Source of the DNA: Geobacter sp. AOG2
GTDB taxonomy: Bacteria; Desulfobacterota; Desulfuromonadia; Geobacterales; Pseudopelobacteraceae
Direction: 5' to 3'
Length of the DNA: 64,000 nucleotides
NCBI RefSeq assembly: GCF_019972295.1
Contig: NZ_BLJA01000001.1
Location: 2,546,158-2,610,157, forward strand
Shown here: piece after piece, positions 1-64,000 of the stretch
Layout: every line of letters begins with the position of its first letter
Position numbering within the stretch: position 1 is the first letter of the stretch
Made by a program: the position numbers and the translations under genes
The notes under the pieces: generated by a model
Seen by the model: only the letters and a program-made list of their open reading frames with translations
The model's database searches: none
What the model was told of the DNA's origin: nothing

Positions 1-361
1 GGCGGGTGCAGTACATCAACCCCTTGATGTTGGTGTCCACCATGGTCTCCCAATCGTCCAGGCTGACCTGATGGGCCGGTTCCAGCCCCAGCGCCAGGCC
101 TGCGTTGTTGATCAGCACGTCGATCTCGCGGAACGGTTCCGGCAGAGAGTTCACCGCCCCCTGCACCGCCTCCCGGTCGCGCACGTCCAGCGGGATGATG
201 TGGACCTCGGCCGTGCCGGCCAATTCCGCCTGCAAGGCCAAAAGCGGATCGATGCGGCGGGCCGTCAGGATCAGGCGGTTGCCGGGCTGGGCGAAGATAC
301 GGGCGCAGGCGGCGCCGAAACCTGCCGATGCCCCGGTGATGAAGATGGTTTGTCCGCTCAT
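1..361 (-). CDS. SDR family oxidoreductase, YdfG-like (C-terminus outside window)
   Basis: This is the N-terminal 120 residues of a short-chain dehydrogenase/reductase; the gene runs off the left edge. The TGxxxGxG cofactor motif (TGASAGFG) is at residues 9-16, an LDVRD stretch follows, then the NNAG motif (LINNAGLALG), then EPAHQVSLDDWETMVDTN. That pattern matches the YdfG/3-hydroxy acid dehydrogenase branch (known family: NADP-dependent oxidation of serine, 3-hydroxypropionate and similar acids). The ATG is preceded by a good AGGAGG eight bases upstream. The catalytic Tyr-Lys pair is not in view, so activity cannot be judged. Substrate is inferred from family resemblance only. Confidence 0.88.
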   Translation of the reverse strand, partial: MSGQTIFITGASAGFGAACARIFAQPGNRLILTARRIDPLLALQAELAGTAEVHIIPLDVRDREAVQGAVNSLPEPFREIDVLINNAGLALGLEPAHQVSLDDWETMVDTNIKGLMYCTR

Positions 362-415
362 GGTTCTTGCCTCCTCCGGTTTGTGGTGTGTGATTTGTAC
401 TACATTACGGGCGGG

Positions 416-444
416 GATAAAACAGAAAAAGCCGCACAGGGATG
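416..444. repeat. Half-copy of a terminator-type repeat (left flank of the island)
   Basis: The sequence GATAAAACAGAAAAAGCCGC and the bases after it match, with about three differences, the left half of the hairpin terminator at 3363-3392, but the right arm of the hairpin is missing here. A third full copy lies at 6155-6190. The half copy and the full copy bracket the AT-rich cassette island. Confidence 0.5.
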
Positions 445-445
445 A

Positions 446-604
446 GGAAAACTGACGGAGTTGGCACAACACGCGGGTCGAGATCCTTCTACGCTAACAT
501 GTGCTGTGAGGCGACTTGAAAAGTGCCTGGAACGAGATTCAAAGCTCGAAGATAAAATGGAACGGCTGCGGCTGGGCTTGAAAGTTCAAGTCTTCAAGTC
601 CTGA
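446..604 (+). pseudogene. C-terminal remnant of REP-associated transposase (DnaA-like HTH)
   Basis: An open stretch with no start codon encodes about 52 residues (ELAQHAGRDPSTLTCAVRRL and onward) ending at TGA 602-604. The pattern 'L-x-x-x-A-x-x-x-G-R-D-x-S-T-L' followed by an R/K/E-rich helix is what is seen in the DnaA-like helix-turn-helix tail of many REP-associated (Y1) transposases. The catalytic HUH domain is absent. It begins immediately after half of a terminator-like repeat at 416-444, suggesting that a deletion or insertion joined the two. Assignment is by motif only. Confidence 0.5.
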
Positions 605-627
605 CCCCATCGAATTCCCCCTGAATC

Positions 628-690
628 GTCCAACACGCGGCGGCACGCGGTCGTCGCTCCGCTCCGCCGGTGCGCCTTATGACGTTGAAC
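628..690 (+). other. attC-like recombination site 1
   Basis: R'' is GTCCAAC (628-634) and R' is GTTGAAC (684-690), complementary apart from one G-T pair. Inside them GGCGGCAC (639-646) pairs with GTGCGCC (670-676), leaving one extrahelical G. This is the R''-L''-L'-R' layout of integron attC sites, including the TTATGAC spacer before R'. The start codon of the first cassette gene follows 25 bases later. Confidence 0.65.
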
Positions 691-714
691 AATTAGAAAT
701 ACGAAGGGAGTCAT

Positions 715-1086
715 ATGACGGATCATTTGGATATTGTGCTGCCGATTATTCTGATAATTATTGCATTCCTGTTAAAGCTTTTCATGGACAGAAATGCAAC
801 ACTACCACATTTCATAAAATCACTTTATGAACTTCCCGTTGATATTGTCTTTTTGGGTCTTACTTTCACAACGGCATTTACCATATCTGAAGCAAGCCAT
901 ATGGCAAAGGGTATGTTCTACTTGTTTGTTTTTTTAGTAATTGCATTAATTAACGTAGTTCTTTGGCGAAGATCAACTACGCTATACGAACAGACTTCTT
1001 ATAGCTGGGCGTCATCTCTATTTGTACTTAACGCTACAATTGCAGGTTATGTCCTTTACAGATCAGTCATTATAATAGCATCTTAA
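715..1086 (+). CDS. Small hydrophobic membrane protein, cassette gene 1
   Basis: The 123-residue product is almost entirely hydrophobic, with three to four predicted membrane segments (about residues 8-24, 42-60, 66-84 and 100-120) separated by short charged loops. I do not recognise a family. The start is supported by AAGGGAG five bases upstream. It is followed after nine bases by the TIR/deoxyribosyltransferase-like gene, itself with AAGGAG, so the two are one transcription unit within a single cassette. Base composition is very AT-rich compared with the chromosome. By analogy with other two-gene defence units, it could be a membrane partner or effector for the downstream sensor, but this is inference. 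Confidence 0.75.
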   Translation: MTDHLDIVLPIILIIIAFLLKLFMDRNATLPHFIKSLYELPVDIVFLGLTFTTAFTISEASHMAKGMFYLFVFLVIALINVVLWRRSTTLYEQTSYSWASSLFVLNATIAGYVLYRSVIIIAS

Positions 1087-1095
1087 GGAGTATAT

Positions 1096-2259
1096 ATGTT
1101 TGAATTTGCTTATAAAGATGTTTTTATGCTTACACTGCTTGCATTATTATTCACTTTTGTTGTTATTGTATTAACATATCTCATGAAGCATATGCAAAGA
1201 CAGAACAAAGAGCTTATAAATACAATGCGTGATTCATATGAAAAACAAATATATATGATTAATGATAACCTAACAGCATCAATGGATAGATGGCGTGATG
1301 TAAATCATCTTTTATTGAGTTCACAAGCAGTACAACCTGCTGTTGATCCATCTCAGAAAGTACGTTTTTCATCATTTTTAAAAGCAAATGGTGTCCGATC
1401 TGAGGAAATAGATCCAGATCCTAATCTTGTTTTTGTTCTAACACCTTTCAATAATAGATTTGATAATGTGTTTGAAACAATACGTAACACATGCCTGGAT
1501 GTCGGCCTTAAATGCTATAGAGGAGATGAGGAATTTATTCAAGGCGACATCTTGCAACATATTCTAAAAGTAATATGTAAAGCTTCTATTATTATCGCAA
1601 ATATTGAGGGCAGGAATCCGAATGTATTTTACGAACTTGGCCTTGCCCACGCAATGGACAAGAGTACTCTACTAATTTCAAAGACAGTAGATGCGCTTCC
1701 AATTGATATCAAATCAAAGAAAATAATTGTATATCAAGAATCAAATGATCTAAAAAGCAAGTTGAAAGACGAACTTTTAAAGCTTGCCTACATAAAGAAG
1801 AATAATAACAAACAAATAAACAAAAATAATTATCAAAATAACTTAGAGGTTACAGGCGATAAATACTTTACTGGTAAAGTATATTATGAACTTGAAAATG
1901 CCAGTAATGCGGCGCAACAGCAGACAAAGCCGCTATTTATTGTAATCTACGACAATAATAAGATGACTCGAAGCAAATTAGATCACTCCCTTGGATATTT
2001 TTTGGAGTATGAGACCACTAAGGATCTAGTAAACAATAATTTCATCCAGGTATTAGGAGAAGCCGCAGACCCTAATTTTAGCAAGCTCGTGCCAGAAGAC
2101 GACCCCTTAGAAAACTGTCTTCTTGTAATCATGTCACCTAATGGCTATATATTGAGACGTGAGGGTGTTTATGCAAACCCTGATGAAGGACTTAAAAGGG
2201 TTAGAGAATCAATTAAAAGTTGGACCGAAGCATATAAAATAAATACTGAGTTCAACTAG
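1096..2259 (+). CDS. Membrane-anchored TIR/deoxyribosyltransferase-like protein with thioredoxin-like tail
   Basis: Domains in order: one transmembrane helix (about residues 8-30); an amphipathic, probably coiled-coil linker (31-80); a nucleotide-binding Rossmann-like domain (about 110-235); a low-complexity Asn/Lys linker (about 232-250); and a C-terminal domain (about 275-385) that looks thioredoxin-like but lacks a CxxC motif. The central domain has the family hallmarks VFVLTPFNNRFDNV, CYRGDEEF, IIANIEGRNPNVFYELGLAH: this is the nucleoside 2-deoxyribosyltransferase/TIR-like fold in which the Glu of FYELG is the expected catalytic residue. Related domains degrade or sense nucleotides or NAD in bacterial immunity (known of the wider fold; activity here is inferred). 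The stop codon overlaps the R'' box of the next attC site, as is common for integron cassettes. Confidence 0.8.
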   Translation: MFEFAYKDVFMLTLLALLFTFVVIVLTYLMKHMQRQNKELINTMRDSYEKQIYMINDNLTASMDRWRDVNHLLLSSQAVQPAVDPSQKVRFSSFLKANGVRSEEIDPDPNLVFVLTPFNNRFDNVFETIRNTCLDVGLKCYRGDEEFIQGDILQHILKVICKASIIIANIEGRNPNVFYELGLAHAMDKSTLLISKTVDALPIDIKSKKIIVYQESNDLKSKLKDELLKLAYIKKNNNKQINKNNYQNNLEVTGDKYFTGKVYYELENASNAAQQQTKPLFIVIYDNNKMTRSKLDHSLGYFLEYETTKDLVNNNFIQVLGEAADPNFSKLVPEDDPLENCLLVIMSPNGYILRREGVYANPDEGLKRVRESIKSWTEAYKINTEFN

Positions 2260-2318
2260 CGGCAGCACTGGACCGCGGGAAAATGCCCCGCTGTCCGGTG
2301 TGCCTTATGGCGTTGGGC
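2250..2318 (+). other. attC-like recombination site 2
   Basis: R'' is GTTCAAC (2250-2256, overlapping the stop codon of the preceding gene) and R' is GTTGGGC (2312-2318). The L arms pair almost perfectly: GGCAGCACTGGAC (2261-2273) against GTCCGGTGTGCC (2293-2304), with a single bulged G, and the stem continues through CGCGGG/CCCCGC to a short loop. This is the clearest attC fold of the three. Confidence 0.75.
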
Positions 2319-2329
2319 AGGAGAATTAT

Positions 2330-3118
2330 ATGAAAGTTTTACAGGATCAACTATTTGACAAAATAGCTGTTCCAAATTCATTTGAGGAAATTATTGAGAT
2401 CGCTCAAACCACCATTCCTGACGCTTTAAATTACAATGTTAGGTTTTGGCGCGGGCAGAGTAACATTGAATGGCCAGTTCATAGCTCTGCATACAGACGA
2501 TTAGCCATACGTGAAAAACAAGTAACCGAAAAAGCCATGCAAGCGTACGAAAAAAGACTTCTCCAAGAGGCTTCACATAAGGGGTACCGTTTTGTAGATG
2601 GCAAGCTACTGTCGGACTTGGAACTCCTAGCGAGACTTCAACATCATGGAGCAGCAACGCGCCTTGTTGATTTCACAAAGAACCTACTTGTGGCTTTATG
2701 GTTCTGTGTAGCGTCAGATGAAAAAAAGACAGGCTCCTTGATTGGCCTACACTGCTTCTACGTAGGAGGAACCGAAGGTACACTCAAAGTAAATCCATAT
2801 GAGGAAGAAGTTGAAGATCTCGAAAAATATGATTACCCAAGGGTATGGGAACCACCTGCTGTTACAAACAGAGTTGCGGCCCAACATGCATTGTTCCTGT
2901 ACAGTGACGTAATTTCTGCGAAGCATGGCAGTCTCAAATTTCCTGAAAATGAAAATGGTGCTTTAATTATTGTTATTAGCCCACAGTTAAAAGCCAAAAC
3001 CAAGGTTATTCTTCAGCAAATATTTGATGTCCGGCATCTGACACTTTTTCCGGATCTCGATGGGTTCTCGTTTACTAATAATTGCACATTAGATCCATAC
3101 AATAACATGAGGTGGTAA
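2330..3118 (+). CDS. FRG domain-containing protein, cassette gene 3
   Basis: The product (262 residues) contains an FRG domain: the signature VRFWRGQ is near residue 40, followed by LARLQHHGAATRLVDFTKN and then the hydrophobic stretch LLVALWFCVA, the standard motif order of the family. FRG proteins are frequent in mobile and defence loci; their biochemical role is not settled. I start at ATG 2330 because GGCAGGAG ends six bases upstream; an in-frame GTG at 2300 lies inside the attC stem and would have no ribosome site. The gene occupies its own cassette between attC sites 2 and 3 and is AT-rich. A link with the TIR/NDT-like gene is inferred from adjacency only. Confidence 0.85.
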   Translation: MKVLQDQLFDKIAVPNSFEEIIEIAQTTIPDALNYNVRFWRGQSNIEWPVHSSAYRRLAIREKQVTEKAMQAYEKRLLQEASHKGYRFVDGKLLSDLELLARLQHHGAATRLVDFTKNLLVALWFCVASDEKKTGSLIGLHCFYVGGTEGTLKVNPYEEEVEDLEKYDYPRVWEPPAVTNRVAAQHALFLYSDVISAKHGSLKFPENENGALIIVISPQLKAKTKVILQQIFDVRHLTLFPDLDGFSFTNNCTLDPYNNMRW

Positions 3119-3125
3119 AGCGAAG

Positions 3126-3190
3126 TCATAACCCTCGGTGGCAGACGGTCTCCGCTAACGCTCCGCCGCTGCGCCAAAGCCCCGTTGGTC
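3126..3190 (+). other. attC-like recombination site 3 (degenerate)
   Basis: The inner arms pair well: GGTGGCAGACGG (3137-3148) against CCGCTGCGCC (3166-3175) with two bulges. R' is GTTGGTC (3184-3190), which departs from the GTTRRRY consensus, and R'' (about 3126-3132) pairs poorly. Its position right after the FRG gene supports the reading as a decayed attC. Confidence 0.5.
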
Positions 3191-3205
3191 AAGGACAAAA
3201 GAGAG

Positions 3206-3367
3206 ATGAATCCAGAAATAATAACACTTCATAAACATTGGTGTACCGCAGATGCGGTAAAACAATTCATATCAGCAGACGTGCCAGAAAAAGGAAGCGA
3301 GGAGTATCCCCAATGGTTCAAAAACTTGGGGAACACAGCTTCTGTACTACATAACGGCCTGCGATAA
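3206..3367 (+). CDS. Small hypothetical protein in the last cassette
   Basis: A 53-residue open frame starts at ATG 3206, 16 bases after the R' box of the third attC-like site, and encodes a soluble polypeptide (ITLHKHWCTADAVKQFI near the start). The ribosome site is weak. It ends beside the terminator at 3374-3402 and may be a fragment of a longer cassette protein cut off when the island joined the chromosome. Family not recognised. Confidence 0.4.
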   Translation: MNPEIITLHKHWCTADAVKQFISADVPEKGSEEYPQWFKNLGNTASVLHNGLR

Positions 3368-3370
3368 AAC

Positions 3371-3403
3371 AAAAAAAGCCGCGCAGGGGATGTGCGGCTT
3401 TTC
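3371..3403 (-). terminator. Rho-independent terminator of the double-cubane operon
   Basis: AGCCGCGCA (3377-3385) pairs with TGTGCGGCT (3391-3399). On the minus strand the hairpin is followed by seven T residues, correctly placed downstream of the rhodanese gene. Four T residues on the plus side mean it may also stop transcripts leaving the cassette island. Confidence 0.75.
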
Positions 3404-3482
3404 AGATACAAGGGCGGAGTTCAGTTTGCGTACCTGAATGCGGGGGGCAAACGTTCCGGGAACATACTTTTTCTCTGTAACG

Positions 3483-3908
3483 CTATTCCTGTTTGCCCCC
3501 TACCGTCAGCTCCTTGTACGGCCACTCCTGCATGCCGTCTTCGAGGATGAACAAACGGTTTTCGCCGACACCGCTCTCCTTCAGGTAGTCATACGTATTC
3601 TTGGCGCCGCTGCCGCCGCGGGGACAGATGATGACCACATCGTTCCGGGTCGCCAACAGCTTGGGTACCACCTTGTCCAGCTTGTGCCTGTCGTCGGCCG
3701 TTTTGACCGGAAAGGCGTTGGTCTCAACGGAGCCTTTGAAGTGATGCTTCTGAAAATCGGCCGGCACCTGAATATCGACGATGGCCATATCCTTGCCTTT
3801 TTCCAGCCATTCCTTGAACTGGTCGGGCTCGACATAGTTGTACGTGCCGGCCAAGGCTGTGGCGGCACAACCGACAAGGATCAAAACGAGCAACACGATG
3901 CGATTCAT
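3483..3908 (-). CDS. Exported rhodanese-like domain protein
   Basis: The product (141 residues) begins with a signal peptide (MNRIVLLVLILVGCAATALA) and continues as one rhodanese domain: AIVDIQVPADFQKHHFKGS is the N-terminal core and VVIICPRGGSGA is the active-site loop with the candidate catalytic Cys. Rhodaneses carry sulfur on that Cys as a persulfide; the loop is CPRGGSG rather than the common CxxGxR form, so the activity may differ. ATG 3908 is chosen because GGGAGAG sits six bases upstream; a GTG at 3914 would clash with it. It is the last gene of a three-gene minus-strand unit, 33 bases after the activator gene. A role in supplying sulfur is only a guess, because the protein is periplasmic. 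Confidence 0.85.
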   Translation of the reverse strand: MNRIVLLVLILVGCAATALAGTYNYVEPDQFKEWLEKGKDMAIVDIQVPADFQKHHFKGSVETNAFPVKTADDRHKLDKVVPKLLATRNDVVIICPRGGSGAKNTYDYLKESGVGENRLFILEDGMQEWPYKELTVGGKQE

Positions 3909-3941
3909 TTCCACTCTCCCGGTTCCGGATTTTATTTGATG

Positions 3942-4685
3942 CTACAGCGTAGACGCATGGAGCGCCGCTCCCAAGGCCCCGACAATCGACGGTGTGTCGG
4001 GAACCTGTACCGGCACCCCCAACTCCTTCTCCAGCAAGCCGATCAGCGTGGCATTGTTGGCAACGCCCCCCGTGAATACCAGATGATCGCCGTAACCGCT
4101 TTTGGCAACCATGGCCGCCAGCCTCCCCGCAACGGCAAGATGCACCGAGCGGGCGATGACGGCAGGCGGCACGCCGCGGTTCTTCAACGACACGACCTCC
4201 GACTCGGCAAAGACGGCGCACATGCTGTTGATGGGGCTCCCTTGCCCGGCTTCGGCCGCCGCCAGGTCAAAATCCTCCAGTGCGTAACCAAGGGAAACGG
4301 CCATCATCTCCAGAAATCGCCCCGTTCCGGCGGCGCACTTGTCGTTCATCTGGAAACCGGTTACCCGTCCGCGCTCATCCAATGAAATCACCTTGCTGTC
4401 CTGCCCCCCCACGTCGAGGATGGTCCGGCAGCCGGGGAACAGATGCCTGGCTCCCAGGGCATGGGCCTTGATCTCGGTGATGATATCCAGCGCCGCATGC
4501 TGCTGCATCAGATGACGGCCGTAACCGGTGGCCACCACGCGCGCGGCGGCATGCCGCTCTAAAAATGCCAGCGCCTGGCGGTGCGGGTCGAAACCGCTCT
4601 CCGTTATCTGGTAGCCGATGACGGCGTCATCATGCCACACCACGGCCTTGACGGTGCGCGAGCCGAGGTCGATGCCGACGTGCAT
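3942..4685 (-). CDS. BadF/BadG/BcrA/BcrD-type ATPase, activator of double-cubane protein
   Basis: This 247-residue protein belongs to the ASKHA-fold activators of 2-hydroxyacyl-CoA dehydratases. Visible motifs: the phosphate loop GIDLGSRTVKAV at residues 4-15, the second ATP loop TILDVGGQDSKV, and the cluster motif NDKCAAGTGRFLE. The Cys in that motif, together with the one in NSMCAVFAESE, is expected to hold a [4Fe-4S] cluster between two subunits. In the family, ATP hydrolysis drives low-potential electron transfer to the partner protein. It lies three bases downstream of the double-cubane gene, so the pair is translationally coupled. The length is typical. Confidence 0.93.
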   Translation of the reverse strand: MHVGIDLGSRTVKAVVWHDDAVIGYQITESGFDPHRQALAFLERHAAARVVATGYGRHLMQQHAALDIITEIKAHALGARHLFPGCRTILDVGGQDSKVISLDERGRVTGFQMNDKCAAGTGRFLEMMAVSLGYALEDFDLAAAEAGQGSPINSMCAVFAESEVVSLKNRGVPPAVIARSVHLAVAGRLAAMVAKSGYGDHLVFTGGVANNATLIGLLEKELGVPVQVPDTPSIVGALGAALHASTL

Positions 4686-4688
4686 CGA

Positions 4689-5981
4689 TTATCCCCGGAT
4701 CTGCTCGATGAAGGCTTCAACCCGTGTCTGCAGTTGACCGACATCGTCGGGGGAATAGTCGCTTTCTATGGCCATGAACGGTATGCCGCGCCGTTCGCAT
4801 GCCTCGCGCAGCTTGACCGCCTCGATGTTGTAGGTATGGCAGAACTGCAGGCAATAATCGATGATGCCCTGGGCTCCCGACTGCTCGTATTCCTTGAGGA
4901 CCTGGTCGATGCGGTCGTCGTTGGGGGTAAAGCAGGAACAGTCGATTTTCATGTAGCGTTCCGTCAACCGCTCCAACTGCTGGTCGACCGATGTTGAGCC
5001 TTCGTCGATCAAATCCTTGTAGTAACGGGTGCCGATGCAGCTCTCTTCGTTGACCACCACGGCGCCGGAGGTTTCGATGATGTTGTGCAGTTTCCAGTTG
5101 GGCAGCGCCATGGGAGTGCCGGATACGAGGATGCGCGGCGTTGTCGCCGGAGCAACGGCAACGCCCTCCTCAATCCGTTTTTCCAGTTCTTCGCAGAGGG
5201 CAAGGACCTTTTCCGTGAAGCGAACCGGTTCGTCATAGAAGGCGATCTGCTCGATCAGCAACATGTCCTTGCCGCTGATGGGGGACGGATTGGCGTGACG
5301 CAGCGTATTCAAGCGCTGCAATGCGGCACGCTTGCCGTTGATAACCTTTATTGCGGCGGCGATGTCGTCGAATCCGGTTTCGGTACCGCTTATCCTGTCC
5401 ACCGCAACCTTGAAGTCCTTGACCTCCTCAACCCAGAGATGCTTGTCCCGCTCCCGCTTCATCTGGGGGATTTCCATGACATGGGTCGGGACGTGCCGGT
5501 CGAGCAGTTCCCAGGTCTTTTTCTTGGCGTCGCAGGTTGTTTCGCCGTAGACCAGGTCCACGGCCTGGAAGTACGGGCAGATCTTGCCGACCTTGAAACC
5601 GAAGGCCGATTTGACCATAGGGCAGATATTGCGGGGAAGGGTCTTCTCGGCATCGGCAATGGAGCCCTGGGCGCCGCCGCACAGGCCGACGCAGACGCCG
5701 CCGGCGGCTACGATCAACTCTTCCGGGACATACACGCAGAAGGTGCCGATGACCGGCTTGCCGCTTTCCTTCACGGCCATGATTTCATCGATCCTGCCGG
5801 TATGGATGTTTTCGACCATGCCGTCGAAGTACGCCATAGCCGCCGGGCGGTTCTTCTGGGAGAGAAAGATGTTGGTGTATGCCGTTGTCAGCATCGGCGG
5901 CATGCCGGAAAACCGGGCTACGTCCATGCCCAACCTCTCCCACAGTTCCGGGTCCGATTTAACGTTAAAGGCCTCGCTCAT
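4689..5981 (-). CDS. 2-hydroxyacyl-CoA dehydratase-like double-cubane cluster protein
   Basis: The 430-residue protein belongs to the HgdB/FldC/BcrB superfamily but stands alone instead of as an alpha/beta pair. Cysteines occur in GTFCVYVPEE, CVGLCGG, RNICPMVKSAFG, KICPYFQ, ETTCDAKKKTWELL, EESCIGTRYY, CSCFTPNDDR and YCLQFCHTY. The single-gene arrangement with an adjacent activator fits the double-cubane cluster proteins, in which a [8Fe-9S] cluster reduces small molecules at very low potential (known for the Carboxydothermus homologue). The physiological substrate is unknown. The ATG follows GAGGAGG, and a promoter is visible at 6016-6043. A true 2-hydroxyacyl-CoA dehydratase is less likely because no second subunit gene is present. 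Confidence 0.88.
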   Translation of the reverse strand: MSEAFNVKSDPELWERLGMDVARFSGMPPMLTTAYTNIFLSQKNRPAAMAYFDGMVENIHTGRIDEIMAVKESGKPVIGTFCVYVPEELIVAAGGVCVGLCGGAQGSIADAEKTLPRNICPMVKSAFGFKVGKICPYFQAVDLVYGETTCDAKKKTWELLDRHVPTHVMEIPQMKRERDKHLWVEEVKDFKVAVDRISGTETGFDDIAAAIKVINGKRAALQRLNTLRHANPSPISGKDMLLIEQIAFYDEPVRFTEKVLALCEELEKRIEEGVAVAPATTPRILVSGTPMALPNWKLHNIIETSGAVVVNEESCIGTRYYKDLIDEGSTSVDQQLERLTERYMKIDCSCFTPNDDRIDQVLKEYEQSGAQGIIDYCLQFCHTYNIEAVKLREACERRGIPFMAIESDYSPDDVGQLQTRVEAFIEQIRG

Positions 5982-5996
5982 GTTCCCTCCTCATTA

Positions 5997-6020
5997 ATAT
6001 ATTCATGAATCATGATATAT
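5997..6020. promoter_or_regulatory. Imperfect palindrome near transcription start of the double-cubane operon
   Basis: ATATAT and CATG arms, with one bulged T on the left, are separated by AAT. The palindrome overlaps the -10 box and the likely transcription start of the minus-strand operon, so it could be a repressor site. No regulator gene is nearby. Confidence 0.3.
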
Positions 6021-6043
6021 AAGTGATACCGTCATATTGTCAA
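6016..6043 (-). promoter_or_regulatory. Sigma-70-type promoter for the double-cubane operon
   Basis: On the minus strand there is TTGACA (6038-6043), a 16-base spacer and TATATA (6016-6021), followed by a short leader and GAGGAGG before ATG 5981. The spacing is one base shorter than optimal, but the -35 box is a perfect match. Confidence 0.55.
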
Positions 6044-6160
6044 ATTGATAATACCCATCCGATTGGTGCAAACTATTGATAAAATGAATGTGTTTATCCT
6101 TTGGGCCACGTTGCGGACCCTTTTTCCCAAAGATCCCATCCTGCCGACACGAGGATGAAA

Positions 6161-6190
6161 CAAAAAAAGCCGCACAGGGGATGTGCGGCT
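6161..6190 (-). terminator. Rho-independent terminator after the Lys/Ala-rich protein gene
   Basis: AGCCGCACA (6168-6176) and TGTGCGGCT (6182-6190) form a nine-pair stem followed on the minus strand by seven T residues. It lies about 185 bases past the end of the gene at 6376-6759 and belongs to the same repeat family as the terminator at 3371-3403. Confidence 0.7.
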
Positions 6191-6256
6191 CTTCGGGTGC
6201 GGCTATCGGTGCTCATGGCGCCGATTATTTCGTTTGTTTTCGATTCGGAAAGGAGG

Positions 6257-6350
6257 GTTTTTTCGCCCAGGCCAGGAAATCAAGGGATTGCGCGGAGGCG
6301 TACATAGGTACGCCGCACAAGCAAGCACGAAGATTGACGCCGCATGGGCG
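6257..6350. repeat. Diverged copy of the hisG-flanking repeat
   Basis: The core GCGGAGGCGTACATAGGTAC and the flanking GACGCCGCATGGGCGGAAAAG resemble the repeats at 10004-10110 and 11041-11148, with many substitutions. Apart from this repeat and the terminator I see nothing else in the gap 6044-6375. Confidence 0.45.
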
Positions 6351-6375
6351 GAAAAGAACCCTTTCCGGACGAAAA

Positions 6376-6759
6376 CTATTTCATGTTCTGCATATCCTTC
6401 ATATCCTTCATGGTGTCTTCCTTGAGATCCTTGGCACCCTTGGTCACGGTATCCTTCTTTTTCTTCGCGGCGTCCATCTTGCCTTCGGCCTTCTGTTTCT
6501 TGGCCTTGGCGGCGTCGGCCTTGGCCTTTGCCTTATCCTTCACGTCGGCCTCTTTCTTGGCAGCCTTGGCCTTCATGTCGGCTTCCTTTTTCGCGGCCTT
6601 GTCTTTCACATCGGCCTTCTTCTTCGCGGCCTTGTCGACGGTGGCGGCGGATTTGTTCAGCAGGTCGTCGGTCTTCTGCATGGGATCGGCGGCCAGGACA
6701 CCGGCGGCGAATGCGAGATTGGCAATAAGTGCGGCGCAGAGCGCAGTTCTTCTTTTCAT
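6376..6759 (-). CDS. Exported Lys/Ala-rich coiled-coil protein
   Basis: A signal peptide (MKRRTALCAALIANLAFAAG, cleavage near residue 24) is followed by about 100 residues made almost only of K, A, D, M and E. They are arranged as loose repeats of the type KKADVKDKAAKKEADMKAKA, which predict a long charged helix. The gene has a strong AGGAGG eight bases before ATG 6759 and ends with DTMKDMKDMQNMK. Periplasmic or surface structural proteins with this composition are common, but no specific function can be assigned from sequence. It is monocistronic. Confidence 0.75.
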   Translation of the reverse strand: MKRRTALCAALIANLAFAAGVLAADPMQKTDDLLNKSAATVDKAAKKKADVKDKAAKKEADMKAKAAKKEADVKDKAKAKADAAKAKKQKAEGKMDAAKKKKDTVTKGAKDLKEDTMKDMKDMQNMK

Positions 6760-6916
6760 CGTATTTCCTCCTTTGGAATGGACTACATTATACTTTTATA
6801 ATCCCATATACCCCGTCGATCAACCCGAAAATCCCCACGCCGGGGCGCAGCATGCCGTGACGGCAATATTTCGTGTACAAATTCAATAAGTTGAGCGACA
6901 TCAGAAAATCGACTTC

Positions 6917-6946
6917 TGCCACAGAGACACGGAGACACAGAGAAAA
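6917..6946. repeat. CACAGAGACACGGAG-type repeat, single arm
   Basis: The unit CACAGAGACACGGAGACACA matches arms found at 15041-15136, 18828-18956, 22688-22710, 28466-28634 and 38154-38180. Only one arm is present here. Confidence 0.5.
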
Positions 6947-6993
6947 CCTTTATAAAACATGAACAGGAACCCAAGCCCGCCTGCCCGCCCCGC

Positions 6994-7326
6994 CTACATT
7001 CCGTTAAGCAGTTTGTAATACCCGCTCAGGCTTTTGAGGGATTCCAGGGTCGCCTGGTACAGGTACCAACTGAGCACCAGCGTTACGATGGTGAGCACGA
7101 TCTTCCAGGCGCGCGACGTATTCGGGCGAAACCAGATTAGCGGCAGGGCGAACGGCCCCACGCTCAGGAGCGCCACGACGATAAAACCGGTGCGGAAGTA
7201 CCACCTGGTCCCGGCACCCTTGGAGAGCAGCCGGGCGGACGAGTCGAGAAACTCGCCGCAGTGCTTGCACTTGATCGCATCGTCTTGAATTTCTTCGGCA
7301 CAGAATGGGCACTTTTTCATTTTCAT
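6994..7326 (-). CDS. Zinc-ribbon membrane protein
   Basis: A short N-terminal zinc ribbon (Cys6, Cys9, Cys20, Cys23 in KCPFCAEEI and IKCKHCGEF) is joined to two membrane helices at about residues 43-66 and 73-92. The total length is 110 residues. This layout is common among uncharacterised bacterial zinc-ribbon proteins thought to sense or scaffold at the membrane. The ribosome site is weak (GAAAGAA), and ATG codons occur at residues 1 and 3, so the start is uncertain by two residues. No functional link with neighbours. Confidence 0.8.
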
Positions 7327-7538
7327 TTCTTTCGATTATACGGTTTCCGGAACTTGACGGTGAAAACCACTGTAGGCCCCGGTTCGTCGTTTCTGGTAAT
7401 TCTTATCCTGATTAGCACTGGTCTTCCGCCGGGTAAAGAGCGTGCCGCCAAAAAGGTAACTCCTCCCCCGCTGGGGGAGGGGACCTGCATCAAATAGATG
7501 AGTTGGAGATCGGTTACGCTCAGAATCCCTATTGCCAC

Positions 7539-7559
7539 TAGTACCAACTTATGGTACTA
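7539..7559. promoter_or_regulatory. Probable HicB operator palindrome
   Basis: TAGTACC and GGTACTA are perfect inverted arms separated by seven bases, ending eight bases before the hicA start codon. HicB antitoxins repress their own operon through such palindromes; assignment here rests on position and symmetry. Confidence 0.5.
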
Positions 7560-7566
7560 ATTTATT

Positions 7567-7821
7567 GTGAAGCGAAAGCATACTAAAACCCTCGAATCGA
7601 TCTTTGCTCATCCGGTTCCGGCCAATATACAGTGGCCGGACATCGTAGCGCTTTTCCGGGAGCTGGGAGCCGAGATCACCGAACGGGAAGGCTCACGCAT
7701 CGGTGTGCGTCTCTTTGGCGACCGGCGGGTGTTTCACCGTCCGCATCCTTCGCCCGATACCGATAAAGGGGCCGTAACAGCCATTCGCAAATGGCTTGAA
7801 GAAAATGGGGTGACACCATGA
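7567..7821 (+). CDS. hicA: HicA-type mRNA interferase toxin
   Basis: The 84-residue protein has the HicA double-stranded-RNA-binding-like fold. WPDIVALFRELGAEITEREG is the first helix and strand, and RRVFHRPHP carries the conserved His of the active site. Family members cleave mRNA when freed from HicB. A GTG start at 7567 is used; there is no better in-frame ATG. The last four bases overlap the hicB start (ATGA), giving translational coupling. At 84 residues it is slightly long for HicA, with an N-terminal extension of about 15 residues. Confidence 0.85.
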   Translation: MKRKHTKTLESIFAHPVPANIQWPDIVALFRELGAEITEREGSRIGVRLFGDRRVFHRPHPSPDTDKGAVTAIRKWLEENGVTP

Positions 7822-8156
7822 ACACCATGGACATAAACGGTTATCAGGCAGTGATTTCATTTGATCCCGACATCAACATGTTCCGGGGCGAATTTGTCGG
7901 GCTCAACGGCGGCGCGGATTTCTACGCCACCACGGTAGACGATCTCCGCAAGGAGGGAGAAATCTCCTTGAATACGTTCCTGGAAATGTGCGCCGAAGAG
8001 GGTGTGGAGCCTCGCAAACATTTTTCCGGAAAGTTCAATCTGCGTGTGCCCCCGACGTTGCACGAACGTCTTGCCGCTCAAGCTGCCGCTCATGGTAAAA
8101 GCATTAATGCCTGGATAACCGAACTCCTGTCGAAAACTACCGCCCACGTTCATTAG
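7818..8156 (+). CDS. hicB: HicB-type antitoxin
   Basis: The product (112 residues) has the partial RNase-H-like HicB domain at the N-terminus (YQAVISFDPDINMFRGEFVG) and a ribbon-helix-helix DNA-binding tail (NLRVPPTLHERLAAQAAAHG, then SINAWITELL). It should neutralise HicA and, with it, repress the operon via the palindrome at 7539-7559. It overlaps hicA by four bases and is followed by a terminator at 8209-8242. Confidence 0.9.
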   Translation: MNTMDINGYQAVISFDPDINMFRGEFVGLNGGADFYATTVDDLRKEGEISLNTFLEMCAEEGVEPRKHFSGKFNLRVPPTLHERLAAQAAAHGKSINAWITELLSKTTAHVH

Positions 8157-8208
8157 GAAGGGTCAGTAGGGGCCCTCTCCATTTACATATTATGAAGAAT
8201 GGAGACGC

Positions 8209-8242
8209 GCCCCTTATATGGCTTCCAGAAGGGGCATTTTTT
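8209..8242 (+). terminator. Rho-independent terminator of hicAB
   Basis: GCCCCTT (8209-8215) pairs with AAGGGGC (8229-8235), followed by ATTTTTT. It lies 53 bases after the hicB stop codon. Confidence 0.7.
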
Positions 8243-8366
8243 CATGGTTTTTCTTTCGGGAGGTGGCTTTACGGATGGCCTACGAGTGAAGCAAAATAGG
8301 TCAATTCGTAGGTTACGTTGATTTGCATCTCCTTCTTGGAGTTACTGTCGATGCGATCCTATTGGG

Positions 8367-8660
8367 TCACAGAATGTTATTTATAATGTAGTAATTCAAA
8401 AAAGATCCTGGCAGCCATAAAACAGCGCCTAAAATCTCTATTTTTTTACTATAGGAGGGATCAGATAGCTCTTTAGCAATTTTTATTGGAACAATAGACA
8501 GAAAGAGGAACGCCACCAACCAAAAAAAACGGATTACCATTGTTCCTTGATTAACAGCAGTTGCAAACGTAGAACCGCTTATCTTGCAGACGACAGGAGC
8601 AGAGATAGCCGCCCCCCAAATTGGCGTAAATGCTAAAAAGACCATAAGTGCCTTTTTCAT
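8367..8660 (-). CDS. Hypothetical three-helix membrane protein
   Basis: The product (97 residues) has membrane segments at about residues 3-22, 43-61 and 74-93 and no recognised motif. ATG 8660 is chosen because AGGATC lies six bases upstream; an upstream in-frame start at 8711 would add 17 residues with no ribosome site. The gene is noticeably AT-rich compared with its neighbours, as is the intergenic sequence on both sides, suggesting a laterally acquired patch together with hicAB. Confidence 0.6.
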   Translation of the reverse strand: MKKALMVFLAFTPIWGAAISAPVVCKISGSTFATAVNQGTMVIRFFWLVAFLFLSIVPIKIAKELSDPSYSKKIEILGAVLWLPGSFLNYYIINNIL

Positions 8661-8819
8661 GTTTGATCCTTTGATCGCATAAAAGTGTAATCCGCAGAGT
8701 CCCGTCTCCATTATTCGTTTTATGAAGAATGAAGAAGCTATTATAAATAACTTAGCACCCCCCCATCTAAGGTTTGATATACAGGCTTTTACGAGAAGAG
8801 TCCAGCAAGTTTCAGCCCT

Positions 8820-9722
8820 CTACGCCCCTGCCCCGCCCACGGCCAAACACACCCCCAGCCGCGCAATAACCGCATCAGGCGTCTGCCCGAGATACCGCTG
8901 CACCAGCCCCCAGAACCCATCCGGCAGCGGCGCGCAGACCGTCAGCGGCCCTGCCTCCGGCCTGACCACGACCGTGCGGAACGAATGGAGGGCAAACCCG
9001 TCGTAATCGGGCAACTCTCCCGCGCCGTAGCGCTTGTCCCCCAGCACCGGGTGGCCGATCATCTCCAGGTGCCGCCTGATCTGGTGCATGCGTCCGCTGA
9101 TGGGGGTCACGGCCAACAGGGCGTTCCCCTCCCCGTGCAGCAGGATCGTGTAACGGGTCTCCGATTCCTTGTCGTCCAGGGGCTCGGCAATGACGCCGCT
9201 CTCGTCGGGAACTCCCTTCACCAGCGCCAGGTAGAGCTTGTCCAGGCCGGTCTCCTTGACCTGGCGGCCGTACATGCCCGCTGCCGAGGAACTCTTGGCC
9301 AGGATCACGGCCCCGGACGTTCCCCGGTCCAGGCGGTTCACCGGGTAGAGCTTGCAGGGGGTGCCGCGCCGGGCCATGTAGGCCGTCCCCTCGTCCACCA
9401 GATTGTCCTCCAGCTCCGCGGTGCGGTGCATGGGGAGGCCGGCCGGTTTGTTGACGATGGCCACCTGGTCGTCCTCGTAGAGCAGGTCCAGCGCAGGGCG
9501 GGTCTGGCTGAGCAGGGAGGTGGTGGCGGAGCTTTCCTTGAGGGTCACCCGGTCGTTCACGGCTAAAAGCGTGTCAGGCGTTGCGGTGGCGGCGTTGAGT
9601 TTGGCCGCGCCGTTCTTGATCAGCTTGCGGCAATAGCCGGGGGAGGCGCCGGGCATAAGGGTGCGCAGAAAGCTTTCCAGCCTGCGGCAATGGTCGATGT
9701 GGGTGATATCGAAGGTGAGCAT
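8820..9722 (-). CDS. RluA-family pseudouridine synthase
   Basis: The 300-residue enzyme has an N-terminal S4-like RNA-binding domain (residues 15-60) and the RluA catalytic domain. The catalytic Asp is D132 in VNRLDRGTSG, preceded by IVNKPAGLPMHR and followed by KLYLALVKG and GRMHQIRRHL. These enzymes isomerise specific uridines in 23S rRNA or tRNA. The exact target site cannot be told from sequence. It is a single gene; the stop codon is followed on the minus strand by the AT-rich patch around 8720. Confidence 0.9.
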   Translation of the reverse strand: MLTFDITHIDHCRRLESFLRTLMPGASPGYCRKLIKNGAAKLNAATATPDTLLAVNDRVTLKESSATTSLLSQTRPALDLLYEDDQVAIVNKPAGLPMHRTAELEDNLVDEGTAYMARRGTPCKLYPVNRLDRGTSGAVILAKSSSAAGMYGRQVKETGLDKLYLALVKGVPDESGVIAEPLDDKESETRYTILLHGEGNALLAVTPISGRMHQIRRHLEMIGHPVLGDKRYGAGELPDYDGFALHSFRTVVVRPEAGPLTVCAPLPDGFWGLVQRYLGQTPDAVIARLGVCLAVGGAGA

Positions 9723-9741
9723 GGTGTGTGGGGTGTGTCTT

Positions 9742-9770
9742 CCTCCCCTCCTAATTTAGGAGGGGGAACG
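9742..9770. repeat. CCCCTCCTAA/TTAGGAGGGG inverted repeat
   Basis: A short palindrome CCCCTCCTAAT/TTAGGAGGGG also found near 24805-24826 and 45468-45491, with C-rich relatives at 7465-7484, 18882-18902 and 22716-22809. It may act as a weak terminator between the two minus-strand genes. Confidence 0.45.
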
Positions 9771-9787
9771 TTCCGGGCGGCGCGCCG

Positions 9788-9985
9788 CTACAGGGAAATC
9801 TTGCGGTCGCGCATCAGGTGGGTAAGGGAGCGGTCGTAGGTCTTCTCGCCCGCCGGGGTGAACATGCAGGCGGTCGCCTCGCTCTTGTCCCGGTGATAGG
9901 CCACGCACTGGCAGCAGTTGCCGCGCCGCGGACAGGCCGGGGTGTAGGTGCAGCGGCAGTCGTCGCCGGTTCTCGTACAGGTCAT
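9788..9985 (-). CDS. Small Cys-rich protein (DUF6485-like)
   Basis: The 65-residue product is Cys-rich at the front (CTRTGDDCRCTYTPACPRRG, then NCCQCVAYH and ACMFTP), with eight Cys that could bind a metal or Fe-S cluster. It resembles the small conserved DUF6485 proteins of anaerobes, whose role is not known. No signal peptide. The ATG at 9985 follows GGGGAGAAAC. It stands alone between two repeats. Confidence 0.75.
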   Translation of the reverse strand: MTCTRTGDDCRCTYTPACPRRGNCCQCVAYHRDKSEATACMFTPAGEKTYDRSLTHLMRDRKISL

Positions 9986-10003
9986 AAATGTTTCTCCCCG
10001 GAA

Positions 10004-10110
10004 CGCGCCTTTTCCGCAATCCCGGCGTTGACCTTCAGGATGCTTTCGTGCGACGTAGCGCTGCTACGCCTCCTCGGCATCCCTCGGTCGCCTTGGCCTT
10101 GTGAAAAAAT
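10004..10110. repeat. hisG-flanking inverted repeat, left copy
   Basis: About 105 bases starting GCGCCTTTTCCGCAATCCCG match the reverse complement of 11041-11148 at roughly 90%. The core GACGTAGCGCTGCTACGCCT is shared with module B of the MITE-like elements. Confidence 0.7.
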
Positions 10111-10120
10111 TGCGTTCCTC

Positions 10121-10996
10121 TTAGATGATTTTATTCAACGGATACTCGATAATTCCCTCCGCGCCGAGTTTTAAAAGCTCCGGCACCACCCGCCGCACAT
10201 CCTTCTCGGACATGATGCTCTCCACCGAGAGCCAGTCGGAGTTGTACAGGTGCGACACGGTGGGGTTTTTCAGGCTGGGCAGGACCTTGGTGATGGCCTC
10301 GATCCGGTCGGCCGGGGCGTTCATCTTGAGGCCCACCATCCCCTCGGCGGCCAGGGAGGATTTCAGCAGGGTGGCGATCTGCTCGATCTTTTCCCGCTTC
10401 CAGGGATCGGCCCAGGCGGCCTTGTTGACGATCATGACCGGCACGGACTCCATGAGGTCGCAAACGATGCGCAGGCCGTTGGCCTTGATGGTGGAGCCGG
10501 TCTCGGTCACCTCCACGATGGCGTCGCACAGGCCGTCAACCACCTTGGCCTCGGTGGCGCCCCAGGAAAACTCCACGCTCACCGGGATATTGCGTTCGGC
10601 GAAGTAGCGCTTGGTGAAGCCGACCAGCTCGGTGGAAATGGTGGCGCCGTGCAGGTCTTCCGGTCCCTGGACCTTGGAGTCGCCGGCCACCACCAGCACC
10701 CAGCGGGCCGGGCGGCGCGACACCTTGGAGTAGACCATCTCGCAGACCTCCACCACGTCCGCCTCGTTCTCCCGCACCCAGTCGCGCCCGGCGATCCCGG
10801 CGTCGATGGTGCCCCGCTCCACGTACTTGCCCATCTCCTGGGGACGGATCAGCTTGCAGTTCATCTCGCTATCGTCAACGCCGGGGAAGTAGCTGCGGGA
10901 GGAGATGCTGATCTGCCAGCCGGCTTTTTTGAACAGCTCGACGGTGGCGTTTTCGAGACTCCCCTTGGGAATCCCGAAGTTCAGTACATTACTCAT
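10121..10996 (-). CDS. hisG: ATP phosphoribosyltransferase, long form
   Basis: HisG catalyses the first step of histidine synthesis: ATP plus PRPP gives phosphoribosyl-ATP. The 291-residue length and the C-terminal ferredoxin-like regulatory domain (about residues 215-291, [20 protein letters not shown]) mark the HisZ-independent long form, which binds histidine directly. Visible motifs are [12 protein letters not shown] at residues 7-18, [10 protein letters not shown] and [20 protein letters not shown] (the PRPP loop). It lies between two inverted repeats and is separated from hisI by 152 bases, so the his genes here are not a classic operon. Confidence 0.95.
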
Positions 10997-11040
10997 AACA
11001 ACCTCGCATGATGTCGATTTTGATTTTCCTGGTGGATGCG

Positions 11041-11148
11041 ATTTTTGCGCAAGGCCAAGGCGACCGAGGGCTGCCGGGGAGGCGTAGCAGCGCTACGTCG
11101 CACGACAGCATCCCGAAGGTCAACGCCGGGATTGCGGAAAAGGCGCAT
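11041..11148. repeat. hisG-flanking inverted repeat, right copy
   Basis: Reverse-complement partner of 10004-10110. The outer edge touches the stop codon of hisI (11149-11151), and the inner edge lies 45 bases upstream of the hisG start codon, so any hisG promoter must lie within or beside it. Confidence 0.7.
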
Positions 11149-11529
11149 TCATCCCTTTTTATAGACCTCGTCCGGGTTAAAGAGCGGGTTGCTATGCTCC
11201 ACCCATTCGCCATTCTCCCACTTAACGTAAAAGCAACTGCGATTACCCGTATGACAAGCCGCCGGGCCGTTCTGCTTCACCTTGATCACCACGGTGTCGG
11301 CGTCGCAGTCGGTCAGGACCTCTACCACCTCCTGGGTGTTGCCCGACTCCTCGCCCTTCATCCAGTACTTGTTGCGGGTCCGGCTGAAGAACCAGGTCTT
11401 GCCGCTCTCCAGGGTCAGGTCGAGGGTCTTTTTGTCCATAAAGGCCACCATCAGCACCTCGCCCGTGGCGTGGTCCTGGATAACGGCCGGGATCAGGCCG
11501 CCCATCTTGTCGAAATCGATCTGAATCAT
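11149..11529 (-). CDS. hisI: Phosphoribosyl-AMP cyclohydrolase
   Basis: The product (126 residues) catalyses the third step of histidine synthesis, opening the adenine ring of phosphoribosyl-AMP. Family motifs: VLMVAFMDKKTLDLTLESG, TWFFSRTRNKYWMKGEESGN, the metal-binding DCDADTV and the Cys pair of ACHTGNRSCFY. ATG 11529 is chosen, preceded by GGGGGGA; an upstream extension to 11595 would add residues outside the family. No HisE domain is fused, so phosphoribosyl-ATP pyrophosphatase must be encoded elsewhere. Confidence 0.94.
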   Translation of the reverse strand: MIQIDFDKMGGLIPAVIQDHATGEVLMVAFMDKKTLDLTLESGKTWFFSRTRNKYWMKGEESGNTQEVVEVLTDCDADTVVIKVKQNGPAACHTGNRSCFYVKWENGEWVEHSNPLFNPDEVYKKG

Positions 11530-11691
11530 GTGTCCCCCCACGAATAAGTTAAGGCAGAGACTATACGAAAATACCCTGCCAAATGCAATTGGCAAGAATT
11601 ATTAGCATGGAATAATTAAGTTATTTATTGTTGACGGCGGCACGCCGGAGACCTATTTTAACCGAATCCAAAATCGGACGGCGGGGGGTGC

Positions 11692-12678
11692 ATGCAGGAA
11701 ATCATTCTAGTCGTGGACGATGATAAAGCCATATTGAACTACACGGCCAAACTTTTGACCGAGGTGGGCGCCAATGTGCTGACCTGCAACTCCCCGGTCA
11801 AAGCCCTGTCGATCATCAGGGACGAGCCGGTCGCCATTGTGGTGTCGGACTACTACATGCCCGAGATGACCGGACTGGAACTTTTCCACCGCATGCGGGA
11901 GTTTTCCCACAGCATCGTCAAAATCCTCATGACCTCCAAGGCCGACCTCGACATGGCGGTGGGCGCCATCAACAGCGGCGAGGTTTTCCGCTTTCTCTCG
12001 AAGCCGTGGCAGGATGCCGAGATGATCGCCGCCGTGCGCGACGGCGTTCGGCGCTACCGGATGCTGCGGGCTTCCAGCGAGGATATGGAGTTCCTCCTCC
12101 ACGCCCTGGGGCAGACCATCGAGCTGAAAGACACCCTTACCAAGGGGCATTGCGACCGGGTGGCCACCTATGCGGAGATCATCGCCCGGAAACTGGGGCT
12201 CGACATGGAGGCAAAGCACGACATCAAGGTGGGAAGCTGGCTCCACGACTGCGGCAAGATCGGCGTTCCCGAGGCGATCCTGAATGCCGACCGGGGCCTG
12301 AACGACGAGGAGATGGAGGTCATCCGCAAGCACCCGCTCTGGGGGGCGACCGTGGCCGAGGCCGCCAACATGCCGGCCATGGTGGTGAATATCGTCCTGC
12401 ACCATCACGAATACTACAACGGCGGGGGCTACCCCCTGGGCCTCGCAGGGCAGGACATACCTTTGGAAGCCAGGATCGTGGCGGCGGCGGACGTCTACGA
12501 CGCCCTGCGTTCCTCGCGCCCCTACCGCCCCGGATTTTCCTATGATGAAACCCGGGGGATCATGCAATCCATGTCGGGCAAGCAACTGGACCCGGCCATA
12601 CTGGCGACGCTCTTCGACGGGTTGGAGGCGCACCGGGACAAAAGCGGCGACCACCCTTTACCCCCCAGGCTGAATTGA
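11692..12678 (+). CDS. Response regulator with HD-GYP phosphodiesterase domain
   Basis: Residues 1-120 form a receiver domain (VVDDDKA acidic pocket at 8-14, phospho-acceptor D53 in VVSDYYMPE, conserved K104). Residues 130-325 form an HD-GYP domain with H185-D186 (LHDCGKIG), HHHE (237-240) and GYP (246-248). Such proteins hydrolyse cyclic di-GMP (or cGAMP-type dinucleotides) when phosphorylated; no partner kinase is adjacent. The stretch YYNGGGYP replaces the more usual WDGSGYP but keeps the GYP triad. ATG 11692 is preceded by GGGGGGTG. Confidence 0.92.
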   Translation: MQEIILVVDDDKAILNYTAKLLTEVGANVLTCNSPVKALSIIRDEPVAIVVSDYYMPEMTGLELFHRMREFSHSIVKILMTSKADLDMAVGAINSGEVFRFLSKPWQDAEMIAAVRDGVRRYRMLRASSEDMEFLLHALGQTIELKDTLTKGHCDRVATYAEIIARKLGLDMEAKHDIKVGSWLHDCGKIGVPEAILNADRGLNDEEMEVIRKHPLWGATVAEAANMPAMVVNIVLHHHEYYNGGGYPLGLAGQDIPLEARIVAAADVYDALRSSRPYRPGFSYDETRGIMQSMSGKQLDPAILATLFDGLEAHRDKSGDHPLPPRLN

Positions 12679-12684
12679 CGAAGA

Positions 12685-12833
12685 TATGGGATTTATGGGA
12701 TTTATGGGACCTATAGGACTTATAGGACTTATGGGACTCATAAGACTCATAAGTCCCATTAATCTCATAAGTCCCATTGATCCCATAAGTCCCATTGATC
12801 CCATAAGTCCCATTGATCTCATAAGTCCCAGGT
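12685..12833. repeat. Palindromic array of GGGACTTAT-type units
   Basis: About fifteen degenerate 9-10 bp units read GGGAYTTATG on the left half and CATAAGTCCC on the right half, so the array can fold as one long hairpin. It lies between convergent genes and could serve as a two-way terminator. Sister arrays occur at 30012-30060, 31470-31528, 42351-42519, 46586-46691 and 49238-49323. Confidence 0.8.
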
Positions 12834-12860
12834 TCCCCCTCACCAATCACTCCGCCGCAG

Positions 12861-14996
12861 CTATTTAAACCCGTACAACTTCCGGTAGGTGGCCGCCGTG
12901 GCGTAGACCTTCTTTACGTATTCCCGCGTCTCCTGATAGGGGATGCTTTCGATGAACTCGTCCTTCTTCAATCCCTTGAAGTTCTTCCTCCACCGGTCCA
13001 CGGCGCCCGCACCGGCGTTGTAGGCGGCGATGGTATAGACCACATCCCCGTCGAACCGCTTGAGCAGGTCCCGGAGATGCCGGGTACCCAACATGAGGTT
13101 GCAATCGGGGGAAACCAGGCGCTGCGGGTCGAAAGGCCCCTTCTCCCGCGCCACCTGCCCGGCGGTGGCCGGCATGAGCTGCATCAGGCCGATGGCCCCG
13201 GCGCCGGATTTTACCGCCGGGGAAAAACAGCTCTCGGCGCGGACCAGGGCCAAGACCAACCCTTCCGAGAGGTCGTTGACGGCGGCCTGCTGACGGATGT
13301 GATCCCCATAGGCGACCGGATAGCCGGCCGCCCAGAGCGGCAGGCTCGCCGGTTCCCACTTTATCGGCCGGTTTTGCAGGAACAGGGAGATGGCGGAGCC
13401 ATAGTCCCCCATCTCCAGGTAGACGCGGGCCAAGCCAGAAAACGACACATTCCTGTCGCCGAGCTTTTTGCGGGCAACCGACATCTCGACCCGCGCATCC
13501 TCCGCCATCCCCAGGGAGGCAAGAAGTCGCGGCTTCTCGAAGCCGGACGGCAGGGGCAGCTCCGCCAGGGCATTACGCTGGCCCAGCGACGGGCGCTGAT
13601 CGGCAATGCCCGTCCGGTCCCGGTACCAGGTGGCGTAGAATCCGGCCGGGTACTCATCCAGAAGCTGACGGTAATAGGGTGCGGCATCGGCGGAAGGCAC
13701 GTTCTCCAGCGCCCGCGCCAGCCAGTACAACGCTTTTTCCCGCACGCCGTCGTCCTTCAGCTGCGCCTTGAACGCTTCGGCGGCATCGGCGTATTCGCCG
13801 GCCAGATAGCGGCACCAGGCGGCCTCCCAGGTGGAGCGGGGCACGAATTTCGAATCGGGGAAGCTCTTGAAAACCTGCTCGTACAGGCGCGACGCCTCGG
13901 CAAAACGCCCCATGTTCTTACGCAGGCCGGACGCTTCCATCAGGGCGTCGTCGGCGAACTCCTGCTTCTTCCCTTCACCGGCCATCTCCATGTAGAGGGC
14001 AAAGGCCTGATCAACCTGCCCCTGGCGCTCCAGCGACTTGGCCCGCCAGAAGCGCGCCTCGGAGCGCACGCCCTCCACGGGGCTGGCGGTTGCCCGCAGG
14101 AAGTACGTCTCGGCCAGCTTGAAGTTCCGCAGGCGATACTGGGCCATGCCGGTGCGGAAATCCACCCGGCCGGCGAAACCGGCCGGCTGGCCGTCGACAG
14201 GGATCGTCGCCATCATCTTCAGGGCCGCGCTGAACTCGTTCCGGGCATACAGGCCGGAGGCCCGCCGGAAAAGCTCTTCGGCCGTAAACGGGGCGGTTGC
14301 GACGCCGCCCTTTTCCAGGTCGGCCAGCCGCTCCCGGGCTTGTTTCGCCTGGGTCGAGGTCGGATTGTTCAGCCAGATGCTGCGATAGACCAGGGCCGCG
14401 CCGGCCTTGTCGCCGTTCTCCTCCCGGCTGCGGGCCGACTGGAACAGGGCATCCACCGAATCGCCGCCGGACGCGTACCGCTCCACAAAGGCCTGGTACG
14501 CCTTGAGCGCCCCGCGGTAATCTCCGGCCCCGAACAGGCTGTCAGCGGCCAGTTTGTCGGCGCGGCGGAGCAGCAGGGAGGAAGGATAGGCCTTGCCAAT
14601 GGCCGCGGCCTTGGCGGCGGCCTCGGCATACCGCTTCAGCTTCAGGAGCGACTCGGCCTGGTACAGGGCCGCATAGTCCGCGACCAACGGCAGTTTCTGT
14701 TCCGCCTCCATCAACAGGGGCAGGGCCTCGTCCGCCTTTCCCAGGCGCAAGGCCGCCATACCGAGCAGAAAGCTGCGCTTGGGCGATGCGGCGCTTTTCT
14801 TCGCCAGCATATAGGCGTCGCCGTAATCCTTATTCCGAAACTGTGCGGCGGCCAGGGGCACCAGATCGTCGGCGCGGGAGGGGACCGCGGCGGTAAAACA
14901 AAGGGAAACGCCGGTCAGGGCGATAAGAAGCGGTTTGTACGGTCGTTGCAACGTGAACCTGCCTTTCGTGAAAAAAGGCCGCGGACGAGTGCCCAT
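12861..14996 (-). CDS. Soluble lytic murein transglycosylase, Slt70 family
   Basis: This exported enzyme (about 711 residues) cleaves peptidoglycan between MurNAc and GlcNAc with formation of 1,6-anhydro ends. After a signal peptide (PLLIALTGVSLCFTAAVPSRA) come about 500 residues of alpha-helical TPR-like repeats. The C-terminal SLT domain carries catalytic Glu in LVRAESCFSPAVKSGAGAIG, followed by LMQLMPATAGQ and AYNAGAGAVDRW. ATG 14996 gives a long N-region; a TTG at 14951 with GGCAGG upstream would place the signal peptide at the very N-terminus and is a real alternative. It overlaps no neighbour and ends at the palindromic array. Confidence 0.9.
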   Translation of the reverse strand: MGTRPRPFFTKGRFTLQRPYKPLLIALTGVSLCFTAAVPSRADDLVPLAAAQFRNKDYGDAYMLAKKSAASPKRSFLLGMAALRLGKADEALPLLMEAEQKLPLVADYAALYQAESLLKLKRYAEAAAKAAAIGKAYPSSLLLRRADKLAADSLFGAGDYRGALKAYQAFVERYASGGDSVDALFQSARSREENGDKAGAALVYRSIWLNNPTSTQAKQARERLADLEKGGVATAPFTAEELFRRASGLYARNEFSAALKMMATIPVDGQPAGFAGRVDFRTGMAQYRLRNFKLAETYFLRATASPVEGVRSEARFWRAKSLERQGQVDQAFALYMEMAGEGKKQEFADDALMEASGLRKNMGRFAEASRLYEQVFKSFPDSKFVPRSTWEAAWCRYLAGEYADAAEAFKAQLKDDGVREKALYWLARALENVPSADAAPYYRQLLDEYPAGFYATWYRDRTGIADQRPSLGQRNALAELPLPSGFEKPRLLASLGMAEDARVEMSVARKKLGDRNVSFSGLARVYLEMGDYGSAISLFLQNRPIKWEPASLPLWAAGYPVAYGDHIRQQAAVNDLSEGLVLALVRAESCFSPAVKSGAGAIGLMQLMPATAGQVAREKGPFDPQRLVSPDCNLMLGTRHLRDLLKRFDGDVVYTIAAYNAGAGAVDRWRKNFKGLKKDEFIESIPYQETREYVKKVYATAATYRKLYGFK

Positions 14997-15040
14997 GGCC
15001 CTGCGGTAATGATTCGTCAACCTGCGGTTCAACTGCCTTG

Positions 15041-15136
15041 TTTTCTCTGTACCTTTGTGAACTTTGCGAGAGCCGGCCTTTGTTTGCTTTGCCGGTTTTC
15101 TCCGTGTACCTCTGCGTCTCCGCGTCTCTGTGGCGG
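15041..15136. repeat. CACAGAG-type repeat upstream of the Slt gene
   Basis: Two degraded arms in the same orientation (TTTTCTCTGTACCTTTGTG and CTCCGCGTCTCTGTGGCGGA) flank a GC-rich centre. Confidence 0.45.
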
Positions 15137-15152
15137 ACGTTGACTTTTCTCC

Positions 15153-16034
15153 CTACCCCCGGGCCAAGAGCCGCTTTCCCACCCAATGGCTGGCGAACTG
15201 GTAGGCGATGCGGCCGCTGGCGTCCCCCTTGTGCTGGGACCAGAGGATGGCCGCCTGCCGGGCTTCTTCATCCCAGATCTGTTCGGTCTCCAGTTTGACG
15301 CACAACTTGCCGACCCACTGGCGGACCACCTCCACGTACTGGTCCTGGCTGAAGGGATGGAAGCCCACCCAGAGGCCGAAGCGCCCGGACAGGGAGATCT
15401 TCTCCTCCACCGCCTCGCCGTGGTGGATCTCGTTATTATACAGCATGGCCCCGCGGTTGTCGCTTTCGTACTCGGGCAGCAGATGGCGGCGGTTGGAGGT
15501 GACGTAGATCAGGACATTCTCCGGCGGCGCGTACACCGAACCGTCCAGGGCGCTCTTCAGCATCTTGTAGCTGGACTCCCCGGTCTCGAAGGAGACGTCG
15601 TCGGAAAACACGAGGAAACGGTACGGCTCGTTCTTGATGACGTCGACGATATCGGGCAGGTGCACCAGGTCGTCCTTGTCCACCTGGATCACCCGCAGCC
15701 CCTGGGACGCGTAGCTGTTGAGGATGGCCCGCACCAGGGACGACTTGCCGGTTCCCCGGGTCCCCCACAGCAGGCAGTTGTTAGCCGGCAGCCCGGCCAG
15801 GAACTGGCGGGTGTTCTCCTCCACCATCCGTTTCTGCTCGTCGATGCCCAGAAGATCGTCCAGGGAGATGCTCGCCACCACATCCAGGGGTTCCAGATAA
15901 CCGGCAAAGGAATGGCGGTGCCAGTTGGCGGCGGTTGTGGCGGACCAGTCGATAGCCGGGATAGGCCGTGGCAGGAGCTGTTCCACGGAGGTCAGCACCC
16001 GCTTGAGTTGGGCTGTCAGTTCGGGATCGAGCAT
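15153..16034 (-). CDS. DUF815 AAA-type ATPase
   Basis: The 293-residue product has a DUF815 core: Walker A GTRGTGKSSLV near residue 91, a Walker-B-like FLVFSDDVSF, then VLIYVTSNRRHLLPE, GRFGLWVGFHPFSQDQY and a C-terminal helical lid. Proteins of this family are AAA-like ATPases of unknown cellular role. It heads a minus-strand stretch after the DUF507 pair but is separated from it by a MITE-like element (16071-16287). Confidence 0.9.
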   Translation of the reverse strand: MLDPELTAQLKRVLTSVEQLLPRPIPAIDWSATTAANWHRHSFAGYLEPLDVVASISLDDLLGIDEQKRMVEENTRQFLAGLPANNCLLWGTRGTGKSSLVRAILNSYASQGLRVIQVDKDDLVHLPDIVDVIKNEPYRFLVFSDDVSFETGESSYKMLKSALDGSVYAPPENVLIYVTSNRRHLLPEYESDNRGAMLYNNEIHHGEAVEEKISLSGRFGLWVGFHPFSQDQYVEVVRQWVGKLCVKLETEQIWDEEARQAAILWSQHKGDASGRIAYQFASHWVGKRLLARG

Positions 16035-16070
16035 GCGCTGTGATCTTTCCGTTTCGTGTCGGTCTTAACA

Positions 16071-16287
16071 GGCTGTTGAAAAACTCAGGTTGTTCAAAAA
16101 TAGTCAGATCGTCGCACCCGCAGAAAGCCCTGCGGAGGCGTAGCAGCGCTACGCCGCACAAAAGGGTTTTCGAGGACGGCGGCGTATAATTATGCGTGAG
16201 CAAAATTATCGGTGACGGAGCGATAGCGTAGTCATCCCGTTGAGCGGGACGCCGATAGGCGCTAAGATGGCTGTTTTTCAACAACCT
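16071..16287. mobile_element. MITE-like element copy 1 (modules A+B)
   Basis: Ends are AGGCTGTTGAAAAACTCAGG on the left and TTTTTCAACAACCT on the right, forming terminal inverted repeats. It contains both module B (core GCGTAGCAGCGCTACGCCGC) and module A (core CGATAGCGTAGTCATCCCGT). It fills the gap between DUF815 and DUF507 genes, ending one base from the stop codon of the latter. Confidence 0.8.
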
Positions 16288-16288
16288 C

Positions 16289-16549
16289 TTAAAGATGCCG
16301 CTTGGCCAGCTCTTCCTGGTAAAACTTCTGGTAGAGAAGTTCCCAATCCCGGCTGCCCTGGGCGTGGTTCCTCAATTTGGCGCGCACCGTGGCGTCGATC
16401 TCCTCGACAGCGCCGAAGAAGGCCTCCAGGGATTGCTTGACCCGTGCCAGAGCCCGGCTTTCGTCGGTCACATCGGCCAGGTCGTCGCGCCAGATGCGAT
16501 TGACCACCTCGTGGGCCATGTTGGATATGCGGTCTTCGGAGAGGCTCAT
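16289..16549 (-). CDS. DUF507 family protein (second of pair)
   Basis: An 86-residue soluble protein starting MSLSEDRISNMAHEVVNRIW, with charged helices throughout. It is paralogous to the protein encoded just upstream, and the start codon overlaps that gene's stop (ATGA), so the two are coupled and probably interact. The DUF507 family is widespread in Desulfuromonadota and Aquificota without an assigned role. The stop codon lies two bases from a MITE-like element. Confidence 0.85.
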   Translation of the reverse strand: MSLSEDRISNMAHEVVNRIWRDDLADVTDESRALARVKQSLEAFFGAVEEIDATVRAKLRNHAQGSRDWELLYQKFYQEELAKRHL

Positions 16550-16833
16550 AGTACGATCTTCCGTTCCTTTGCCAGCTTTTCCTTGATCATCCTGAGCATC
16601 TTGCGCCGGTCGATCTCCGCGGCGCCCCGCCCCAGGGCGGCAACGGTCTCGTCCAGCAACCGTTCGGCGTCCCGCTCCAGCAGTTGCTCGCGGTTGAAGT
16701 CATTGTGTATGGCCTTGACGATTCCGGCCACCACGGCGCTCCGCTCCCCCTTGGGCTTGATCAGCCCTTCGGCGTCAAGGTCGCTGTACACCTTTTCGGC
16801 CAGGCGGTGTATCTGGTCGTCCCTCAGTCGCAT
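16546..16833 (-). CDS. DUF507 family protein (first of pair)
   Basis: A 95-residue helical protein beginning MRLRDDQIHRLAEKVYSDLD, with GLIKPKGERSAVVAGIVKAI in the middle and a Lys-rich end. ATG 16833 is used because GGGGGATT precedes it; an in-frame extension to 16872 lies in a GC-rich hairpin. It overlaps the downstream paralogue by four bases. Function unknown for the family. Confidence 0.85.
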   Translation of the reverse strand: MRLRDDQIHRLAEKVYSDLDAEGLIKPKGERSAVVAGIVKAIHNDFNREQLLERDAERLLDETVAALGRGAAEIDRRKMLRMIKEKLAKERKIVL

Positions 16834-16888
16834 AATCCCCCAAAGAGAAAGGCCCGCCTCGCGGCGGGCCATCGGTTCGCGTCGCTAT

Positions 16889-17200
16889 TTATTTCAGAGT
16901 CTTCAGATACCCCAGCAGGGCGTCCATTTCCGCCTTGGGCAGGGTAGCGAAAGAAGGCATGGCGGAGGACGGGTTCTTCTTCCTGGGATTTTCCAACTGG
17001 GCCTTCAGGGCGTTTCCCTTCAGCCTGGCGCCGATCTTGGTCAGTTCCGGGCCGATGGCGCCGCCCCCTTTACCCTTGACCATGTGGCACATGGCGCATT
17101 TCTGTTTAAATACCTGCTCGCCCCTGCTCTCGGCTTGGGCCGCAACCGTAACGAACGCGACGGCGACGAAAGCGACCAGGATGGCAACTGCGCGTCTCAT
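16889..17200 (-). CDS. Small periplasmic c-type cytochrome
   Basis: The 103-residue product has a signal peptide (MRRAVAILVAFVAVAFVTVA, then AQA cleavage) and one haem-binding motif CAMCH about residues 35-39. GPELTKIGARLKG follows, and PSSAMPSFATLPKAEMDALL carries the likely axial Met, so this is a class I monohaem cytochrome c. It would shuttle electrons in the periplasm. ATG 17200 has AAGGAG seven bases upstream; the longer open frame to 17344 lacks one. No redox partner gene is adjacent. Confidence 0.93.
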   Translation of the reverse strand: MRRAVAILVAFVAVAFVTVAAQAESRGEQVFKQKCAMCHMVKGKGGGAIGPELTKIGARLKGNALKAQLENPRKKNPSSAMPSFATLPKAEMDALLGYLKTLK

Positions 17201-17280
17201 GACAAATCTCCTTGGTGATAATTTGGAATGAAGGGGCATTGTACCCAATCCAACTGAAATTGCAATCCCATAAGGAAGCC

Positions 17281-17427
17281 ATGGACACAAATTTACCGAC
17301 AGTATGGTCGGCCTCCTCCGGACCGGCGCGGACAACCTGCTCATGCCGCAAACCCGCCATGACTCCTGATGCAGGTGCCATGGCGGGTTTTTCTGTTGTA
17401 TTATTTATCCCGATTTCTTATAAGTAA
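17281..17427 (+). CDS. Possible small ORF containing a terminator hairpin
   Basis: ATG 17281 has AAGGAAG at 17272-17278 and opens a 48-residue frame (MDTNLPTVWSASSGPARTTC and onward) with no recognisable family. The middle of the frame contains a strong hairpin with a T run (17351-17393). It could be a leader peptide or simply a non-coding leader for the downstream genes. Coding is doubtful. Confidence 0.25.
   Translation: MDTNLPTVWSASSGPARTTCSCRKPAMTPDAGAMAGFSVVLFIPISYK
17351..17393 (+). terminator. Terminator-like hairpin upstream of hemW
   Basis: AACCCGCCATG (17351-17361) pairs with CATGGCGGGTT (17379-17389), followed by TTTCTGTT. No plus-strand gene of normal size ends before it, so it may be an attenuator for the small membrane gene and hemW downstream. 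Confidence 0.6.
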
Positions 17428-17461
17428 ACGGTAAACAATCGGATACTTCAGAGGGGGTTGT

Positions 17462-17578
17462 GTGCCGGACAAAAAATTGTTGATATTTTTAGGGATCATT
17501 GCAGTGGTTCTGCTATCGCTTCTCCCCGCCGCCATCAAGCATTTTGTAGAGCATATAAAAAACCAGAAGAAGAAATGA
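17462..17578 (+). CDS. Small single-pass membrane protein
   Basis: A 38-residue frame starting at GTG 17462 encodes a basic start (PDKK), a single hydrophobic helix (LLIFLGIIAVVLLSLLPAA) and a Lys-rich tail ending NQKKK. A GAGGGGG sequence lies at the right distance upstream. The topology suggests a small inner-membrane protein. It precedes hemW by 51 bases. Confidence 0.55.
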   Translation: MPDKKLLIFLGIIAVVLLSLLPAAIKHFVEHIKNQKKK

Positions 17579-17629
17579 TACCCGCGTTGCCGTCAGTTAC
17601 GAGCCCCCTTACCTCCGCGTAACCTCCTG

Positions 17630-18775
17630 ATGTTCACACGCCTGTACCTCCATATCCCCTTTTGCCGCCGCAAATGCCCGTATTGCGCATTTGTCTCCCA
17701 AGAGTCGGCTTCCGCCGACCTGGACGGCTACGCCGAAACCTTGCTGGCGGAGATGGGCCTTGCCGCCCAGGCCTTCAGAGCGGAGAGACCGCTGGCGTCG
17801 GTCTATTTCGGCGGCGGCACCCCTTCCCTGCTCGATCCGTCCCACATAGCCCGGATCCTGGAGCGGGCCTCCGACCTGTTCGGTCTGGGGCAGGGGGCCG
17901 AGATCACCCTGGAGGCCAATCCGGGCACCGTGGACCAAAAACGGCTGGCGGCCTTCCGCAGCGCCGGGGTCAACCGCCTCTCCCTGGGGGTGCAGTCCTT
18001 CGCGGACCCCATGCTGGCGGCACTGGGACGCATCCACAGCGCGGCGGAGGCCGGGGAGGCCTTTCGGGCCGCCCGCACGGCCGGCTTCGACAACATCGGC
18101 ATCGACCTGATCCATGCCCTGCCGGGCCAAACCCTCCCCCTGTGGCGCACTGAACTGGAACAGGCCCTGGCCCTGGGGCCGGAACACCTCTCCGTCTACG
18201 GGTTGACCGTGGAGGAGGGCACCCCCTTTGCCGCGCGCTACACCGACGATAGCCCGCTCCTGCCCGACGAGGACCTGGCGGCAGCCATGTTCGAGGAGGC
18301 GGACGACCTGTTGACGGCCGCCGGGTACGAACATTACGAGATCGCCAACTATGCCCTGCCCGGCCGCCGTTCGGACCACAACAGCGGCTACTGGCGCCGG
18401 GACGGCTATCTGGGGCTGGGCTGCGGGGCCCACTCCTTCCTGCGGCGGGGGTACGGCGTCCGTTTCGGCAACCCCGCAGACCTGGAGGCCTATGCCGGGG
18501 CAATCGCCCAGGGCCGCCTTCCCCATGGGGAGACGCAGAGCCTCACCCGCCAGGACGCCCTGGCCGAGTTCATGTTCCTGGGCCTGCGCATGGCGGACGG
18601 CATAGAAGAGGAAACGTTCCGGCAGGAATTCGGGGTCGGCCTGGAGGAGACCTTCGGCAGGGAGGTGTCGAAGCTGGCCGCCCTGGGGCTCTTGGAAACG
18701 GACGGCGGCAGGATTCGCCTCACCCGGCGCGGCATGCTCCTCTCCAACCAGGTCTTCGCACGTTTTTTGCCGTGA
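17630..18775 (+). CDS. hemW: HemW-type radical SAM haem chaperone
   Basis: The 381-residue protein begins MFTRLYLHIPFCRRKCPYC, giving the CxxxCxxC cluster motif (C12, C16, C19) that binds a [4Fe-4S] and S-adenosylmethionine. YFGGGTPSLL and LEANPGTVDQKRLAAFRSAG, then NRLSLGVQSF, follow as in HemN/HemW proteins. The short N-terminus and the CxxxCxxC motif without a fourth Cys favour HemW, a haem-delivery protein, over true oxygen-independent coproporphyrinogen oxidase. The start ATG 17630 has a weak upstream site (CTCCTG region). Confidence 0.9.
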   Translation: MFTRLYLHIPFCRRKCPYCAFVSQESASADLDGYAETLLAEMGLAAQAFRAERPLASVYFGGGTPSLLDPSHIARILERASDLFGLGQGAEITLEANPGTVDQKRLAAFRSAGVNRLSLGVQSFADPMLAALGRIHSAAEAGEAFRAARTAGFDNIGIDLIHALPGQTLPLWRTELEQALALGPEHLSVYGLTVEEGTPFAARYTDDSPLLPDEDLAAAMFEEADDLLTAAGYEHYEIANYALPGRRSDHNSGYWRRDGYLGLGCGAHSFLRRGYGVRFGNPADLEAYAGAIAQGRLPHGETQSLTRQDALAEFMFLGLRMADGIEEETFRQEFGVGLEETFGREVSKLAALGLLETDGGRIRLTRRGMLLSNQVFARFLP

Positions 18776-18827
18776 TTTCCCCTTGCCACGATCTGTAAAC
18801 CAACTATAATCCCTACAATGACATCTT

Positions 18828-18956
18828 GGCCACAGAGCCACAAAGGCACAGAGGAAAATCGAAAACCGGTTAACGATTCCTTCCCCCCGCTGGGGGGAGA
18901 AACTATTCAGGTTCAGCCCTTGACGTTCTCCGTGTCTCTGCGGCTCTGTGGCAAAC
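18828..18956. repeat. CACAGAG inverted repeat with C-rich centre
   Basis: The left arm GGCCACAGAGCCACAAAGGC and the right arm TGTCTCTGCGGCTCTGTGGC are inverted copies separated by about 85 bases that hold a CCCCCCGCTGGGGGG palindrome. It fills most of the hemW-nuoE gap (18776-18981); nothing else is seen there. Confidence 0.65.
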
Positions 18957-18981
18957 ATATTTTTCAGGATAATCGACGACC

Positions 18982-19467
18982 ATGATCCCGACACAGCTCA
19001 AACAGGAACTGGAACAGCGCGTGGCCCAAGCCGTCACCCACCGCGAAGCGGCGGTGGATGTGATGAAGGGCTTGCAGCGCCACTACGGCTGGCTGACCGA
19101 CGAGGCCGTGGCCGAGGCCGCCGCCATCCTGGGGCTCTCCACCTTGCAGGTGGAAGAGTTGGCCACCTTCTACGAGATGATCTACCGCCGCCCCGTGGGG
19201 CGGACGGTGGTGCACGTGTGCGACTCCATCTCCTGCTGGGCCATGGGTGGCGAGACACTTCTTCGCCATCTGGAACAACAGTTGGGGATCGCTGCCGGCG
19301 AAACCACCGCCGACAACGCCGTGACCCTGCTCCCCTGCTGCTGCCTGGGCAACTGCGGCAACGGCCCGGCCCTGATGATCGGCGACCGGCTCTTCGGCCC
19401 GGTCTCCCCGGAACAGGCCATGGCCATCATTGCCGAACACCGCACTCCCCCAGCCGTTGACCCGTGA
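18982..19467 (+). CDS. nuoE: NADH-quinone oxidoreductase subunit E (24 kDa)
   Basis: The 161-residue subunit binds a [2Fe-2S] cluster through C80, C85, C121 and C125 (VCDSISC and PCCCLGNC). Together with NuoF and NuoG it would form the NADH-oxidising head. The N-terminal half (REAAVDVMKGLQRHYGWLTD) is the usual helical domain. It is separated from nuoF by a minus-strand chemoreceptor gene of 1.6 kb, an unusual break in the E-F-G order. Confidence 0.93.
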   Translation: MIPTQLKQELEQRVAQAVTHREAAVDVMKGLQRHYGWLTDEAVAEAAAILGLSTLQVEELATFYEMIYRRPVGRTVVHVCDSISCWAMGGETLLRHLEQQLGIAAGETTADNAVTLLPCCCLGNCGNGPALMIGDRLFGPVSPEQAMAIIAEHRTPPAVDP

Positions 19468-19505
19468 CGCCAGGTCCCCGATAAAAGGAATTGCAGACCG
19501 GGTAT

Positions 19506-21137
19506 CTAGGCCAGCTTGAACTGGCCCACCAGACTGCGCAGGTCCTCCCCCAGACGGGAAAGGCTGGATGATGCGGCAGCCGTATCCTGGGAACCTCGGG
19601 AGGCGTCCATGATCACCTCCGAGATTTTGTGGATGTTGCTGGTGATCTCGTTGGTCGTGGCGGTTTGCTCTTCCGCTGCCGTGGCGATCTGGCTTATCTG
19701 CATGGTCACGGCGTTAACCTGCTCCAGGATTTCCTGCAGCGAGACCTCCAACTGGGCCGCTTCCTGAGCGCCCTTCTCCGTGCCGATGACGCCCTCCTCC
19801 ATGGAGACGATGGCGTTTCTGGTCTCCTGCTGGATCGACCGGATCATATCGCCGATCTCCTTGGTGGCCCGCGTGGTGCGTTCAGCCAGGGCCCGCACCT
19901 CGTCGGCCACGACGGCGAACCCCCGCCCCTGTTCGCCGGCCCGGGCCGCCTCGATGGCCGCGTTCAGGGCCAGGAGATTGGTCTGATCGGCAATATCCTC
20001 GATGGTGCTCACGATGGCGCCAATCTGATCGGAACGATCACCCAGGGAGGCAACCGCCTGGGCGTTTTCCTTGGTCCGGGCGCCACGATCGCGGATGCCG
20101 TCAACAGTCTTCCTGACCACATCGAATCCTCTCTGGGTCGTTTCCACCGCACGGGTGGCGCTCTGGGCCGCCATATGGCAATTATTGGCGATATCCAGTC
20201 CCGTTGCCGCCATCTCCTCGCTGGCCGTCGCCACGGTGCTTGCCTGGGCGGCAACCTCCTCAGTGCTGACAGCCATCTGCTCGGCGGTGCCGTTCAGTTC
20301 AAAAGTGGCCGAGGCCAACGTGGAGGTGGTCCCGGCAACCCCTGATATGGTATGGGACAGCTTGTCCATGAACTGGTTCAGCCAATGTGCCGCCTGGGCC
20401 ATCTCGTCCTTGCCCTTGATCTCGACCCGCTTGCTCAGGTCACCCTCACCGGATGCAATATCCCGCAAACGGTCGATCAATTCGTTGAAGGAACTCTGCA
20501 TGACCCGCCAAAACACGAGCAACAGTACATTGACCAGCACGATGGTCAGGACCAGGGTGGCGACGGTCATGGTGAAGGTCTTCACCGTGAAGGCGTCCAG
20601 CGACGCCCGCTCGGCCTTCATATCCTTCTTTATGTCGTTCTGGGTTTCGATGATCCGATCTTTGATCTGGCGCCACTTGGGGGTTTCCTTCTGCACCAGT
20701 AGCTCTATCGCCTCCGATTGTTTGCCGTCCCTGGCCAGGCGGATAACCTCATCCTTGATGGTCTCGCCCTCCTGCCAGAGGGGCGGCAGCTTATCCAGGC
20801 GCTTGGCATAGTCCTTTATCCCGGCGGCGGTTGCGGTGGCCTCCTTGTGCAGCTTGAGAAACTCTTCGGATGCCTTCTTGTAGTTGGCGAAGGCTTTTTC
20901 ATCCGCGGGATTGAGGATCACGTTGCGGATGGCCTGTTCGGTCTGGAGACCCTGGGCCAGCATCTCACCCACCGTGGAGCCGAGGGTCTGGTACTTGTCG
21001 GCGTAGAGTTCGAAACGTTCGTTCGTCCCCCGCATGCCCCGGTAGGAAACCATCATGGCAATCAAAAGGAACACTGTGGAAAGCCCTGCAAAAATCGTGA
21101 ACTTCCAAGCCAGGTTAATACTCCTGAACAACGTCAT
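19506..21137 (-). CDS. Methyl-accepting chemotaxis protein
   Basis: The 543-residue receptor has a first membrane helix at about 11-31, a four-helix-bundle sensor domain (about 32-185), a second helix (about 190-210), HAMP (about 212-265) and a long cytoplasmic coiled coil. The signalling hairpin is [20 protein letters not shown] followed by [13 protein letters not shown]. No C-terminal CheR-binding pentapeptide is present. The 4HB sensor type typically detects small molecules, but no ligand can be deduced. It is inserted, on the opposite strand, between nuoE and nuoF. The upstream region 21138-21413 is AT-rich and likely holds its promoter. Confidence 0.93.
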
Positions 21138-21413
21138 GAATCACCTCCCAAACCAGGATTTTTATAGCTAAATAGCGCATATAGTATAAATATTTATTAA
21201 TAATTATGCATAAAAATACCTATAAAACAACAATAAATCAATGATGAATATCACATTATACTACGTTATTTAACGTAATAAATGCTATTTTGGGACAATA
21301 TGGGAACAATTGGTTCGAAGTATTTGGAGCAGGCAGAGGGGAGACCTAAAGCTAATTTGGCGTGCCGCGCTTGCCATGCGGGAACTATAGTGGTAATTTA
21401 AAGCACTAAACCA

Positions 21414-22679
21414 ATGGAAACCATCCTCTTTCGCCATAACCGGCCCGACCGGACCGTGACCTTCGACGAATACCTGGCCGCCGGGGGCTTCCAGGCCCTG
21501 AAAAAGGCCCTGTCCGGCATGTCCCCCGACGAGGTGCAGCAGACGGTGATCGACTCGGGCCTGCGGGGACGCGGCGGAGCCGGGTTCCCCACCGGCAAGA
21601 AGTGGTCGTTCGTCCCCCGCAACCTGCCGGGGCCGCGCTACCTCATCTGCAACAGCGATGAAATGGAGCCGGGCACCTACAAGGACCGGGTGCTATTGGA
21701 ACACAACCCGCACCTGCTGGTGGAGGGGATGGCCCTGACCAGCTACGCCCTGGGGGTGGAGCACGCCTTCATCTTCATCCGCCGCGGCTACGAACAGGCC
21801 GCCTCCGATCTGAAAAACGCCATCGCCCAGGCCCACAAGGCCGGTTTTCTGGGCAAGGGCATCTGCGGCAGCGGCTTCAGCCTGGAGTTGGACGTGCACC
21901 TGTCGGCCGGGCGCTACATCTGCGGCGAGGAGACCGCCCTCATGAACGCCCTGGAGGGCGTCCGGGCCAATCCCCGCTCCAAGCCCCCCTTCCCCGCCGT
22001 CAAGGGTCTGTGGGGCCAGCCCACGGTGGTCAACAACGTGGAAACCCTGTCCAACATCCCGGCCATCGTCGCCCACGGCCCGGACTGGTTCAAGGGGCTG
22101 GCCGCCACCCCGGAAGGGGCGGGCACCAAGCTCTTCTGCGTCAGCGGCCATGTGCAGAACCCCATCTGCCTGGAACTGCCCATCGGCACCCCCCTGGGCG
22201 AGATCGTCGACACCCACTGCGGCGGCATGCGCCCCGGCAGCACCTTCAAGGCCTGCATCCCCGGCGGCGCTTCCACCCCGTACTTCACCAGGGAGCACTG
22301 GGCTGTGCCCATGGACTTCGACCCGGTGGCCAAGGCCGGTTCCCGCCTGGGCACCGGCGGGGTCGTGGTCTTCGACCAGACCACCTGCATGGTGGCCGCC
22401 ACCCTCAACCTGACCCGCTTCTATGCCCGCGAATCCTGCGGCTGGTGCACCCCCTGCCGGGAAGGGCTCCCCTTTGTGCAGCACATCCTGGAAAAGATCG
22501 AAGCGGGTCGCGGCGACCTGGCCGACATGGACATCCTGCGGGACCACGTGCACAAGCTGAACTACGCCTTCTGCGCCCTGGCCCCCGGCGCCATGGGCCC
22601 GGTGGAAGGGCTGCTGAGATTGTTCGAGGACGAGGTGCGGGAGCACATCACCGCAGGAAGATGCCCTGTTAAAGGCTAA
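21414..22679 (+). CDS. nuoF: NADH-quinone oxidoreductase subunit F
   Basis: The 421-residue flavoprotein subunit holds FMN and oxidises NADH. LRGRGGAGFPTGKKW is the NADH-binding glycine-rich loop; ICGEETALMNALEG contributes to FMN binding; and the N3 [4Fe-4S] cluster is held by ESCGWCTPCREG plus a later Cys in YAFCALAPG. The start at 21414 lacks a clear Shine-Dalgarno site (the preceding bases are AAACCA), so its translation may be weak or coupled to something upstream. Next to nuoG, with a 150-bp gap of repeats between them. Confidence 0.93.
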   Translation: METILFRHNRPDRTVTFDEYLAAGGFQALKKALSGMSPDEVQQTVIDSGLRGRGGAGFPTGKKWSFVPRNLPGPRYLICNSDEMEPGTYKDRVLLEHNPHLLVEGMALTSYALGVEHAFIFIRRGYEQAASDLKNAIAQAHKAGFLGKGICGSGFSLELDVHLSAGRYICGEETALMNALEGVRANPRSKPPFPAVKGLWGQPTVVNNVETLSNIPAIVAHGPDWFKGLAATPEGAGTKLFCVSGHVQNPICLELPIGTPLGEIVDTHCGGMRPGSTFKACIPGGASTPYFTREHWAVPMDFDPVAKAGSRLGTGGVVVFDQTTCMVAATLNLTRFYARESCGWCTPCREGLPFVQHILEKIEAGRGDLADMDILRDHVHKLNYAFCALAPGAMGPVEGLLRLFEDEVREHITAGRCPVKG

Positions 22680-22687
22680 AAGATAAA

Positions 22688-22809
22688 ATCTGCCACAGAG
22701 ACACGGAGAAAAATCCCTCCCCCCAGCGGGGGGAGGTTAGGAGGGGGGATTAGTTGTATAGGTCTTCGCCTTCCCCCTCCCTGGCCCTCCCCCGCTGGGG
22801 GAGGGAATC
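22688..22809. repeat. CACAGAG arm plus C-rich palindromes between nuoF and nuoG
   Basis: A single CACAGAGACACGGAG arm is followed by CCCCCCAGCGGGGGGAGG and CCCTCCCCCGCTGGGGGAGGG palindromes. These can form strong hairpins in the nuoF-nuoG transcript. Confidence 0.6.
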
Positions 22810-22832
22810 GTTATCAATAAGATTGTGACGCC

Positions 22833-24812
22833 ATGCCAAAACTCATCATCGACGACATACCGGTTGAAGTCCCCGAGGGTACTACGGTGCTGGAAGCCGC
22901 CCAGTCGGTGGACATCCCCATCCCCCATTTCTGCTGGCATCCCGCCCTGGGCAAGGCCGGCGCCTGCCGGGTCTGCGCCGTGAAGATGCTGGACGGCCCG
23001 GTCAAGGGGGTGCAGATGTCCTGCATGCTCCCGGCCCAGGACGGCATGGTGGTCTCCACCACCGACGACGAGGCGGTGTCCATGCGCAGGAGCGTCATCG
23101 AGTGGCTGATGATCAACCACCCCCACGACTGCCCGGTGTGCGACGAAGGGGGCGAGTGCCAGTTGCAGGACTACACCATCGCGGGCGGCCACGGCATCCG
23201 GCGCTATGACGGTAAAAAGCGCACCCACGTTAACCAGTACCTGGGTGAGTACATCGAACACGAGATGAACCGCTGCATCCAGTGCTACCGCTGCGTCCGC
23301 TTCTATCAGGAGTATGCCGGGGGCACCGACTTCGGCGTCATGGGGCGGGCCGCCATGGTCTACTTCGGCCGCCAGGAGGAAGGGCCGCTTCAATCCCCCT
23401 TCTCCGGCAATCTGGTGGACATCTGCCCCACCGGGGTCTTCACCGACAAGACCGCCCGCTTCCGCGCCCGCTACTGGGACTACGACATGGCCCCCTCGGT
23501 CTGCCCCCACTGTTCCCTTGGGTGCAACACCGTCCCCATGGCCCGCTACCGGGAGCTGCTCAAGACCACGGCCCGCCGGAACGACCGCGTCAACGGCTGG
23601 TTCATCTGCGACAGAGGCCGCTTCGCCAACGCGGTTGTCAACGCCCCGGATCGCCCCCGCCAGGCCTTGGTGGACGGCACGCCGGTCAGTCTGGACGAGG
23701 CGTTGGACGCAGTGGCGGCCCGCCTGGGAGATTTCCTGGAACTGCACGGCCCCCAAGCCCTGGCCATTGTCGGCTCGCCCCGCATGGACCTGGAGGGCAA
23801 CATCATGGCCGCCCGGCTGCGGGAGTTTTTGGGTGCCGGGGCGCTCTGCTATTTCGACGATGCGGACCAGGCCCACCTGACCGGGGCTGCGGCCGCACTG
23901 CTGACGGCGGACGACAGCGCCTCCCAGGAGGACGTGCGCAACGCCGACCTGATCGCCCTGGTGGGATGCGACCTGCTGGAAGAGGCCCCCATGATGGCCC
24001 TGGCCGTGCGCCAGGCCTGGCGGAGCGGGGCTAAAATTTACCTTATTGAGCCTACCCTCTCCCAGCGGACCCTCTGGGGCCTAAAGGAGAGGGTGGCCGA
24101 AGGCCGGGAGAGGGAAGAAGTTAAGCCCCTTCCCTTCGAGTACGCGCATGTCACCTCCCTAGCCGACCTACCCCTGGCGGAGGCCAAGCGCCCGGTCATC
24201 ATCTGCGGCGCAACCGCGGAAGGGCTGGATGCCGTGCAATCGGTCCCCCGTACCGCCAAACTGGCCTTTATCCTGGACGGCCCCAACGCCTTCGGCTGCG
24301 CCGAACTGGCCCGGCAGCACAACGCCGTGGCGCTGTCAACGGCATTGGCCTCCGGCCGGATCAAGGGGATCATCTCCTTCGAGGCCGACCTTTCCCGCGA
24401 CCTGCCGGAAGGGGTCGCCGTGCTGGCCGCCGCCGACTGGCGGCCCACCGGTTTCACGCACAGGGCCGGGGTGCTCCTCCCCGCCACCGCCTGGGTGGAG
24501 CAGACCGGGATCTACGTCAACAACGAGGGGCGCGCCCAACGGTTTAAAAAAGTGATGAACCCCGGTCTCCCCATCAAGGGGCTCACCCCCGAACTGCACC
24601 CGCCCCGCACCCACGGCAAGACAGCCCCCGGCAGCGACGTGGCCCCGTCGGCACGGCTCATCGCCGCCCTCATGCAGCGCCTGGGCGAGGCAGAGGTGGA
24701 GGAGCCGCTGAGCGGGCCGTGGGAAGGGTTGCGGGGGTTGGAGGCTGGCGGAGAGGGAAAGAAACTACAGGCTACCACCCCCGGCCCTTTAGGCCCCAGA
24801 GGGTCCTCCTAA
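22833..24812 (+). CDS. nuoG: NADH-quinone oxidoreductase subunit G, repeat-modified
   Basis: The N-terminal electron-transfer part is complete. The [2Fe-2S] cluster is held by C34, C45, C48 and C64; the His-Cys3 [4Fe-4S] cluster by H96, C100, C103 and C109; and the next cluster motif is CIQCYRCVRF plus ICPTGVF. A degenerate molybdopterin-oxidoreductase domain begins at CPHCSLGCN. The total of 659 residues is at the short end for the family. Residues about 406-429 (SQRTLWGLKERVAEGREREE) and the last 18 residues come from copies of the same DNA repeat in opposite orientation (24067-24087 and 24786-24806), so they are insertions rather than native protein. No nuo membrane subunits follow. Confidence 0.88.
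   Translation: MPKLIIDDIPVEVPEGTTVLEAAQSVDIPIPHFCWHPALGKAGACRVCAVKMLDGPVKGVQMSCMLPAQDGMVVSTTDDEAVSMRRSVIEWLMINHPHDCPVCDEGGECQLQDYTIAGGHGIRRYDGKKRTHVNQYLGEYIEHEMNRCIQCYRCVRFYQEYAGGTDFGVMGRAAMVYFGRQEEGPLQSPFSGNLVDICPTGVFTDKTARFRARYWDYDMAPSVCPHCSLGCNTVPMARYRELLKTTARRNDRVNGWFICDRGRFANAVVNAPDRPRQALVDGTPVSLDEALDAVAARLGDFLELHGPQALAIVGSPRMDLEGNIMAARLREFLGAGALCYFDDADQAHLTGAAAALLTADDSASQEDVRNADLIALVGCDLLEEAPMMALAVRQAWRSGAKIYLIEPTLSQRTLWGLKERVAEGREREEVKPLPFEYAHVTSLADLPLAEAKRPVIICGATAEGLDAVQSVPRTAKLAFILDGPNAFGCAELARQHNAVALSTALASGRIKGIISFEADLSRDLPEGVAVLAAADWRPTGFTHRAGVLLPATAWVEQTGIYVNNEGRAQRFKKVMNPGLPIKGLTPELHPPRTHGKTAPGSDVAPSARLIAALMQRLGEAEVEEPLSGPWEGLRGLEAGGEGKKLQATTPGPLGPRGSS
24067..24087 (+). repeat. 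21-bp repeat inside nuoG, copy 1
   Basis: GGACCCTCTGGGGCCTAAAG plus G is repeated as a perfect reverse complement at 24786-24806. It sits in a longer palindromic block (CCCTCTCCC to GGGAGAGGG, 24055-24116) inserted in frame in the coding sequence. Confidence 0.75.
24786..24806 (-). repeat. 21-bp repeat at the end of nuoG, copy 2
   Basis: Perfect reverse complement of 24067-24087. It encodes the last residues of NuoG (PLGPRGSS) and is followed by the CCTCCTAAACTAGGAGG palindrome, which contains the stop codon. Confidence 0.75.
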
Positions 24813-24867
24813 ACTAGGAGGGGAGAAAACCACCCGCATCACCACTCACATACCCAAGCGAGGAACA

Positions 24868-25251
24868 ATGAAAACCGCAATTCTGCTGATGGCCCACGGC
24901 AGCCGCATCCCCCAGGCAAACGACGCCGCCCGCGAGGTGGCTAAGATGGTGCAGGAGATCACCGGGTTCGAGATCGTGGAGGTCTCGTTCCGCGAGATGC
25001 ACGAACCCAACATCCAGCACGGCATCGACGCCTGCGTGAACCGTGGGGCCGAGCGTATCCTGCTCATGCCCTACTTCCTCTTCATGGGCGCCCATGTGCT
25101 CCACGACCTGCCCGAGGAGATCGAGGAGGCCCAGAAACGCCACCCCGGCCTGGTCATGGAGATGGGCCCGCATCTGGGGGTGCACCGCAAACTGGCCGAG
25201 GTGGAGAGCGAGCGGATCGGCGAAGCGCTGGACTCCCTGGGGTGGCGCTGA
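24868..25251 (+). CDS. cbiX: Small CbiX-type sirohydrochlorin cobaltochelatase
   Basis: The 127-residue protein has the single-domain CbiX fold: metal-ligand His10 in LLMAHGSR and the second His in MPYFLFMGAHVLHDLPEE. It inserts cobalt into sirohydrochlorin, the entry step of anaerobic cobalamin synthesis; the short form works as a homodimer. The gene has AGCGAGGAAC just upstream. Its TGA overlaps the cbiC start by one base (TGATG), so the two are coupled. Confidence 0.9.
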   Translation: MKTAILLMAHGSRIPQANDAAREVAKMVQEITGFEIVEVSFREMHEPNIQHGIDACVNRGAERILLMPYFLFMGAHVLHDLPEEIEEAQKRHPGLVMEMGPHLGVHRKLAEVESERIGEALDSLGWR

Positions 25252-25883
25252 TGGAATCCCTCACCATGAAGCCCGAGGAGATCGAGGCCGAATCGTTCCG
25301 CATCATCGACAAGGAGGCCGGTGACCACGGCTGGCCCGAGGCCGAGTGGCAGGTGGTGCGCCGCAGCATCCACACCAGCGCGGATTTCGAGTATGCCGCC
25401 TCCATGGTGTTCTCCGACGGGGCCGTGGAGAAGGCGGTGGCGGCCCTCAAGAGCGGCGCAGGCATCGTCACCGACACCACCATGGCCCTGTCCGGCATGA
25501 GCAAGGCCCGCCTGGCTCCCTTCGGCTGCCATGTCTCCTGCCACGTGGCCGACCCGGACGTGGCCGAGGCGGCCCGTTGCAACGGCATTACCCGCTCCAT
25601 CGCCGCCATGCGCAAGGCGGTGGCAAACCCGGACAACCGCATCTTCGTTATCGGCAACGCCCCCACGGCCCTGTTCGAACTGCTGCGGCTCGTCGGGGAA
25701 GGCAAAGCCCATCCGGCTCTGATCATCGGCCTGCCGGTCGGTTTCGTGGGGGCCGAGGAGAGCAAGAACGCCCTGGCGGCCACGGACGGTTCCATCCCCT
25801 TCATCACCAACATGGGACGCAAGGGGGGGTCGAACGTGGCGGCGGCGGTAATGAACGCCCTGGCGATCATGGCCGCCGCCTAG
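25251..25883 (+). CDS. cbiC: Cobalt-precorrin-8 methylmutase
   Basis: The product (210 residues) moves a methyl group from C11 to C12 of the corrin ring. Recognised by MKPEEIEAESFRIIDKEAGD, RRSIHTSADFEY (catalytic His), SGAGIVTDTTMALSG and GNAPTALFELL, then GLPVGFVGAEESK. ATG 25251 overlaps the cbiX stop; a GTG at 25242 is in frame but would overlap more. The stop codon is followed after one base by MITE-like copy 2. Confidence 0.94.
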   Translation: MESLTMKPEEIEAESFRIIDKEAGDHGWPEAEWQVVRRSIHTSADFEYAASMVFSDGAVEKAVAALKSGAGIVTDTTMALSGMSKARLAPFGCHVSCHVADPDVAEAARCNGITRSIAAMRKAVANPDNRIFVIGNAPTALFELLRLVGEGKAHPALIIGLPVGFVGAEESKNALAATDGSIPFITNMGRKGGSNVAAAVMNALAIMAAA

Positions 25884-25884
25884 G

Positions 25885-26085
25885 AGGTTGTTGAAAAACA
25901 GCCATCTTAGCGCCTATCGGCGTCCCGCTAAACGGGATGACTACGCTAGCGCTCCGTCACCGATAATTATGCTCACGCATAATTATACGCCGCCGTCCTC
26001 GAAGGCCCTTTCGTGCGGCGTAGCGCTGCTACGCCTCCTCAGGGCCTTCTGCGGGTGCGACGATCTGACTATTTTTGAACAACCT
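25885..26085. mobile_element. MITE-like element copy 2 (modules A+B)
   Basis: 201 bp from AGGTTGTTGAAAAACAG to TTTTTGAACAACCT. It contains module A then module B, the reverse orientation of copy 1. It separates cbiC from cbiD within what would otherwise be one operon. Confidence 0.85.
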
Positions 26086-26131
26086 GGGTTATTCACAGCC
26101 CGCAAAAATATTTCACGCCACAAGGTACCAG

Positions 26132-27277
26132 ATGAAGAAATCCCTTCGACACGGTTACACCACCGGTGCCTGCGCCGCGGCGGCGGCCAAGGGCGCGGCC
26201 CTGATGCTCGTGCGCCGGGCGGAGGTCGGGGAGGTCGCCATCGATCTGCCCGCCGGGGTCTCGGCCACGTTCCCGCTGCACGGCCCGCGCTTCGGCGGCA
26301 ATGAGGCCGCCTGCTTCGTGGTGAAGGACGCGGGCGACGACCCGGACGTGACCAACGGGGCCGAAGTCCACGCCCAGGTGGTGCTCATCCCTCCCCTGCC
26401 CGACCACTTTGAGGAGGGGTGCGCCATCGTCATCGAAGGTGGCGTGGGCATCGGCAAGGCCACCAAGCCGGGGCTGGCCGTGGCGCCGGGCGAATGGGCC
26501 ATCAATCCGGTGCCCCGCCGCATGATCGAACAGGCGGTGCGCGACGCCCTTCCGGCCTGGACCGGGACCATCCGCGTCACCATCAGCATCCCGGACGGCG
26601 AGCTGCGGGCGCAGAAGACCCTGAACGCCCGCCTCGGCATCGTGGGGGGCCTCTCCATCCTCGGCACCACCGGCATCGTCCGCCCCCTGTCGGCCCAGGC
26701 CTGGACCGACACCATCGACACCGCCCTGGACGTGGCCCGCGCCTGCGGCTGCACCAACGTGGTGCTTTCCACCGGCCGCACCAGCGAGATGGCGGCCCAG
26801 CATCACCTGAACCACGCAGTCACGGACCCCGCGACCGGGGAGCGGGTGCTGCTCCCGGACGAGGCCTTCGTCATGATGGGGGACCACGTGGCCTATGCCC
26901 TCAAATCCTGCGCCAAACGGGGCTACAGCCAACCGTTTGTGGCCTGCCAGTTCGCCAAGCTGCTCAAGATCGCCTGCGGCCACGAGAACACCCATGCCGC
27001 AGCCTCGGAGCTGGATCTGTCCACCCTCCTGGGCTGGGCCGGGGAGGCAGGCTTGCCGGAAACCATCACCACCACCATCGCCCCGGCCAACACCGCACGG
27101 GAGATCGTCATCGCCGCAAACTTCGACCCGGCCCTGCTGGAGCTGGTCAGCGGCCACGCCAGGACCGCCGCCCAACGGCATGCGCCGGAACTGGCGCCCC
27201 GCTTCCTGGTGGCCGACTACCAGGGGACCATCGCCTTCCACGGCCCTTGGGAGGTTGTTGAAAAACAGCCATCTTAG
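26132..27277 (+). CDS. cbiD: Cobalt-precorrin-5B C1-methyltransferase
   Basis: The 381-residue enzyme methylates C1 of cobalt-precorrin-5B. Diagnostic: LRHGYTTGACAAAAAKGAAL at the start, GGVGIGKATKPGL, AINPVPRRMI, TLNARLGIVGGLSILGTTGI and the C-terminal GDHVAYALKSC region. ATG 26132 is chosen because homology begins there; upstream is repeat DNA. The last eight residues (EVVEKQPS) and the stop codon come from MITE-like copy 3 inserted at the 3' end, so the native tail is replaced. Confidence 0.93.
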   Translation: MKKSLRHGYTTGACAAAAAKGAALMLVRRAEVGEVAIDLPAGVSATFPLHGPRFGGNEAACFVVKDAGDDPDVTNGAEVHAQVVLIPPLPDHFEEGCAIVIEGGVGIGKATKPGLAVAPGEWAINPVPRRMIEQAVRDALPAWTGTIRVTISIPDGELRAQKTLNARLGIVGGLSILGTTGIVRPLSAQAWTDTIDTALDVARACGCTNVVLSTGRTSEMAAQHHLNHAVTDPATGERVLLPDEAFVMMGDHVAYALKSCAKRGYSQPFVACQFAKLLKIACGHENTHAAASELDLSTLLGWAGEAGLPETITTTIAPANTAREIVIAANFDPALLELVSGHARTAAQRHAPELAPRFLVADYQGTIAFHGPWEVVEKQPS

Positions 27278-27405
27278 CGCCTATCGGCGTCCCGCTAAAC
27301 GGGATGACGACGCTGTCGCTCCGTCACCGATAATCGCCGGAGACGATTATACTGCGGGTGCGACGATCCGACTATTTTTGAACAGCCTGAGTTTTTCAAC
27401 AACCT
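27252..27405. mobile_element. MITE-like element copy 3 (module A only)
   Basis: 154 bp with perfect 15-bp terminal inverted repeats (AGGTTGTTGAAAAAC and its complement at 27391-27405). Module B is absent; in its place is a short hairpin ATAATCGCCGGAGACGATTAT. The left end encodes the C-terminus of CbiD. Confidence 0.85.
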
Positions 27406-27547
27406 GCCGGACAACCGCCCCGAGTGCACTTTTTTCTCCCTTGTCGCAAAAAATTATGATAATATTTCGGTTTCTTTACGCCACAAACTCGCGGTTGTTG
27501 GACATCGCTACGAGCGGATCGTCAACGGCCGATACAAGGAGATCGCC

Positions 27548-28015
27548 ATGCCACAATTCTTTGAAGGCAACCTGGACGCCAAGGGACTCAAGTTCGGTAT
27601 CGTTGTCGCCCGTTTCAACAGCTTCATTTCCGACCGCCTGCTGGAAGGGGCCACGGACTCCCTGATCCGTCACGGCGCTTCCGACCAGGATATCGACGTG
27701 GCCCGCGTGCCGGGCGCTTTCGAGATCCCCCTGGCCGCCAAGAAGCTGGCCGAATCCCGGAAGTACGACGCCGTCATCTGCCTGGGCGCGGTGATCCGCG
27801 GTTCCACCCCCCATTTCGATTTCGTCTCGGCCGAGGTATCCAAGGGCGTGGCCATGGTATCGCTGGAAAGCGGCGTGCCGGTCATCTTCGGCGTACTGAC
27901 CACCGACACCATCGAGCAGGCGGTGGAGCGTGCCGGCACCAAGGCGGGCAACAAGGGCTTCGAGGCCGCCACGGGCGCCATCGAAACCGCCAATCTGCTG
28001 AAGGCCCTTAAATAA
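27548..28015 (+). CDS. ribH: 6,7-dimethyl-8-ribityllumazine synthase
   Basis: The 155-residue enzyme forms lumazine from the ribityl-uracil and butanone phosphate, the step before riboflavin. Motifs: [52 protein letters not shown] (catalytic His), [17 protein letters not shown]. It should assemble as an icosahedral shell. It has AAGGAG at the right distance. Unusually, no other rib gene is next to it; it is coupled to nusB by a one-base overlap (TAATG). Confidence 0.95.
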
Positions 28016-28452
28016 TGGGAATCCGACGGGAAGCGCGCGAACTGGCGCTGCAGATACTCTACGCCCTGGATGCCAACCCGGCTTCGGGCCTGCGTGAAAC
28101 CCTCCAGACCTTCCGGGAGGAGCAGGCCGACACCCCGGCCAGGACCAGGGAATTCGCCGAGGGCTTGGTGGTGGGGGTGCAGGAACATCGCGCAGCCATC
28201 GACACGGCCATCAGGGACCGTTCCAAAAACTGGGCGCTGGCCCGCATGCCCAGGGTGGACCTGAACGTCATGCGCCTGGCCGCTTATGAGTTGATGTTCA
28301 GGGGCGATATCCCCAAAAAGGTCACCATCAACGAGGCCATCGAGATCGCCCGCCGTTTCGGGGATAAGGATTCACCGGCCTTCGTGAACGGCATCCTGGA
28401 CGAGATCGAGGCGTGCGCCAAAACCGAGGAAGCGGCGGAAGAACAGATTTAA
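28015..28452 (+). CDS. nusB: Transcription antitermination factor NusB
   Basis: The 145-residue all-helical protein binds boxA RNA with NusE in rRNA antitermination. Family features: [19 protein letters not shown] at the start, [20 protein letters not shown], and [20 protein letters not shown] with FVNGILDEI at the end. It starts within the ribH stop codon, a pairing found in many bacteria. Confidence 0.95.
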
Positions 28453-28465
28453 AATCTTTATAAAT

Positions 28466-28634
28466 CTGCCACAGAGCCACAGAGACGCGGAGAAAACCAA
28501 GAGTATCAACGAGCAAAGCAACTTTATGCTTTCACCGGTGACCGGATTTCAGATTGTATCCCTTTCATCCTGTTCATCCTTGTAAAAGGGATTCCGTCTT
28601 TGACGTTCTCCGTGTCTCTGTGGCTCCGTGGCAA
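28466..28634. repeat. CACAGAG inverted repeat upstream of hom
   Basis: CCACAGAGCCACAGAGACGC at 28470 and TGTCTCTGTGGCTCCGTGGC at 28613 are inverted arms about 110 bases apart, able to form a long stem in the leader of hom. Confidence 0.65.
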
Positions 28635-28665
28635 AAAGTGAGCAGCTATATTTAAGAGGTTAGTC

Positions 28666-29982
28666 ATGAGCGATATCAAGGTAGGTTTGATAGGATACGG
28701 CAATATCGGGGCCGGGGTGGTCAAACTGCTCCAGCAGAACGCGGACGTCATCCGCAGCAAGGTCGGGGCCGGCATCGTGCTGAAGAGGATCGCGGACCTG
28801 GACATCACCAGCGACCGCGGCGTAACGGTGGACCCCGCCTGTCTCACCACCGATGTCAACGCCATCTTCGACGACCCCGAGATCTCGGTGGTGATCGAGT
28901 TGGTGGGAGGCTATGAACCCGCCAAGACCTTTGTGCTCAAGGCCATCGAGAAGGGCAAGCACATCGTCACCGCCAACAAGGCGCTCCTGGCCCTGCACGG
29001 CGACGAGATCTTCGCCGCCGCGGCCCGCAAGGGGGTGGAGGTGCAGTTCGAGGCCTCGGTGGGGGGCGGCATCCCGGTTTTGACCTCCATCAAGGGCAAC
29101 CTGGCCGCCAACCGTATCGGCTCCGTGTTCGGCATCATGAACGGCACCTGCAACTACATCCTGACCCGCATGACCCAGGAGGGGGCGGATTTCGCCGACG
29201 TGCTCAAGGCCGCCCAGGAGTTGGGCTACGCCGAGCCGGACCCGACCTTCGACATCGAAGGGGTGGATACGGCCCACAAGCTGGCGATCCTGGTTTCCCT
29301 CTGCTTCGGCACCCGCATCGATTTCAACAGCATCTACACCGAAGGGATCTCCCGCATCAGCGGCCTGGACGTGAAGTTTGCCAGCGAGTTCGGCTACCGC
29401 ATCAAACTGCTGGCCATCGGCAAGCTCATCGACGGCCAGGTGGAGGCGCGCGTCCACCCCACCATGATCCCCCTGCACAATCCGCTGGCCGAGGTGAACG
29501 GCGTGTTCAACGCCATCCGCCTGAGCGGCGATTTCGTAGGCCCGGTGATGTTCTACGGCCGGGGCGCCGGACAGAACCCCACCGCCAGCGCCATCGTGGG
29601 GGACCTGATCGGGCTCTCACGCAGCATGATGGCCGGCGCCGGACGCAGGATGGCGCCCCTGGGCTTCATGGACGACCAGGTGGCCACCCTGCCGCTCAAA
29701 CCCATGTCCGAGATCATCAGCAAATACATGCTCCGCTTCAGCGCCCTGGACCAGCCGGGCGTGCTGGCCGCCATCGCCGGGGCACTCGGCAAGCACGGCA
29801 TCAGCATCGAATCCATGGTCCAGACCTCGCACCAGGCCGACGACGCAGCTCCGGTGCCCATCGTGATCATGACCCACGAAGCGCGGGAAGGTGCCGTGCA
29901 GGCCGCCCTGACGGAGATCGACCGGCTCGACGTCATCAGCCAGAAGACCGGCTTTATCCGGATCGAGGATAATCTGGAATAG
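28666..29982 (+). CDS. hom: Homoserine dehydrogenase
   Basis: The 438-residue enzyme reduces aspartate semialdehyde to homoserine for threonine and methionine. The Rossmann motif is GLIGYGNIGAGVV (residues 8-20). ANKALLA and FEASVGGGIPVL precede the substrate helix NGTCNYILTRM, and EPDPTFDIEGVDTAHKLAIL is the catalytic region. The C-terminus carries an ACT domain (about 355-435, DQPGVLAAIAGALGKHGISI) expected to sense threonine. AGAGG precedes ATG 28666. A monofunctional enzyme, no aspartokinase fusion. Confidence 0.95.
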   Translation: MSDIKVGLIGYGNIGAGVVKLLQQNADVIRSKVGAGIVLKRIADLDITSDRGVTVDPACLTTDVNAIFDDPEISVVIELVGGYEPAKTFVLKAIEKGKHIVTANKALLALHGDEIFAAAARKGVEVQFEASVGGGIPVLTSIKGNLAANRIGSVFGIMNGTCNYILTRMTQEGADFADVLKAAQELGYAEPDPTFDIEGVDTAHKLAILVSLCFGTRIDFNSIYTEGISRISGLDVKFASEFGYRIKLLAIGKLIDGQVEARVHPTMIPLHNPLAEVNGVFNAIRLSGDFVGPVMFYGRGAGQNPTASAIVGDLIGLSRSMMAGAGRRMAPLGFMDDQVATLPLKPMSEIISKYMLRFSALDQPGVLAAIAGALGKHGISIESMVQTSHQADDAAPVPIVIMTHEAREGAVQAALTEIDRLDVISQKTGFIRIEDNLE

Positions 29983-30011
29983 CGGCTACAATTTTGTTTG
30001 GGAGAGACAGG

Positions 30012-30060
30012 CTTTTATGGGACTTATGAGTCCTATAGCTCCTATATAGTCCTATAAAGC
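30012..30060. repeat. GGGACTTAT-type palindromic array (short)
   Basis: About five units reading TATGGGACTTATGAGTCCTA and onward between hom and trpB2. Confidence 0.65.
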
Positions 30061-30096
30061 CTTTCGATTCTTTCACTTCATTTCGGGAGCAACCAC

Positions 30097-31452
30097 ATGA
30101 ATACCAAGATCCTCCTCAGCGAAGACCAGATCCCCCGCCAGTGGTACAACATCATCCCCGACATGCCCGGCCCCCTGGCCCCGGTCATCAGCCCCCAGAC
30201 CCTCAAACCGATCACCCCGGACGACATGCTGGCCATCTTCCCCATGGCGCTGATCGAGCAGGAGATGTCTCCCAACCGCTGGATCGACATCCCGGACGAG
30301 GTCAGGGAGATCTACAAGCTCTGGAGGCCGTCGCCCCTCTTTCGCGCCCATCGCCTGGAAAAGGCCCTCGGCACCCCGGCCAAGATCTACTACAAGTTTG
30401 AAGGGGTTTCCCCGGCAGGCTCCCACAAGCCCAACTCGGCCATCCCCCAGGCGTGGTACAACAAGCAGGCCGGCATCCGCCGCCTGGCCACCGAGACCGG
30501 CGCCGGCCAGTGGGGCAGTTCCCTGGCCCTGGCCTGCTCCCTGTTCGGCCTCGAGTGCACGGTATATATGGTCAAGATCTCCTGCACCCAGAAGCCGTAC
30601 CGCAAGAGCATGATGCAGTTGTGGGGCGCCCAGGTCATCCCTTCGCCCTCGGAATTCACCAACGCGGGCCGGGCCATCCTGGCCCACGACCCGGAATGTC
30701 TCGGTTCCCTGGGGATCGCCATCTCCGAGGCGGTGGAGGACGCCGCCACCCACGACGACACCAACTATGCCCTGGGGAGCGTGCTCAACCACGTCTGCCT
30801 GCACCAGACCGTGATCGGCCAGGAGGCGCAGGCGCAGATGAAGGTCGCCGGGGACTACCCGGACGTGGTCATCGCCTGCTGCGGCGGCGGCTCCAACTTC
30901 GCCGGGCTGGCCTTCCCCTTCATCGCCGACCGGGCCGCCGGGAAGAACGTGCGCTGCCTGGCCGTGGAACCGGCCTCCTGCCCGACCCTGACCAAGGGGG
31001 TCTACGCCTTCGACTACGGCGATACCGCCAAGATGGCGCCCATCTCCATGATGTACACCCTGGGGCACGATTTCATGCCCCCCGGCATCCATGCGGGCGG
31101 GCTGCGCTACCACGGCGAATCTCCCCTGGTGTCCCAGCTGTACCATGCCGGGCAGATCGAGGCCAAGTCCTACAAGCAGAACGCCTGTTTCGAAGGCGCC
31201 CTGCTCTTCGCCCGCAGCGAGGGGATCGTCCCGGCCCCCGAATCGTCCCACGCCGTGCGGGCCGCCATCGACGAGGCGGTGCTGGCCAAGGAGGAGGGGA
31301 AGGAACGGACCATCCTCTTCGGCCTTTCGGGCCACGGGCAACTGGACATGGGCGCCTACGACGCCTACCTCTCGGGCGCCCTGGAAGACTACGAGTACCC
31401 GGAGCAGAAGATCCGCGAAGCGCTGGAGAGCTTGCCGAAGGTGGAGTTATAA
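30097..31452 (+). CDS. trpB2: TrpB2-type tryptophan synthase beta-like enzyme
   Basis: The 451-residue PLP enzyme has the long N-terminal extension and the [14 protein letters not shown] lysine loop of TrpB2 proteins, distinct from the HTGAHKVNN loop of ordinary Trp[17 protein letters not shown] and [14 protein letters not shown] bind the substrate and the PLP phosphate. TrpB2 proteins make tryptophan from serine and indole without the usual contact to TrpA. Located upstream of trpF and a conventional trpB, so two beta subunits are encoded together. Start ATG has GGGAG upstream. Confidence 0.92.
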
Positions 31453-31469
31453 ATGAAGGAATGTCCATG

Positions 31470-31528
31470 AGGCCTATGGGACGTTATAAGACCTATATGT
31501 CCCATAGGTCTCATAAATCCCATAAGAG
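31470..31528. repeat. GGGACTTAT-type palindromic array (short)
   Basis: Inverted units CTATGGGACGTTATAAGACC and CCCATAGGTCTCATAAATCC between trpB2 and trpF. Confidence 0.65.
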
Positions 31529-31562
31529 AGCATCTCCGGCAGAATCTCGAGAAGGCACCGCT

Positions 31563-32180
31563 ATGATAAAGGTGAAGATCTGCGGCATAACCAACCTGGA
31601 CGATGCCCTGACGGCCATCGCGGCCGGTGCCGACGCCCTGGGTTTCGTTTTTCACCCCAACTCTCCCCGGCATGTGTTTCCCGAGCAGGCCGCCGCCATC
31701 ATCCGCCATCTCCCCCCGTTCGTGCAGACCGTGGGCCTGTTCGTCAACGAGCCTCTGGAGATGGTGAATGCCACCGCCGACCTGTGCGGCCTGGACGTGG
31801 TCCAACTCCACGGCGAGGAAAAACCGGGGTACTGCGACGCGGTCAGGCGACGCGTCATCAAGACCTTCCGCGTGAAGGACATCACCTCCCTGGAGCCGAT
31901 GCGGGATTACCGGGTTGCCGCATTCCTGCTCGACGCCTGGTCGCCCGCCGCCCATGGCGGTACGGGACAGACGTTCAACTGGGAGATCGCCGCCTGCGTG
32001 GCCCAGGCCAACCGCATCATCCTGGCCGGGGGACTGACGCCGGGCAATGTGGCTGATGCCGTCCGCCAGGTATTGCCCTATGCGGTGGACGTCTCCAGCG
32101 GTGTGGAATCCGGGCCGGGGAAGAAGGACGCGAACAAGGTACGAGAATTCATCAGACAAGCGAAGGGGGCTGTTCCTTGA
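31563..32180 (+). CDS. trpF: Phosphoribosylanthranilate isomerase
   Basis: The 205-residue TIM-barrel enzyme catalyses the Amadori rearrangement in tryptophan synthesis. [13 protein letters not shown] (general base Cys near residue 6), [34 protein letters not shown] (general acid Asp) and [14 protein letters not shown] are the family motifs. ATG 31563 fits the motif position. It overlaps the trpB start by four bases. Confidence 0.95.
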
Positions 32181-33367
32181 AACTTCCCGATAAATATGGA
32201 CATTTTGGCGCATTCGGCGGACGCTACGTTCCCGAGACCCTCATGCCGGCCCTACTGGAGCTGGAAAAGGCCTATGAACACTACCGCCACGACCGGGAGT
32301 TCAAGGAAGAGTTCGAGTACTACCTGCGCCAGTACGTGGGCCGTCCCAACCCGCTCTACTATGCCGAAAAGCTGACCAAAAAACTGGGGGGCGCCCGGAT
32401 CTACCTGAAACGGGAAGACCTGAACCATACCGGCGCCCACAAGGTGAACAACACCATCGGCCAGGGGCTTCTGGCCAAGCGCATGGGCAAAAAGAGGGTC
32501 ATCGCCGAGACCGGCGCGGGTCAGCACGGGGTGGCCACCGCCACCATCGCCGCGCTGTTCGGGATGGAGTGCGAGGTCTTCATGGGCGAGGAGGATACCC
32601 GCCGCCAGGCCCTGAACGTCTTTCGCATGCGCCTTCTGGGGGCCACGGTCACGCCGGTCACCGCCGGCACCGCGACCCTCAAGGACGCCATGAACGAGGC
32701 CATGCGCAACTGGGTCTCCACCATCACCACCACCTTCTACGTCATCGGCACCGTGGCCGGGCCGCATCCCTACCCCATGATGGTGCGCGACTTCCAGTCG
32801 GTCATCGGCCACGAGGTAAAAAAACAGCACCAGAAGGTCGAGGGCCGCCTCCCCGACTACCTGGTGGCCTGCGTCGGCGGCGGCAGCAACGCCCTGGGCC
32901 TGTTCCACCCTTTCCTGAAGAACCGCAAGGTCAGGATGATCGGGGTCGAGGCGTCCGGCTACGGCATCGAGAGCGGCAAGCACGCCGCCGCGCTCTGCGC
33001 CGGTTCGCCCGGCATCCTGCACGGCAACAAGACCTACCTGCTCCAGGACGAGCACGGGCAGATCACCCCGGCCCATTCCATCTCGGCCGGCCTGGACTAC
33101 CCCGGCGTGGGGCCGGAGCACTCGTGGCTGAAGGACACCCAGCGGGCCGAGTATGTCTCGATCACCGACGACGAGGCGCTGGAAGGGTTCAGCGTGCTGA
33201 CCAGGGAGGAGGGCATCATGCCGGCCCTGGAGTCGTCCCACGCCATCGCCCACGTCCTGAAGCTGGCGCCTTCCCTGCCGAAAGACAAGACCATCGTGGT
33301 CTGCCTGTCCGGCCGGGGGGACAAGGATATCCACACGGTTGCCGACGCCATGGGTGTTGAATTTTAA
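32177..33367 (+). CDS. trpB: Tryptophan synthase beta chain
   Basis: The 396-residue PLP enzyme condenses indole and serine. The lysine is in [13 protein letters not shown], and the PLP phosphate loop in [16 protein letters not shown] start at 32177 is inferred because the reading frame, overlapping the trpF stop (TTGA), begins exactly at the conserved [19 protein letters not shown]. No trpA follows: a terminator and a MITE-like element come next, so the alpha subunit must be encoded elsewhere. Confidence 0.95.
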
Positions 33368-33395
33368 ATCACGTTTTAACCTTTTAAGCCTTACT

Positions 33396-33422
33396 AAAAG
33401 CCTGATCTGTTCAGGCTTTTTT
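33396..33422 (+). terminator. Rho-independent terminator after trpB
   Basis: AAAAGCCTGA and TCAGGCTTTT are perfect arms around a five-base loop, with a T run. Confidence 0.9.
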
Positions 33423-33494
33423 GTTTGACCGACACCCGTATTTCAACTATATATACCCATGTTTTATTTACAGCCAAGCGGCTCTTGAAAACTA

Positions 33495-33615
33495 AGGTTG
33501 TTCAAAAATAGTCAGATCGTCGCACCCGCAGAAGGCCCTGCGGAGGCGTAGCAGCGCTACGCCGCACAAGGGGGCCTTCGAGGACGGCGGCGATATGGCT
33601 GTTTTTCAACAACCT
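33495..33615. mobile_element. MITE-like element copy 4 (module B only)
   Basis: 121 bp from AGGTTGTTCAAAAATAG to TTTTTCAACAACCT with module B between. It ends four bases before the Shine-Dalgarno site of pta, so any promoter for pta lies inside or upstream of it. Confidence 0.85.
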
Positions 33616-33632
33616 CCAATAGGAGGTAACCC

Positions 33633-34637
33633 ATGCATCTTGTTGACCAGATCAAAGAGAAAGCGCGAAAAAACCTGCAGACCGTGGTCCTGCCGGAAAG
33701 CTATGACGAGCGGATGCTGTTCGCCGCCGAGAAGGCGACCAAGGAGGGCCTGGCGCGGATCGTCATTCTGGGCGACCCGGCCAAGATCCTGGCCGATGCC
33801 GCAGCCAAAGGCGTCAACCTGGCGGGCGTGGAACTGCTCAACCCGGCCGCGTCCCCCAAGCTGGAACAGTACGTGGCCGATTTCGTCGAGCTGCGCAAGG
33901 CCAAGGGCATGACCCCGGAAGAGGCGCGCGCCCTCCTGACCGCGCCGGACAACCTGTACTACGCCGGCATGATGGTCAGGAACGGCGATGCGGGGGGCGA
34001 GGTGGCAGGCGCCACCGGCACCACCGGCAACGTACTCAAGGCCGCCTTCCAGACCGTCGGCCCGGCCAAGGGGATCAAGACCGTCTCCTCCTTCTTCCTC
34101 ATGATCACCAAGACCGAGAGCTTCGGCGAAAACGGCATCATCCTGTTCGCCGACTGCGCCGTCAACCCCAACCCGGACGCCCAGGCCCTGGCCGAGATCG
34201 CCGTGGCCACGGCCGGCAACTGCAAGGCGTTCCTGGACGTGGACGCCCGCGTGGCCCTGCTCTCCTTCTCCACCAAGGGAAGCGCCAGCCACCCGGACTG
34301 CGACAAGGTGCTGAAAGCCCTGGAGATCGCCCGGCAGATCAAACCGGATATGCAGATCGACGGCGAGCTCCAGGCCGACGCCGCCCTGCTCCCCAAGGTG
34401 GGCGAGAAAAAGGCTCCCGGCAGCTCCGTGGCCGGCAAAGCCAACGTGCTGGTCTTCCCGGACCTGGACGCGGGCAACATCGCCTACAAGCTGGTGGAGC
34501 GGGTGGCCGGCGCCGAAGCGGTCGGCCCGATCATCCAGGGTCTGGCCAAGCCGGTCAACGACCTGTCCCGCGGCTGCTCCGTGGACGACATCGTCAACGT
34601 CACCGCCATCACCGCCGTCCAGGCGGCCCAGGGCTAG
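33633..34637 (+). CDS. pta: Phosphate acetyltransferase
   Basis: The 334-residue enzyme interconverts acetyl-CoA and acetyl phosphate; in Geobacter-type metabolism it works with acetate kinase in acetate use. It is the short, single-domain form. Motifs: [64 protein letters not shown] and [14 protein letters not shown] strong AGGAGG precedes ATG 33633. No ackA is adjacent. Confidence 0.95.
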
Positions 34638-35042
34638 TGTGCCGTTTGGTTGGTTGTTGGAAATAATTCCCGGTTATTTTGTCTGATGCCAAGGCGCGGC
34701 GACGCAGGTGTAGCAGGGTCTACCTCAAGGAGCCGCAACGTAGGCAGCGGGCAAAAGAACCGGAATTACGACAACTCATTAACCGGACAGTACACCAGCA
34801 TCCCCTAATCGGTCCGGCGCGTTTCTTGTGGCGCGCCGGACCACGCCCCGCGAGAGCCCCCCAAACACCATCCTTCCCATATTCATAAATAATTTCAGCC
34901 TCTTTCACGAAAACAGATATCATCCGATCCCGGCGAACGACACACCATACATTGGGAAAGGTCAATTTTATTTGATTTTATCCCTAGACTGGTGTAAGCG
35001 ATATTCAGCCGGGCTGCATATTGTTTACTCCCACGAAATATC
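34638..35042. other. Intergenic region with repeat remnants and a hairpin
   Basis: No gene is supported. The part 34681-34760 is a diverged relative of the hisG-flanking repeat (GCGACGCAGGTGTAGCAGGG). A perfect 11-bp inverted repeat GGTCCGGCGCG/CGCGCCGGACC at 34811-34842 could be the pta terminator, although its T run is poor. The remainder is AT-rich, probably promoter DNA for the GGDEF gene. Confidence 0.5.
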
Positions 35043-35073
35043 GAAGGTGCAAATCCTTCCAGCAAGGATCACC
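35043..35073 (+). promoter_or_regulatory. Hairpin sequestering the ribosome site of the GGDEF gene
   Basis: ATCCTT (35053-35058) pairs with AAGGAT (35064-35069), which is the Shine-Dalgarno site, and GGTG (35046-35049) pairs with CACC (35070-35073), the last bases before ATG. An alternative hairpin GAAGG/CCTTC (35043-35047 with 35055-35059) would free the site. The two are mutually exclusive, as in a translational switch. No known riboswitch consensus was recognised. Confidence 0.5.
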
Positions 35074-35952
35074 ATGCCGGGTATTCCGATCAGTCTCATC
35101 GTCATCGCCCCAATCCTGATGGGGGCCGTTATTCTTGCCCTCTCCCTGGTGCCGGTCATCGGGTTGATCCGGGGGTTGCCGTTCGGCAAGGTCCGTCACA
35201 ACTGGTACACCCTCGCCGCCCTGATCCTGTTCTTCATCATAGGCTACCTCTTCTATGCCTCGGAGCTCCGGGGCGGCACCTACCGCGTTTCCGACGTCAT
35301 CGTATCGTCCGTTTTTTTCCTGGGGGCCTGTTTTGTCCTGCTGGTCAACCATCTCTCCCATCGGACGGCGCAGGATATCCTCCGCATGAGTGCGCTGGAG
35401 CAGGAGAACATCACCGATGCCACCATGGGCATCCACAATCGCCGTTATTTCGAACAGCGCCTGAAGGAGGAATTCGACCGGGCCCGAAGATATAACCTGC
35501 CCCTCTCCCTCCTGATGATCGACATCGACGACTTCAAGCAGATCAACGACACCAGCGGGCACCAGACCGGCGACCAGGTCTTGCAGGGCATGGGGCGCCT
35601 GCTCATCGAATCCGTCAGAGATACCGACATCGTCACCCGCTATGGCGGCGACGAGATCTGCATCATTGCCACCCATGCCGGCGATGCTACGGCACTGGAT
35701 CTGGCGAAACGCCTCTGCTCGAAGATAGGGGACAACACCCTGGCCGACGGGACATGGAACATTCGCGTAACGACAAGCATCGGCATTGCCACGCTCAACG
35801 ACACAATGAATGAGGCATCCGACCTCGTAGGTTGCGCCGACATGGCGCTCTACCGCGCCAAGAACGAGGGAAAGAACCGGGCGGCCGTCTACCTCTCCGA
35901 CCCCGCCGGGTGCCTCGGAAGGACGACCGCCGCAAACGGGTCCTGCACGTAG
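35074..35952 (+). CDS. Membrane-bound diguanylate cyclase (GGDEF)
   Basis: The product (292 residues) has three membrane helices (about 5-25, 40-60, 70-92) and a GGDEF domain (about 110-275) that would make cyclic di-GMP. The active-site motif is RYGGDEICII, preceded by LLMIDIDDFKQINDTSGHQTGD; an inhibitory RxxD site is not evident. ATG 35074 with AAGGAT upstream is preferred over the long upstream frame from 34828, which lacks a ribosome site. The hairpin over the ribosome site may control translation. Confidence 0.92.
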   Translation: MPGIPISLIVIAPILMGAVILALSLVPVIGLIRGLPFGKVRHNWYTLAALILFFIIGYLFYASELRGGTYRVSDVIVSSVFFLGACFVLLVNHLSHRTAQDILRMSALEQENITDATMGIHNRRYFEQRLKEEFDRARRYNLPLSLLMIDIDDFKQINDTSGHQTGDQVLQGMGRLLIESVRDTDIVTRYGGDEICIIATHAGDATALDLAKRLCSKIGDNTLADGTWNIRVTTSIGIATLNDTMNEASDLVGCADMALYRAKNEGKNRAAVYLSDPAGCLGRTTAANGSCT

Positions 35953-36089
35953 CCGGCAGGGAATACCCTCCCCACCCCCTGCCGGAAATCCCGATTTCCG
36001 GTCAAATACGGACCACAACCTCCCGGATGCATGATGCGGCTTTGACCTGCCACCCCTTCCCTGTTAGAATCATCTTAAAGGAGATTGCC

Positions 36090-36422
36090 ATGCGAGGAAC
36101 CGTGGTCGTCGTCATGCTGGTCACTGCGCTGTCCGCCTCTTCCGGGTTCGCGGAGACCTCCCTCAAGGAAGACGGCAGGGAGGTGGGCCAGGGATTGAAA
36201 AAACTCGGCAAGGATACCGGCAAGGCGTTCAAAGAGGGCGGCAGGGAGGTCGGCCAGGGCTTCAAAAAGCTCGGCAAGGAAACCGGGGCGGCCTTCAGGG
36301 AAGGGGGCAGGGAATCCGGTCAGGCAACAAAGAAGGCCGGGAGGTCCGTGGGCGAGTGGTTCAGGGACATGGGGCACTCCATCAAGAGTTTTTTCAAGGA
36401 CCGGTTCGGCACGGACAAGTAG
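36090..36422 (+). CDS. Exported protein with GREVGQG repeats
   Basis: A signal peptide (MRGTVVVVMLVTALSASSGF, then AE) precedes tandem 17-18 residue repeats, seen as GREVGQGLKKLGKDTGKAF, then GREVGQGFKKLGKETGAAF, then a degenerate GRESGQATKKAGRSVGEWF. They predict amphipathic helices that could bind membranes or form fibres. AAAGGAG precedes ATG 36090. Family not recognised; similar short exported helical proteins are widespread in Geobacter. Length is 110 residues. Confidence 0.75.
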   Translation: MRGTVVVVMLVTALSASSGFAETSLKEDGREVGQGLKKLGKDTGKAFKEGGREVGQGFKKLGKETGAAFREGGRESGQATKKAGRSVGEWFRDMGHSIKSFFKDRFGTDK

Positions 36423-36452
36423 CCCCGCATCCCCTTTCTTCCCTGAGCAAAA

Positions 36453-36483
36453 GAAAAGGCGCACCCAAAAGGCACGCCTTCCC
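36453..36483 (-). terminator. Terminator of queC
   Basis: AAGGCG (36456-36461) and CGCCTT (36475-36480) form a stem; on the minus strand it is followed by TTCTTTT. It also separates the convergent plus-strand gene ending at 36422. Confidence 0.6.
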
Positions 36484-36503
36484 AGAGCGCCACGTCACCG
36501 CTC

Positions 36504-37184
36504 CTACCGGTTCACGTACCTGAGCGGGTCCTTCAACCCCGCCTCGGCAAACCCCTTCAAGCGCAGGCGGCAGGAATCGCATTCCCCGCAGGAAAGCCCT
36601 TCGGGCGTCGGATCGTAACAGGAGTGGGTCAGACCGTAATCGACCCCCAGTTCGACCCCCTTTTTGATGATCTCCGCCTTGGTCAGGTCGATGAGCGGCG
36701 TATGGATGCGGAACCGCCCCGTCCCTTCCACGCCGGCCTTGGTTGCCAGGTTGGCCATGGTCTCGTAGGCCGCGATATAGTCGGGCCGGCAGTCCGGGTA
36801 GCCGGAGTAGTCGAGGGCATTGACCCCGATGTAGATGTCGAAGGCCCCCAGCACCTCGGCCCATCCCAGGGCAAAAGAGAGAAAGATGGTGTTGCGGGCC
36901 GGCACGTAGGTGACCGGAATATCGCTTCCCACCCCCTCCTTGGGTACGGCGATATCCGCCGTCAGGGCGCTGCCACCCATCAGGCGCAGGTCGAAATCCA
37001 CCACCAGATGTTCGGCGGCGCCCAGCCGCACCGCATTGGCCTTGGCCACCTCCAGTTCGTGGCTGTGCCTCTGCCCATAGGAAAAACTGATGGCATAGGG
37101 CACAAACCCTTCGGCCCCGGCCAGGGCCAGACAGGTGGTTGAATCCAGACCGCTGCTGTAAAGAACGACCGCTTTGCGCTGCAT
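36504..37184 (-). CDS. queC: 7-cyano-7-deazaguanine synthase
   Basis: The 226-residue ATP-dependent enzyme makes preQ0, the precursor of queuosine in tRNA. The PP-loop is [17 protein letters not shown] (here SSGLDS in place of SGGxDS), and the zinc site is formed by [20 protein letters not shown], four Cys. [13 protein letters not shown] and [18 protein letters not shown] are typical. Other que genes are not in the window. Confidence 0.94.
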
Positions 37185-37279
37185 AGTATCCTGTCTCCTC
37201 TATTTTTAAGCTGCCCGTTGCCGGGCTTTCATGATAGTATCAAAAAAATCGTGCGGGTAAATTCAAAAATGAGGATCAC

Positions 37280-38083
37280 ATGAAAAAGAGCCATCTCTCA
37301 CCTCTTGCGTTCATCGTTCTTTGCAGCATCGTCTCCGTTTCGGCAGCCGCGCCGCCCCCCTCCAACGTACCGGCAGGCCACCCGAAGATCGAATACCCCA
37401 CCCAATCAACGACGCACCAGCAATCGTCTTCCCTCTCCGGCAAGGTGCTGCAGGTTTTGAACAGCGGCGGCTACAGTTATGTCTACCTGCTGAAAAGTAA
37501 CGGCGAGAAGGTCTGGATAGCCGTGACGGAAGCCAGGATCGCCGTCGGCGAGCCCTTGAGTTTCAAGGAGGGGCTCGTCATGAAGAACTTCGAGAGCAAG
37601 ACCCTCAAACGCACCTTCGACACCATCATCTTCTCCAACGGCATCATTGCGCAACCGAAAGCCGCCGCTCCGGCAGCCACCCCGCCGCCGGCCGCCCCGC
37701 CGGCACGGCAATCCGCCCCCATGGGCAGCAAGGTTGCCGTAAGACCCAAGGAAAAAGGGATTTCGGTCAAAAAGGCCCACGGCCCCAATGCCTACACCAT
37801 TGCCGAGATCTACCGCAACAGCGCCAAACTCAACAAAAAGCGGGTCGTCGTCCGGGGCAAGATCGTCAAGGTAACCTCGGGGATCATGAAGAGGGTCTGG
37901 ATACATATCCAGGACGGTACCGGCTCTCAGGCCCAGGGCACCCATAACCTGGTGTGCACCACCAAAACGACGCCCCATCTGGACGACGTGGTCACGGTCA
38001 AGGGGACCCTGGCCAAAGACCGGGACTTCGGCTACGGCTACCGCTATAACGTCATCATCGAGAACGCCACCGTCAGCAAATAG
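37280..38083 (+). CDS. Exported protein with two OB-like (NrfJ-type) domains
   Basis: A signal peptide (to about residue 24) is followed by two small beta-rich domains separated by an Ala/Pro linker (about 125-145). The first (SGKVLQVLNSGGYSYVYLLK, later MKNFESKTLKRTFDTIIFSN) matches proteins annotated as NrfJ-like, found beside cytochromes. The second (KKRVVVRGKIVKVTSGIMKR, then WIHIQDGTGSQ) looks like an OB-fold nucleic-acid-binding-type domain. Likely periplasmic; partner unknown. Length 267 residues. Confidence 0.8.
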   Translation: MKKSHLSPLAFIVLCSIVSVSAAAPPPSNVPAGHPKIEYPTQSTTHQQSSSLSGKVLQVLNSGGYSYVYLLKSNGEKVWIAVTEARIAVGEPLSFKEGLVMKNFESKTLKRTFDTIIFSNGIIAQPKAAAPAATPPPAAPPARQSAPMGSKVAVRPKEKGISVKKAHGPNAYTIAEIYRNSAKLNKKRVVVRGKIVKVTSGIMKRVWIHIQDGTGSQAQGTHNLVCTTKTTPHLDDVVTVKGTLAKDRDFGYGYRYNVIIENATVSK

Positions 38084-38110
38084 CCGCCTCCCCACAATCC
38101 CGGCCCCCAA

Positions 38111-38138
38111 AGCCCCTCCCCCACCGGAGGGGCTTTTC
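38111..38138 (+). terminator. Terminator of the NrfJ-like gene
   Basis: AGCCCCTCC (38111-38119) pairs with GGAGGGGCT (38126-38134), followed by TTTCTGTT. Confidence 0.85.
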
Positions 38139-38153
38139 TGTTAACAGCTGTTC

Positions 38154-38180
38154 TGCCACGGAGCCACGGAGACCCGGTGA
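38154..38180. repeat. CACGGAG-type repeat arm
   Basis: CCACGGAGCCACGGAGACCC matches arms of the CACAGAG family; the opposite arm is missing. Confidence 0.4.
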
Positions 38181-38579
38181 ACGTCAAAAAACGGAACCTG
38201 TTTTTGCCGGGATCGACGCAAAACCGTTTGTCCCTCTGTTTCCGATTTTCCCCTGTGAAATTTTTTTTGCTTAAAAACGATGCAACCCGGACAAAATGAC
38301 GTTCCCTGTATCGTTTTTACACCGTTTCGTGGATGCGCCTACACCCGCGGAATCATTCAACATATTGATATCATTCAATATGATTGTCTTCCACACATCC
38401 CGGCACGCATTATGTATGTTGACTATTTAGCTTGTTTATCATGGCGACTTTGGGACAAAATGATAGACAGGTGGTACGAGAAAAACATGCCGGCATTGGC
38501 ACGCGTGACGGCAGGGACCGACGGAGAAGTCGACGAATAATCCATCGGCCGAATAAGCGTGAGAGCAGGAGGTGCCACC
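38181..38579. other. Gene-poor region before the two-helix membrane protein
   Basis: An open frame covers 38280-38540 but lacks a ribosome site and has no recognisable domain (YVDYLACLSWRLWDKMIDRW near the middle). AT-rich stretches around 38255-38275 and 38350-38400 could be promoters. I do not call a gene. Confidence 0.3.
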
Positions 38580-39023
38580 ATGATGAATACCGATCTCATA
38601 GACGAAGCCATTGAGCGATATGTCAGCGAACGCATGACCGGGGGACGGGAGCGCGCCGCGTCGCGATTTCTCAGCTATGCCCACCTGAAATGCGCGGGTA
38701 GCGATGTCGGCGAATTCATGCGGCGCGTAACCGGCCTGACCCGCTACTACATACACGTTACCAAGGTGTTCGAAAACCCGTTCCGCGGCATCGAGATGGC
38801 GTTTTTATCGACCATGCTCGTCGTTGCGATCGCCAGTATCTGGCTATTGGACCACGAAGCCACCCGCCTGTGCGGCATCTGCGTCTTCAGCGGCACCGTG
38901 GTGCACGGCTTTCTCCTCCTGCGGCACATAGTCCGCAAATGGCTCAAATCCGGCGTCATGATCGCCATGTATGAAGAGATCATCGCCCTGGTGGAACAGG
39001 AAGAAGCCGCCCTGCTGAACTGA
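38580..39023 (+). CDS. Hypothetical two-helix membrane protein
   Basis: A 147-residue protein with a soluble N-terminal third, two adjacent membrane helices (about residues 75-95 and 99-118) and a short acidic tail. No domain recognised. ATG 38580 has AGGAGG seven bases upstream, making it the clear start despite the longer open frame. The hairpin topology would put both ends in the cytoplasm. Confidence 0.7.
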   Translation: MMNTDLIDEAIERYVSERMTGGRERAASRFLSYAHLKCAGSDVGEFMRRVTGLTRYYIHVTKVFENPFRGIEMAFLSTMLVVAIASIWLLDHEATRLCGICVFSGTVVHGFLLLRHIVRKWLKSGVMIAMYEEIIALVEQEEAALLN

Positions 39024-39119
39024 GTCCGACACGTCCCCTGCTTTCGCAAAAACGGTTCGGGTCGAATGGGGAGATGGGCGGCAGCTTGCCAGGAGCCTTG
39101 GGAGTTGCTACAGTGGGGC

Positions 39120-40205
39120 ATGGCCGACGACGTACGCACCCATTACGAGCGCTATCCCTATCCCCGGTATCCCTTGCTGGCCTCCTTGCGCCGTTGCGAT
39201 ACCTACGCCCTCAACCTGTCCGCCCTCTGGGCCCGCTTCAACGGCACCCTGCCGCCCCCTGACGCACAACGCATCCTCATCGCCGGTTGCGGCAGCTTTT
39301 CCCCCTACCCCTTTAGCCTGGCCAATCCCCATACCCCCATAACGGCCCTCGACCTGTCGGACCGCAACCTCCGGCGCGCGCGCCTGCACTGCCTGCTCCA
39401 CGGCCGCACCAATGTGACCTTTTGCCGGGGCGACCTGCTGGCCGCCTCCCCGGCGGACGGCCCCTTCGGCCTGATCGACGCCTACGGCGTGCTCCACCAT
39501 CTGGAAGACCCCCAGGCCGGCCTGAAGACCCTGGCGGACCGCCTCGCACCGGGGGGGATCGTCCGGCTGATGGTCTACAGCCGCTATGCCCGGCGCGAAG
39601 AGGAATCCATCCGCCGCGCCTTCCGCCTGTTGGGGATCAACGACCCGGCCGAGGCGCGCGGACTGATCGCCCGGGCCAAACCGGGGTCGCGCCTGCGGCG
39701 ATTTGCGGAGGCGTCCGACGAGGCCGCCTACGACAGCGGGCTGGCGGACGCCCTGCTGCACCCCCGCGTCCACACCTTCCGGACCGGCGGCCTGCTGGAG
39801 CTGGTCCGCCGAAGCGGCCTGGAGCCGCTCCTGTTCGCCCACCACGGAGCCCTGGAGGATGTGGGGGACGAGGTGGAACGGCTCACCGTCATGGAGACCG
39901 CCCGGCTTGCCCCCGGCAACTTCGTCCTGTACGCCGGCCGTAACGTGGGCGGCCCCTGCCCCGACGATCGCGACGCGCTCGTCATGCTCAATCCCTGCCT
40001 GTCACGGGCCGTCACCCCCTTTAGCCTGGGCGGCGTGCACATCGCCCCGCGCCTTGGGGTCCCCACCCCGTTCCTCGGCCGCCCGGAACGGGCTTTTCTT
40101 CGGGGCTTCCGCCATCCCCGGCCGTGGGAAACCCTTTCCGCCACCGACCGCGCCGCGGTACAAGCCTATTGCTCGGCGCAATTCCTGATGCGGTTCAGGC
40201 GCTAA
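39120..40205 (+). CDS. Class I SAM-dependent methyltransferase
   Basis: The product (361 residues) has a Rossmann methyltransferase core: ILIAGCGSFSPYPFSLA (motif I), ITALDLSDRNLRRAR (motif II), LIDAYGVLHHLEDPQAGLKT (motif IV with HHL, typical of small-molecule methyltransferases), APGGIVRLMVYSR. The start MADDVRTHYERYPYPRYP resembles other methyltransferases that begin with a YPYPRYP box. ATG 39120 is preferred over 39066 for that reason, although its ribosome site is weak. The C-terminal 150 residues are of unknown role. The stop codon abuts that of the convergent DUF4130 gene with no base between. Confidence 0.8.
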   Translation: MADDVRTHYERYPYPRYPLLASLRRCDTYALNLSALWARFNGTLPPPDAQRILIAGCGSFSPYPFSLANPHTPITALDLSDRNLRRARLHCLLHGRTNVTFCRGDLLAASPADGPFGLIDAYGVLHHLEDPQAGLKTLADRLAPGGIVRLMVYSRYARREEESIRRAFRLLGINDPAEARGLIARAKPGSRLRRFAEASDEAAYDSGLADALLHPRVHTFRTGGLLELVRRSGLEPLLFAHHGALEDVGDEVERLTVMETARLAPGNFVLYAGRNVGGPCPDDRDALVMLNPCLSRAVTPFSLGGVHIAPRLGVPTPFLGRPERAFLRGFRHPRPWETLSATDRAAVQAYCSAQFLMRFRR

Positions 40206-41015
40206 TCACTCCTCCCCCCCGAACTCCACCAGATGAGCGCGGAAACGCAGCGGCACGAGACTTTGCTGCAGCCGGGGGTTATGGCGTTCGGGTATGGCCA
40301 TGTGCTGGAAATAGGAGCGCCACAGGCGGCTGCACACCTCTTCCCCGGCGGTGTAGTCCGGCCGGCCCGCCAGGGAAACGCCGCCGACCAGTCGCCACGT
40401 TCCCCGGTCGCACAGGGCCAGCGCGGAGCGGCGCAGGTCGTGGATCATCCAGGGGCGGTCGCCGAGCCGTTCCCGGAAGTAGGGGGCGATGAACGGGAGG
40501 ATGTCCGCATCGGGCTCGATCCGGGCGTACATGAGGGGGACCTCCGGCCTGTCGCGGCCCGCTTCACCGCCCAATTCCCCATCGGCGGGCCAGGCCACCT
40601 CCCGGAAACGCACGAACCCCGTGAACCGGTGGGCCTCGTGGGCGACCCTGCGGGAAAGCCGGTGTACCGAGCAGACCGGTTCCTGGGCCAGCATGCGCTG
40701 TACCTGCCGTCCCTTTTTCAGTCCCAGCGCCACGTAGCGCCACACTAGCTGCTCGACCCCGGCCGCCTCGCTGTGAAAGGCGTAGCGCAGGGTGGCAAAG
40801 GCTTCGCGGGAGACCGCCGTCACGAAGCGTTCCCGGAAGCGGAGCGCCGTCTCCCGCTCCGTGGCGACATCAAGGGAACCGGCAGCGAACAGTCCCGCCC
40901 CGCTCTCGGCGCCGGGGCGCAGGAATTCCGCTTCCGCGCCCCCGGATTCACGGCACGCCGCCAGGGCGCAGAGGAACCCCTCGAAGGTCCCGTCGTAGCG
41001 GTAGCATGCCGTCAC
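40206..41015 (-). CDS. DUF4130 protein (TIGR03915-type partner of radical SAM repair protein)
   Basis: The 269-residue product begins TACYRYDGTFEGFLCALA and carries LRYAFHSEAAGVEQLVWRYV, RLSRRVAHEAHRFTGFVRF and, near the end, DLRRSALALCDRGTWRLV and RLWRSYFQHMAIPERHNPRL. These mark the DUF4130 family, always encoded beside a radical SAM protein and sometimes fused to uracil-DNA-glycosylase-like domains. The GTG start overlaps the upstream stop (GTGA), so it is translated with it. A role in DNA modification or repair is suggested for the pair by family annotation, not demonstrated. Confidence 0.88.
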   Translation of the reverse strand: MTACYRYDGTFEGFLCALAACRESGGAEAEFLRPGAESGAGLFAAGSLDVATERETALRFRERFVTAVSREAFATLRYAFHSEAAGVEQLVWRYVALGLKKGRQVQRMLAQEPVCSVHRLSRRVAHEAHRFTGFVRFREVAWPADGELGGEAGRDRPEVPLMYARIEPDADILPFIAPYFRERLGDRPWMIHDLRRSALALCDRGTWRLVGGVSLAGRPDYTAGEEVCSRLWRSYFQHMAIPERHNPRLQQSLVPLRFRAHLVEFGGEE

Positions 41016-42298
41016 AACTCCCCCGTCAGGGCCGAGGCATCGGCATGTGCCGGAAACAGCTCCAGTTGGTCCAGCCGCGCCGGACGCTTCTCCGGCGCCA
41101 GGAGCCGCGCCACCAGCCCGGCCCCGTCCAGGCGGATTCCTCCCAGGTAGCGCCCGCCGGCGGTGAGGAAGTAGCGCGCCCGTTTGAGCACCACCCCCAA
41201 CCGTTTCAACTCCGCCTCCCCCAGCCGGGCATGACGCCGGGCGGCAACGATACGCTGGGCCGAGCGCACGCCGATGCCCGGCACCCGCAGCAACACCTCG
41301 TAATCGACGAGGTTCACCTCCACCGGGAACAGGTCCAGGTGGCGCACGGCCCAATCGCTCTTGGGATCGAAGCCCATGTCCAGGTTGGGACGGTCCTCGT
41401 CCAGAAGCTCATGGGCGGCGAATCCGTAGAAGCGCAGCAGCCAGTCGGCCTGGTACAGGCGATGCTCCCGCAACAGGGGCGGCGTGGGGAGCGCCGGCAG
41501 ACGGCGGTCGTCGGAGCCGGGCACAAAGGCCGAGTAGTACACCCGCTTCATATCCAGGCGGCGGTAGAGCCCCTCGGACAGGGTGATGATCTCCCGGTCG
41601 CTCTCCGGGGTGGCGCCCACGATCAGTTGGGTGCTCTGCCCGGCCGGGGCGAACGGGGGCGCCTTGCGGGATTTTTTCCGCTCCGCGCGGGCCGAAGCGA
41701 TGAGGTCGCTCACCTGGCGCATGGGGGCGATCACCGCCTCACGGGGTTTGTCCGGGGCCAGGAGCGCCAGGCTCCGGCGGGTGGGAAGCTCGATATTGAT
41801 GCTGACCCGGTCGGCGTAGCGCCCCGCCTCGGCCACCAACAGCGGGTCGGCCCCCGGCACGACCTTGAGGTGGACATAGCCGTTGAAGCGTTCCTCTTCC
41901 CGCAGCTTGCGCACCACCGCGATCAACTGCTCCATGGTGTGGTCGGCGGAGCGGGTCACGCCGGTGCTGAGGAACAACCCCTCGATGTAGTTGCGGCGGT
42001 AGAAATCCATGGTCAGCCGCACCACTTCGTCCGGGGTGAATGCGGCGCGGGGAATGTCGTTGCTGCGGCGGTTGACGCAGTAGGCGCAGTCGAAGATGCA
42101 GGCGTTGGTGAGCAGGATCTTGAGCAGGGAGATGCAGCGGCCGTCGGCGGTCCAGGTGTGGCAGACCCCGGCGGAGGTAGTGCTTCCCACCCCGCCGGGC
42201 GCGCCCCGGCGGTTGCTGCCGCTGGAGGAGCAGGAGACATCGTATTTGGCGCTGTCGGCCAGGATTTCCAGGCGACGTTCAAATGGCAGGCTGTTCAT
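41012..42298 (-). CDS. Putative DNA modification/repair radical SAM protein
   Basis: The 428-residue protein (TIGR03916-type) has a radical SAM motif in LLTNACIFDCAYCVNRRSND (CxxxxCxxC with a longer first gap), SINIELPTRRSL, and a C-terminal helix-hairpin-helix DNA-binding motif (LLRVPGIGVRSAQRIVAARR). An N-terminal Cys pair sits in DVSCSSSGSNRR and AGVCHTWTADGRC. The combination of radical chemistry and DNA binding is the basis of the repair annotation. ATG 42298 is preceded by a hairpin whose 3' arm contains the ribosome site GCGGAG. Confidence 0.9.
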   Translation of the reverse strand: MNSLPFERRLEILADSAKYDVSCSSSGSNRRGAPGGVGSTTSAGVCHTWTADGRCISLLKILLTNACIFDCAYCVNRRSNDIPRAAFTPDEVVRLTMDFYRRNYIEGLFLSTGVTRSADHTMEQLIAVVRKLREEERFNGYVHLKVVPGADPLLVAEAGRYADRVSINIELPTRRSLALLAPDKPREAVIAPMRQVSDLIASARAERKKSRKAPPFAPAGQSTQLIVGATPESDREIITLSEGLYRRLDMKRVYYSAFVPGSDDRRLPALPTPPLLREHRLYQADWLLRFYGFAAHELLDEDRPNLDMGFDPKSDWAVRHLDLFPVEVNLVDYEVLLRVPGIGVRSAQRIVAARRHARLGEAELKRLGVVLKRARYFLTAGGRYLGGIRLDGAGLVARLLAPEKRPARLDQLELFPAHADASALTGEL

Positions 42299-42305
42299 AA
42301 AAAAA

Positions 42306-42326
42306 CTCCGCACTCCGGATGCGGAG
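42306..42326 (-). promoter_or_regulatory. Hairpin over the ribosome site of the radical SAM gene
   Basis: CTCCGCA (42306-42312) and TGCGGAG (42320-42326) form a seven-pair stem. On the minus strand the GGAG of the stem is seven bases before ATG and is followed by seven T residues, so the element looks both like a terminator and like a ribosome-site lock. Confidence 0.5.
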
Positions 42327-42350
42327 GAGACTACCAAATTAGTATGACAG

Positions 42351-42519
42351 AATAAGTCTTATAGGACTAATGGGACTCATGAGACTTATGAGACTTATGA
42401 GACTTATGGGACTTATGGGACTCATAAGTCCTATAGTTCCTATAGGTCTCATAGGTCCTATAGGTCCCATTAGTCCTATAGGTCCCATTAGTCCCATTAG
42501 TCCCATAAATCCCATCAGC
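42351..42519. repeat. GGGACTTAT-type palindromic array (long)
   Basis: The left half repeats GAGACTTAT/GGGACTTAT units and the right half repeats TAGTCCCAT/TAGGTCCTA units, giving a hairpin of about 170 bases. It fills the gap between the radical SAM gene and the phosphatase gene. Confidence 0.8.
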
Positions 42520-42521
42520 CC

Positions 42522-43202
42522 CTACAAATCGATATTCTGCTGAAAAAAGAGCTGCATGCTGTTCAGCTCCAGGGCAACCAGATACCCCATATCTGGCCAC
42601 CGGGCGGTGACGCAGCCGTTGTCCAGCATGATCTTGTCGCTGTGCAGGGAGGCCTCGAGCCGTTGGCGTGTGACCATGGTGTGGCCGCAGATGAGCCGCC
42701 TGCCGCCGATGCGCTGCCGCTCCACCAAGTCGGAACGGGTCCAGAGCATGGCCCCGGTATCGTCGAAGGGGTCGAAAGGCGGGTCCAGGTCGAAGTTGAG
42801 GCCGGCATGGACGATGACGAACGCGTCCAGCAGCACGTAATAAGGGAGGGAATGGAGGAGGTGCAGGTAGTTATGGGGGATGTCCCCCGGCCCGTCGGCC
42901 TGAAAACTCTCCATGGTGGTCAGGCCGCCGTTGGAGGTCCACATGTCCATGGCCGACCGGTTGTAGGGGGCGCGCAGGCACATTTCTTCATGGTTGCCCC
43001 GCACCGATACGACCTTGAAACCGGCGGCCGTCAACTGGAAGATAAAGTCCAGGACCCCTTTGCTGTCCGGTCCCCGGTCGATCAGGTCCCCCAACAGGTA
43101 GAGGGTGTCGCCGGGGGCCAGGCGGATCACCTGGGTGACCAGTTGGCGCAGGGTGCGGGCGCAGCCGTGTATGTCGCCAATAACAAAGGTTCTGGGGCTC
43201 AT
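42522..43202 (-). CDS. Metallophosphoesterase, PrpA/PrpB-like
   Basis: A 226-residue calcineurin-like phosphatase: metal ligands in VIGDIHGCARTL (residues 7-18), LLGDLIDRGPDSKG and SVRGNHEEM, then further His residues in FVIVHAGL and ICGHTMV. This is the set found in PrpA/PrpB serine/threonine phosphatases and in diadenosine tetraphosphatases; the length matches the former. Substrate not determined. AGGAG precedes the ATG, directly next to a MITE-like element. Confidence 0.9.
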   Translation of the reverse strand: MSPRTFVIGDIHGCARTLRQLVTQVIRLAPGDTLYLLGDLIDRGPDSKGVLDFIFQLTAAGFKVVSVRGNHEEMCLRAPYNRSAMDMWTSNGGLTTMESFQADGPGDIPHNYLHLLHSLPYYVLLDAFVIVHAGLNFDLDPPFDPFDDTGAMLWTRSDLVERQRIGGRRLICGHTMVTRQRLEASLHSDKIMLDNGCVTARWPDMGYLVALELNSMQLFFQQNIDL

Positions 43203-43219
43203 GGCGTTAGGCTCCTATG

Positions 43220-43373
43220 AGGTTGTTGAAAAGTTCAGGTCGTTCAAAAATAGTCAGATCGTCGCACCCGCAGTATAATCGCTACCGGTGATTATCGGTG
43301 ACGGAGCGATAGCGTAGTCATCCCGTTTAGCGGGACGCCGATAGGCGCTAAGATGGCTGTTTTTCAACGACCT
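43220..43373. mobile_element. MITE-like element copy 5 (module A only)
   Basis: 154 bp, matching copy 3 in reverse. One end lies two bases upstream of the Shine-Dalgarno site of the phosphatase gene; the other supplies the last codons and TGA stop of glycerate kinase. Confidence 0.85.
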
Positions 43374-44683
43374 GCTATCAGGATGATCTGCAGGTCCATC
43401 ACATTGGTCCCGGTCGGCCCGGTCCTAAGCAAGGCCCCGCAGCGGTCCAGCAGGGGAAAGGCGTCGTTGGCCGCCAGGTAGGCCTCGGGGTCCAGCCCGG
43501 CGCGCCGGGCCAGGCTGACGGTTTCATTGTCCACCACGGCCCCGGCCGCATCGGTCGGCCCGTCGATGCCGTCCGTGCCCGCGGACAAGAGGCTGATGCC
43601 GGGTGTGCCCGCGATCTCCAGGGCAAAGGCCAGGGCCAGTTCCTGGTTGCGCCCTCCCCTGCCGTTGCCCCGGACCGTGACCGTGGTCTCGCCGCCGCTC
43701 AGCAGACAGACCCGCTGCCCTGCTTGCAGGTTCGAGCGGACGCGCAACGCCTCCCGGGCCAGTCGTCTGCCAGCTTCCCGCGCCTCCCCGGCCACGGCCT
43801 CCCCGCGGATAGTCGTCTCCAATCCCAAGGATCGGGCCGCAGACGCGGCGGCGGAGAGGGCATCGCCGTTGCGCGCCGCAATGACGCTCTCCACCCCGGC
43901 AAAGAGAGGGTCCCCCGGCTTGGGGGTCTCTGCTATCGCCCCGGCCCGCCCCTGTTCCAGGCGCAAACGGACGGCAGGCGGCACCTTGTCCGTCAGGCCG
44001 AAGCGCCCCAGCACCGCCAGGGCATCGCCGAAGGTGGTGGGGTCGGGCACGGCCGGGCCGGAGGCGATCACATCCAGCCGGTCCCCCGGCACATCCGAGA
44101 TCATAAGCGAGAGGACCGTCGCCGGGAAGGCGAGACGGGCCAACTGCCCCCCCTTGATGGCGGAAAGGTGCTTGCGCACGGTGTTCAGTTCCCGGATATC
44201 GGCCCCCGCCTCCATCAGCAGTTGTGCCGTGATCCGCTTCTCATCCAGGGTGATCCCCGGAGCCGGGACCGCCAGCAGGGCCGAGCCGCCGCCTGAGACC
44301 AGGAGGAGCAGGAGGGTGCGTGCGTCGCAGGCGCGGGCCAGTTCCATGATGCGGCGGCCTGCCGCCTCCCCGGCGCTGTCGGGGTGGGGATGGCCGGCGA
44401 AGGCGACTTCAATCGTTTCCAGTCCGCCTGCGTTGGAAAAGGGTGTGCCGTGGGGAGCAATAACCACCCCGGCGGAAATCAGGTTGCCCAACCGCTCCTC
44501 TGCGGCCCGCGCCATGGGGATGGCCGCCTTGCCGAAACCGGCCACGACGAGCCGTTGAAACCCCTCGCTGCCATAGCGTTCCCCGGCCCGATCCAGATGC
44601 GGGGCCAGGGCCTGCCCCGGCTCCACCGCCGCCAGGGCGGCCCGGAAGAGGGTCTGCAGGGTAGAGCGGTCGCTCTCCGTCAC
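43364..44683 (-). CDS. Glycerate 2-kinase (MOFRL family)
   Basis: The 439-residue enzyme phosphorylates glycerate. RLVVAGFGKAAIPMARAAEE, LLLLVSGGGSALLAVPAPGI, LNTVRKHLSAIKGGQLAR, MISDVPGDRLDVIASGP and, in the C-terminal MOFRL domain, CLLSGGETTVTVRGNGRGGR and LSAGTDGIDGPTDAAGAVVD are all diagnostic. The GTG start overlaps the nitroreductase stop (GTGA). The stop codon and last residues are provided by a MITE-like element. The likely product is 2-phosphoglycerate. Confidence 0.92.
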   Translation of the reverse strand: MTESDRSTLQTLFRAALAAVEPGQALAPHLDRAGERYGSEGFQRLVVAGFGKAAIPMARAAEERLGNLISAGVVIAPHGTPFSNAGGLETIEVAFAGHPHPDSAGEAAGRRIMELARACDARTLLLLLVSGGGSALLAVPAPGITLDEKRITAQLLMEAGADIRELNTVRKHLSAIKGGQLARLAFPATVLSLMISDVPGDRLDVIASGPAVPDPTTFGDALAVLGRFGLTDKVPPAVRLRLEQGRAGAIAETPKPGDPLFAGVESVIAARNGDALSAAASAARSLGLETTIRGEAVAGEAREAGRRLAREALRVRSNLQAGQRVCLLSGGETTVTVRGNGRGGRNQELALAFALEIAGTPGISLLSAGTDGIDGPTDAAGAVVDNETVSLARRAGLDPEAYLAANDAFPLLDRCGALLRTGPTGTNVMDLQIILIAGR

Positions 44684-45267
44684 AGGCAGAACGGCCCTTC
44701 GCACACGGTCTGCTCCAGCGTGCGCCGGTCGTTGGGCGTCTCCCGCGCCTGCAACGCCTCGGGCAACTCCTCCACCCTGCCGGGCAGGCCGATGGCCGCC
44801 ATGGCTTCCACCTGGTATTCATCGGGGATGTTCAGGCTGGTCCGGGCCCGGTCGTAGTCGAACCCCTGCATGCCGTGGACCACATACCCCCGCAGGCTGC
44901 CTTGCAGGGCCAGGTTCTCCCAGGCGGCGCCGGTGTCGTAGGAATGGGTGCGGGACGGCTTGCCGTTGTGGTCGAAGGTGGTCTTGGAGATCATCACCAA
45001 AAGCGCCGCGGCATTGACGCACCACGTCTTGTTGGTCTCCACCAGAAGGTCGAAGAAGAGCGGCCAGTACTCGCCGCCACGACGGGCGTAGAGAATGCGC
45101 CACGGCTGGTTGTTGTTAGAAGAAGGGGCCCAGCGGGCCGCCTCGAACAGGACCTTCAATTCCTCCGCCGGAATTTCCGCCCCCGACATGGCGCGGGGGG
45201 ACCAGCGGTTCAGGAAGACGGCGTCGATGGGGTGATCCGCCTGTCGTTTGTCGCTGCCCTTGATCAT
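44680..45267 (-). CDS. Nitroreductase family protein
   Basis: A 195-residue FMN-dependent oxidoreductase: FLNRWSPRAMSG at the start, ARWAPSSNNNQPWRILYARR (FMN binding), YDTGAAWENLALQGSLRGYV and AAIGLPGR. It reduces nitro compounds, quinones or enones with NAD(P)H in general; native substrate unknown. AAGGAA precedes ATG 45267, and the MITE-like copy 6 begins just upstream. Translationally coupled to glycerate kinase. Confidence 0.9.
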   Translation of the reverse strand: MIKGSDKRQADHPIDAVFLNRWSPRAMSGAEIPAEELKVLFEAARWAPSSNNNQPWRILYARRGGEYWPLFFDLLVETNKTWCVNAAALLVMISKTTFDHNGKPSRTHSYDTGAAWENLALQGSLRGYVVHGMQGFDYDRARTSLNIPDEYQVEAMAAIGLPGRVEELPEALQARETPNDRRTLEQTVCEGPFCL

Positions 45268-45287
45268 GGCGATGGTTCCTTTCCATG

Positions 45288-45425
45288 AGGTTGTTGAAAA
45301 ACAGCCATCTCGCCGCCATCCTCGAAAACCCTTTCGTGCGGCGTAGCGCTGCTACGCCTCCTCAGGGCTTTCTGCGGGTGCGACGATCTGACCATTTTTG
45401 AACAACCTGAATTTTTCAACAGGTT
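45288..45425. mobile_element. MITE-like element copy 6 (module B only)
   Basis: 138 bp with AGGTTGTTGAAAAACAGCCA at the left and a double right end (TTTTTGAACAACCT, then ATTTTTCAACAGGTT). It lies five bases from the Shine-Dalgarno site of the nitroreductase gene. Confidence 0.85.
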
Positions 45426-45467
45426 GCTAAAGTGTCTCTGTGACTGGCGCTTGGAGCACAAAGTTCC

Positions 45468-45491
45468 CCCTCCTAGTTTAGGAGGGGTCGG
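45468..45491. repeat. CCCCTCCTAG/TTAGGAGGGG palindrome
   Basis: Same family as 9742-9770 and 24805-24826. It is positioned after the threonine aldolase gene and may terminate it. Confidence 0.45.
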
Positions 45492-45513
45492 GGGTGGTAG
45501 CCTTCCCGCATGC

Positions 45514-46545
45514 TCACACCCGACTAAAAAATTCCTTCACGGCAGCCACAAAGGCATCCAGGTCCGCCTGCGTCACGTCCAGGTGCGTAACCAGCCGCGC
45601 CGTGGGCGCCACCTGCACCAGCATCCCCCGCTCGGCCAGGTATTCCTGAAGCGGTACGCACTCCTCTTCCGGGAACCGGACGAACACCATGTTGGTGGCC
45701 TGCCCCTGGACCGCGATCCCGTCTATGGCCCCGAGTCCCCTGGCCAGGTGTTCGGCATTGGCGTGGTCCTGGGCCAGCCGGTCGAGGTTATGGTCCAGGG
45801 CGTACAGACAAGCCGCGGCCAGGAACCCGGCCTGGCGCATGCCGCCCCCCAGCACCTTGCGCCAGCGGTGGGCGCGCTCGATGAACGCATGCGGCCCCAC
45901 CAGCACCGACCCAACCGGCGCTCCCAGCCCCTTGGAAAAACAGATGGAGACGGAATCGAACGGTCCGCACGCCTGGGCCAGGCTTTCGCCACGCGCCACC
46001 GCCGCATTGCAGACCCGCGCCCCGTCCAGATGGATGGCCAGGCCCCGGTCGCGGGCCAGGGCAACGGCATCGCGTATGTACCCGGCCGGAAGCACCTGGC
46101 CGTTGAAGGTATCCTCCAGCGCCAGAAGCCGGGTGCGGGCGAAGTGCGCCCCCAGTCCGGGGCCGTGGTGCTTGATGGCGGCCGCCACCTTGGAAAGCGG
46201 CAGGGTGCCGTCAGCCTCGTTCTCGATGGGCTGGGGCACGATGGAACCGAGCACCGCCGCGCCGCCCCCTTCGTACTTGTAGGTATGGGCCACCTGGCCC
46301 ACGATATACTCGTCGCCCCGTTCGCAATGGGCCATCAGCGCCGCCAGGTTGCTCTGGGTGCCGCTGGGGAGGAACAGGGCCGCCTCCTTGCCGGTGCGCT
46401 CCGCCACAGTAGCCTGTAGCCTGTTGACGGTGGGGTCGTCCCCCCACACGTCGTCGCCGACCTGGGCCGCCATCATGGCATCGCGCATCCCAGGACCGGG
46501 CCGGGTTACGGTGTCGCTGCGCAGGTCGATGATATGTCCGGTCAT
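45514..46545 (-). CDS. ltaE: Low-specificity L-threonine aldolase
   Basis: The 343-residue PLP enzyme splits threonine or allo-threonine into glycine and acetaldehyde. Motifs: [71 protein letters not shown] and the PLP lysine in [18 protein letters not shown] 46545 has AGGAGGG five bases before it. Single gene. Confidence 0.94.
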
Positions 46546-46585
46546 GGGTACCCTCCTATATACGATCATAAACTATTGAGTGCAA

Positions 46586-46691
46586 GTTATGGGACTTATG
46601 GGACCTATAGGACCTATGGGACCTATAAGTCTTATAAGTCTTATAAGTCCTATAAATCCTATAAATCCCATAAATCTCATGAGTCCTATAA
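46586..46691. repeat. GGGACTTAT-type palindromic array
   Basis: Units of GGGACCTATAGGACCTATGG on the left and AAGTCCTATAAATCCTATAA on the right. It ends one base before the stop codon of the methyltransferase gene. Confidence 0.8.
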
Positions 46692-47873
46692 CTACCCCAC
46701 CGCCTGCACCACAAAGCACTTCAGGTACTCCGCCTCGGGAAAAGAGAGCAACACCGGGTGGTCCGGGGCCTGGGCGCGGGCCGAGACCAGGCGCACCTCG
46801 CGCCGGGCCAGGCGGGCGGCCTGGGTCAGCAGGTCGCGGAACGGCTCCCTCCCCATGTGGAAGGAGCAGGAACAGGTGATCAGGTAGCCGCCCGGTTCCA
46901 GGAGTTCCAGGGCGCGGCGGTTGACGGTGAGATACCCTTTGGTGGCTTCGGCGATGTTCTTGCGGCTTTTCACAAAGGCGGGCGGGTCCATGACCACCAC
47001 CCCGAAACGCCGCCCCTCGTGATGCAGGGAGCGGAGGCGCTCGAAGGCGTCGCATTCCTCGAAGGTCGCCCGGCCGCCCAGTCCGTTCAACTCCGCGTTG
47101 CGGGCGGCCTGGGCCACGGCCCGGGCCGAGATGTCGATCCCCAACGCCGATGCCGCGCCGAACGCAGCGGCATGGACGGCCCAACTCCCGGTATAGCAGA
47201 AACAGTCCAGCACCGCTTTCCCCGTGCTGATCCCCTTGAGCAGCAGGTGGTTCTCCTTCTGGTCCAGAAAGCCGCCGGTCTTCTGCCCCTCCCGCAGGTT
47301 CACCTGAAAGCGGAGGCCGTTCTCCTCCATCTCCACCAGGTTGGGGATGTCGCCGGCCAGCACGTCCACCTTTTCCTCCAGCCCTTCCAACTGCCGTACC
47401 CCCACGTCGTTTCTGGCGATGATCCCGGCCGGGGCAAAGACCCGGCCGAGCGCTTCCACCACCTGATCGCGCCGTTGGTCCATGCCTGCGGAGAGGAACT
47501 GCACCGACAGGTAATCGCCGTATTTGTCCACCACCAGGCCGGGGAGGAAGTCGCTCTCGCCGTACACGGCCCGGAAGGTCGTCAACTCGGGGTAGAGCGC
47601 CCTGCGGTGGGCCAGGGCGGAGGCGATGCGCCGCTCGTAGAATTCGGGCTGGTCCAGGTCCGCAGGCTGACGGGAGAAGAGCCGGAAGGCGATGAGGGAA
47701 CGGGGGTTATAGTGGCCGCAGCCGATGAAACCGCCGCCGGCGTCGTACAGTTCGGCCGCAGTGCCGGGCGCGGCGGTTTTGTCCGAAACCTCCCGGATCT
47801 CGTTGCTGAATACCCAGGGATGGCCGGCCTTGATGCGTTTGTCTTCGTTCTTGTTCAGGGTGATGCGGATCAT
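46692..47873 (-). CDS. RlmI-like 23S rRNA cytosine-C5 methyltransferase
   Basis: The 393-residue protein has an N-terminal PUA RNA-binding domain (residues 1-70, MIRITLNKNEDKRIKAGHPW), an EEHEE-like middle domain, and a SAM-binding domain with VLDCFCYTGSWAVHAAAFGA, ALGIDISARAVAQA and VVMDPPAFVKS. This order is that of RlmI, which makes m5C1962 in 23S rRNA. ATG 47873 has AAGGA six bases upstream. Confidence 0.9.
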   Translation of the reverse strand: MIRITLNKNEDKRIKAGHPWVFSNEIREVSDKTAAPGTAAELYDAGGGFIGCGHYNPRSLIAFRLFSRQPADLDQPEFYERRIASALAHRRALYPELTTFRAVYGESDFLPGLVVDKYGDYLSVQFLSAGMDQRRDQVVEALGRVFAPAGIIARNDVGVRQLEGLEEKVDVLAGDIPNLVEMEENGLRFQVNLREGQKTGGFLDQKENHLLLKGISTGKAVLDCFCYTGSWAVHAAAFGAASALGIDISARAVAQAARNAELNGLGGRATFEECDAFERLRSLHHEGRRFGVVVMDPPAFVKSRKNIAEATKGYLTVNRRALELLEPGGYLITCSCSFHMGREPFRDLLTQAARLARREVRLVSARAQAPDHPVLLSFPEAEYLKCFVVQAVG

Positions 47874-48008
47874 GGAATATCCTTGGTTTCGCTTGGTTTC
47901 CGCCACCGGGACAGCGGGACGGCGGACGCTTGACAGCCTGTAATTTGTACACCATTATTGATCGAAAATCAGCAGTTATCGGCGAAGACGCCGGAAAGGC
48001 CGGAATCT

Positions 48009-48641
48009 ATGAATGGCATGTGTGCTCCCGATTTCGTCCCACTGCTCGGCTTCATGAAGGCAATGGAGCCGGACCAGGGAACAGAGATCATCTACGGGAT
48101 CCGGCCCGATTTCAGGTTGTCGTACTTCAATGAGGCGTGGGTGCGGTTCGCCCGCGACAACGGCGGTTCCCCCTCGCTCATGTCCTCCGAATGCCTCGGT
48201 TTGTCGGTGCTTGATGTCACCCCCGAAGACTTGCGCCCCTTCTATCGCGAACTCTTCACCAGGGCCATGGCCAGCGTCACCTACCGGCCCCGGAGTATCA
48301 GCCACGAGTATGAGTGTTCGAGCCCCGAGAAGTACCGCAGGTTCGCCATGAACCTGTATCGCCTGGAAGGGGGACAGGGCCTTCTGATCGTGAACGCGCT
48401 CCTGGTGGAGATGCCCCACGAAGCCCGCGGAACCGTGCCGGTCGTACCGGCCGCCGATGCGGACGCCTATCTCGACCACCATGCGCTGGTCATCCAATGC
48501 GCCGCCTGCCGTCGCATCAAACACCAGCAGCACCCCGGACGGTGGGATTGGATTCCGGCGTGGGTCCGCCAGCCGCCGGAGCGGACCAGCCACGGCTTGT
48601 GCGAGCTGTGCCTGAACTATTATTATCCGGCCAAAGGGTGA
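48009..48641 (+). CDS. PAS-like sensor fragment with C-terminal zinc-binding motif
   Basis: The 210-residue soluble protein has a degenerate PAS fold (IRPDFRLSYFNEAWVRFARD, then LGLSVLDVTPEDLRPFYREL) and a C-terminal segment CAACRRIKHQQHPGRWDWIP ending GLCELCLNYYYP. Such CxxC...CxxC tails with a final YYP are common at the ends of PAS and kinase sensor proteins and probably bind zinc. No output domain is present, so this is either a stand-alone sensor or an adaptor. The start is uncertain: 47958 is also possible. Confidence 0.75.
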   Translation: MNGMCAPDFVPLLGFMKAMEPDQGTEIIYGIRPDFRLSYFNEAWVRFARDNGGSPSLMSSECLGLSVLDVTPEDLRPFYRELFTRAMASVTYRPRSISHEYECSSPEKYRRFAMNLYRLEGGQGLLIVNALLVEMPHEARGTVPVVPAADADAYLDHHALVIQCAACRRIKHQQHPGRWDWIPAWVRQPPERTSHGLCELCLNYYYPAKG

Positions 48642-48647
48642 AAAAGG

Positions 48648-49181
48648 TCAGCGGGGAGGAGTGCGCCTCAGCAACGCCTCGGCAATGGTGATCCTCTCGG
48701 GCGTGTCCGGGGCTTCCGACTTGGACAGAAAGAGGGCGTTGACCGCCACCAGCAGCGAGTTGAGATTGTCCAGGTCGATGATCGCGGAGCCGGGGAGCGA
48801 TTCGCTGTCGGTCAGGTTGAGGGGACAATAGTCGATGCGCCGCTCCTGCCCCGTGCCGTAGATGATGGGGAGGCCGTGGGTGCGGCAGATGATCGGACGG
48901 GCGGCGTACAGCAGGCAGCGGTGGTCACGGAGCAGCGGGCAGCGCTCACCCTCCGCGTGTTCCGCCACGTGGCGGCGGATCTTCTCCGCCTCCTGTTCGG
49001 GCAGCGCATCCAGGGCGGCCGCCAGCGCCGCCGCCTCCACCGGGAAAAGCGTGATGGACGTACAGCAGTCGCTGCACCCCTCGGAACAGGTGATCTGTTC
49101 CCCCAACGCCTCCATGATGCCGTGGCAAAGGGCGTCGATGCGCGCCACCAGTTGGCGGTAGTTGTTCAGGAGGTCTTCCAT
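48648..49181 (-). CDS. YkgJ-like cysteine cluster protein
   Basis: A 177-residue protein with Cys motifs CSEGCSDCCTSITLFPVEA, RCPLLRDHRCLLYAARPIIC and RTHGLPIIYG, as in the YkgJ family, which binds iron-sulfur or zinc through about eight Cys. Function unknown. ATG 49181 is preferred; a TTG at 49187 is in frame. Convergent with the PAS-like gene, six bases apart. Confidence 0.88.
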   Translation of the reverse strand: MEDLLNNYRQLVARIDALCHGIMEALGEQITCSEGCSDCCTSITLFPVEAAALAAALDALPEQEAEKIRRHVAEHAEGERCPLLRDHRCLLYAARPIICRTHGLPIIYGTGQERRIDYCPLNLTDSESLPGSAIIDLDNLNSLLVAVNALFLSKSEAPDTPERITIAEALLRRTPPR

Positions 49182-49237
49182 AGGCAATGAAGTATCATAT
49201 ACGCCGGAAAATATAAAGGGTGGTTGTCGGTTTCGGC

Positions 49238-49323
49238 TTTATGGGACATATGGGACCAATGGGACTTATAAGATTTTCATAAGTCCCATATGTTCTATAG
49301 GTCCCATAAGCCCTATAGATCCC
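49238..49323. repeat. GGGACTTAT-type palindromic array
   Basis: Inverted units around a TTTTC loop: ATGGGACCAATGGGACTTAT and ATAAGTCCCATATGTTCTAT. Lies between two minus-strand genes. Confidence 0.75.
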
Positions 49324-49331
49324 TTCTCCCG

Positions 49332-50318
49332 CTACTGTATCTTCAGGACGATCTTGCCGAAGTGCTTGTCCTCTTCCATCATGCGGTGGGCATCCGCCAC
49401 CTGGTCGATGGTGAAGACCTTTTCGATGATCGGCACGATGGTGCGGTCGGCGAACTTGGGCAGGGCGCGCCGGGTGAACTCGGCCACGATCTCCCCCTTT
49501 TCCGAAACCGGCCGGGAGCGGAGCACGGAGCCGATGATCTGCTGCCGCTTCACCATCATCAGGGCCAGGTTGAGTTCGGCCTTGATGCCGCTGACCACGC
49601 CGATGATCACCAACCGCCCCTTGTAGGCCAGGGAGTTCATGTTGGGCGCCAGATACTTGGCCCCCACGTGGTCCAGGATCAGGTCCACGCCCTTCTTGTT
49701 CGTGTACTCCTTCACCACCTCGGTAAAATCCGGGGTCTCCCGGAAATTGATCAGGAAATCCGCACCCACCTGTTTGACCCGCTCCATCTTCTCCGGCGAC
49801 GCGGTCACGATCAGCTTGCTGGCCGGGGTCAGGGCGCGGCACAGCTGGATCGCCGCCGTGTTGACGCCGCCGCCGCCCCCGTGCAGGATGGCGGCCTGTT
49901 TGTCCTGGAACTCGCCGATCATGAAGACGTTCAGAAACGCGGTGATATAGGACTCGCAGATGCAGGCCGCCTCCTCGAAGGACATGGACTCCGGGATGGG
50001 CATCAGGTGGCAGGCGTAGGCCACGGCATACTCCGCATATCCGCCCCCCCCCACCAGGGACACGACCCGCTGCCCCACCTGCCAGCCGGTGACGCCCGGC
50101 CCCAACTCCTCGATGACGCCGGCCACTTCCAGGCCCAGGATCTCCGAATCCCCCGGCGGAGGCGGATATTTCCCCTCGCGCTGCACCAGGTCGGGACGGT
50201 TGATGCTGGTGGCGTGCACCTTGACCAGCACCTGCCCGTCGCCGGGCACGGGACGCTCCACCTCGCCCACCTTGAGCACCTCCACGCCGCCGAACCCCTC
50301 CATCAAAACAGCTTTCAT
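49332..50318 (-). CDS. Quinone oxidoreductase, zeta-crystallin/PIG3 type
   Basis: The 328-residue NADPH-dependent MDR enzyme lacks the zinc ligands of alcohol dehydrogenases. MKAVLMEGFGGVEVLKVGEV opens the GroES-like domain, RPDLVQREGKYPPPPGDSEI is the PIG3 motif, and AAILHGGGGGVNTAAIQLCR is the NADPH loop. It reduces quinones or enones. Downstream of the ATG promoter region 50319-50400. Single gene. Confidence 0.92.
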   Translation of the reverse strand: MKAVLMEGFGGVEVLKVGEVERPVPGDGQVLVKVHATSINRPDLVQREGKYPPPPGDSEILGLEVAGVIEELGPGVTGWQVGQRVVSLVGGGGYAEYAVAYACHLMPIPESMSFEEAACICESYITAFLNVFMIGEFQDKQAAILHGGGGGVNTAAIQLCRALTPASKLIVTASPEKMERVKQVGADFLINFRETPDFTEVVKEYTNKKGVDLILDHVGAKYLAPNMNSLAYKGRLVIIGVVSGIKAELNLALMMVKRQQIIGSVLRSRPVSEKGEIVAEFTRRALPKFADRTIVPIIEKVFTIDQVADAHRMMEEDKHFGKIVLKIQ

Positions 50319-50786
50319 AGTCCTAACCTCCCGATATATGTATGGTTGTCATCTTAATCAAAACCCTGTTTGTCTGTGAATGTACCCAGTTAGGATTATT
50401 TTGTAAACACAAAACATAACCGCAGATTAGCACCACTCTTCCACTGGCGATCAAGCCCCCCTCTGACAAAGGGGGATTTGCCCTTGATCATGAAAACCAA
50501 ATCCCCCCTGCCCCCCGGGGAGTTGTGCCTGCCTCCCGGATGCCCGAACGGCGGAGCGAGCGACTTGCCGGAGTCGAGCGCCGCCCATGCAGCACCATGC
50601 CTCCCATACAGCCCGTCCTCCGTCCGGTAGGAGGTATGACCGGCCATGCAGGACTGAGGCATACGAGCGAGAGCAGTCGTGAGGGCATCCGGGGGGCAGG
50701 CACACGGCGGAACAGCACCTTGATTTATGCCCCGTTCCGTGCGATAACTCATGCAATTCCCAACACGCCATCACAGGATATCTCCC
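50319..50786. other. Intergenic region with C-rich repeats
   Basis: No gene is supported, although several long frames are open. It contains a CCCCCCTCTGACAAAGGGGG palindrome (50456-50476) and other C/G-rich inverted stretches near 50505-50520, then a GC-rich stretch with no recognisable signal. AGGA at 50775 serves surE. Confidence 0.4.
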
Positions 50787-51530
50787 ATGCACATCATGGT
50801 CACCAACGACGACGGCATCCACGCCCCCGGCATCCTGGCCCTGGCCGAGGCCCTGGGTGAGCTGGGCACCGTCACGGTCGTGGCGCCGGACCGGGAACGG
50901 AGCGCGGTCGGCCATTCCCTGACCTTGCACTCGCCGCTGCGGGTCTTCGAACTGCGGCCGGGGTTCTACGCCGTGGACGGCACGCCGACCGACTGCGTCA
51001 ACATGGGCATCCACAGCCTGCTGCCCCACCGCCCCGACCTGGTGGTTTCCGGCATCAATCACGGCGCCAACCTGGGGGACGACGTAACCTATTCGGGCAC
51101 GGTGGCGGCCGCCATGGAGGCCAACCTCATGGGCATCCCGGCCATCGCCGTCTCCCTGGCCACCCTTGAGCGCACCGGCCACTTCGACGCCGCCGCCGGA
51201 GTGGCCCTGGGGATTGCCCGGCAGGTCGCGGCCAACGGGTTGCCGGCCGACACCTTCCTCAACGTCAACATCCCCAACCGTCCGGCCGGGGAGATGCAGC
51301 CCACCCTCATCACCCGCCAGGGCAAACGCGCCTTCGCGGGCACGATCGTGGACAAGACCGACCCCCGGGGGCGCAAATACTACTGGATCGGCAGCGAAGC
51401 ACCGGCCTTCAACGACGATGAAGGGACCGACATCCACGCCGTCAACCGCGGGCACGTCTCCATCACCCCGCTGCACCTGGATCTGACCAATTACGAATCC
51501 ATGAAGGTTCTTTCCCGATGGTCCCTGTGA
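50787..51530 (+). CDS. surE: 5'-nucleotidase/survival protein SurE
   Basis: The 247-residue phosphatase removes the 5' (or 3') phosphate from nucleotides. MHIMVTNDDGIHAPGILALA holds the metal-binding Asp pair (D8, D9), then VVAPDRERSAVGHSLTL, DGTPTDCVNMGI and VSGINHGANLGDDVTYSGTV. ATG 50787 matches the conserved N-terminus. First gene of the surE-pcm-rpoS block linked with stationary-phase survival. Confidence 0.95.
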   Translation: MHIMVTNDDGIHAPGILALAEALGELGTVTVVAPDRERSAVGHSLTLHSPLRVFELRPGFYAVDGTPTDCVNMGIHSLLPHRPDLVVSGINHGANLGDDVTYSGTVAAAMEANLMGIPAIAVSLATLERTGHFDAAAGVALGIARQVAANGLPADTFLNVNIPNRPAGEMQPTLITRQGKRAFAGTIVDKTDPRGRKYYWIGSEAPAFNDDEGTDIHAVNRGHVSITPLHLDLTNYESMKVLSRWSL

Positions 51531-51591
51531 CACGACTGGACATCACGGCCCGCCTTTGGTATAGTGCCGCCTTCTTACGGGGCACACGAGC

Positions 51592-52254
51592 ATGAACTAC
51601 GAAATTTCCAGAAAACGGATGGTGCAGGATCAGATCGCGGCGCGCGGCGTCAGCGACCGTCGGGTCATCGACGCCATGCTCAAGATTCCGCGCCACATCT
51701 TCGTCCAGGAAGCCTTCGCCGCCCAGGCCTACAGCGACACCGCCCTGCCCATCGGAGAAAAGCAGACCATCTCCCAGCCCTACATGGTGGCCCTGATGAC
51801 CGAACTTCTGGGCCTGACCGGCACGGAAAAGGTGCTGGAGATCGGGACCGGCTCCGGATACCAGACCGCCATCCTGGCGACCCTGGCCGACCGGGTCTGC
51901 ACCGCCGAACGGATCCGCCCCCTGGCGATGCGGGCGCGGAAATGCCTCGACTCCATCGGCCTTTTCAACGTAAAATTGCGGATCAATGACAGCGACGACA
52001 GCCCTGTCGGCTGGGAGGAGGAAGCCCCCTTCGACGCCATCATGGTGACGGCCGGGGCGCCCGACGTGCCGCAGGTGCTGACCGACCAGCTCGCCGTGGG
52101 CGGCAGGCTGGTGATCCCGGTGGGGAACGAGAGCGAACAACGCCTGCTCAGGATCGTGAAGGACGCGGACGGGACCCTGCTGACCGAAGCATCGGTAGGC
52201 TGCCGTTTCGTCCCCCTGATCGGGCGGCAGGGATGGCAGATAGAGCGCACGTAG
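51592..52254 (+). CDS. pcm: Protein-L-isoaspartate O-methyltransferase
   Basis: The 220-residue repair enzyme methylates isoaspartyl residues in aged proteins. [59 protein letters not shown] (SAM motif I) and [20 protein letters not shown], then RLVIPVG, are diagnostic. Located 61 bases after surE. ATG 51592 has a weak site (GGGGCACACGAGC). Confidence 0.95.
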
Positions 52255-52276
52255 AGGAAGTAAGCGAGGGCCGACT

Positions 52277-53278
52277 ATGCAACGTGACCATCTTCTGAAT
52301 AGCGACACCGGCTTCATCGAAAAAGAGCCGCCGGCCGATATCGCCCTGGCCTTGGACGACGTGGACGAACCTCTGGAGTTTCCCGATGACGAGGAGGTCG
52401 CGGAAGCGGAGGTTGCCGACGAGAAGCTCCCCATCGAAGAACTGGAAAGCTTCGACGACGCCATCAAGATCTACCTGCGGGACATCCAGCGCACGCCCCT
52501 GTTGACCGCCGACTCGGAGAAGGAGCTGGCCCGCAGGGTGGAAAAAGGGGAGAAGGCCGCCCGGGACAAGATGATCGAGTCCAACCTGCGGCTGGTGGTG
52601 AAGATCGCCAAGCGCTATATCAACCGCGGCCTTCCCTTCCTGGACCTGATCGAGGAGGGGAACCTGGGGCTGATCAAGGCGGTGGAGCGCTTCAGCCTTG
52701 CCAAGGAATGCCGCTTCTCCACCTATGCCACCTGGTGGATCCGCCAGGCCATCGAACGCTCCCTGGTCAACCAGTCCCGGACCATCCGCCTGCCGGTGCA
52801 CGTCTCCGACGACATCAACCGCATGCTCAAGGTCACCCGCTCCCTCTCCCAGAGCCTGCAACGCGAACCGTCCACCCAGGAGGTGGCCGACGCCATGAAG
52901 GCCAAGGTGGCCTACACCCGGCGGCTCATGACCCTGCTGCGGCGCACCTGTTCCATGGAGACCCCCATCGGCGAGGGAAACGATTTTTTCCTCATCGACA
53001 CCATCGAGGACAGTTCGGCGGTATCGCCGTCCGACCTGCTGGAGAACGTCAACCGCTTCGAAATGATCTCCCGCCTGTTCGCCGACCTTACCGAGAGCGA
53101 GCAGAAGATACTGACCCTGCGCTTCGGCCTGGACGACAAGGAACCCCAGACCCTGGACACCATCGGCCAGAGCTTCGGCGTAACGAGGGAGCGTATCCGC
53201 CAGATCGAGGCCAAGTGCCTTGAAAAACTGCGTAAACTTTCGGAGTCGGAGCCCATGCGCCGCCCGGAAGCAGAATAG
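52277..53278 (+). CDS. rpoS: RNA polymerase sigma factor RpoS
   Basis: A 333-residue sigma-70 family protein of group 2. An acidic N-terminus is followed by region 1.2 ([20 protein letters not shown]), 2.1-2.4 ([40 protein letters not shown]), region 3 ([20 protein letters not shown]) and region 4.2 with the HTH ([20 protein letters not shown]). It directs transcription in stationary phase and stress. It follows pcm; no nlpD gene lies between, unlike in many gammaproteobacteria. Confidence 0.93.
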
Positions 53279-53305
53279 ACAAAAATCGACAAGGAGCCTG
53301 ACCCG

Positions 53306-53821
53306 ATGAACGACCTGAAGAGCATCATCCGCGACATCCCGGACTTTCCCAAGAAGGGGATCGTGTTCAAGGACATCACCACCCTTCTGCAGGACGCCCA
53401 ATCCTATAGCCGCATGGTAGACCTGCTGTCCCACCACTACATCGGCAAACACGTGGACAAGGTGGTCGGCGTGGAGGCCCGCGGTTTCATCGTCGGTTCG
53501 GCCCTGGCCTACAAACTGGGGGCCGGCATCGTGCTGGTGCGCAAACCGGGCAAGCTGCCCTCGGAGACCTTCAGCAAGACCTATGACCTGGAATACGGCA
53601 CCGACACCCTGGAGATCCACAAGGACGCCATCAAGCCGGGCGAGCGCATCCTGATCGCCGACGACCTGCTGGCCACCGGCGGCACCATGGCCGCGGTGGT
53701 GGATCTGGTGCAGAGCATGGGCGGGGAGATCGTGGATTGCTGTTTCATGGCCGAGCTGGAATTTCTGGAAGGACGCAAGCGGCTGCCCGAGGGGAAGGTT
53801 TTCTCGCTGCTCAAGTTCTGA
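53306..53821 (+). CDS. apt: Adenine phosphoribosyltransferase
   Basis: The 171-residue enzyme salvages adenine to [63 protein letters not shown] and the PRPP loop [18 protein letters not shown] are conserved. AAGGAGCC precedes ATG 53306; it is 27 bases after rpoS and may share its transcript. Confidence 0.96.
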
Positions 53822-53882
53822 AGCGAGCGTTTCGCTTGAAACCAGGGGGCAACTCTGGTATATAGGTTCTCCACTTCAATCT

Positions 53883-53959
53883 GTCCCCGTAGCTCAGCAG
53901 GATAGAGCACTTCCCTCCTAAGGAAGGGGTCGGACGTTCGAATCGTCTCGGGGACGCCA
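53883..53959 (+). tRNA. tRNA-Arg (anticodon CCT)
   Basis: The acceptor stem GTCCCCG pairs with CGGGGAC (53949-53955); the D-loop is AGCTCAGCAGGATAGAGC; the anticodon stem CTTCC/GGAAG encloses CTCCTAA with anticodon CCT, reading AGG. GTTCGAATC forms the T arm. The CCA end is encoded (53957-53959). A terminator follows at 53969. Acquired DNA begins shortly downstream. Confidence 0.97.
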
Positions 53960-53968
53960 ACAAAAACA

Positions 53969-54000
53969 ATGGCTTACAGACTTTTTCTGTAAGCCATTTT
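53969..54000 (+). terminator. Terminator of tRNA-Arg
   Basis: ATGGCTTACAGA and TCTGTAAGCCAT are perfect 12-bp arms with a T run after them. Confidence 0.93.
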
Positions 54001-54065
54001 TGCTTTACTGGCCTTTTGTTGCCGTTTTGTTGCCGCCTTACCCCATAAAGTCAAGGTCAAATAAG

Positions 54066-54098
54066 TATTATGTCCCCAGATTTCCTGGGGACATAATA
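54066..54098. repeat. REP palindrome 1
   Basis: TATTATGTCCCCAG (54066-54079) and CTGGGGACATAATA (54085-54098) are perfect 14-bp arms. The motif ATTATGTCCCC recurs around the REP transposase gene. Confidence 0.8.
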
Positions 54099-54102
54099 CA
54101 AA

Positions 54103-54298
54103 TTACTTGGGCATTGCAGGCCTGCCTGCCCGCTTTTTCTTTAACTCCCTACCAGTGATTCCCTCTACCACCTCAACGAATTCTTCATCACCCGCCGGCC
54201 TGCCTGTGCGCGTTGTCTCGCGCAGCAGTTTCAAATCCTCTTCCTCTCCTGAACTTAGAAATTCCCGCCAATCCGTTATCAATCCCAGTAGCGTCCGG
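54103..54298 (-). pseudogene. 3' fragment of REP-associated transposase (duplicate)
   Basis: The 214 bases 54085-54298 are identical, as read by eye, to 56637-56850 and encode the last 65 residues of the transposase at 56655-57317. The catalytic part is missing; the homology stops abruptly where a REP palindrome begins, at 54298. No start codon. Confidence 0.85.
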
Positions 54299-54361
54299 GG
54301 AAATATGGGGACACAATACCAATTTCGGCGCTGAATTAGGCATTATGTCCCCATATTTCCC
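54298..54361. repeat. REP palindrome 2
   Basis: GGGAAATATGGGGACA (54298-54313) and TGTCCCCATATTTCCC (54346-54361) are perfect 16-bp arms around a 32-base loop. It joins the transposase fragment to the clipped monooxygenase gene. Confidence 0.8.
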
Positions 54362-54494
54362 TCAGACTTTGAAACCGCTCAATGGAAATAAAGCCTGGGC
54401 GGTTGGATAAGAACTCTCGCAGTCGAGCGGCAATAGCCAGGTATTCAGCTTTTCCATCTTTTTTAGGCCAAACTTCAAATATTACACAAATCAT
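54336..54494 (-). pseudogene. Antibiotic biosynthesis monooxygenase domain, 3'-truncated
   Basis: The 52-residue frame starts ICVIFEVWPKKDGKAEYLAI and continues to RPGFISIERF, the first half of an ABM-fold protein, then runs into REP palindrome 2, which supplies the end REIWGHNA. ABM proteins are normally about 95-110 residues, so the second half is lost. AAGGAAG precedes ATG 54494. It directly follows the MFS gene and probably was the second gene of that operon. Confidence 0.65.
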
Positions 54495-54505
54495 GTCTCT
54501 TCCTT

Positions 54506-55750
54506 TCATGAGTGTTGCTGTTGAATTTTCGTGCTTGGTAAAAATGCCGTTACAACTCCCAATAACGGCAAGTACGCACAGTGTTTGTAGACCCAAACGA
54601 TTCCGTACACATCGGCCAGACTTCCCAATCCAGCAGCAGCAATACCACCGATGCCGAACATCAGGCCAAACATTACGCCTGAAACCATACCGACCCGACC
54701 CGGTACTGTCTCTTGTGCATATACCACTAATGCAGAAAATGCGGATGACATAATTAAGCCAATAGCGATGGCAAGAATAGCTGTCCAGAAAAGGTTCGCA
54801 TGTGGGAGTAGTAGTGCAAATGGCGCTACTCCCAGAAAGGAAACCCAGATCACCGCTTTGCGACCTATTTTATCACCCACGGGGCCACCCGCAAAAGTTC
54901 CCGCTGCAATGGCCGCCAAAAACGCAAATAGATAAAGTTGTGACTCCTGAATCGGCAAGCCGAAACGCTGGATCAGATAGAAGGTGAAATAGTTGGTAAA
55001 CGCCGCTATGTAAACAAACTTGGCAAACATTAAGACTGCAATCACCACCAGCGCACGTATGATCGTGTTTTGGCTAAGATGAGAAGAAAGAGTTTTGCCG
55101 GTGGCCGCTGTCAGCGTTAGATGGTGCCGCAACCTCCAACCCGTTATTTTGAACAGCACCACTATTGCCAACAGTGCAAAGAGCATAAACCAGCCAATAG
55201 CTGCTTGCCCGTGCGGTATTACAATTGCTGCAACCATAAGTGGCCCAATTGCAGAACCGGTGTTGCCACCAACCTGAAAAGTTGATTGAGCCGTGCCAAA
55301 TCGACCACCTGAGGCTAACCGTGCAACACGGGATGCTTCTGGGTGAAATGTTGACGATCCCACGCCGATGAACACGGATGCCACAAGTAGCATTGGGTAG
55401 GTGCTGGCAAGTGACAATAAGCCAAGTCCAACGAGTGTCGTCAACATTCCCATCGGCAGTAGATAGGGTTTCGGGTGTTTGTCTGTGTATAATCCGATCC
55501 ACGGTTGGAGCAAGGAGGCAGTGATTTGATAGACTAACGAAATCCAGCCGATTTGTGTAAAACCAAGTGAGAACTTTGATTTCAACATTGGGTAGATTGC
55601 CGGTAGCACCGCTTGTATCAGATCGTTCAACAGGTGAGCGAAGGTCACTGCGCCAAGAATGCTAATGGCAAGTTTTTGAATCTGATTACCTGAAACTGCG
55701 TCTGGAGAGATTGAAACGCTGCGGTCAAGATTAGTTGATTCGTTTGCCAT
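54506..55750 (-). CDS. MFS transporter, Fsr (fosmidomycin resistance)-like
   Basis: The 414-residue protein has twelve predicted helices. The loop 2-3 motif is LYTDKHPKPYLLPMG; FHPEASRVARLASGGRFGTA and GNTGSAIGPLMVAA resemble Fsr-type exporters; the second-half motif is GGPVGDKIGRKAV. Fsr-like pumps export drugs or metabolites; substrate unknown. ATG 55750 is used. It is divergent from an AraC regulator, 95 bases away, suggesting control by that protein. Base composition is less GC-rich than the chromosome. Confidence 0.88.
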   Translation of the reverse strand: MANESTNLDRSVSISPDAVSGNQIQKLAISILGAVTFAHLLNDLIQAVLPAIYPMLKSKFSLGFTQIGWISLVYQITASLLQPWIGLYTDKHPKPYLLPMGMLTTLVGLGLLSLASTYPMLLVASVFIGVGSSTFHPEASRVARLASGGRFGTAQSTFQVGGNTGSAIGPLMVAAIVIPHGQAAIGWFMLFALLAIVVLFKITGWRLRHHLTLTAATGKTLSSHLSQNTIIRALVVIAVLMFAKFVYIAAFTNYFTFYLIQRFGLPIQESQLYLFAFLAAIAAGTFAGGPVGDKIGRKAVIWVSFLGVAPFALLLPHANLFWTAILAIAIGLIMSSAFSALVVYAQETVPGRVGMVSGVMFGLMFGIGGIAAAGLGSLADVYGIVWVYKHCAYLPLLGVVTAFLPSTKIQQQHS

Positions 55751-55815
55751 GGATGTAACTCCGCTCAATGTTAGGTGTTACTATCATACGACTTTCATAA
55801 TGTGTTGTATCACGC

Positions 55816-55821
55816 TATAAT
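55816..55821 (+). promoter_or_regulatory. Candidate -10 box for the AraC-type regulator gene
   Basis: A perfect TATAAT lies 24 bases upstream of the ATG; no good -35 box is seen, as is common for activator-dependent promoters. On the other strand TATGAT (55783-55788) could serve the MFS gene. Confidence 0.35.
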
Positions 55822-55845
55822 GACAAAAACTGTAGAGTTTGGGAC

Positions 55846-56619
55846 ATGTCAGACTATCTTATCTGGAAAAATCTTGATCTGCACAATTCAGATCGCCCAA
55901 TTGTGGTACTGAAGAAGAACTATTCTGACGGTGCTTCAACAGGATGGCATTCCCACCCACGAGGGCAGCTTCTTTATGCAATTGAAGGTGTAATGCTCGT
56001 GCAGTCGGCTGAGGGGTCATGGGTGGTGCCATCGAATCGAGCGTTATGGATTACAGCTGGCCTTAACCATGAAGTGAAAATGTCCGGTGATGTGAAGATG
56101 CGCACTGTCTACATTGACGAGGTAAAGATCGAGGCACTTCCGGAGAAGACTTGCGTTATAAACGTCTCGCCGCTGTTACGTGAACTCATTGTGGCAGCGG
56201 TTCAAGTATCGCAGAGCTATTCGGAAGAAAGTAGAGATGGGCGGCTTATGCGCCTACTGGTCGATGAGTTGCGAATATCTGATGTGTTGTCTCTCCATCT
56301 TCCCATGCCACATGATGTGCGCATTAAATTTATCTGTGAATCACTGATTGATCAACCTTCTGATTCCTACACTGCCGCCCAATGGTCAAGGCAATTGGGA
56401 GTGACAACCAAAACCGTGCATCGGCTTTTTCTGAAAGAAACTGGCATGACCTTCTCTCAATGGCGTGAACAGGCCAGACTTTTGTATGCGCTTCGTAAAA
56501 TTGCCAGTGGTGAGCGGATTATTGATATTGCCTTTGATTGTGGTTATGCAAGTCAAAGTGCATTTACTGCTATGTTCCGGCGACATTTTGGCATAACTCC
56601 GTCGAACTTCTATCGCTAG
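55846..56619 (+). CDS. AraC-family transcriptional regulator with cupin sensor
   Basis: The 257-residue product has an N-terminal cupin domain (GWHSHPRGQLLYAIEGVMLV, residues about 33-52) and two C-terminal helix-turn-helix motifs (YTAAQWSRQLGVTTKTVHRL and RIIDIAFDCGYASQSAFTAM, then FRRHFGITPSNFYR). It likely senses a small compound and controls the divergent MFS gene, as in YeaM/NimR-type pairs. ATG 55846 follows TTTGGGAC. Confidence 0.92.
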   Translation: MSDYLIWKNLDLHNSDRPIVVLKKNYSDGASTGWHSHPRGQLLYAIEGVMLVQSAEGSWVVPSNRALWITAGLNHEVKMSGDVKMRTVYIDEVKIEALPEKTCVINVSPLLRELIVAAVQVSQSYSEESRDGRLMRLLVDELRISDVLSLHLPMPHDVRIKFICESLIDQPSDSYTAAQWSRQLGVTTKTVHRLFLKETGMTFSQWREQARLLYALRKIASGERIIDIAFDCGYASQSAFTAMFRRHFGITPSNFYR

Positions 56620-56654
56620 GGTAAAATCTGGAAAATCTGGGGACATAATACAAA

Positions 56655-57317
56655 TTACTTGGGCATTGCAGGCCTGCCTGCCCGCTTTTTCTTTAACTCC
56701 CTACCAGTGATTCCCTCTACCACCTCAACGAATTCTTCATCACCCGCCGGCCTGCCTGTGCGCGTTGTCTCGCGCAGCAGTTTCAAATCCTCTTCCTCTC
56801 CTGAACTTAGAAATTCCCGCCAATCCGTTATCAATCCCAGTAGCGTCCGGTCTTTCACCAAAGGGTCATAATCAATCATTCCGCACTGAAAGCAGGCGCT
56901 TGACCAAGGGTATTCCCATGGTGTCTTCGCCATGCCGGCAACTACCGGATTCCATGCCACATAACGCGCAGCCGCCAGCAGATGCCGCTGGTCGAGCACG
57001 CACGAACTGAATCGTCCCTGAAACAGGTAGCCGCGAACCCCCTGGGAGAAGTTTTTCATGCGTGTGTAACGGCGATGTGCCTCTCCGAAACCCTGGGCAA
57101 GCGATGTCTCGCTGTGAGGTACTGCGATGAAGTGGACGTGATTTGTCATGAGACACCAGGACAGGATGTCCAGTCCGAAACGAGCCGACTCCTCGGATAA
57201 GAAGGAGAGGTATGCGAACCGGTCCGCGTCGGAATGGAATACATCCATGGAGCGGACCCCCCGCTGGGTGACGTGGTGGGGGTAACCTGGAGCAACGATT
57301 CGAGAAATGCGGGCCAT
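56655..57317 (-). CDS. REP-associated tyrosine transposase (Y1/HUH)
   Basis: The 220-residue protein starts MARISRIVAPGYPHHVTQRG, has the HUH metal motif in TNHVHFIAVP, the catalytic Tyr region in RYTRMKNFSQGVRGYLFQGR, and RYVAWNPVVAGMAKTPWEYP typical of RayT/TnpA-REP proteins. These mobilise or maintain REP palindromes by single-strand cleavage. It is intact, with REP sequences on both sides; its 3' end is duplicated at 54085-54298. Confidence 0.92.
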   Translation of the reverse strand: MARISRIVAPGYPHHVTQRGVRSMDVFHSDADRFAYLSFLSEESARFGLDILSWCLMTNHVHFIAVPHSETSLAQGFGEAHRRYTRMKNFSQGVRGYLFQGRFSSCVLDQRHLLAAARYVAWNPVVAGMAKTPWEYPWSSACFQCGMIDYDPLVKDRTLLGLITDWREFLSSGEEEDLKLLRETTRTGRPAGDEEFVEVVEGITGRELKKKRAGRPAMPK

Positions 57318-57341
57318 GGCGGAATATTATGAGCAGATACC

Positions 57342-57427
57342 CGTAACGTCAAGGTGGAATTAGTATTATGTCCCCAGATTTCTCCGTAACGTCAAGGTGG
57401 AATTAGTATTATGTCCCCAGATTTCTC
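57342..57427. repeat. Tandem 43-bp direct repeat containing REP motif
   Basis: Two exact copies of a 43-bp unit (57342-57384, 57385-57427) starting CGTAACGTCAAGGTGGAATT and containing TATTATGTCCCCAG. It lies upstream of the REP transposase gene. Confidence 0.85.
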
Positions 57428-57481
57428 CCCAGATTTCTCCCACCTCCCATTTCACTGCATCCCATCAGAAAACCACGGTCC

Positions 57482-59893
57482 TTATAGAGAACCAACCGCG
57501 ACCGTGAAGTCAACGCCTTCCCAGTGATGTGCATCCGGCCAATAGATCGTGAATTTCAACTGTTTCCCTTCCGGGATCAATGTTGTCGCCAGATCTGCAA
57601 CATGGATAGCCAAGCCGGTATCGAGCGTGGCGGTATCATGTGCCGTATTCCAATCGTCGTCGCTCCAGTGAATGACAGCAGGGGCCAGCGTCTCGATGCG
57701 GAGGATCTTTCCGGCGGGAAGGGAGCGGATCTTGTGATTGAAGCGCCACACCGCGTATGGTGATCCGGTTTTGTCCACCAGGTAGCGCTGCACGGTTTGT
57801 GGCGGCAGGTCGAAGACCCGCCCGTCATGCAGTGAGCGAAGCAGCTTCAGGTACTCGGCATGCGCCCAGACAAGCGGCATGGCGGAACCGGACGGCCGCC
57901 CGAAAAACAGTTCCCGCTCAGGAAGGTCCGGCACGTCCCAGATCTGTTCGGGAAGCAGTCCTTCCTCGCCGGCAAAGGATTCCAGGGCAGTCTGAAGCCG
58001 CTGCGCCTCTCCTTCCCGGCCTGCCGCCAGCTCGAAGTGGGCTCGCTCGCCGGTCAGCAGCGGCCATGCCCGGCCAAGCCCGGTGCCGTCAAAAGGTTCG
58101 CCATCCGCATGTTCGCCATAGCCGTCGCCGTTGTAGCGATGCCAGACGGGGCCCGGTGGTGTCTCCACCTTGAGCAGCGCATCGATGATTTTGACCGTTT
58201 CGAGTATGCGCGGATCGTCTGCCGTACGCAGGCCGAAACGAACCAGAGCCAGGGCGTCAGGGCTCACCAGATGGCAGGCGAGGTTGCTCGCCTCCGAAGG
58301 TAGGACATTCTTGACAGGGATACTCTCCTGAAAGCGGGACACATCATCCCCTGCCTCGACCGGGGCGATACGAACGTAATAACCATCGACCTTGTACTCG
58401 CGACACCAGTCGGTACCGGTAACATACATCCAGCGGTCGATGGCGGCATGCCATACGTCGGCGGTCTCGCGCAGGTAGCCTGCGATGGACGGTTCATGGT
58501 TCAGTTCGGCATGGTCCGCCGCCGCCAGAAGAGCGGCTATTTCGGCAGCGACCGTGAACGGCGAATACCCCGGATCTTCCTCCCAGCGATCCTGGGGGCT
58601 CACCGGTCCGTTGCGGACCAGGTAGGACGCGGCTTGCAGCACCATTGGCCAGAACCGGGACAGATCGCTCTCAGCCAGCGCCTTTTCCCGCCGGGCCAGG
58701 TCCACGAGAAGAACCGGAAGAGCGGTTTCATCCATCTGGATGCCGTTCCAATAGGGAGAACCATCCAGCCACATGTTCTGGGCCCAGTGTCCGTCCGCCT
58801 CCTGGGTCGCCTGCAAGTAGCAGAGTACGCGACGGACTTCTTCATGGGCGCCGGCGGCCAGGAGCCCCCCCGCCGACTCCACCAGATCGCGCGGCCAGGC
58901 AAGATGATAGCCGCCCAGGTCGTTGTCGCCTTTGTCGAATCCCCACGGGATCGAAAGGCTGGCGATCATCCCTCCGGGAAAATGGAAAGACTCGTGCGTG
59001 CGCATGACGGCCGTGCTGACCCGGTAAAAATTTTGCCGATGATTCGTCCGGTCCTTGTCGAGGGGGAGCAGCTTCGCCTGCCAGCCTTGCCATTCCTCGA
59101 CATACACCGAATACGCGGCGTCAAATCCGTCCTGGAGCGCGGCGCGGGCGCGGTTTCCCGCTTCGGCGGCGTTACTTCCGAACCCAAGCGCCAGCAGGAA
59201 TTCGCCATTGCCGGCTTCCAGGTCAACCTCTGCCGTCAGGGCAACGTTACCGTTTTCGGCCCGCGCGTAGTCCCACGTCATCTGCTGGTGAGACGAGACA
59301 TCCTGCCAGCCGTCCGAGAACCCCACAAACCCCACAGAACGCTTGAGCCAGGGAACGGATGAGGCCAGAGCAAGCGCGCTGCCGTCACGTTCGGCGAACA
59401 ACATTTGCATGCCCTTGTACTCGCCGACCCAGGCGGTATTGCCGGCTCCATGATTTCCCAGGTGCGGCGCAAGCAGCACAAGAAGCCGGTAATCCTGTAT
59501 CTGCCCTTCCCGGGCAATGAACCGGGTCTGCTGCAACATGGCATCCCGTTGGGGATCGGCAAGAATTTTCTTTTCAATCCGGTAGCGACCCTGGCGGCAC
59601 GTGTTGACCACGCGAAAGGCCGGTACGCCTTCGGCCATCCAGTGAACCTCGCTGGCAGCATCGCGTTTTTCCTCGGAGAGGAAGCCCGCTCCGTCCGTAA
59701 CAACCAGTCCCATATCGCGCACACAAGCCTGATCAAGACGCGGGTAGTAGATCTCGTTGAAGATCCCGTGGCTCAGAGTGAACCAGACACGGCTTTTATC
59801 GCCAAGAGAAGCGCCTACTCCCGACTTGGCGCTGGAGGTCCAGCGTGCCGGAATCCCCGGCCATCCTGGTGCGTTATGATTCGGGGCATCCAT
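57482..59893 (-). CDS. GH15 glucoamylase-type glycoside hydrolase
   Basis: The 803-residue enzyme has an N-terminal beta-sandwich domain (residues 1-270: SSAKSGVGASLGDKSRVWFT, then LSHGIFNEIYYPRLDQACVRD) and the (alpha/alpha)6 barrel (about 290-690: GFDKGDNDLGGYHLAWPRDL, EDPGYSPFTVAAEIAALLAA, and PLLTGERAHFELAAG). It would release glucose from alpha-1,4-glucans or dextrin. No signal peptide, so it acts in the cytoplasm, possibly on glycogen. A C-terminal beta domain continues to residue 803. No glycogen genes are adjacent. Confidence 0.9.
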   Translation of the reverse strand: MDAPNHNAPGWPGIPARWTSSAKSGVGASLGDKSRVWFTLSHGIFNEIYYPRLDQACVRDMGLVVTDGAGFLSEEKRDAASEVHWMAEGVPAFRVVNTCRQGRYRIEKKILADPQRDAMLQQTRFIAREGQIQDYRLLVLLAPHLGNHGAGNTAWVGEYKGMQMLFAERDGSALALASSVPWLKRSVGFVGFSDGWQDVSSHQQMTWDYARAENGNVALTAEVDLEAGNGEFLLALGFGSNAAEAGNRARAALQDGFDAAYSVYVEEWQGWQAKLLPLDKDRTNHRQNFYRVSTAVMRTHESFHFPGGMIASLSIPWGFDKGDNDLGGYHLAWPRDLVESAGGLLAAGAHEEVRRVLCYLQATQEADGHWAQNMWLDGSPYWNGIQMDETALPVLLVDLARREKALAESDLSRFWPMVLQAASYLVRNGPVSPQDRWEEDPGYSPFTVAAEIAALLAAADHAELNHEPSIAGYLRETADVWHAAIDRWMYVTGTDWCREYKVDGYYVRIAPVEAGDDVSRFQESIPVKNVLPSEASNLACHLVSPDALALVRFGLRTADDPRILETVKIIDALLKVETPPGPVWHRYNGDGYGEHADGEPFDGTGLGRAWPLLTGERAHFELAAGREGEAQRLQTALESFAGEEGLLPEQIWDVPDLPERELFFGRPSGSAMPLVWAHAEYLKLLRSLHDGRVFDLPPQTVQRYLVDKTGSPYAVWRFNHKIRSLPAGKILRIETLAPAVIHWSDDDWNTAHDTATLDTGLAIHVADLATTLIPEGKQLKFTIYWPDAHHWEGVDFTVAVGSL

Positions 59894-59955
59894 AGTGACT
59901 CCTTTTTTGGGTTCCGTAACAGGTACCTTTGCTTTCGGCCAGCAACACGGACCTG

Positions 59956-60738
59956 CTAGCCGCCGTGGGCAAAATCGGGATAATCCGTCATACCGCCGTC
60001 CACGAAGACGGTGCGGCCGGTCACGTAGGAAGCAATATCCGAGGCCAGCACCACTACCATGCGGGCAACCTCTTCCGGGTCGCCGATTCGATTCAGCGGG
60101 ATTTTTTTCAGCAAGTCCCGGTAGTTTCCCGGATCATTCCAGACAGAACGGTTGATCGGCGTCTTGATCGCCCCTGGTGCGACCGCCAGAATTCGCACCC
60201 CGTGCGGAGCGGCTTCCTGGGCCAGAGTCTTGGTGAGCATACTTACGGCAGCCTTGCTGGCGGTGTAGGCGCTGTAGCCGGACCAGGCGATCTCTTCATG
60301 CACCGAACTGATATTGAGGATGACGCCGCTTTGCTGGGATATCATCCGCCGCAGGCCTTCGCGGGCACAAAAAAAGGTCCCCAGCAAGTTTACCTCGATC
60401 ACCTTTCGCCACGCGGCGCTATCGGCCTCCCAACCGAAGGCGTGGCCGCCGTCGATACCCGCGTTGTTGACCAGGATATCGATTCCGCCCCAGGTCGCAT
60501 CGATGTTTTTAAACATTTCAGCGACCGCCTCCGGGTCGGATACGTCGGCTTCGACCGGCATGGCGGTGCCGCCCTGTTCCTGGATACGCTGTACCAGCGC
60601 CTGTGCAACCTCGGCATGGGTGACGTAGTTGATTGCCACCCGTGCGCCCGCTTCGGCGAGGGATACGGCAATTGCCTCACCAATGCCGGAATTGCCGCCG
60701 GTGACGATGGCCCGTTTATTATCCAACCTTATGTTCAT
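59956..60738 (-). CDS. SDR family glucose 1-dehydrogenase-like oxidoreductase
   Basis: A complete 260-residue classical SDR: AIVTGGNSGIGEAIAVSLAE (TGxxxGIG), DILVNNAGIDGG (NNAG), ILNISSVHEEIAWSGYSAYT, then ASKAAVS (Ser-Tyr-Lys triad). It ends with VFVDGGMTDYPDFAHGG. Members oxidise sugars or other alcohols with NAD(P). With the glucoamylase directly downstream (62 bases) a glucose role is plausible but inferred. ATG 60738 has AGGAA upstream. Confidence 0.92.
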   Translation of the reverse strand: MNIRLDNKRAIVTGGNSGIGEAIAVSLAEAGARVAINYVTHAEVAQALVQRIQEQGGTAMPVEADVSDPEAVAEMFKNIDATWGGIDILVNNAGIDGGHAFGWEADSAAWRKVIEVNLLGTFFCAREGLRRMISQQSGVILNISSVHEEIAWSGYSAYTASKAAVSMLTKTLAQEAAPHGVRILAVAPGAIKTPINRSVWNDPGNYRDLLKKIPLNRIGDPEEVARMVVVLASDIASYVTGRTVFVDGGMTDYPDFAHGG

Positions 60739-60767
60739 GGTGTTCCTCTCTTTCCTCCGGCAACAAC

Positions 60768-61556
60768 TCATGTCTTCCCGCGAAACACCCCGTATCGGTC
60801 GTGCTCGAAGTGGTAAAGCTTTGCAACCTCGATCTTCAGCCAACCCAGACCCGTAAACCGGTACGCAGCCACCCCCAGAAGAGTGCCCAATAACGGTCCG
60901 GCCCAGTAAATCCACCAGCCATGCCAGGCGCCTGCGATCACCGCCGGCCCCAGGCTGCGGGCGGGATTGGTGCTGGTGCCTGAAATCGGCGCCTCCGCAA
61001 AGACCATGATGGCATACAGGAAGGGAAAAAGGGCCGGTGTGAAAGGCCTGAGCCGATGATGCCGCAGGAAGAAGAAAAGCCCGACGATGAGTGCGAAGGT
61101 CGTTACCGTTTCTCCCGCCAATGCCCGGACGATACCGTAGCCCGGCCCCGGAAGTGTCGCGCCGAACGATACGCTGCGCCCCATCTCCCCCCATGCCAGT
61201 AACGGCAAGGCGCCCAGCATTGCGCCCGCGAACTGCGCGAGAACATAACCAACGGCATGGCGGGTTTTCAGTTTGCCCAACAGCCGAAAAGCCAAGGTGA
61301 CGACCGGGTTGATGTGAGCCCCGCTTTCTTTGCCGAGAGGCGAGATCGCAATCAGAGCCCCGGTGGAGCCGAACAGAAATCCGGTGAGCAGACGGCGCAA
61401 GCCGGTACTCGGGATGAGTCGGACCACGGGGCTCCCCTCCCCGAATGCCAGGATCACGATCGACAATCCAAAGGCTATGAGCAGCGCCGTGCCCAAAAAC
61501 TCCGCGCCGTACAGCAGCCATGGGACGGATCGGCCTTGCGCCTCCTTAATCCTCAT
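60768..61556 (-). CDS. Aquaporin/glycerol facilitator family channel
   Basis: The 262-residue membrane protein has six helices and both pore loops with NPA: AHINPVVTLAFRLL and GTSTNPARSLGPA. Members conduct water or small solutes such as glycerol; the residues around the second loop do not decide which. ATG 61556 overlaps the end of the upstream small gene. It precedes the SDR gene in a probable minus-strand operon of three to four genes. Confidence 0.93.
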   Translation of the reverse strand: MRIKEAQGRSVPWLLYGAEFLGTALLIAFGLSIVILAFGEGSPVVRLIPSTGLRRLLTGFLFGSTGALIAISPLGKESGAHINPVVTLAFRLLGKLKTRHAVGYVLAQFAGAMLGALPLLAWGEMGRSVSFGATLPGPGYGIVRALAGETVTTFALIVGLFFFLRHHRLRPFTPALFPFLYAIMVFAEAPISGTSTNPARSLGPAVIAGAWHGWWIYWAGPLLGTLLGVAAYRFTGLGWLKIEVAKLYHFEHDRYGVFRGKT

Positions 61557-61737
61557 TATCCTTGCCCCAGAAAAACATGATCTGCGGGGTGGTAGGGCTA
61601 TGGTCGTTGACAAGTTGCCGGGTGCCGGCCAGTTCCCAGCCTACCCTGGCCATTTGATCCAAGTGTTCTTGTAAGTCGAGTGCCAACAGGTTGTTTACAG
61701 GGTAATGCTTGGTCGTGAATGTATATGTTTTAGTCAT
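61546..61737 (-). CDS. Small DUF4177-like protein
   Basis: A 63-residue protein: TKTYTFTTKHYPVNNLLALD, then LQEHLDQMARVGWELAGTRQ, the helix-strand pattern of DUF4177 (a small domain with 'GWEL' motif). ATG 61737 has GGGGAGG upstream; the open frame continues to 61974 but without a ribosome site. Overlaps the aquaporin gene by 11 bases, so coupled. Confidence 0.75.
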   Translation of the reverse strand: MTKTYTFTTKHYPVNNLLALDLQEHLDQMARVGWELAGTRQLVNDHSPTTPQIMFFWGKDNED

Positions 61738-62119
61738 GACTGCCTCCCCTCTTGGTCGTGCCACAGGTTTGCTGCATAGACATAAGGGCCAGTGCTTATT
61801 GATAAGTGTAACATTATTTTCGGCAGATATATTTCCGTTGCGGACGGGGGTGCCGCCAGCGGGGGATAATGCGTAAGCGGCCCTGTCAAGCAGACAGATA
61901 TAATGGAGGGTTTCCGGTGTAGTTTTCCAAGTATTCGACGTTACGGGTAGCGTACGAAACATATCGAAATTCATACAATTTTAGGCATTGGAGGAGGGGT
62001 TCACAGGGACTTGCCTTGAGGAAAAAGATCAGGTGCCGGGCCTACACTATTCAAATTTTGAAATTTGCAGGCCTGGCACCCTCTTCTCTTCCTTGCAGGC
62101 GAAGTGAGGCAAAAACCAT
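61738..62119. other. Intergenic region with a large hairpin
   Basis: No gene found. GGTGCCGGGCCT (62032-62043) and AGGCCTGGCACC (62069-62080) form a 12-pair stem with one G-T pair around an AT-rich loop (AAATTTTGAAATTT). Its role is unclear. The rest is likely upstream DNA of the minus-strand operon. Confidence 0.45.
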
Positions 62120-62290
62120 TTGACAACCTCGGCACACTTGGGCAAAGTACAGCCCATGATCCGTCGAGTCCGCCGCAATACGCAGATTATTAGAACCAGC
62201 CATGGAGTGGCGGGATAGTATGCGTTTGTGACGTTACACAGACAATTTTACGGAAACCCGCCCCCCATTGGAGGCGGGTTTTTTATTTTC
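62120..62290 (+). promoter_or_regulatory. Leader with putative transcription attenuator before the aminotransferase gene
   Basis: A perfect TTGACA (62120-62125) is followed at 17 bases by a weak -10. A strong terminator hairpin AACCCGCC/GGCGGGTT (62255-62262, 62273-62280) with TTTTATTTT follows, only 36 bases before the start codon region. GGCGGG at 62209-62214 can pair with the CCCGCC of the terminator, and CCGCC at 62170-62174 can pair with that GGCGG, giving alternative structures. Confidence 0.5.
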
Positions 62291-62323
62291 CGCCTCCGGG
62301 GAGCACGAACAGGAGGAGTCCGC

Positions 62324-63511
62324 ATGTCCAGTTTATCCGCATTCGACACCCTGATGACCATTACCAACCGGCCGCCGCTGATCATGACCAGAGGCGAAGG
62401 GTCGTGGCTCTTCGACAGCGACGGCAACCGCTATCTCGATTTCATCCAGGGATGGGCGGTCAATTCACTCGGACATGCTCCGCAGGCGGTCGTTGATGCG
62501 CTTGCCTACCAGGCAAGCCGTCTGATCAGCCCCAGCCCGGCTTTTTATAACGACCGGTCGATACGGCTTGCCGACCTGCTCACGGCCAACAGTTGCTTCG
62601 ACCGGGTATTTTTTGCCAATAGCGGTGCCGAGGCCAACGAGGGAGCCATCAAGCTGGCCCGCAAATGGGGAGCCGTCCACAAACAGAACGCCTTTGAGAT
62701 CATTACCATGATCAATGGTTTTCATGGCCGTACCCTGGCCACCATGTCGGCATCCGGCAAGCCGCACTGGCAGGAGCTGTTCGAGCCGAAAGTCCCCGGT
62801 TTCGTCAAAGTGCCGCTCGGAGACCTGGACGCGGTGACCGCGACGATCGGTGAACGGACGGTGGCGATCATGCTGGAACCGGTGCAGGGTGAGGCGGGCG
62901 TAATTCCTGCCGGCACGGAGTTTCTCCAGGGCTTGAGGAACCTGGCGGACGAGCACGGCATCCTGCTCATTCTGGATGAGGTGCAGACCGGCATGGGGCG
63001 GCTCGGCTCGCTGTTCGCCTATCAGCAGGCCGGTATCGAGCCCGATATCATGACCCTGGGCAAGGGAATCGGCGGCGGGGTGCCGCTGGCGGCGCTGCTG
63101 GCCAAGGAGGCGGTCTGCTGTTTTGCGCCGGGCGATCAAGGCGGCACCTACAACGGTAATCCGCTGATGGCAGCCGTGGGATGTGCGGTACTGGAAGAGC
63201 TGCTCAGGCCGGGTTTCCTGGAGCATGTCCGGGAAATGGGAGAACGCCTGGCGGCCGGTCTGCGGACGCTATCCGCAAGGCACGGACTCGGAGAGGTACG
63301 CGGCACCGGCCTTTTGCTGGCGCTTGCCGTGCCGGAGGGAAATGCCGATTCGGTTGCCGAAGCGGCCCGCGACCAAGGACTGATCATCAACGCCACAAGG
63401 CCCGACACCCTACGCTTCATGCCGGCCTTGAACGTCACGGCGGACGAGGTCGATGGCTGCCTGGCGATTCTTGACCGGGTATGTTCAATAAGGAGAGCAC
63501 CTGACCAATAA
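62324..63511 (+). CDS. Class III aminotransferase, ArgD-like
   Basis: A 395-residue PLP enzyme with [69 protein letters not shown] and the PLP lysine in [16 protein letters not shown]. It resembles acetylornithine aminotransferases but could be a related omega-amino acid enzyme. AGGAGGAG precedes ATG 62324. A terminator-like hairpin in the leader suggests attenuation. Confidence 0.9.
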
Positions 63512-63557
63512 TGGTGGGCATGCGTCATACCGCTTATCCGGAACGAGTGAACTTATC

Positions 63558-63586
63558 TTGCGCACGGCCCGGCATTCTGTTAATAT
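63558..63586 (+). promoter_or_regulatory. Candidate sigma-70 promoter for the last gene
   Basis: TTGCGC and TAATAT with a spacer of 17 bases; the leader would be about 130 bases, GC-rich and able to fold. Confidence 0.45.
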
Positions 63587-63726
63587 AACGCTGATCTATT
63601 TTATAATGCCGCCGCAAAGTGCGCACCGGCTGCCGGGCAGGACGGCGGTGCCGGTGGGGGCGCGGCTTCCCGGCAACCCGCAGGTTCATCCCCGCTGCAT
63701 TGACGGGCAGATAATGGAGGGGTACC

Positions 63727-64000
63727 TTGAAAGAGACGGATCACAAGGCCGTGGTTGTGTCGAGCGAGAGGTGGAGGCAGTTTGTGCTGGCTCCCCTGGT
63801 CGGCGTCTACCTCTTTTCCATGCTCCTGACTCTTTCCCACCTTGGCGAGCCGTTTCCCTTCATGGGGAAACAATACTCGGAGGAGACCAGCGAATTACTG
63901 ATCTTTGCCGACAGCGTCACCTCTCTATACCTCATCGTCGGAATCCTGAAGCGGCAACGGCTCACCCTCTGGCTGCTCATCATCTACAATTTCGGCGTCG
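63727..64000 (+). CDS. Membrane protein, N-terminal part (runs off the window)
   Basis: A TTG start at 63727 with GGAGGGG just upstream opens a frame without a stop to the end (about 91 residues). Predicted helices lie at about 19-35, 57-72 and 79-91 (VLAPLVGVYLFSMLL, LLIFADSVTSLYLIV). No family recognised from this part. The start codon is unusual, but the ribosome site is strong. Confidence 0.6.
   Translation, partial: MKETDHKAVVVSSERWRQFVLAPLVGVYLFSMLLTLSHLGEPFPFMGKQYSEETSELLIFADSVTSLYLIVGILKRQRLTLWLLIIYNFGV

What the first reader, a model, noticed from the sequence alone, without database searches (positions are those of the whole stretch)
1096..2259. Unusual fusion: membrane helix, TIR/NDT-like domain and thioredoxin-like tail
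Seen: the tail (KPLFIVIYDNNKMTRSKLDH, then LENCLLVIMSPNGYILRREG) has the strand-helix spacing of a thioredoxin fold but no CxxC, joined by an Asn/Lys linker to a nucleotide-processing domain that is itself membrane-tethered. Such a catalytically dead Trx-like module could be a sensor of a phage protein or redox state (inference).
Basis: inference. Interest (0 to 1): 0.6.

Follow-up and report, generated by a model that had tools for sequence, protein, structure and literature searches.

The report
Membrane TIR operon with thioredoxin-like tail
A foreign mobile gene cassette in this bacterium encodes a two-gene, membrane-anchored enzyme system that looks like phage defence, and its enzyme carries a thioredoxin-shaped but redox-dead tail also found on other defence-type proteins (a kinase and a DNA-cutting enzyme), which suggests that the tail is an interchangeable control part.

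Summary
ORF 1096-2259 is one protein: TM helix and coiled coil (1-75), TIR/NDT-fold domain (108-232) with the superfamily Glu (E180), Asn/Lys linker, and a C-terminal thioredoxin fold (258-380; VIA Z 12.8) with no CxxC and no invariant cysteine. The tail is not a repeat of the first domain. (1) It is the second gene of an operon with a small 3-TM protein (715-1086). The same pair without the tail occurs in four viral contigs; the small gene precedes 5 of 5 membrane-TIR genes and 0 of 41 other TIR relatives. (2) The operon lies exactly between the two best attC-like sites of the window: a 34%-GC integron cassette in a genome without detectable IntI. (3) The tail is a rare mobile domain, always C-terminal, also on PD-T4-6-type kinases, Mrr-type nucleases and bare membrane anchors. 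Best reading: a membrane-bound NAD+/nucleotide-cleaving defence system with a borrowed, redox-dead input or docking module. A redox sensor is unlikely; a phage-protein sensor is plausible but untested. No second TM-TIR-tail protein was found.

The parts
628..690 (+). attC-like site at the left end of the cassette (R'' GTCCAAC, R' GTTGAAC)
   Evidence: Best score of all candidates in 64 kb (12.5; next non-attC 8.0); its 3' end occurs only twice in the genome, at the two sites. Its single-strand fold does not beat shuffles.
685..2312 (+). inferred integron gene cassette (cut at G^TT of both R' boxes)
   Evidence: 34.3% GC over 700-2260 against 60.0% for the window; attC-like sites in the same orientation on both sides
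715..1086 (+). P0002, small 3-TM protein, first gene of the operon
   Evidence: A profile of four small TM proteins lying before tail-less membrane-TIR genes finds this ORF alone among 339 window ORFs, E 3.7e-23
1096..2259 (+). P0001, TM - coiled coil - TIR/NDT-fold - linker - Trx-fold protein, 387 aa
1123..1188 (+). TM helix of P0001 (residues 10-31)
   Evidence: Sequence; helix 3-59 in the model; collinear TM helix in L056-L059
1417..1791 (+). TIR/NDT-fold domain (residues 108-232)
   Evidence: VIA Z 14.0 to DNPH1, 13.0 to SPARTA TIR; PADLOC TIR effector E 5e-10; 34-43% identity to L056-L059
1633..1635 (+). E180 codon, the superfamily's active-site Glu position
   Evidence: Invariant in relatives; lines up with the Glu of YELG in Rcl/DNPH1
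1792..1851 (+). Asn/Lys-rich linker (residues 233-252)
   Evidence: Low confidence in the model (segment 236-252 under 50); tail-less relatives end just before it
1867..2241 (+). Trx-fold tail without CxxC (residues 258-382)
   Evidence: PADLOC PD-T4-6 C-terminus E 1.4e-23
2250..2318 (+). attC-like site at the right end of the cassette (R'' GTTCAAC overlapping the end of P0001, R' GTTGGGC)
   Evidence: Second best score in 64 kb (12.0); folds better than shuffles, z -2.4; unique 3' end
2330..3118 (+). neighbouring cassette gene: FRG-domain protein (PADLOC PDC-S15)
   Evidence: PF08867 E 6e-18; PDC-S15 E 5e-33

Best explanation
A mobile integron cassette (about 685-2312) carries a two-gene, membrane-bound, TIR-type defence operon. 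The 3-TM protein and the TM-TIR protein act together at the inner membrane. On infection the TIR/NDT-fold domain clusters and cleaves NAD+ or a related nucleotide through E180. This either starves the cell or makes a signal that opens the 3-TM partner, and the infected cell stops before phages are released. The C-terminal thioredoxin-like domain is a borrowed, redox-dead protein-binding module that gives this copy an extra or different input (trigger recognition or docking); related tails would do that job for a kinase and a nuclease. Shown: anatomy, folds, operon conservation, attC-like flanks, modularity of the tail. Inferred: defence function, cleavage of NAD+ or a nucleotide, the role of the partner, the role of the tail.
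For: Operon: the same small-TM + TM-TIR pair in four viral contigs and 5 of 5 against 0 of 41. Fold and E180. Tail shared with a full-length PD-T4-6-type kinase between P2-like genes S and V, Mrr-type nucleases, and TM-only proteins. Cassette; neighbour FRG/PDC-S15. Precedents: phage TIR genes next to 2TM SLATT proteins (PMC9503650); TIR plus TM proteins of P2-like phage AC1 protect E. coli (PMC9122126).
Against: No activity is shown for either gene or for the tail. The structural ranking cannot separate TIR from NDT/DNPH1. The partner matches no SLATT or other Pfam model. The TM-TIR-tail fusion is a singleton here. Tail-less relatives show that the core works without a tail, so the tail may be accessory.
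Confidence: 0.55

Rival explanations
1. The tail is an assembly or docking module and not a sensor: it makes homotypic contacts or binds a common host or membrane partner that clusters the effector, while infection is sensed elsewhere (the 3-TM protein or the coiled coil).
For: The TM-TIR core exists without the tail. TM-only proteins with the tail have no effector of their own, as an adaptor would. Redox-dead Trx-fold domains such as UAS and AGR2 are among the structural matches.
Against: The tail sits on soluble kinases and nucleases too, where a membrane partner is less obvious. No direct test.
Confidence: 0.25
2. The first domain is a nucleoside/nucleotide N-glycosidase or deoxyribosyltransferase (DNPH1/NDT-like) that destroys phage or cell nucleotides, not a TIR-type NADase.
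For: DNPH1 has the top VIA Z (14.0), NDTs and MilB follow; weak profile matches to Rcl and NDT and to PF05014.
Against: Z values of TIR domains are within about 1-1.5; the Asp of Rcl (LQQAD) is Ser165 here and not conserved; PF05014 is under its cut-off (14.1 against 28.8); PADLOC's best first-domain model is a TIR effector.
Confidence: 0.2
3. Chance fusion or decaying cassette: a tail was appended by recombination and has no function in this protein, in an array that has lost its integrase.
For: Singleton architecture; no IntI over cut-off; only two recognisable attC-like sites; the tail has a long branch.
Against: Both genes are intact with good ribosome-binding sites; the tail keeps the family's motifs (SKL..SLG, TTK, DDPLENC, VYANPDEGLKRVR).
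Confidence: 0.12

Closest known systems
PD-T4-6 (Ser/Thr-kinase defence protein; PADLOC PDLC04063)
   Same: Same C-terminal domain (E 1.4e-23 to the model; 42% identity to the L034 kinase).
   Different: No kinase domain; effector is a membrane-bound TIR/NDT-fold domain with an operon partner.
Tail-less 3-TM + TM-TIR pairs in viral contigs (L056-L059)
   Same: Same two-gene order, homologous partner, collinear TM helix, coiled coil and TIR domain.
   Different: They end before the linker and have no Trx-like tail; they lie in phage contigs, not in an integron cassette.
TIR-SLATT pairs of phages (PMC9503650)
   Same: TIR-family gene beside a small membrane protein, phage-borne.
   Different: Here the TIR protein is itself membrane-anchored, and the partner has 3-4 TM helices and no SLATT match.
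TIR plus TM-protein system of P2-like phage AC1 (PMC9122126)
   Same: TIR protein with TM proteins in one operon, shown to protect E. coli.
   Different: Three genes; no relative of P0001 from a P2-like phage appeared in the phage search, so kinship was not established.
Mrr-type nuclease with the same tail (Rhizobium oryzihabitans P0004)
   Same: Tail 52.8% identical; closest tail in the tree.
   Different: Soluble PD-(D/E)XK-type nuclease (PF04471) in place of the TM-TIR part.
DNPH1/Rcl and SPARTA/plant TIR domains
   Same: Fold of residues 108-232 (Z 14.0 and 12.5-13.0); active-site Glu in the same place.
   Different: 16-19% identity; the Asp of Rcl is not conserved; membrane-anchored.
Integron defence cassettes of Vibrio and mobile integrons (cited in PMC12444791)
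   Same: Defence-type gene between attC-like sites.
   Different: Two-gene cassette in a short array of a genome without a detectable integrase.

Membership tests
PD-T4-6 | N-terminal Ser/Thr protein kinase domain | tested here: not met
   PDLC04063 matches only model positions 414-559; no kinase in Pfam
PD-T4-6 | C-terminal domain of the PDLC04063 model | tested here: met
   E 1.4e-23, residues 233-377
Thioredoxin superfamily (fold) | Trx-fold order of strands and helices | tested here: met
Thioredoxin (redox enzyme) | CxxC active site | tested here: not met
   no CxxC or CxxS in 14 tails
TIR-type effector | TIR fold with the active-site Glu | tested here: met
   the fold is shared with NDT/DNPH1
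TIR-type effector | NAD+ cleavage | not testable with these tools
   needs an assay
Nucleoside 2-deoxyribosyltransferase (PF05014) | Pfam gathering score | tested here: not met
   14.1 bits against 28.8
DNPH1/Rcl | active-site Asp of LQQAD | tested here: not met
   Ser165 at that place, Ser or Arg in relatives (alignments)
CBASS | CD-NTase gene in the operon | tested here: not met
   Neighbours are P0002, the FRG gene and host genes
Thoeris | ThsA partner gene | tested here: not met
   The only operon partner is a 123-aa 3-TM protein without family match
TIR-SLATT pair | SLATT domain in the partner | tested here: inconclusive
   No Pfam match of P0002 under E 0.05; a diverged SLATT cannot be excluded
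AC1 TIR/TM system of P2-like phages | homology of its proteins | tested here: inconclusive
   No P2-like hit; whether AC1 is in the collection was not checked
Integron gene cassette | attC sites in the same orientation on both sides | tested here: met
   Two best-scoring sites of the window, unique in the genome; recombination not tested
Complete integron | IntI integrase in the genome | tested here: not met
   Only XerC/D-like matches far under the TIGR02249 cut-off

The most novel reading that the evidence does not exclude
The tail founds an undescribed domain family: a redox-dead thioredoxin-fold input module that mobile elements plug onto unrelated effectors (kinase, Mrr nuclease, membrane TIR) and that recognises one conserved infection cue, so that sensor and effector evolve as interchangeable parts across prophages, conjugative elements and integron cassettes.
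Probability: 0.3. Interest if true: 0.75.

Novelty: new variant of a known kind. Interest (0 to 1): 0.55.

Why it matters
The C-terminal domain shared with PD-T4-6 matched no Pfam family here and has no assigned role that I could find. The same Trx-fold domain on three unrelated effectors and on bare membrane anchors makes 'what does it bind or sense?' testable with one isolated domain and several readouts. The conserved 3-TM/TM-TIR operon is a candidate defence system that PADLOC 2.0.0 does not describe as such, and its cassette setting adds to the picture of integrons as stores of defence genes.

Tried and rejected
Single-sequence AF2 failed (pLDDT 40.6). Mixed alignments misplaced tail or TIR rows; the one used (A11) still misplaces about 20 C-terminal residues of the TIR rows, a limit of the model. 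P0001 matched no PDB sequence; HRas matches of the tail profile look like chance. NCBIfam matches (rpsD, CT795) are far under cut-off. Rfam gave nothing. A P0001 scan of viral contigs found none. The small TM family was too diverged to scan for. L034 kinase DNA had no match in E. coli genomes. The many PDLC04063 matches in the class lie in the kinase part of that model, except in the own genome. The empty-site comparison failed because genus relatives are too diverged. A third attC-like end at 3128-3197, seen by eye, did not pass score or fold. The attC scan of other tail loci was mostly noise, except for repeats around the L039 gene. The idea that Neptunomonas and Advenella tail genes share a contig with IntI was not supported: contig lengths differ. 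Papers: no description of the tail or of the two-gene pair was found; most subscription papers are not in the library.

Full report
Observation. The 387-aa ORF at 1096-2259 is real and intact. It starts 10 bp after the stop of a 123-aa gene (715-1086), with AAGGAG in front. Residues 10-31 form a TM helix, followed by a coiled coil to about residue 75, a TIR/NDT-fold domain (108-232), an Asn/Lys linker (233-252) and a tail (258-382).

Fold of the tail. Without an alignment AF2 fails. With an alignment of loci fetched here (A11) the mean pLDDT is 74.9 and the tail mostly 85-93, with the thioredoxin order of strands and helices. VIA-align gives Z 12.8 (3f9u, residues 258-380, rmsd 2.4 over 119) and 12.6 (3ira). 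Foldseek lists AGR2/AGR3, ERp19, the UBXD7 UAS domain, a Thermus thioredoxin and DsbD-C. None of 14 tails has CxxC or CxxS, no cysteine is invariant, and four tails have none. The tail is unrelated to the TIR domain by profile comparison. The redox idea is disfavoured.

Fold of the first domain. VIA-align ranks DNPH1/Rcl first (Z 14.0), with SPARTA TIR at 13.0, MilB at 12.8, an NDT at 12.7, the SfSTING entry 7un8 at 12.5 and the plant RUN1 TIR at 12.5. These belong to one superfamily (TIR-DrHyd-SLOG in PMC9503650), and the differences are too small to choose between them. E180 in NPNVFYELG lines up with the Glu of YELG in Rcl and is invariant in relatives. The Asp of Rcl in LQQAD is Ser165 here (alignment; that this Asp is catalytic in DNPH1 is my own knowledge). 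PADLOC's model for this domain is a TIR effector (E 5e-10). PF05014 stays under its cut-off.

The operon. A scan of viral contigs for the TIR domain gave 45 loci. Four of them (L056-L059) are collinear with residues 1-232 of the window protein, TM helix and coiled coil included (34-43% identity), and they stop where the linker begins. Each follows a small 3-4 TM protein. A profile of those four small proteins finds the product of 715-1086 alone among 339 window ORFs (E 3.7e-23). Counting by script, and by eye for L059, whose start the script set too early, 5 of 5 membrane-TIR genes have the partner and 0 of 41 other TIR relatives do (L062, which the script flagged as TM but which looks soluble, is counted in neither group). 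The window thus holds a conserved two-gene system plus a tail.

The tail as a mobile module. PADLOC matched the tail to the C-terminus of PD-T4-6 (E 1.4e-23). Relatives (36-52% identity to the window tail) occur on full-length PD-T4-6-type kinases (L034, E 1.8e-200, between P2-like genes S and V; L045 and L046); on Mrr-type nucleases (Rhizobium plasmid; Gluconacetobacter L037 next to a kinase gene; Sphingomonas L041, split by a frame change); and on TM-only proteins (L038, L039, L040, L043, L044; L101 beside P2-like D and Ogr genes). L038 and L043 lie beside conjugative-transfer-type genes (that DUF2976 and DUF3487 belong to conjugative elements is my own knowledge). The tail is always C-terminal. 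In a tree the window tail falls with the Mrr tails (93/98, but on a long branch, so the place is unsure). The domain is rare: in samples of 395, 369 and 385 genomes only the seed genomes had it. No second TM-TIR-tail protein was found. The contig scans used exact peptide patterns, so this absence is weak evidence.

The cassette. The operon has 34.3% GC against 60.0% for the window. A score for attC features (R'' RYYYAAC, R' GTTRRRY, inner complementarity) puts the sites at 628-690 and 2250-2318 first and second in the whole 64 kb (12.5 and 12.0; next 8.0). Shuffles of the island reach 11.0 at the 95th percentile and 14.0 at most, so either site alone is only moderately significant; the pair, in one orientation and exactly flanking the operon, is what convinces. 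Their shared 3' end occurs nowhere else in the genome with up to 3 mismatches. The second site overlaps the end of the gene and folds well (z -2.4); the first does not beat shuffles. The genome has no IntI over cut-off, so this would be a short array without its integrase. Of nine genomes with relatives of the tail, four carry IntI, and the L039 gene lies between repeats that look like attC sites. The next gene encodes an FRG-domain protein, a PADLOC defence candidate.

Mechanism. TIR genes paired with small membrane proteins are known in phages, where the partner is predicted to be a signal-regulated effector of membrane permeability (TIR-SLATT, PMC9503650). A TIR plus TM-protein system of P2-like phage AC1 protects E. 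coli (PMC9122126). By analogy, the window pair most likely responds to infection at the membrane and cleaves NAD+ or a related nucleotide. The tail, redox-dead and shared by three unrelated effectors, is most simply a protein-binding input or docking module. That it senses a phage protein is possible and untested.

Novelty. Each half has known kin. The two-gene membrane-TIR pair, the tail family and the fusion appear undescribed in what could be searched. I file it as a new variant of a known kind (TIR-type defence), with a possible new domain family in the tail.

Noticed in passing
window 2330-3118: FRG-domain protein (PADLOC PDC-S15, E 5e-33) directly after the TIR cassette: a second defence candidate in the same foreign segment.
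   Followed up: partly
window 396-442 and 3346-3391: A direct repeat of about 45 bp flanks the whole foreign segment; it may mark how the array was inserted or a shared terminator/promoter stretch.
   Followed up: partly
window 3206-3364: A 53-aa ORF after the FRG gene has no Pfam match and may be the remnant of a further cassette.
   Followed up: partly
PADLOC model PDLC04063 (PD-T4-6): The model scores 1e-23 or better on the tail alone, so proteins without a kinase (nucleases, TM-only, TIR) can be called PD-T4-6 by mistake.
   Followed up: yes
L041 4001-5381 (Sphingomonas): The Mrr part and the tail are in different frames near 5000: a broken or mis-assembled Mrr-tail gene.
   Followed up: partly
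L037 3344-4306 (Gluconacetobacter): A separate Ser/Thr kinase gene (PF00069) lies directly before the Mrr-tail gene, although the tail elsewhere is fused to a kinase.
   Followed up: no
L040 4153-5372 (Methylococcaceae): A small TM gene lies 5 bp before a TM-tail gene: a two-membrane-protein pair with the tail and no known effector.
   Followed up: no
window 54506-57317: A low-GC stretch with a probable MFS transporter, an AraC-type regulator and a REP-type transposase gene (names are my reading of the translations).
   Followed up: no
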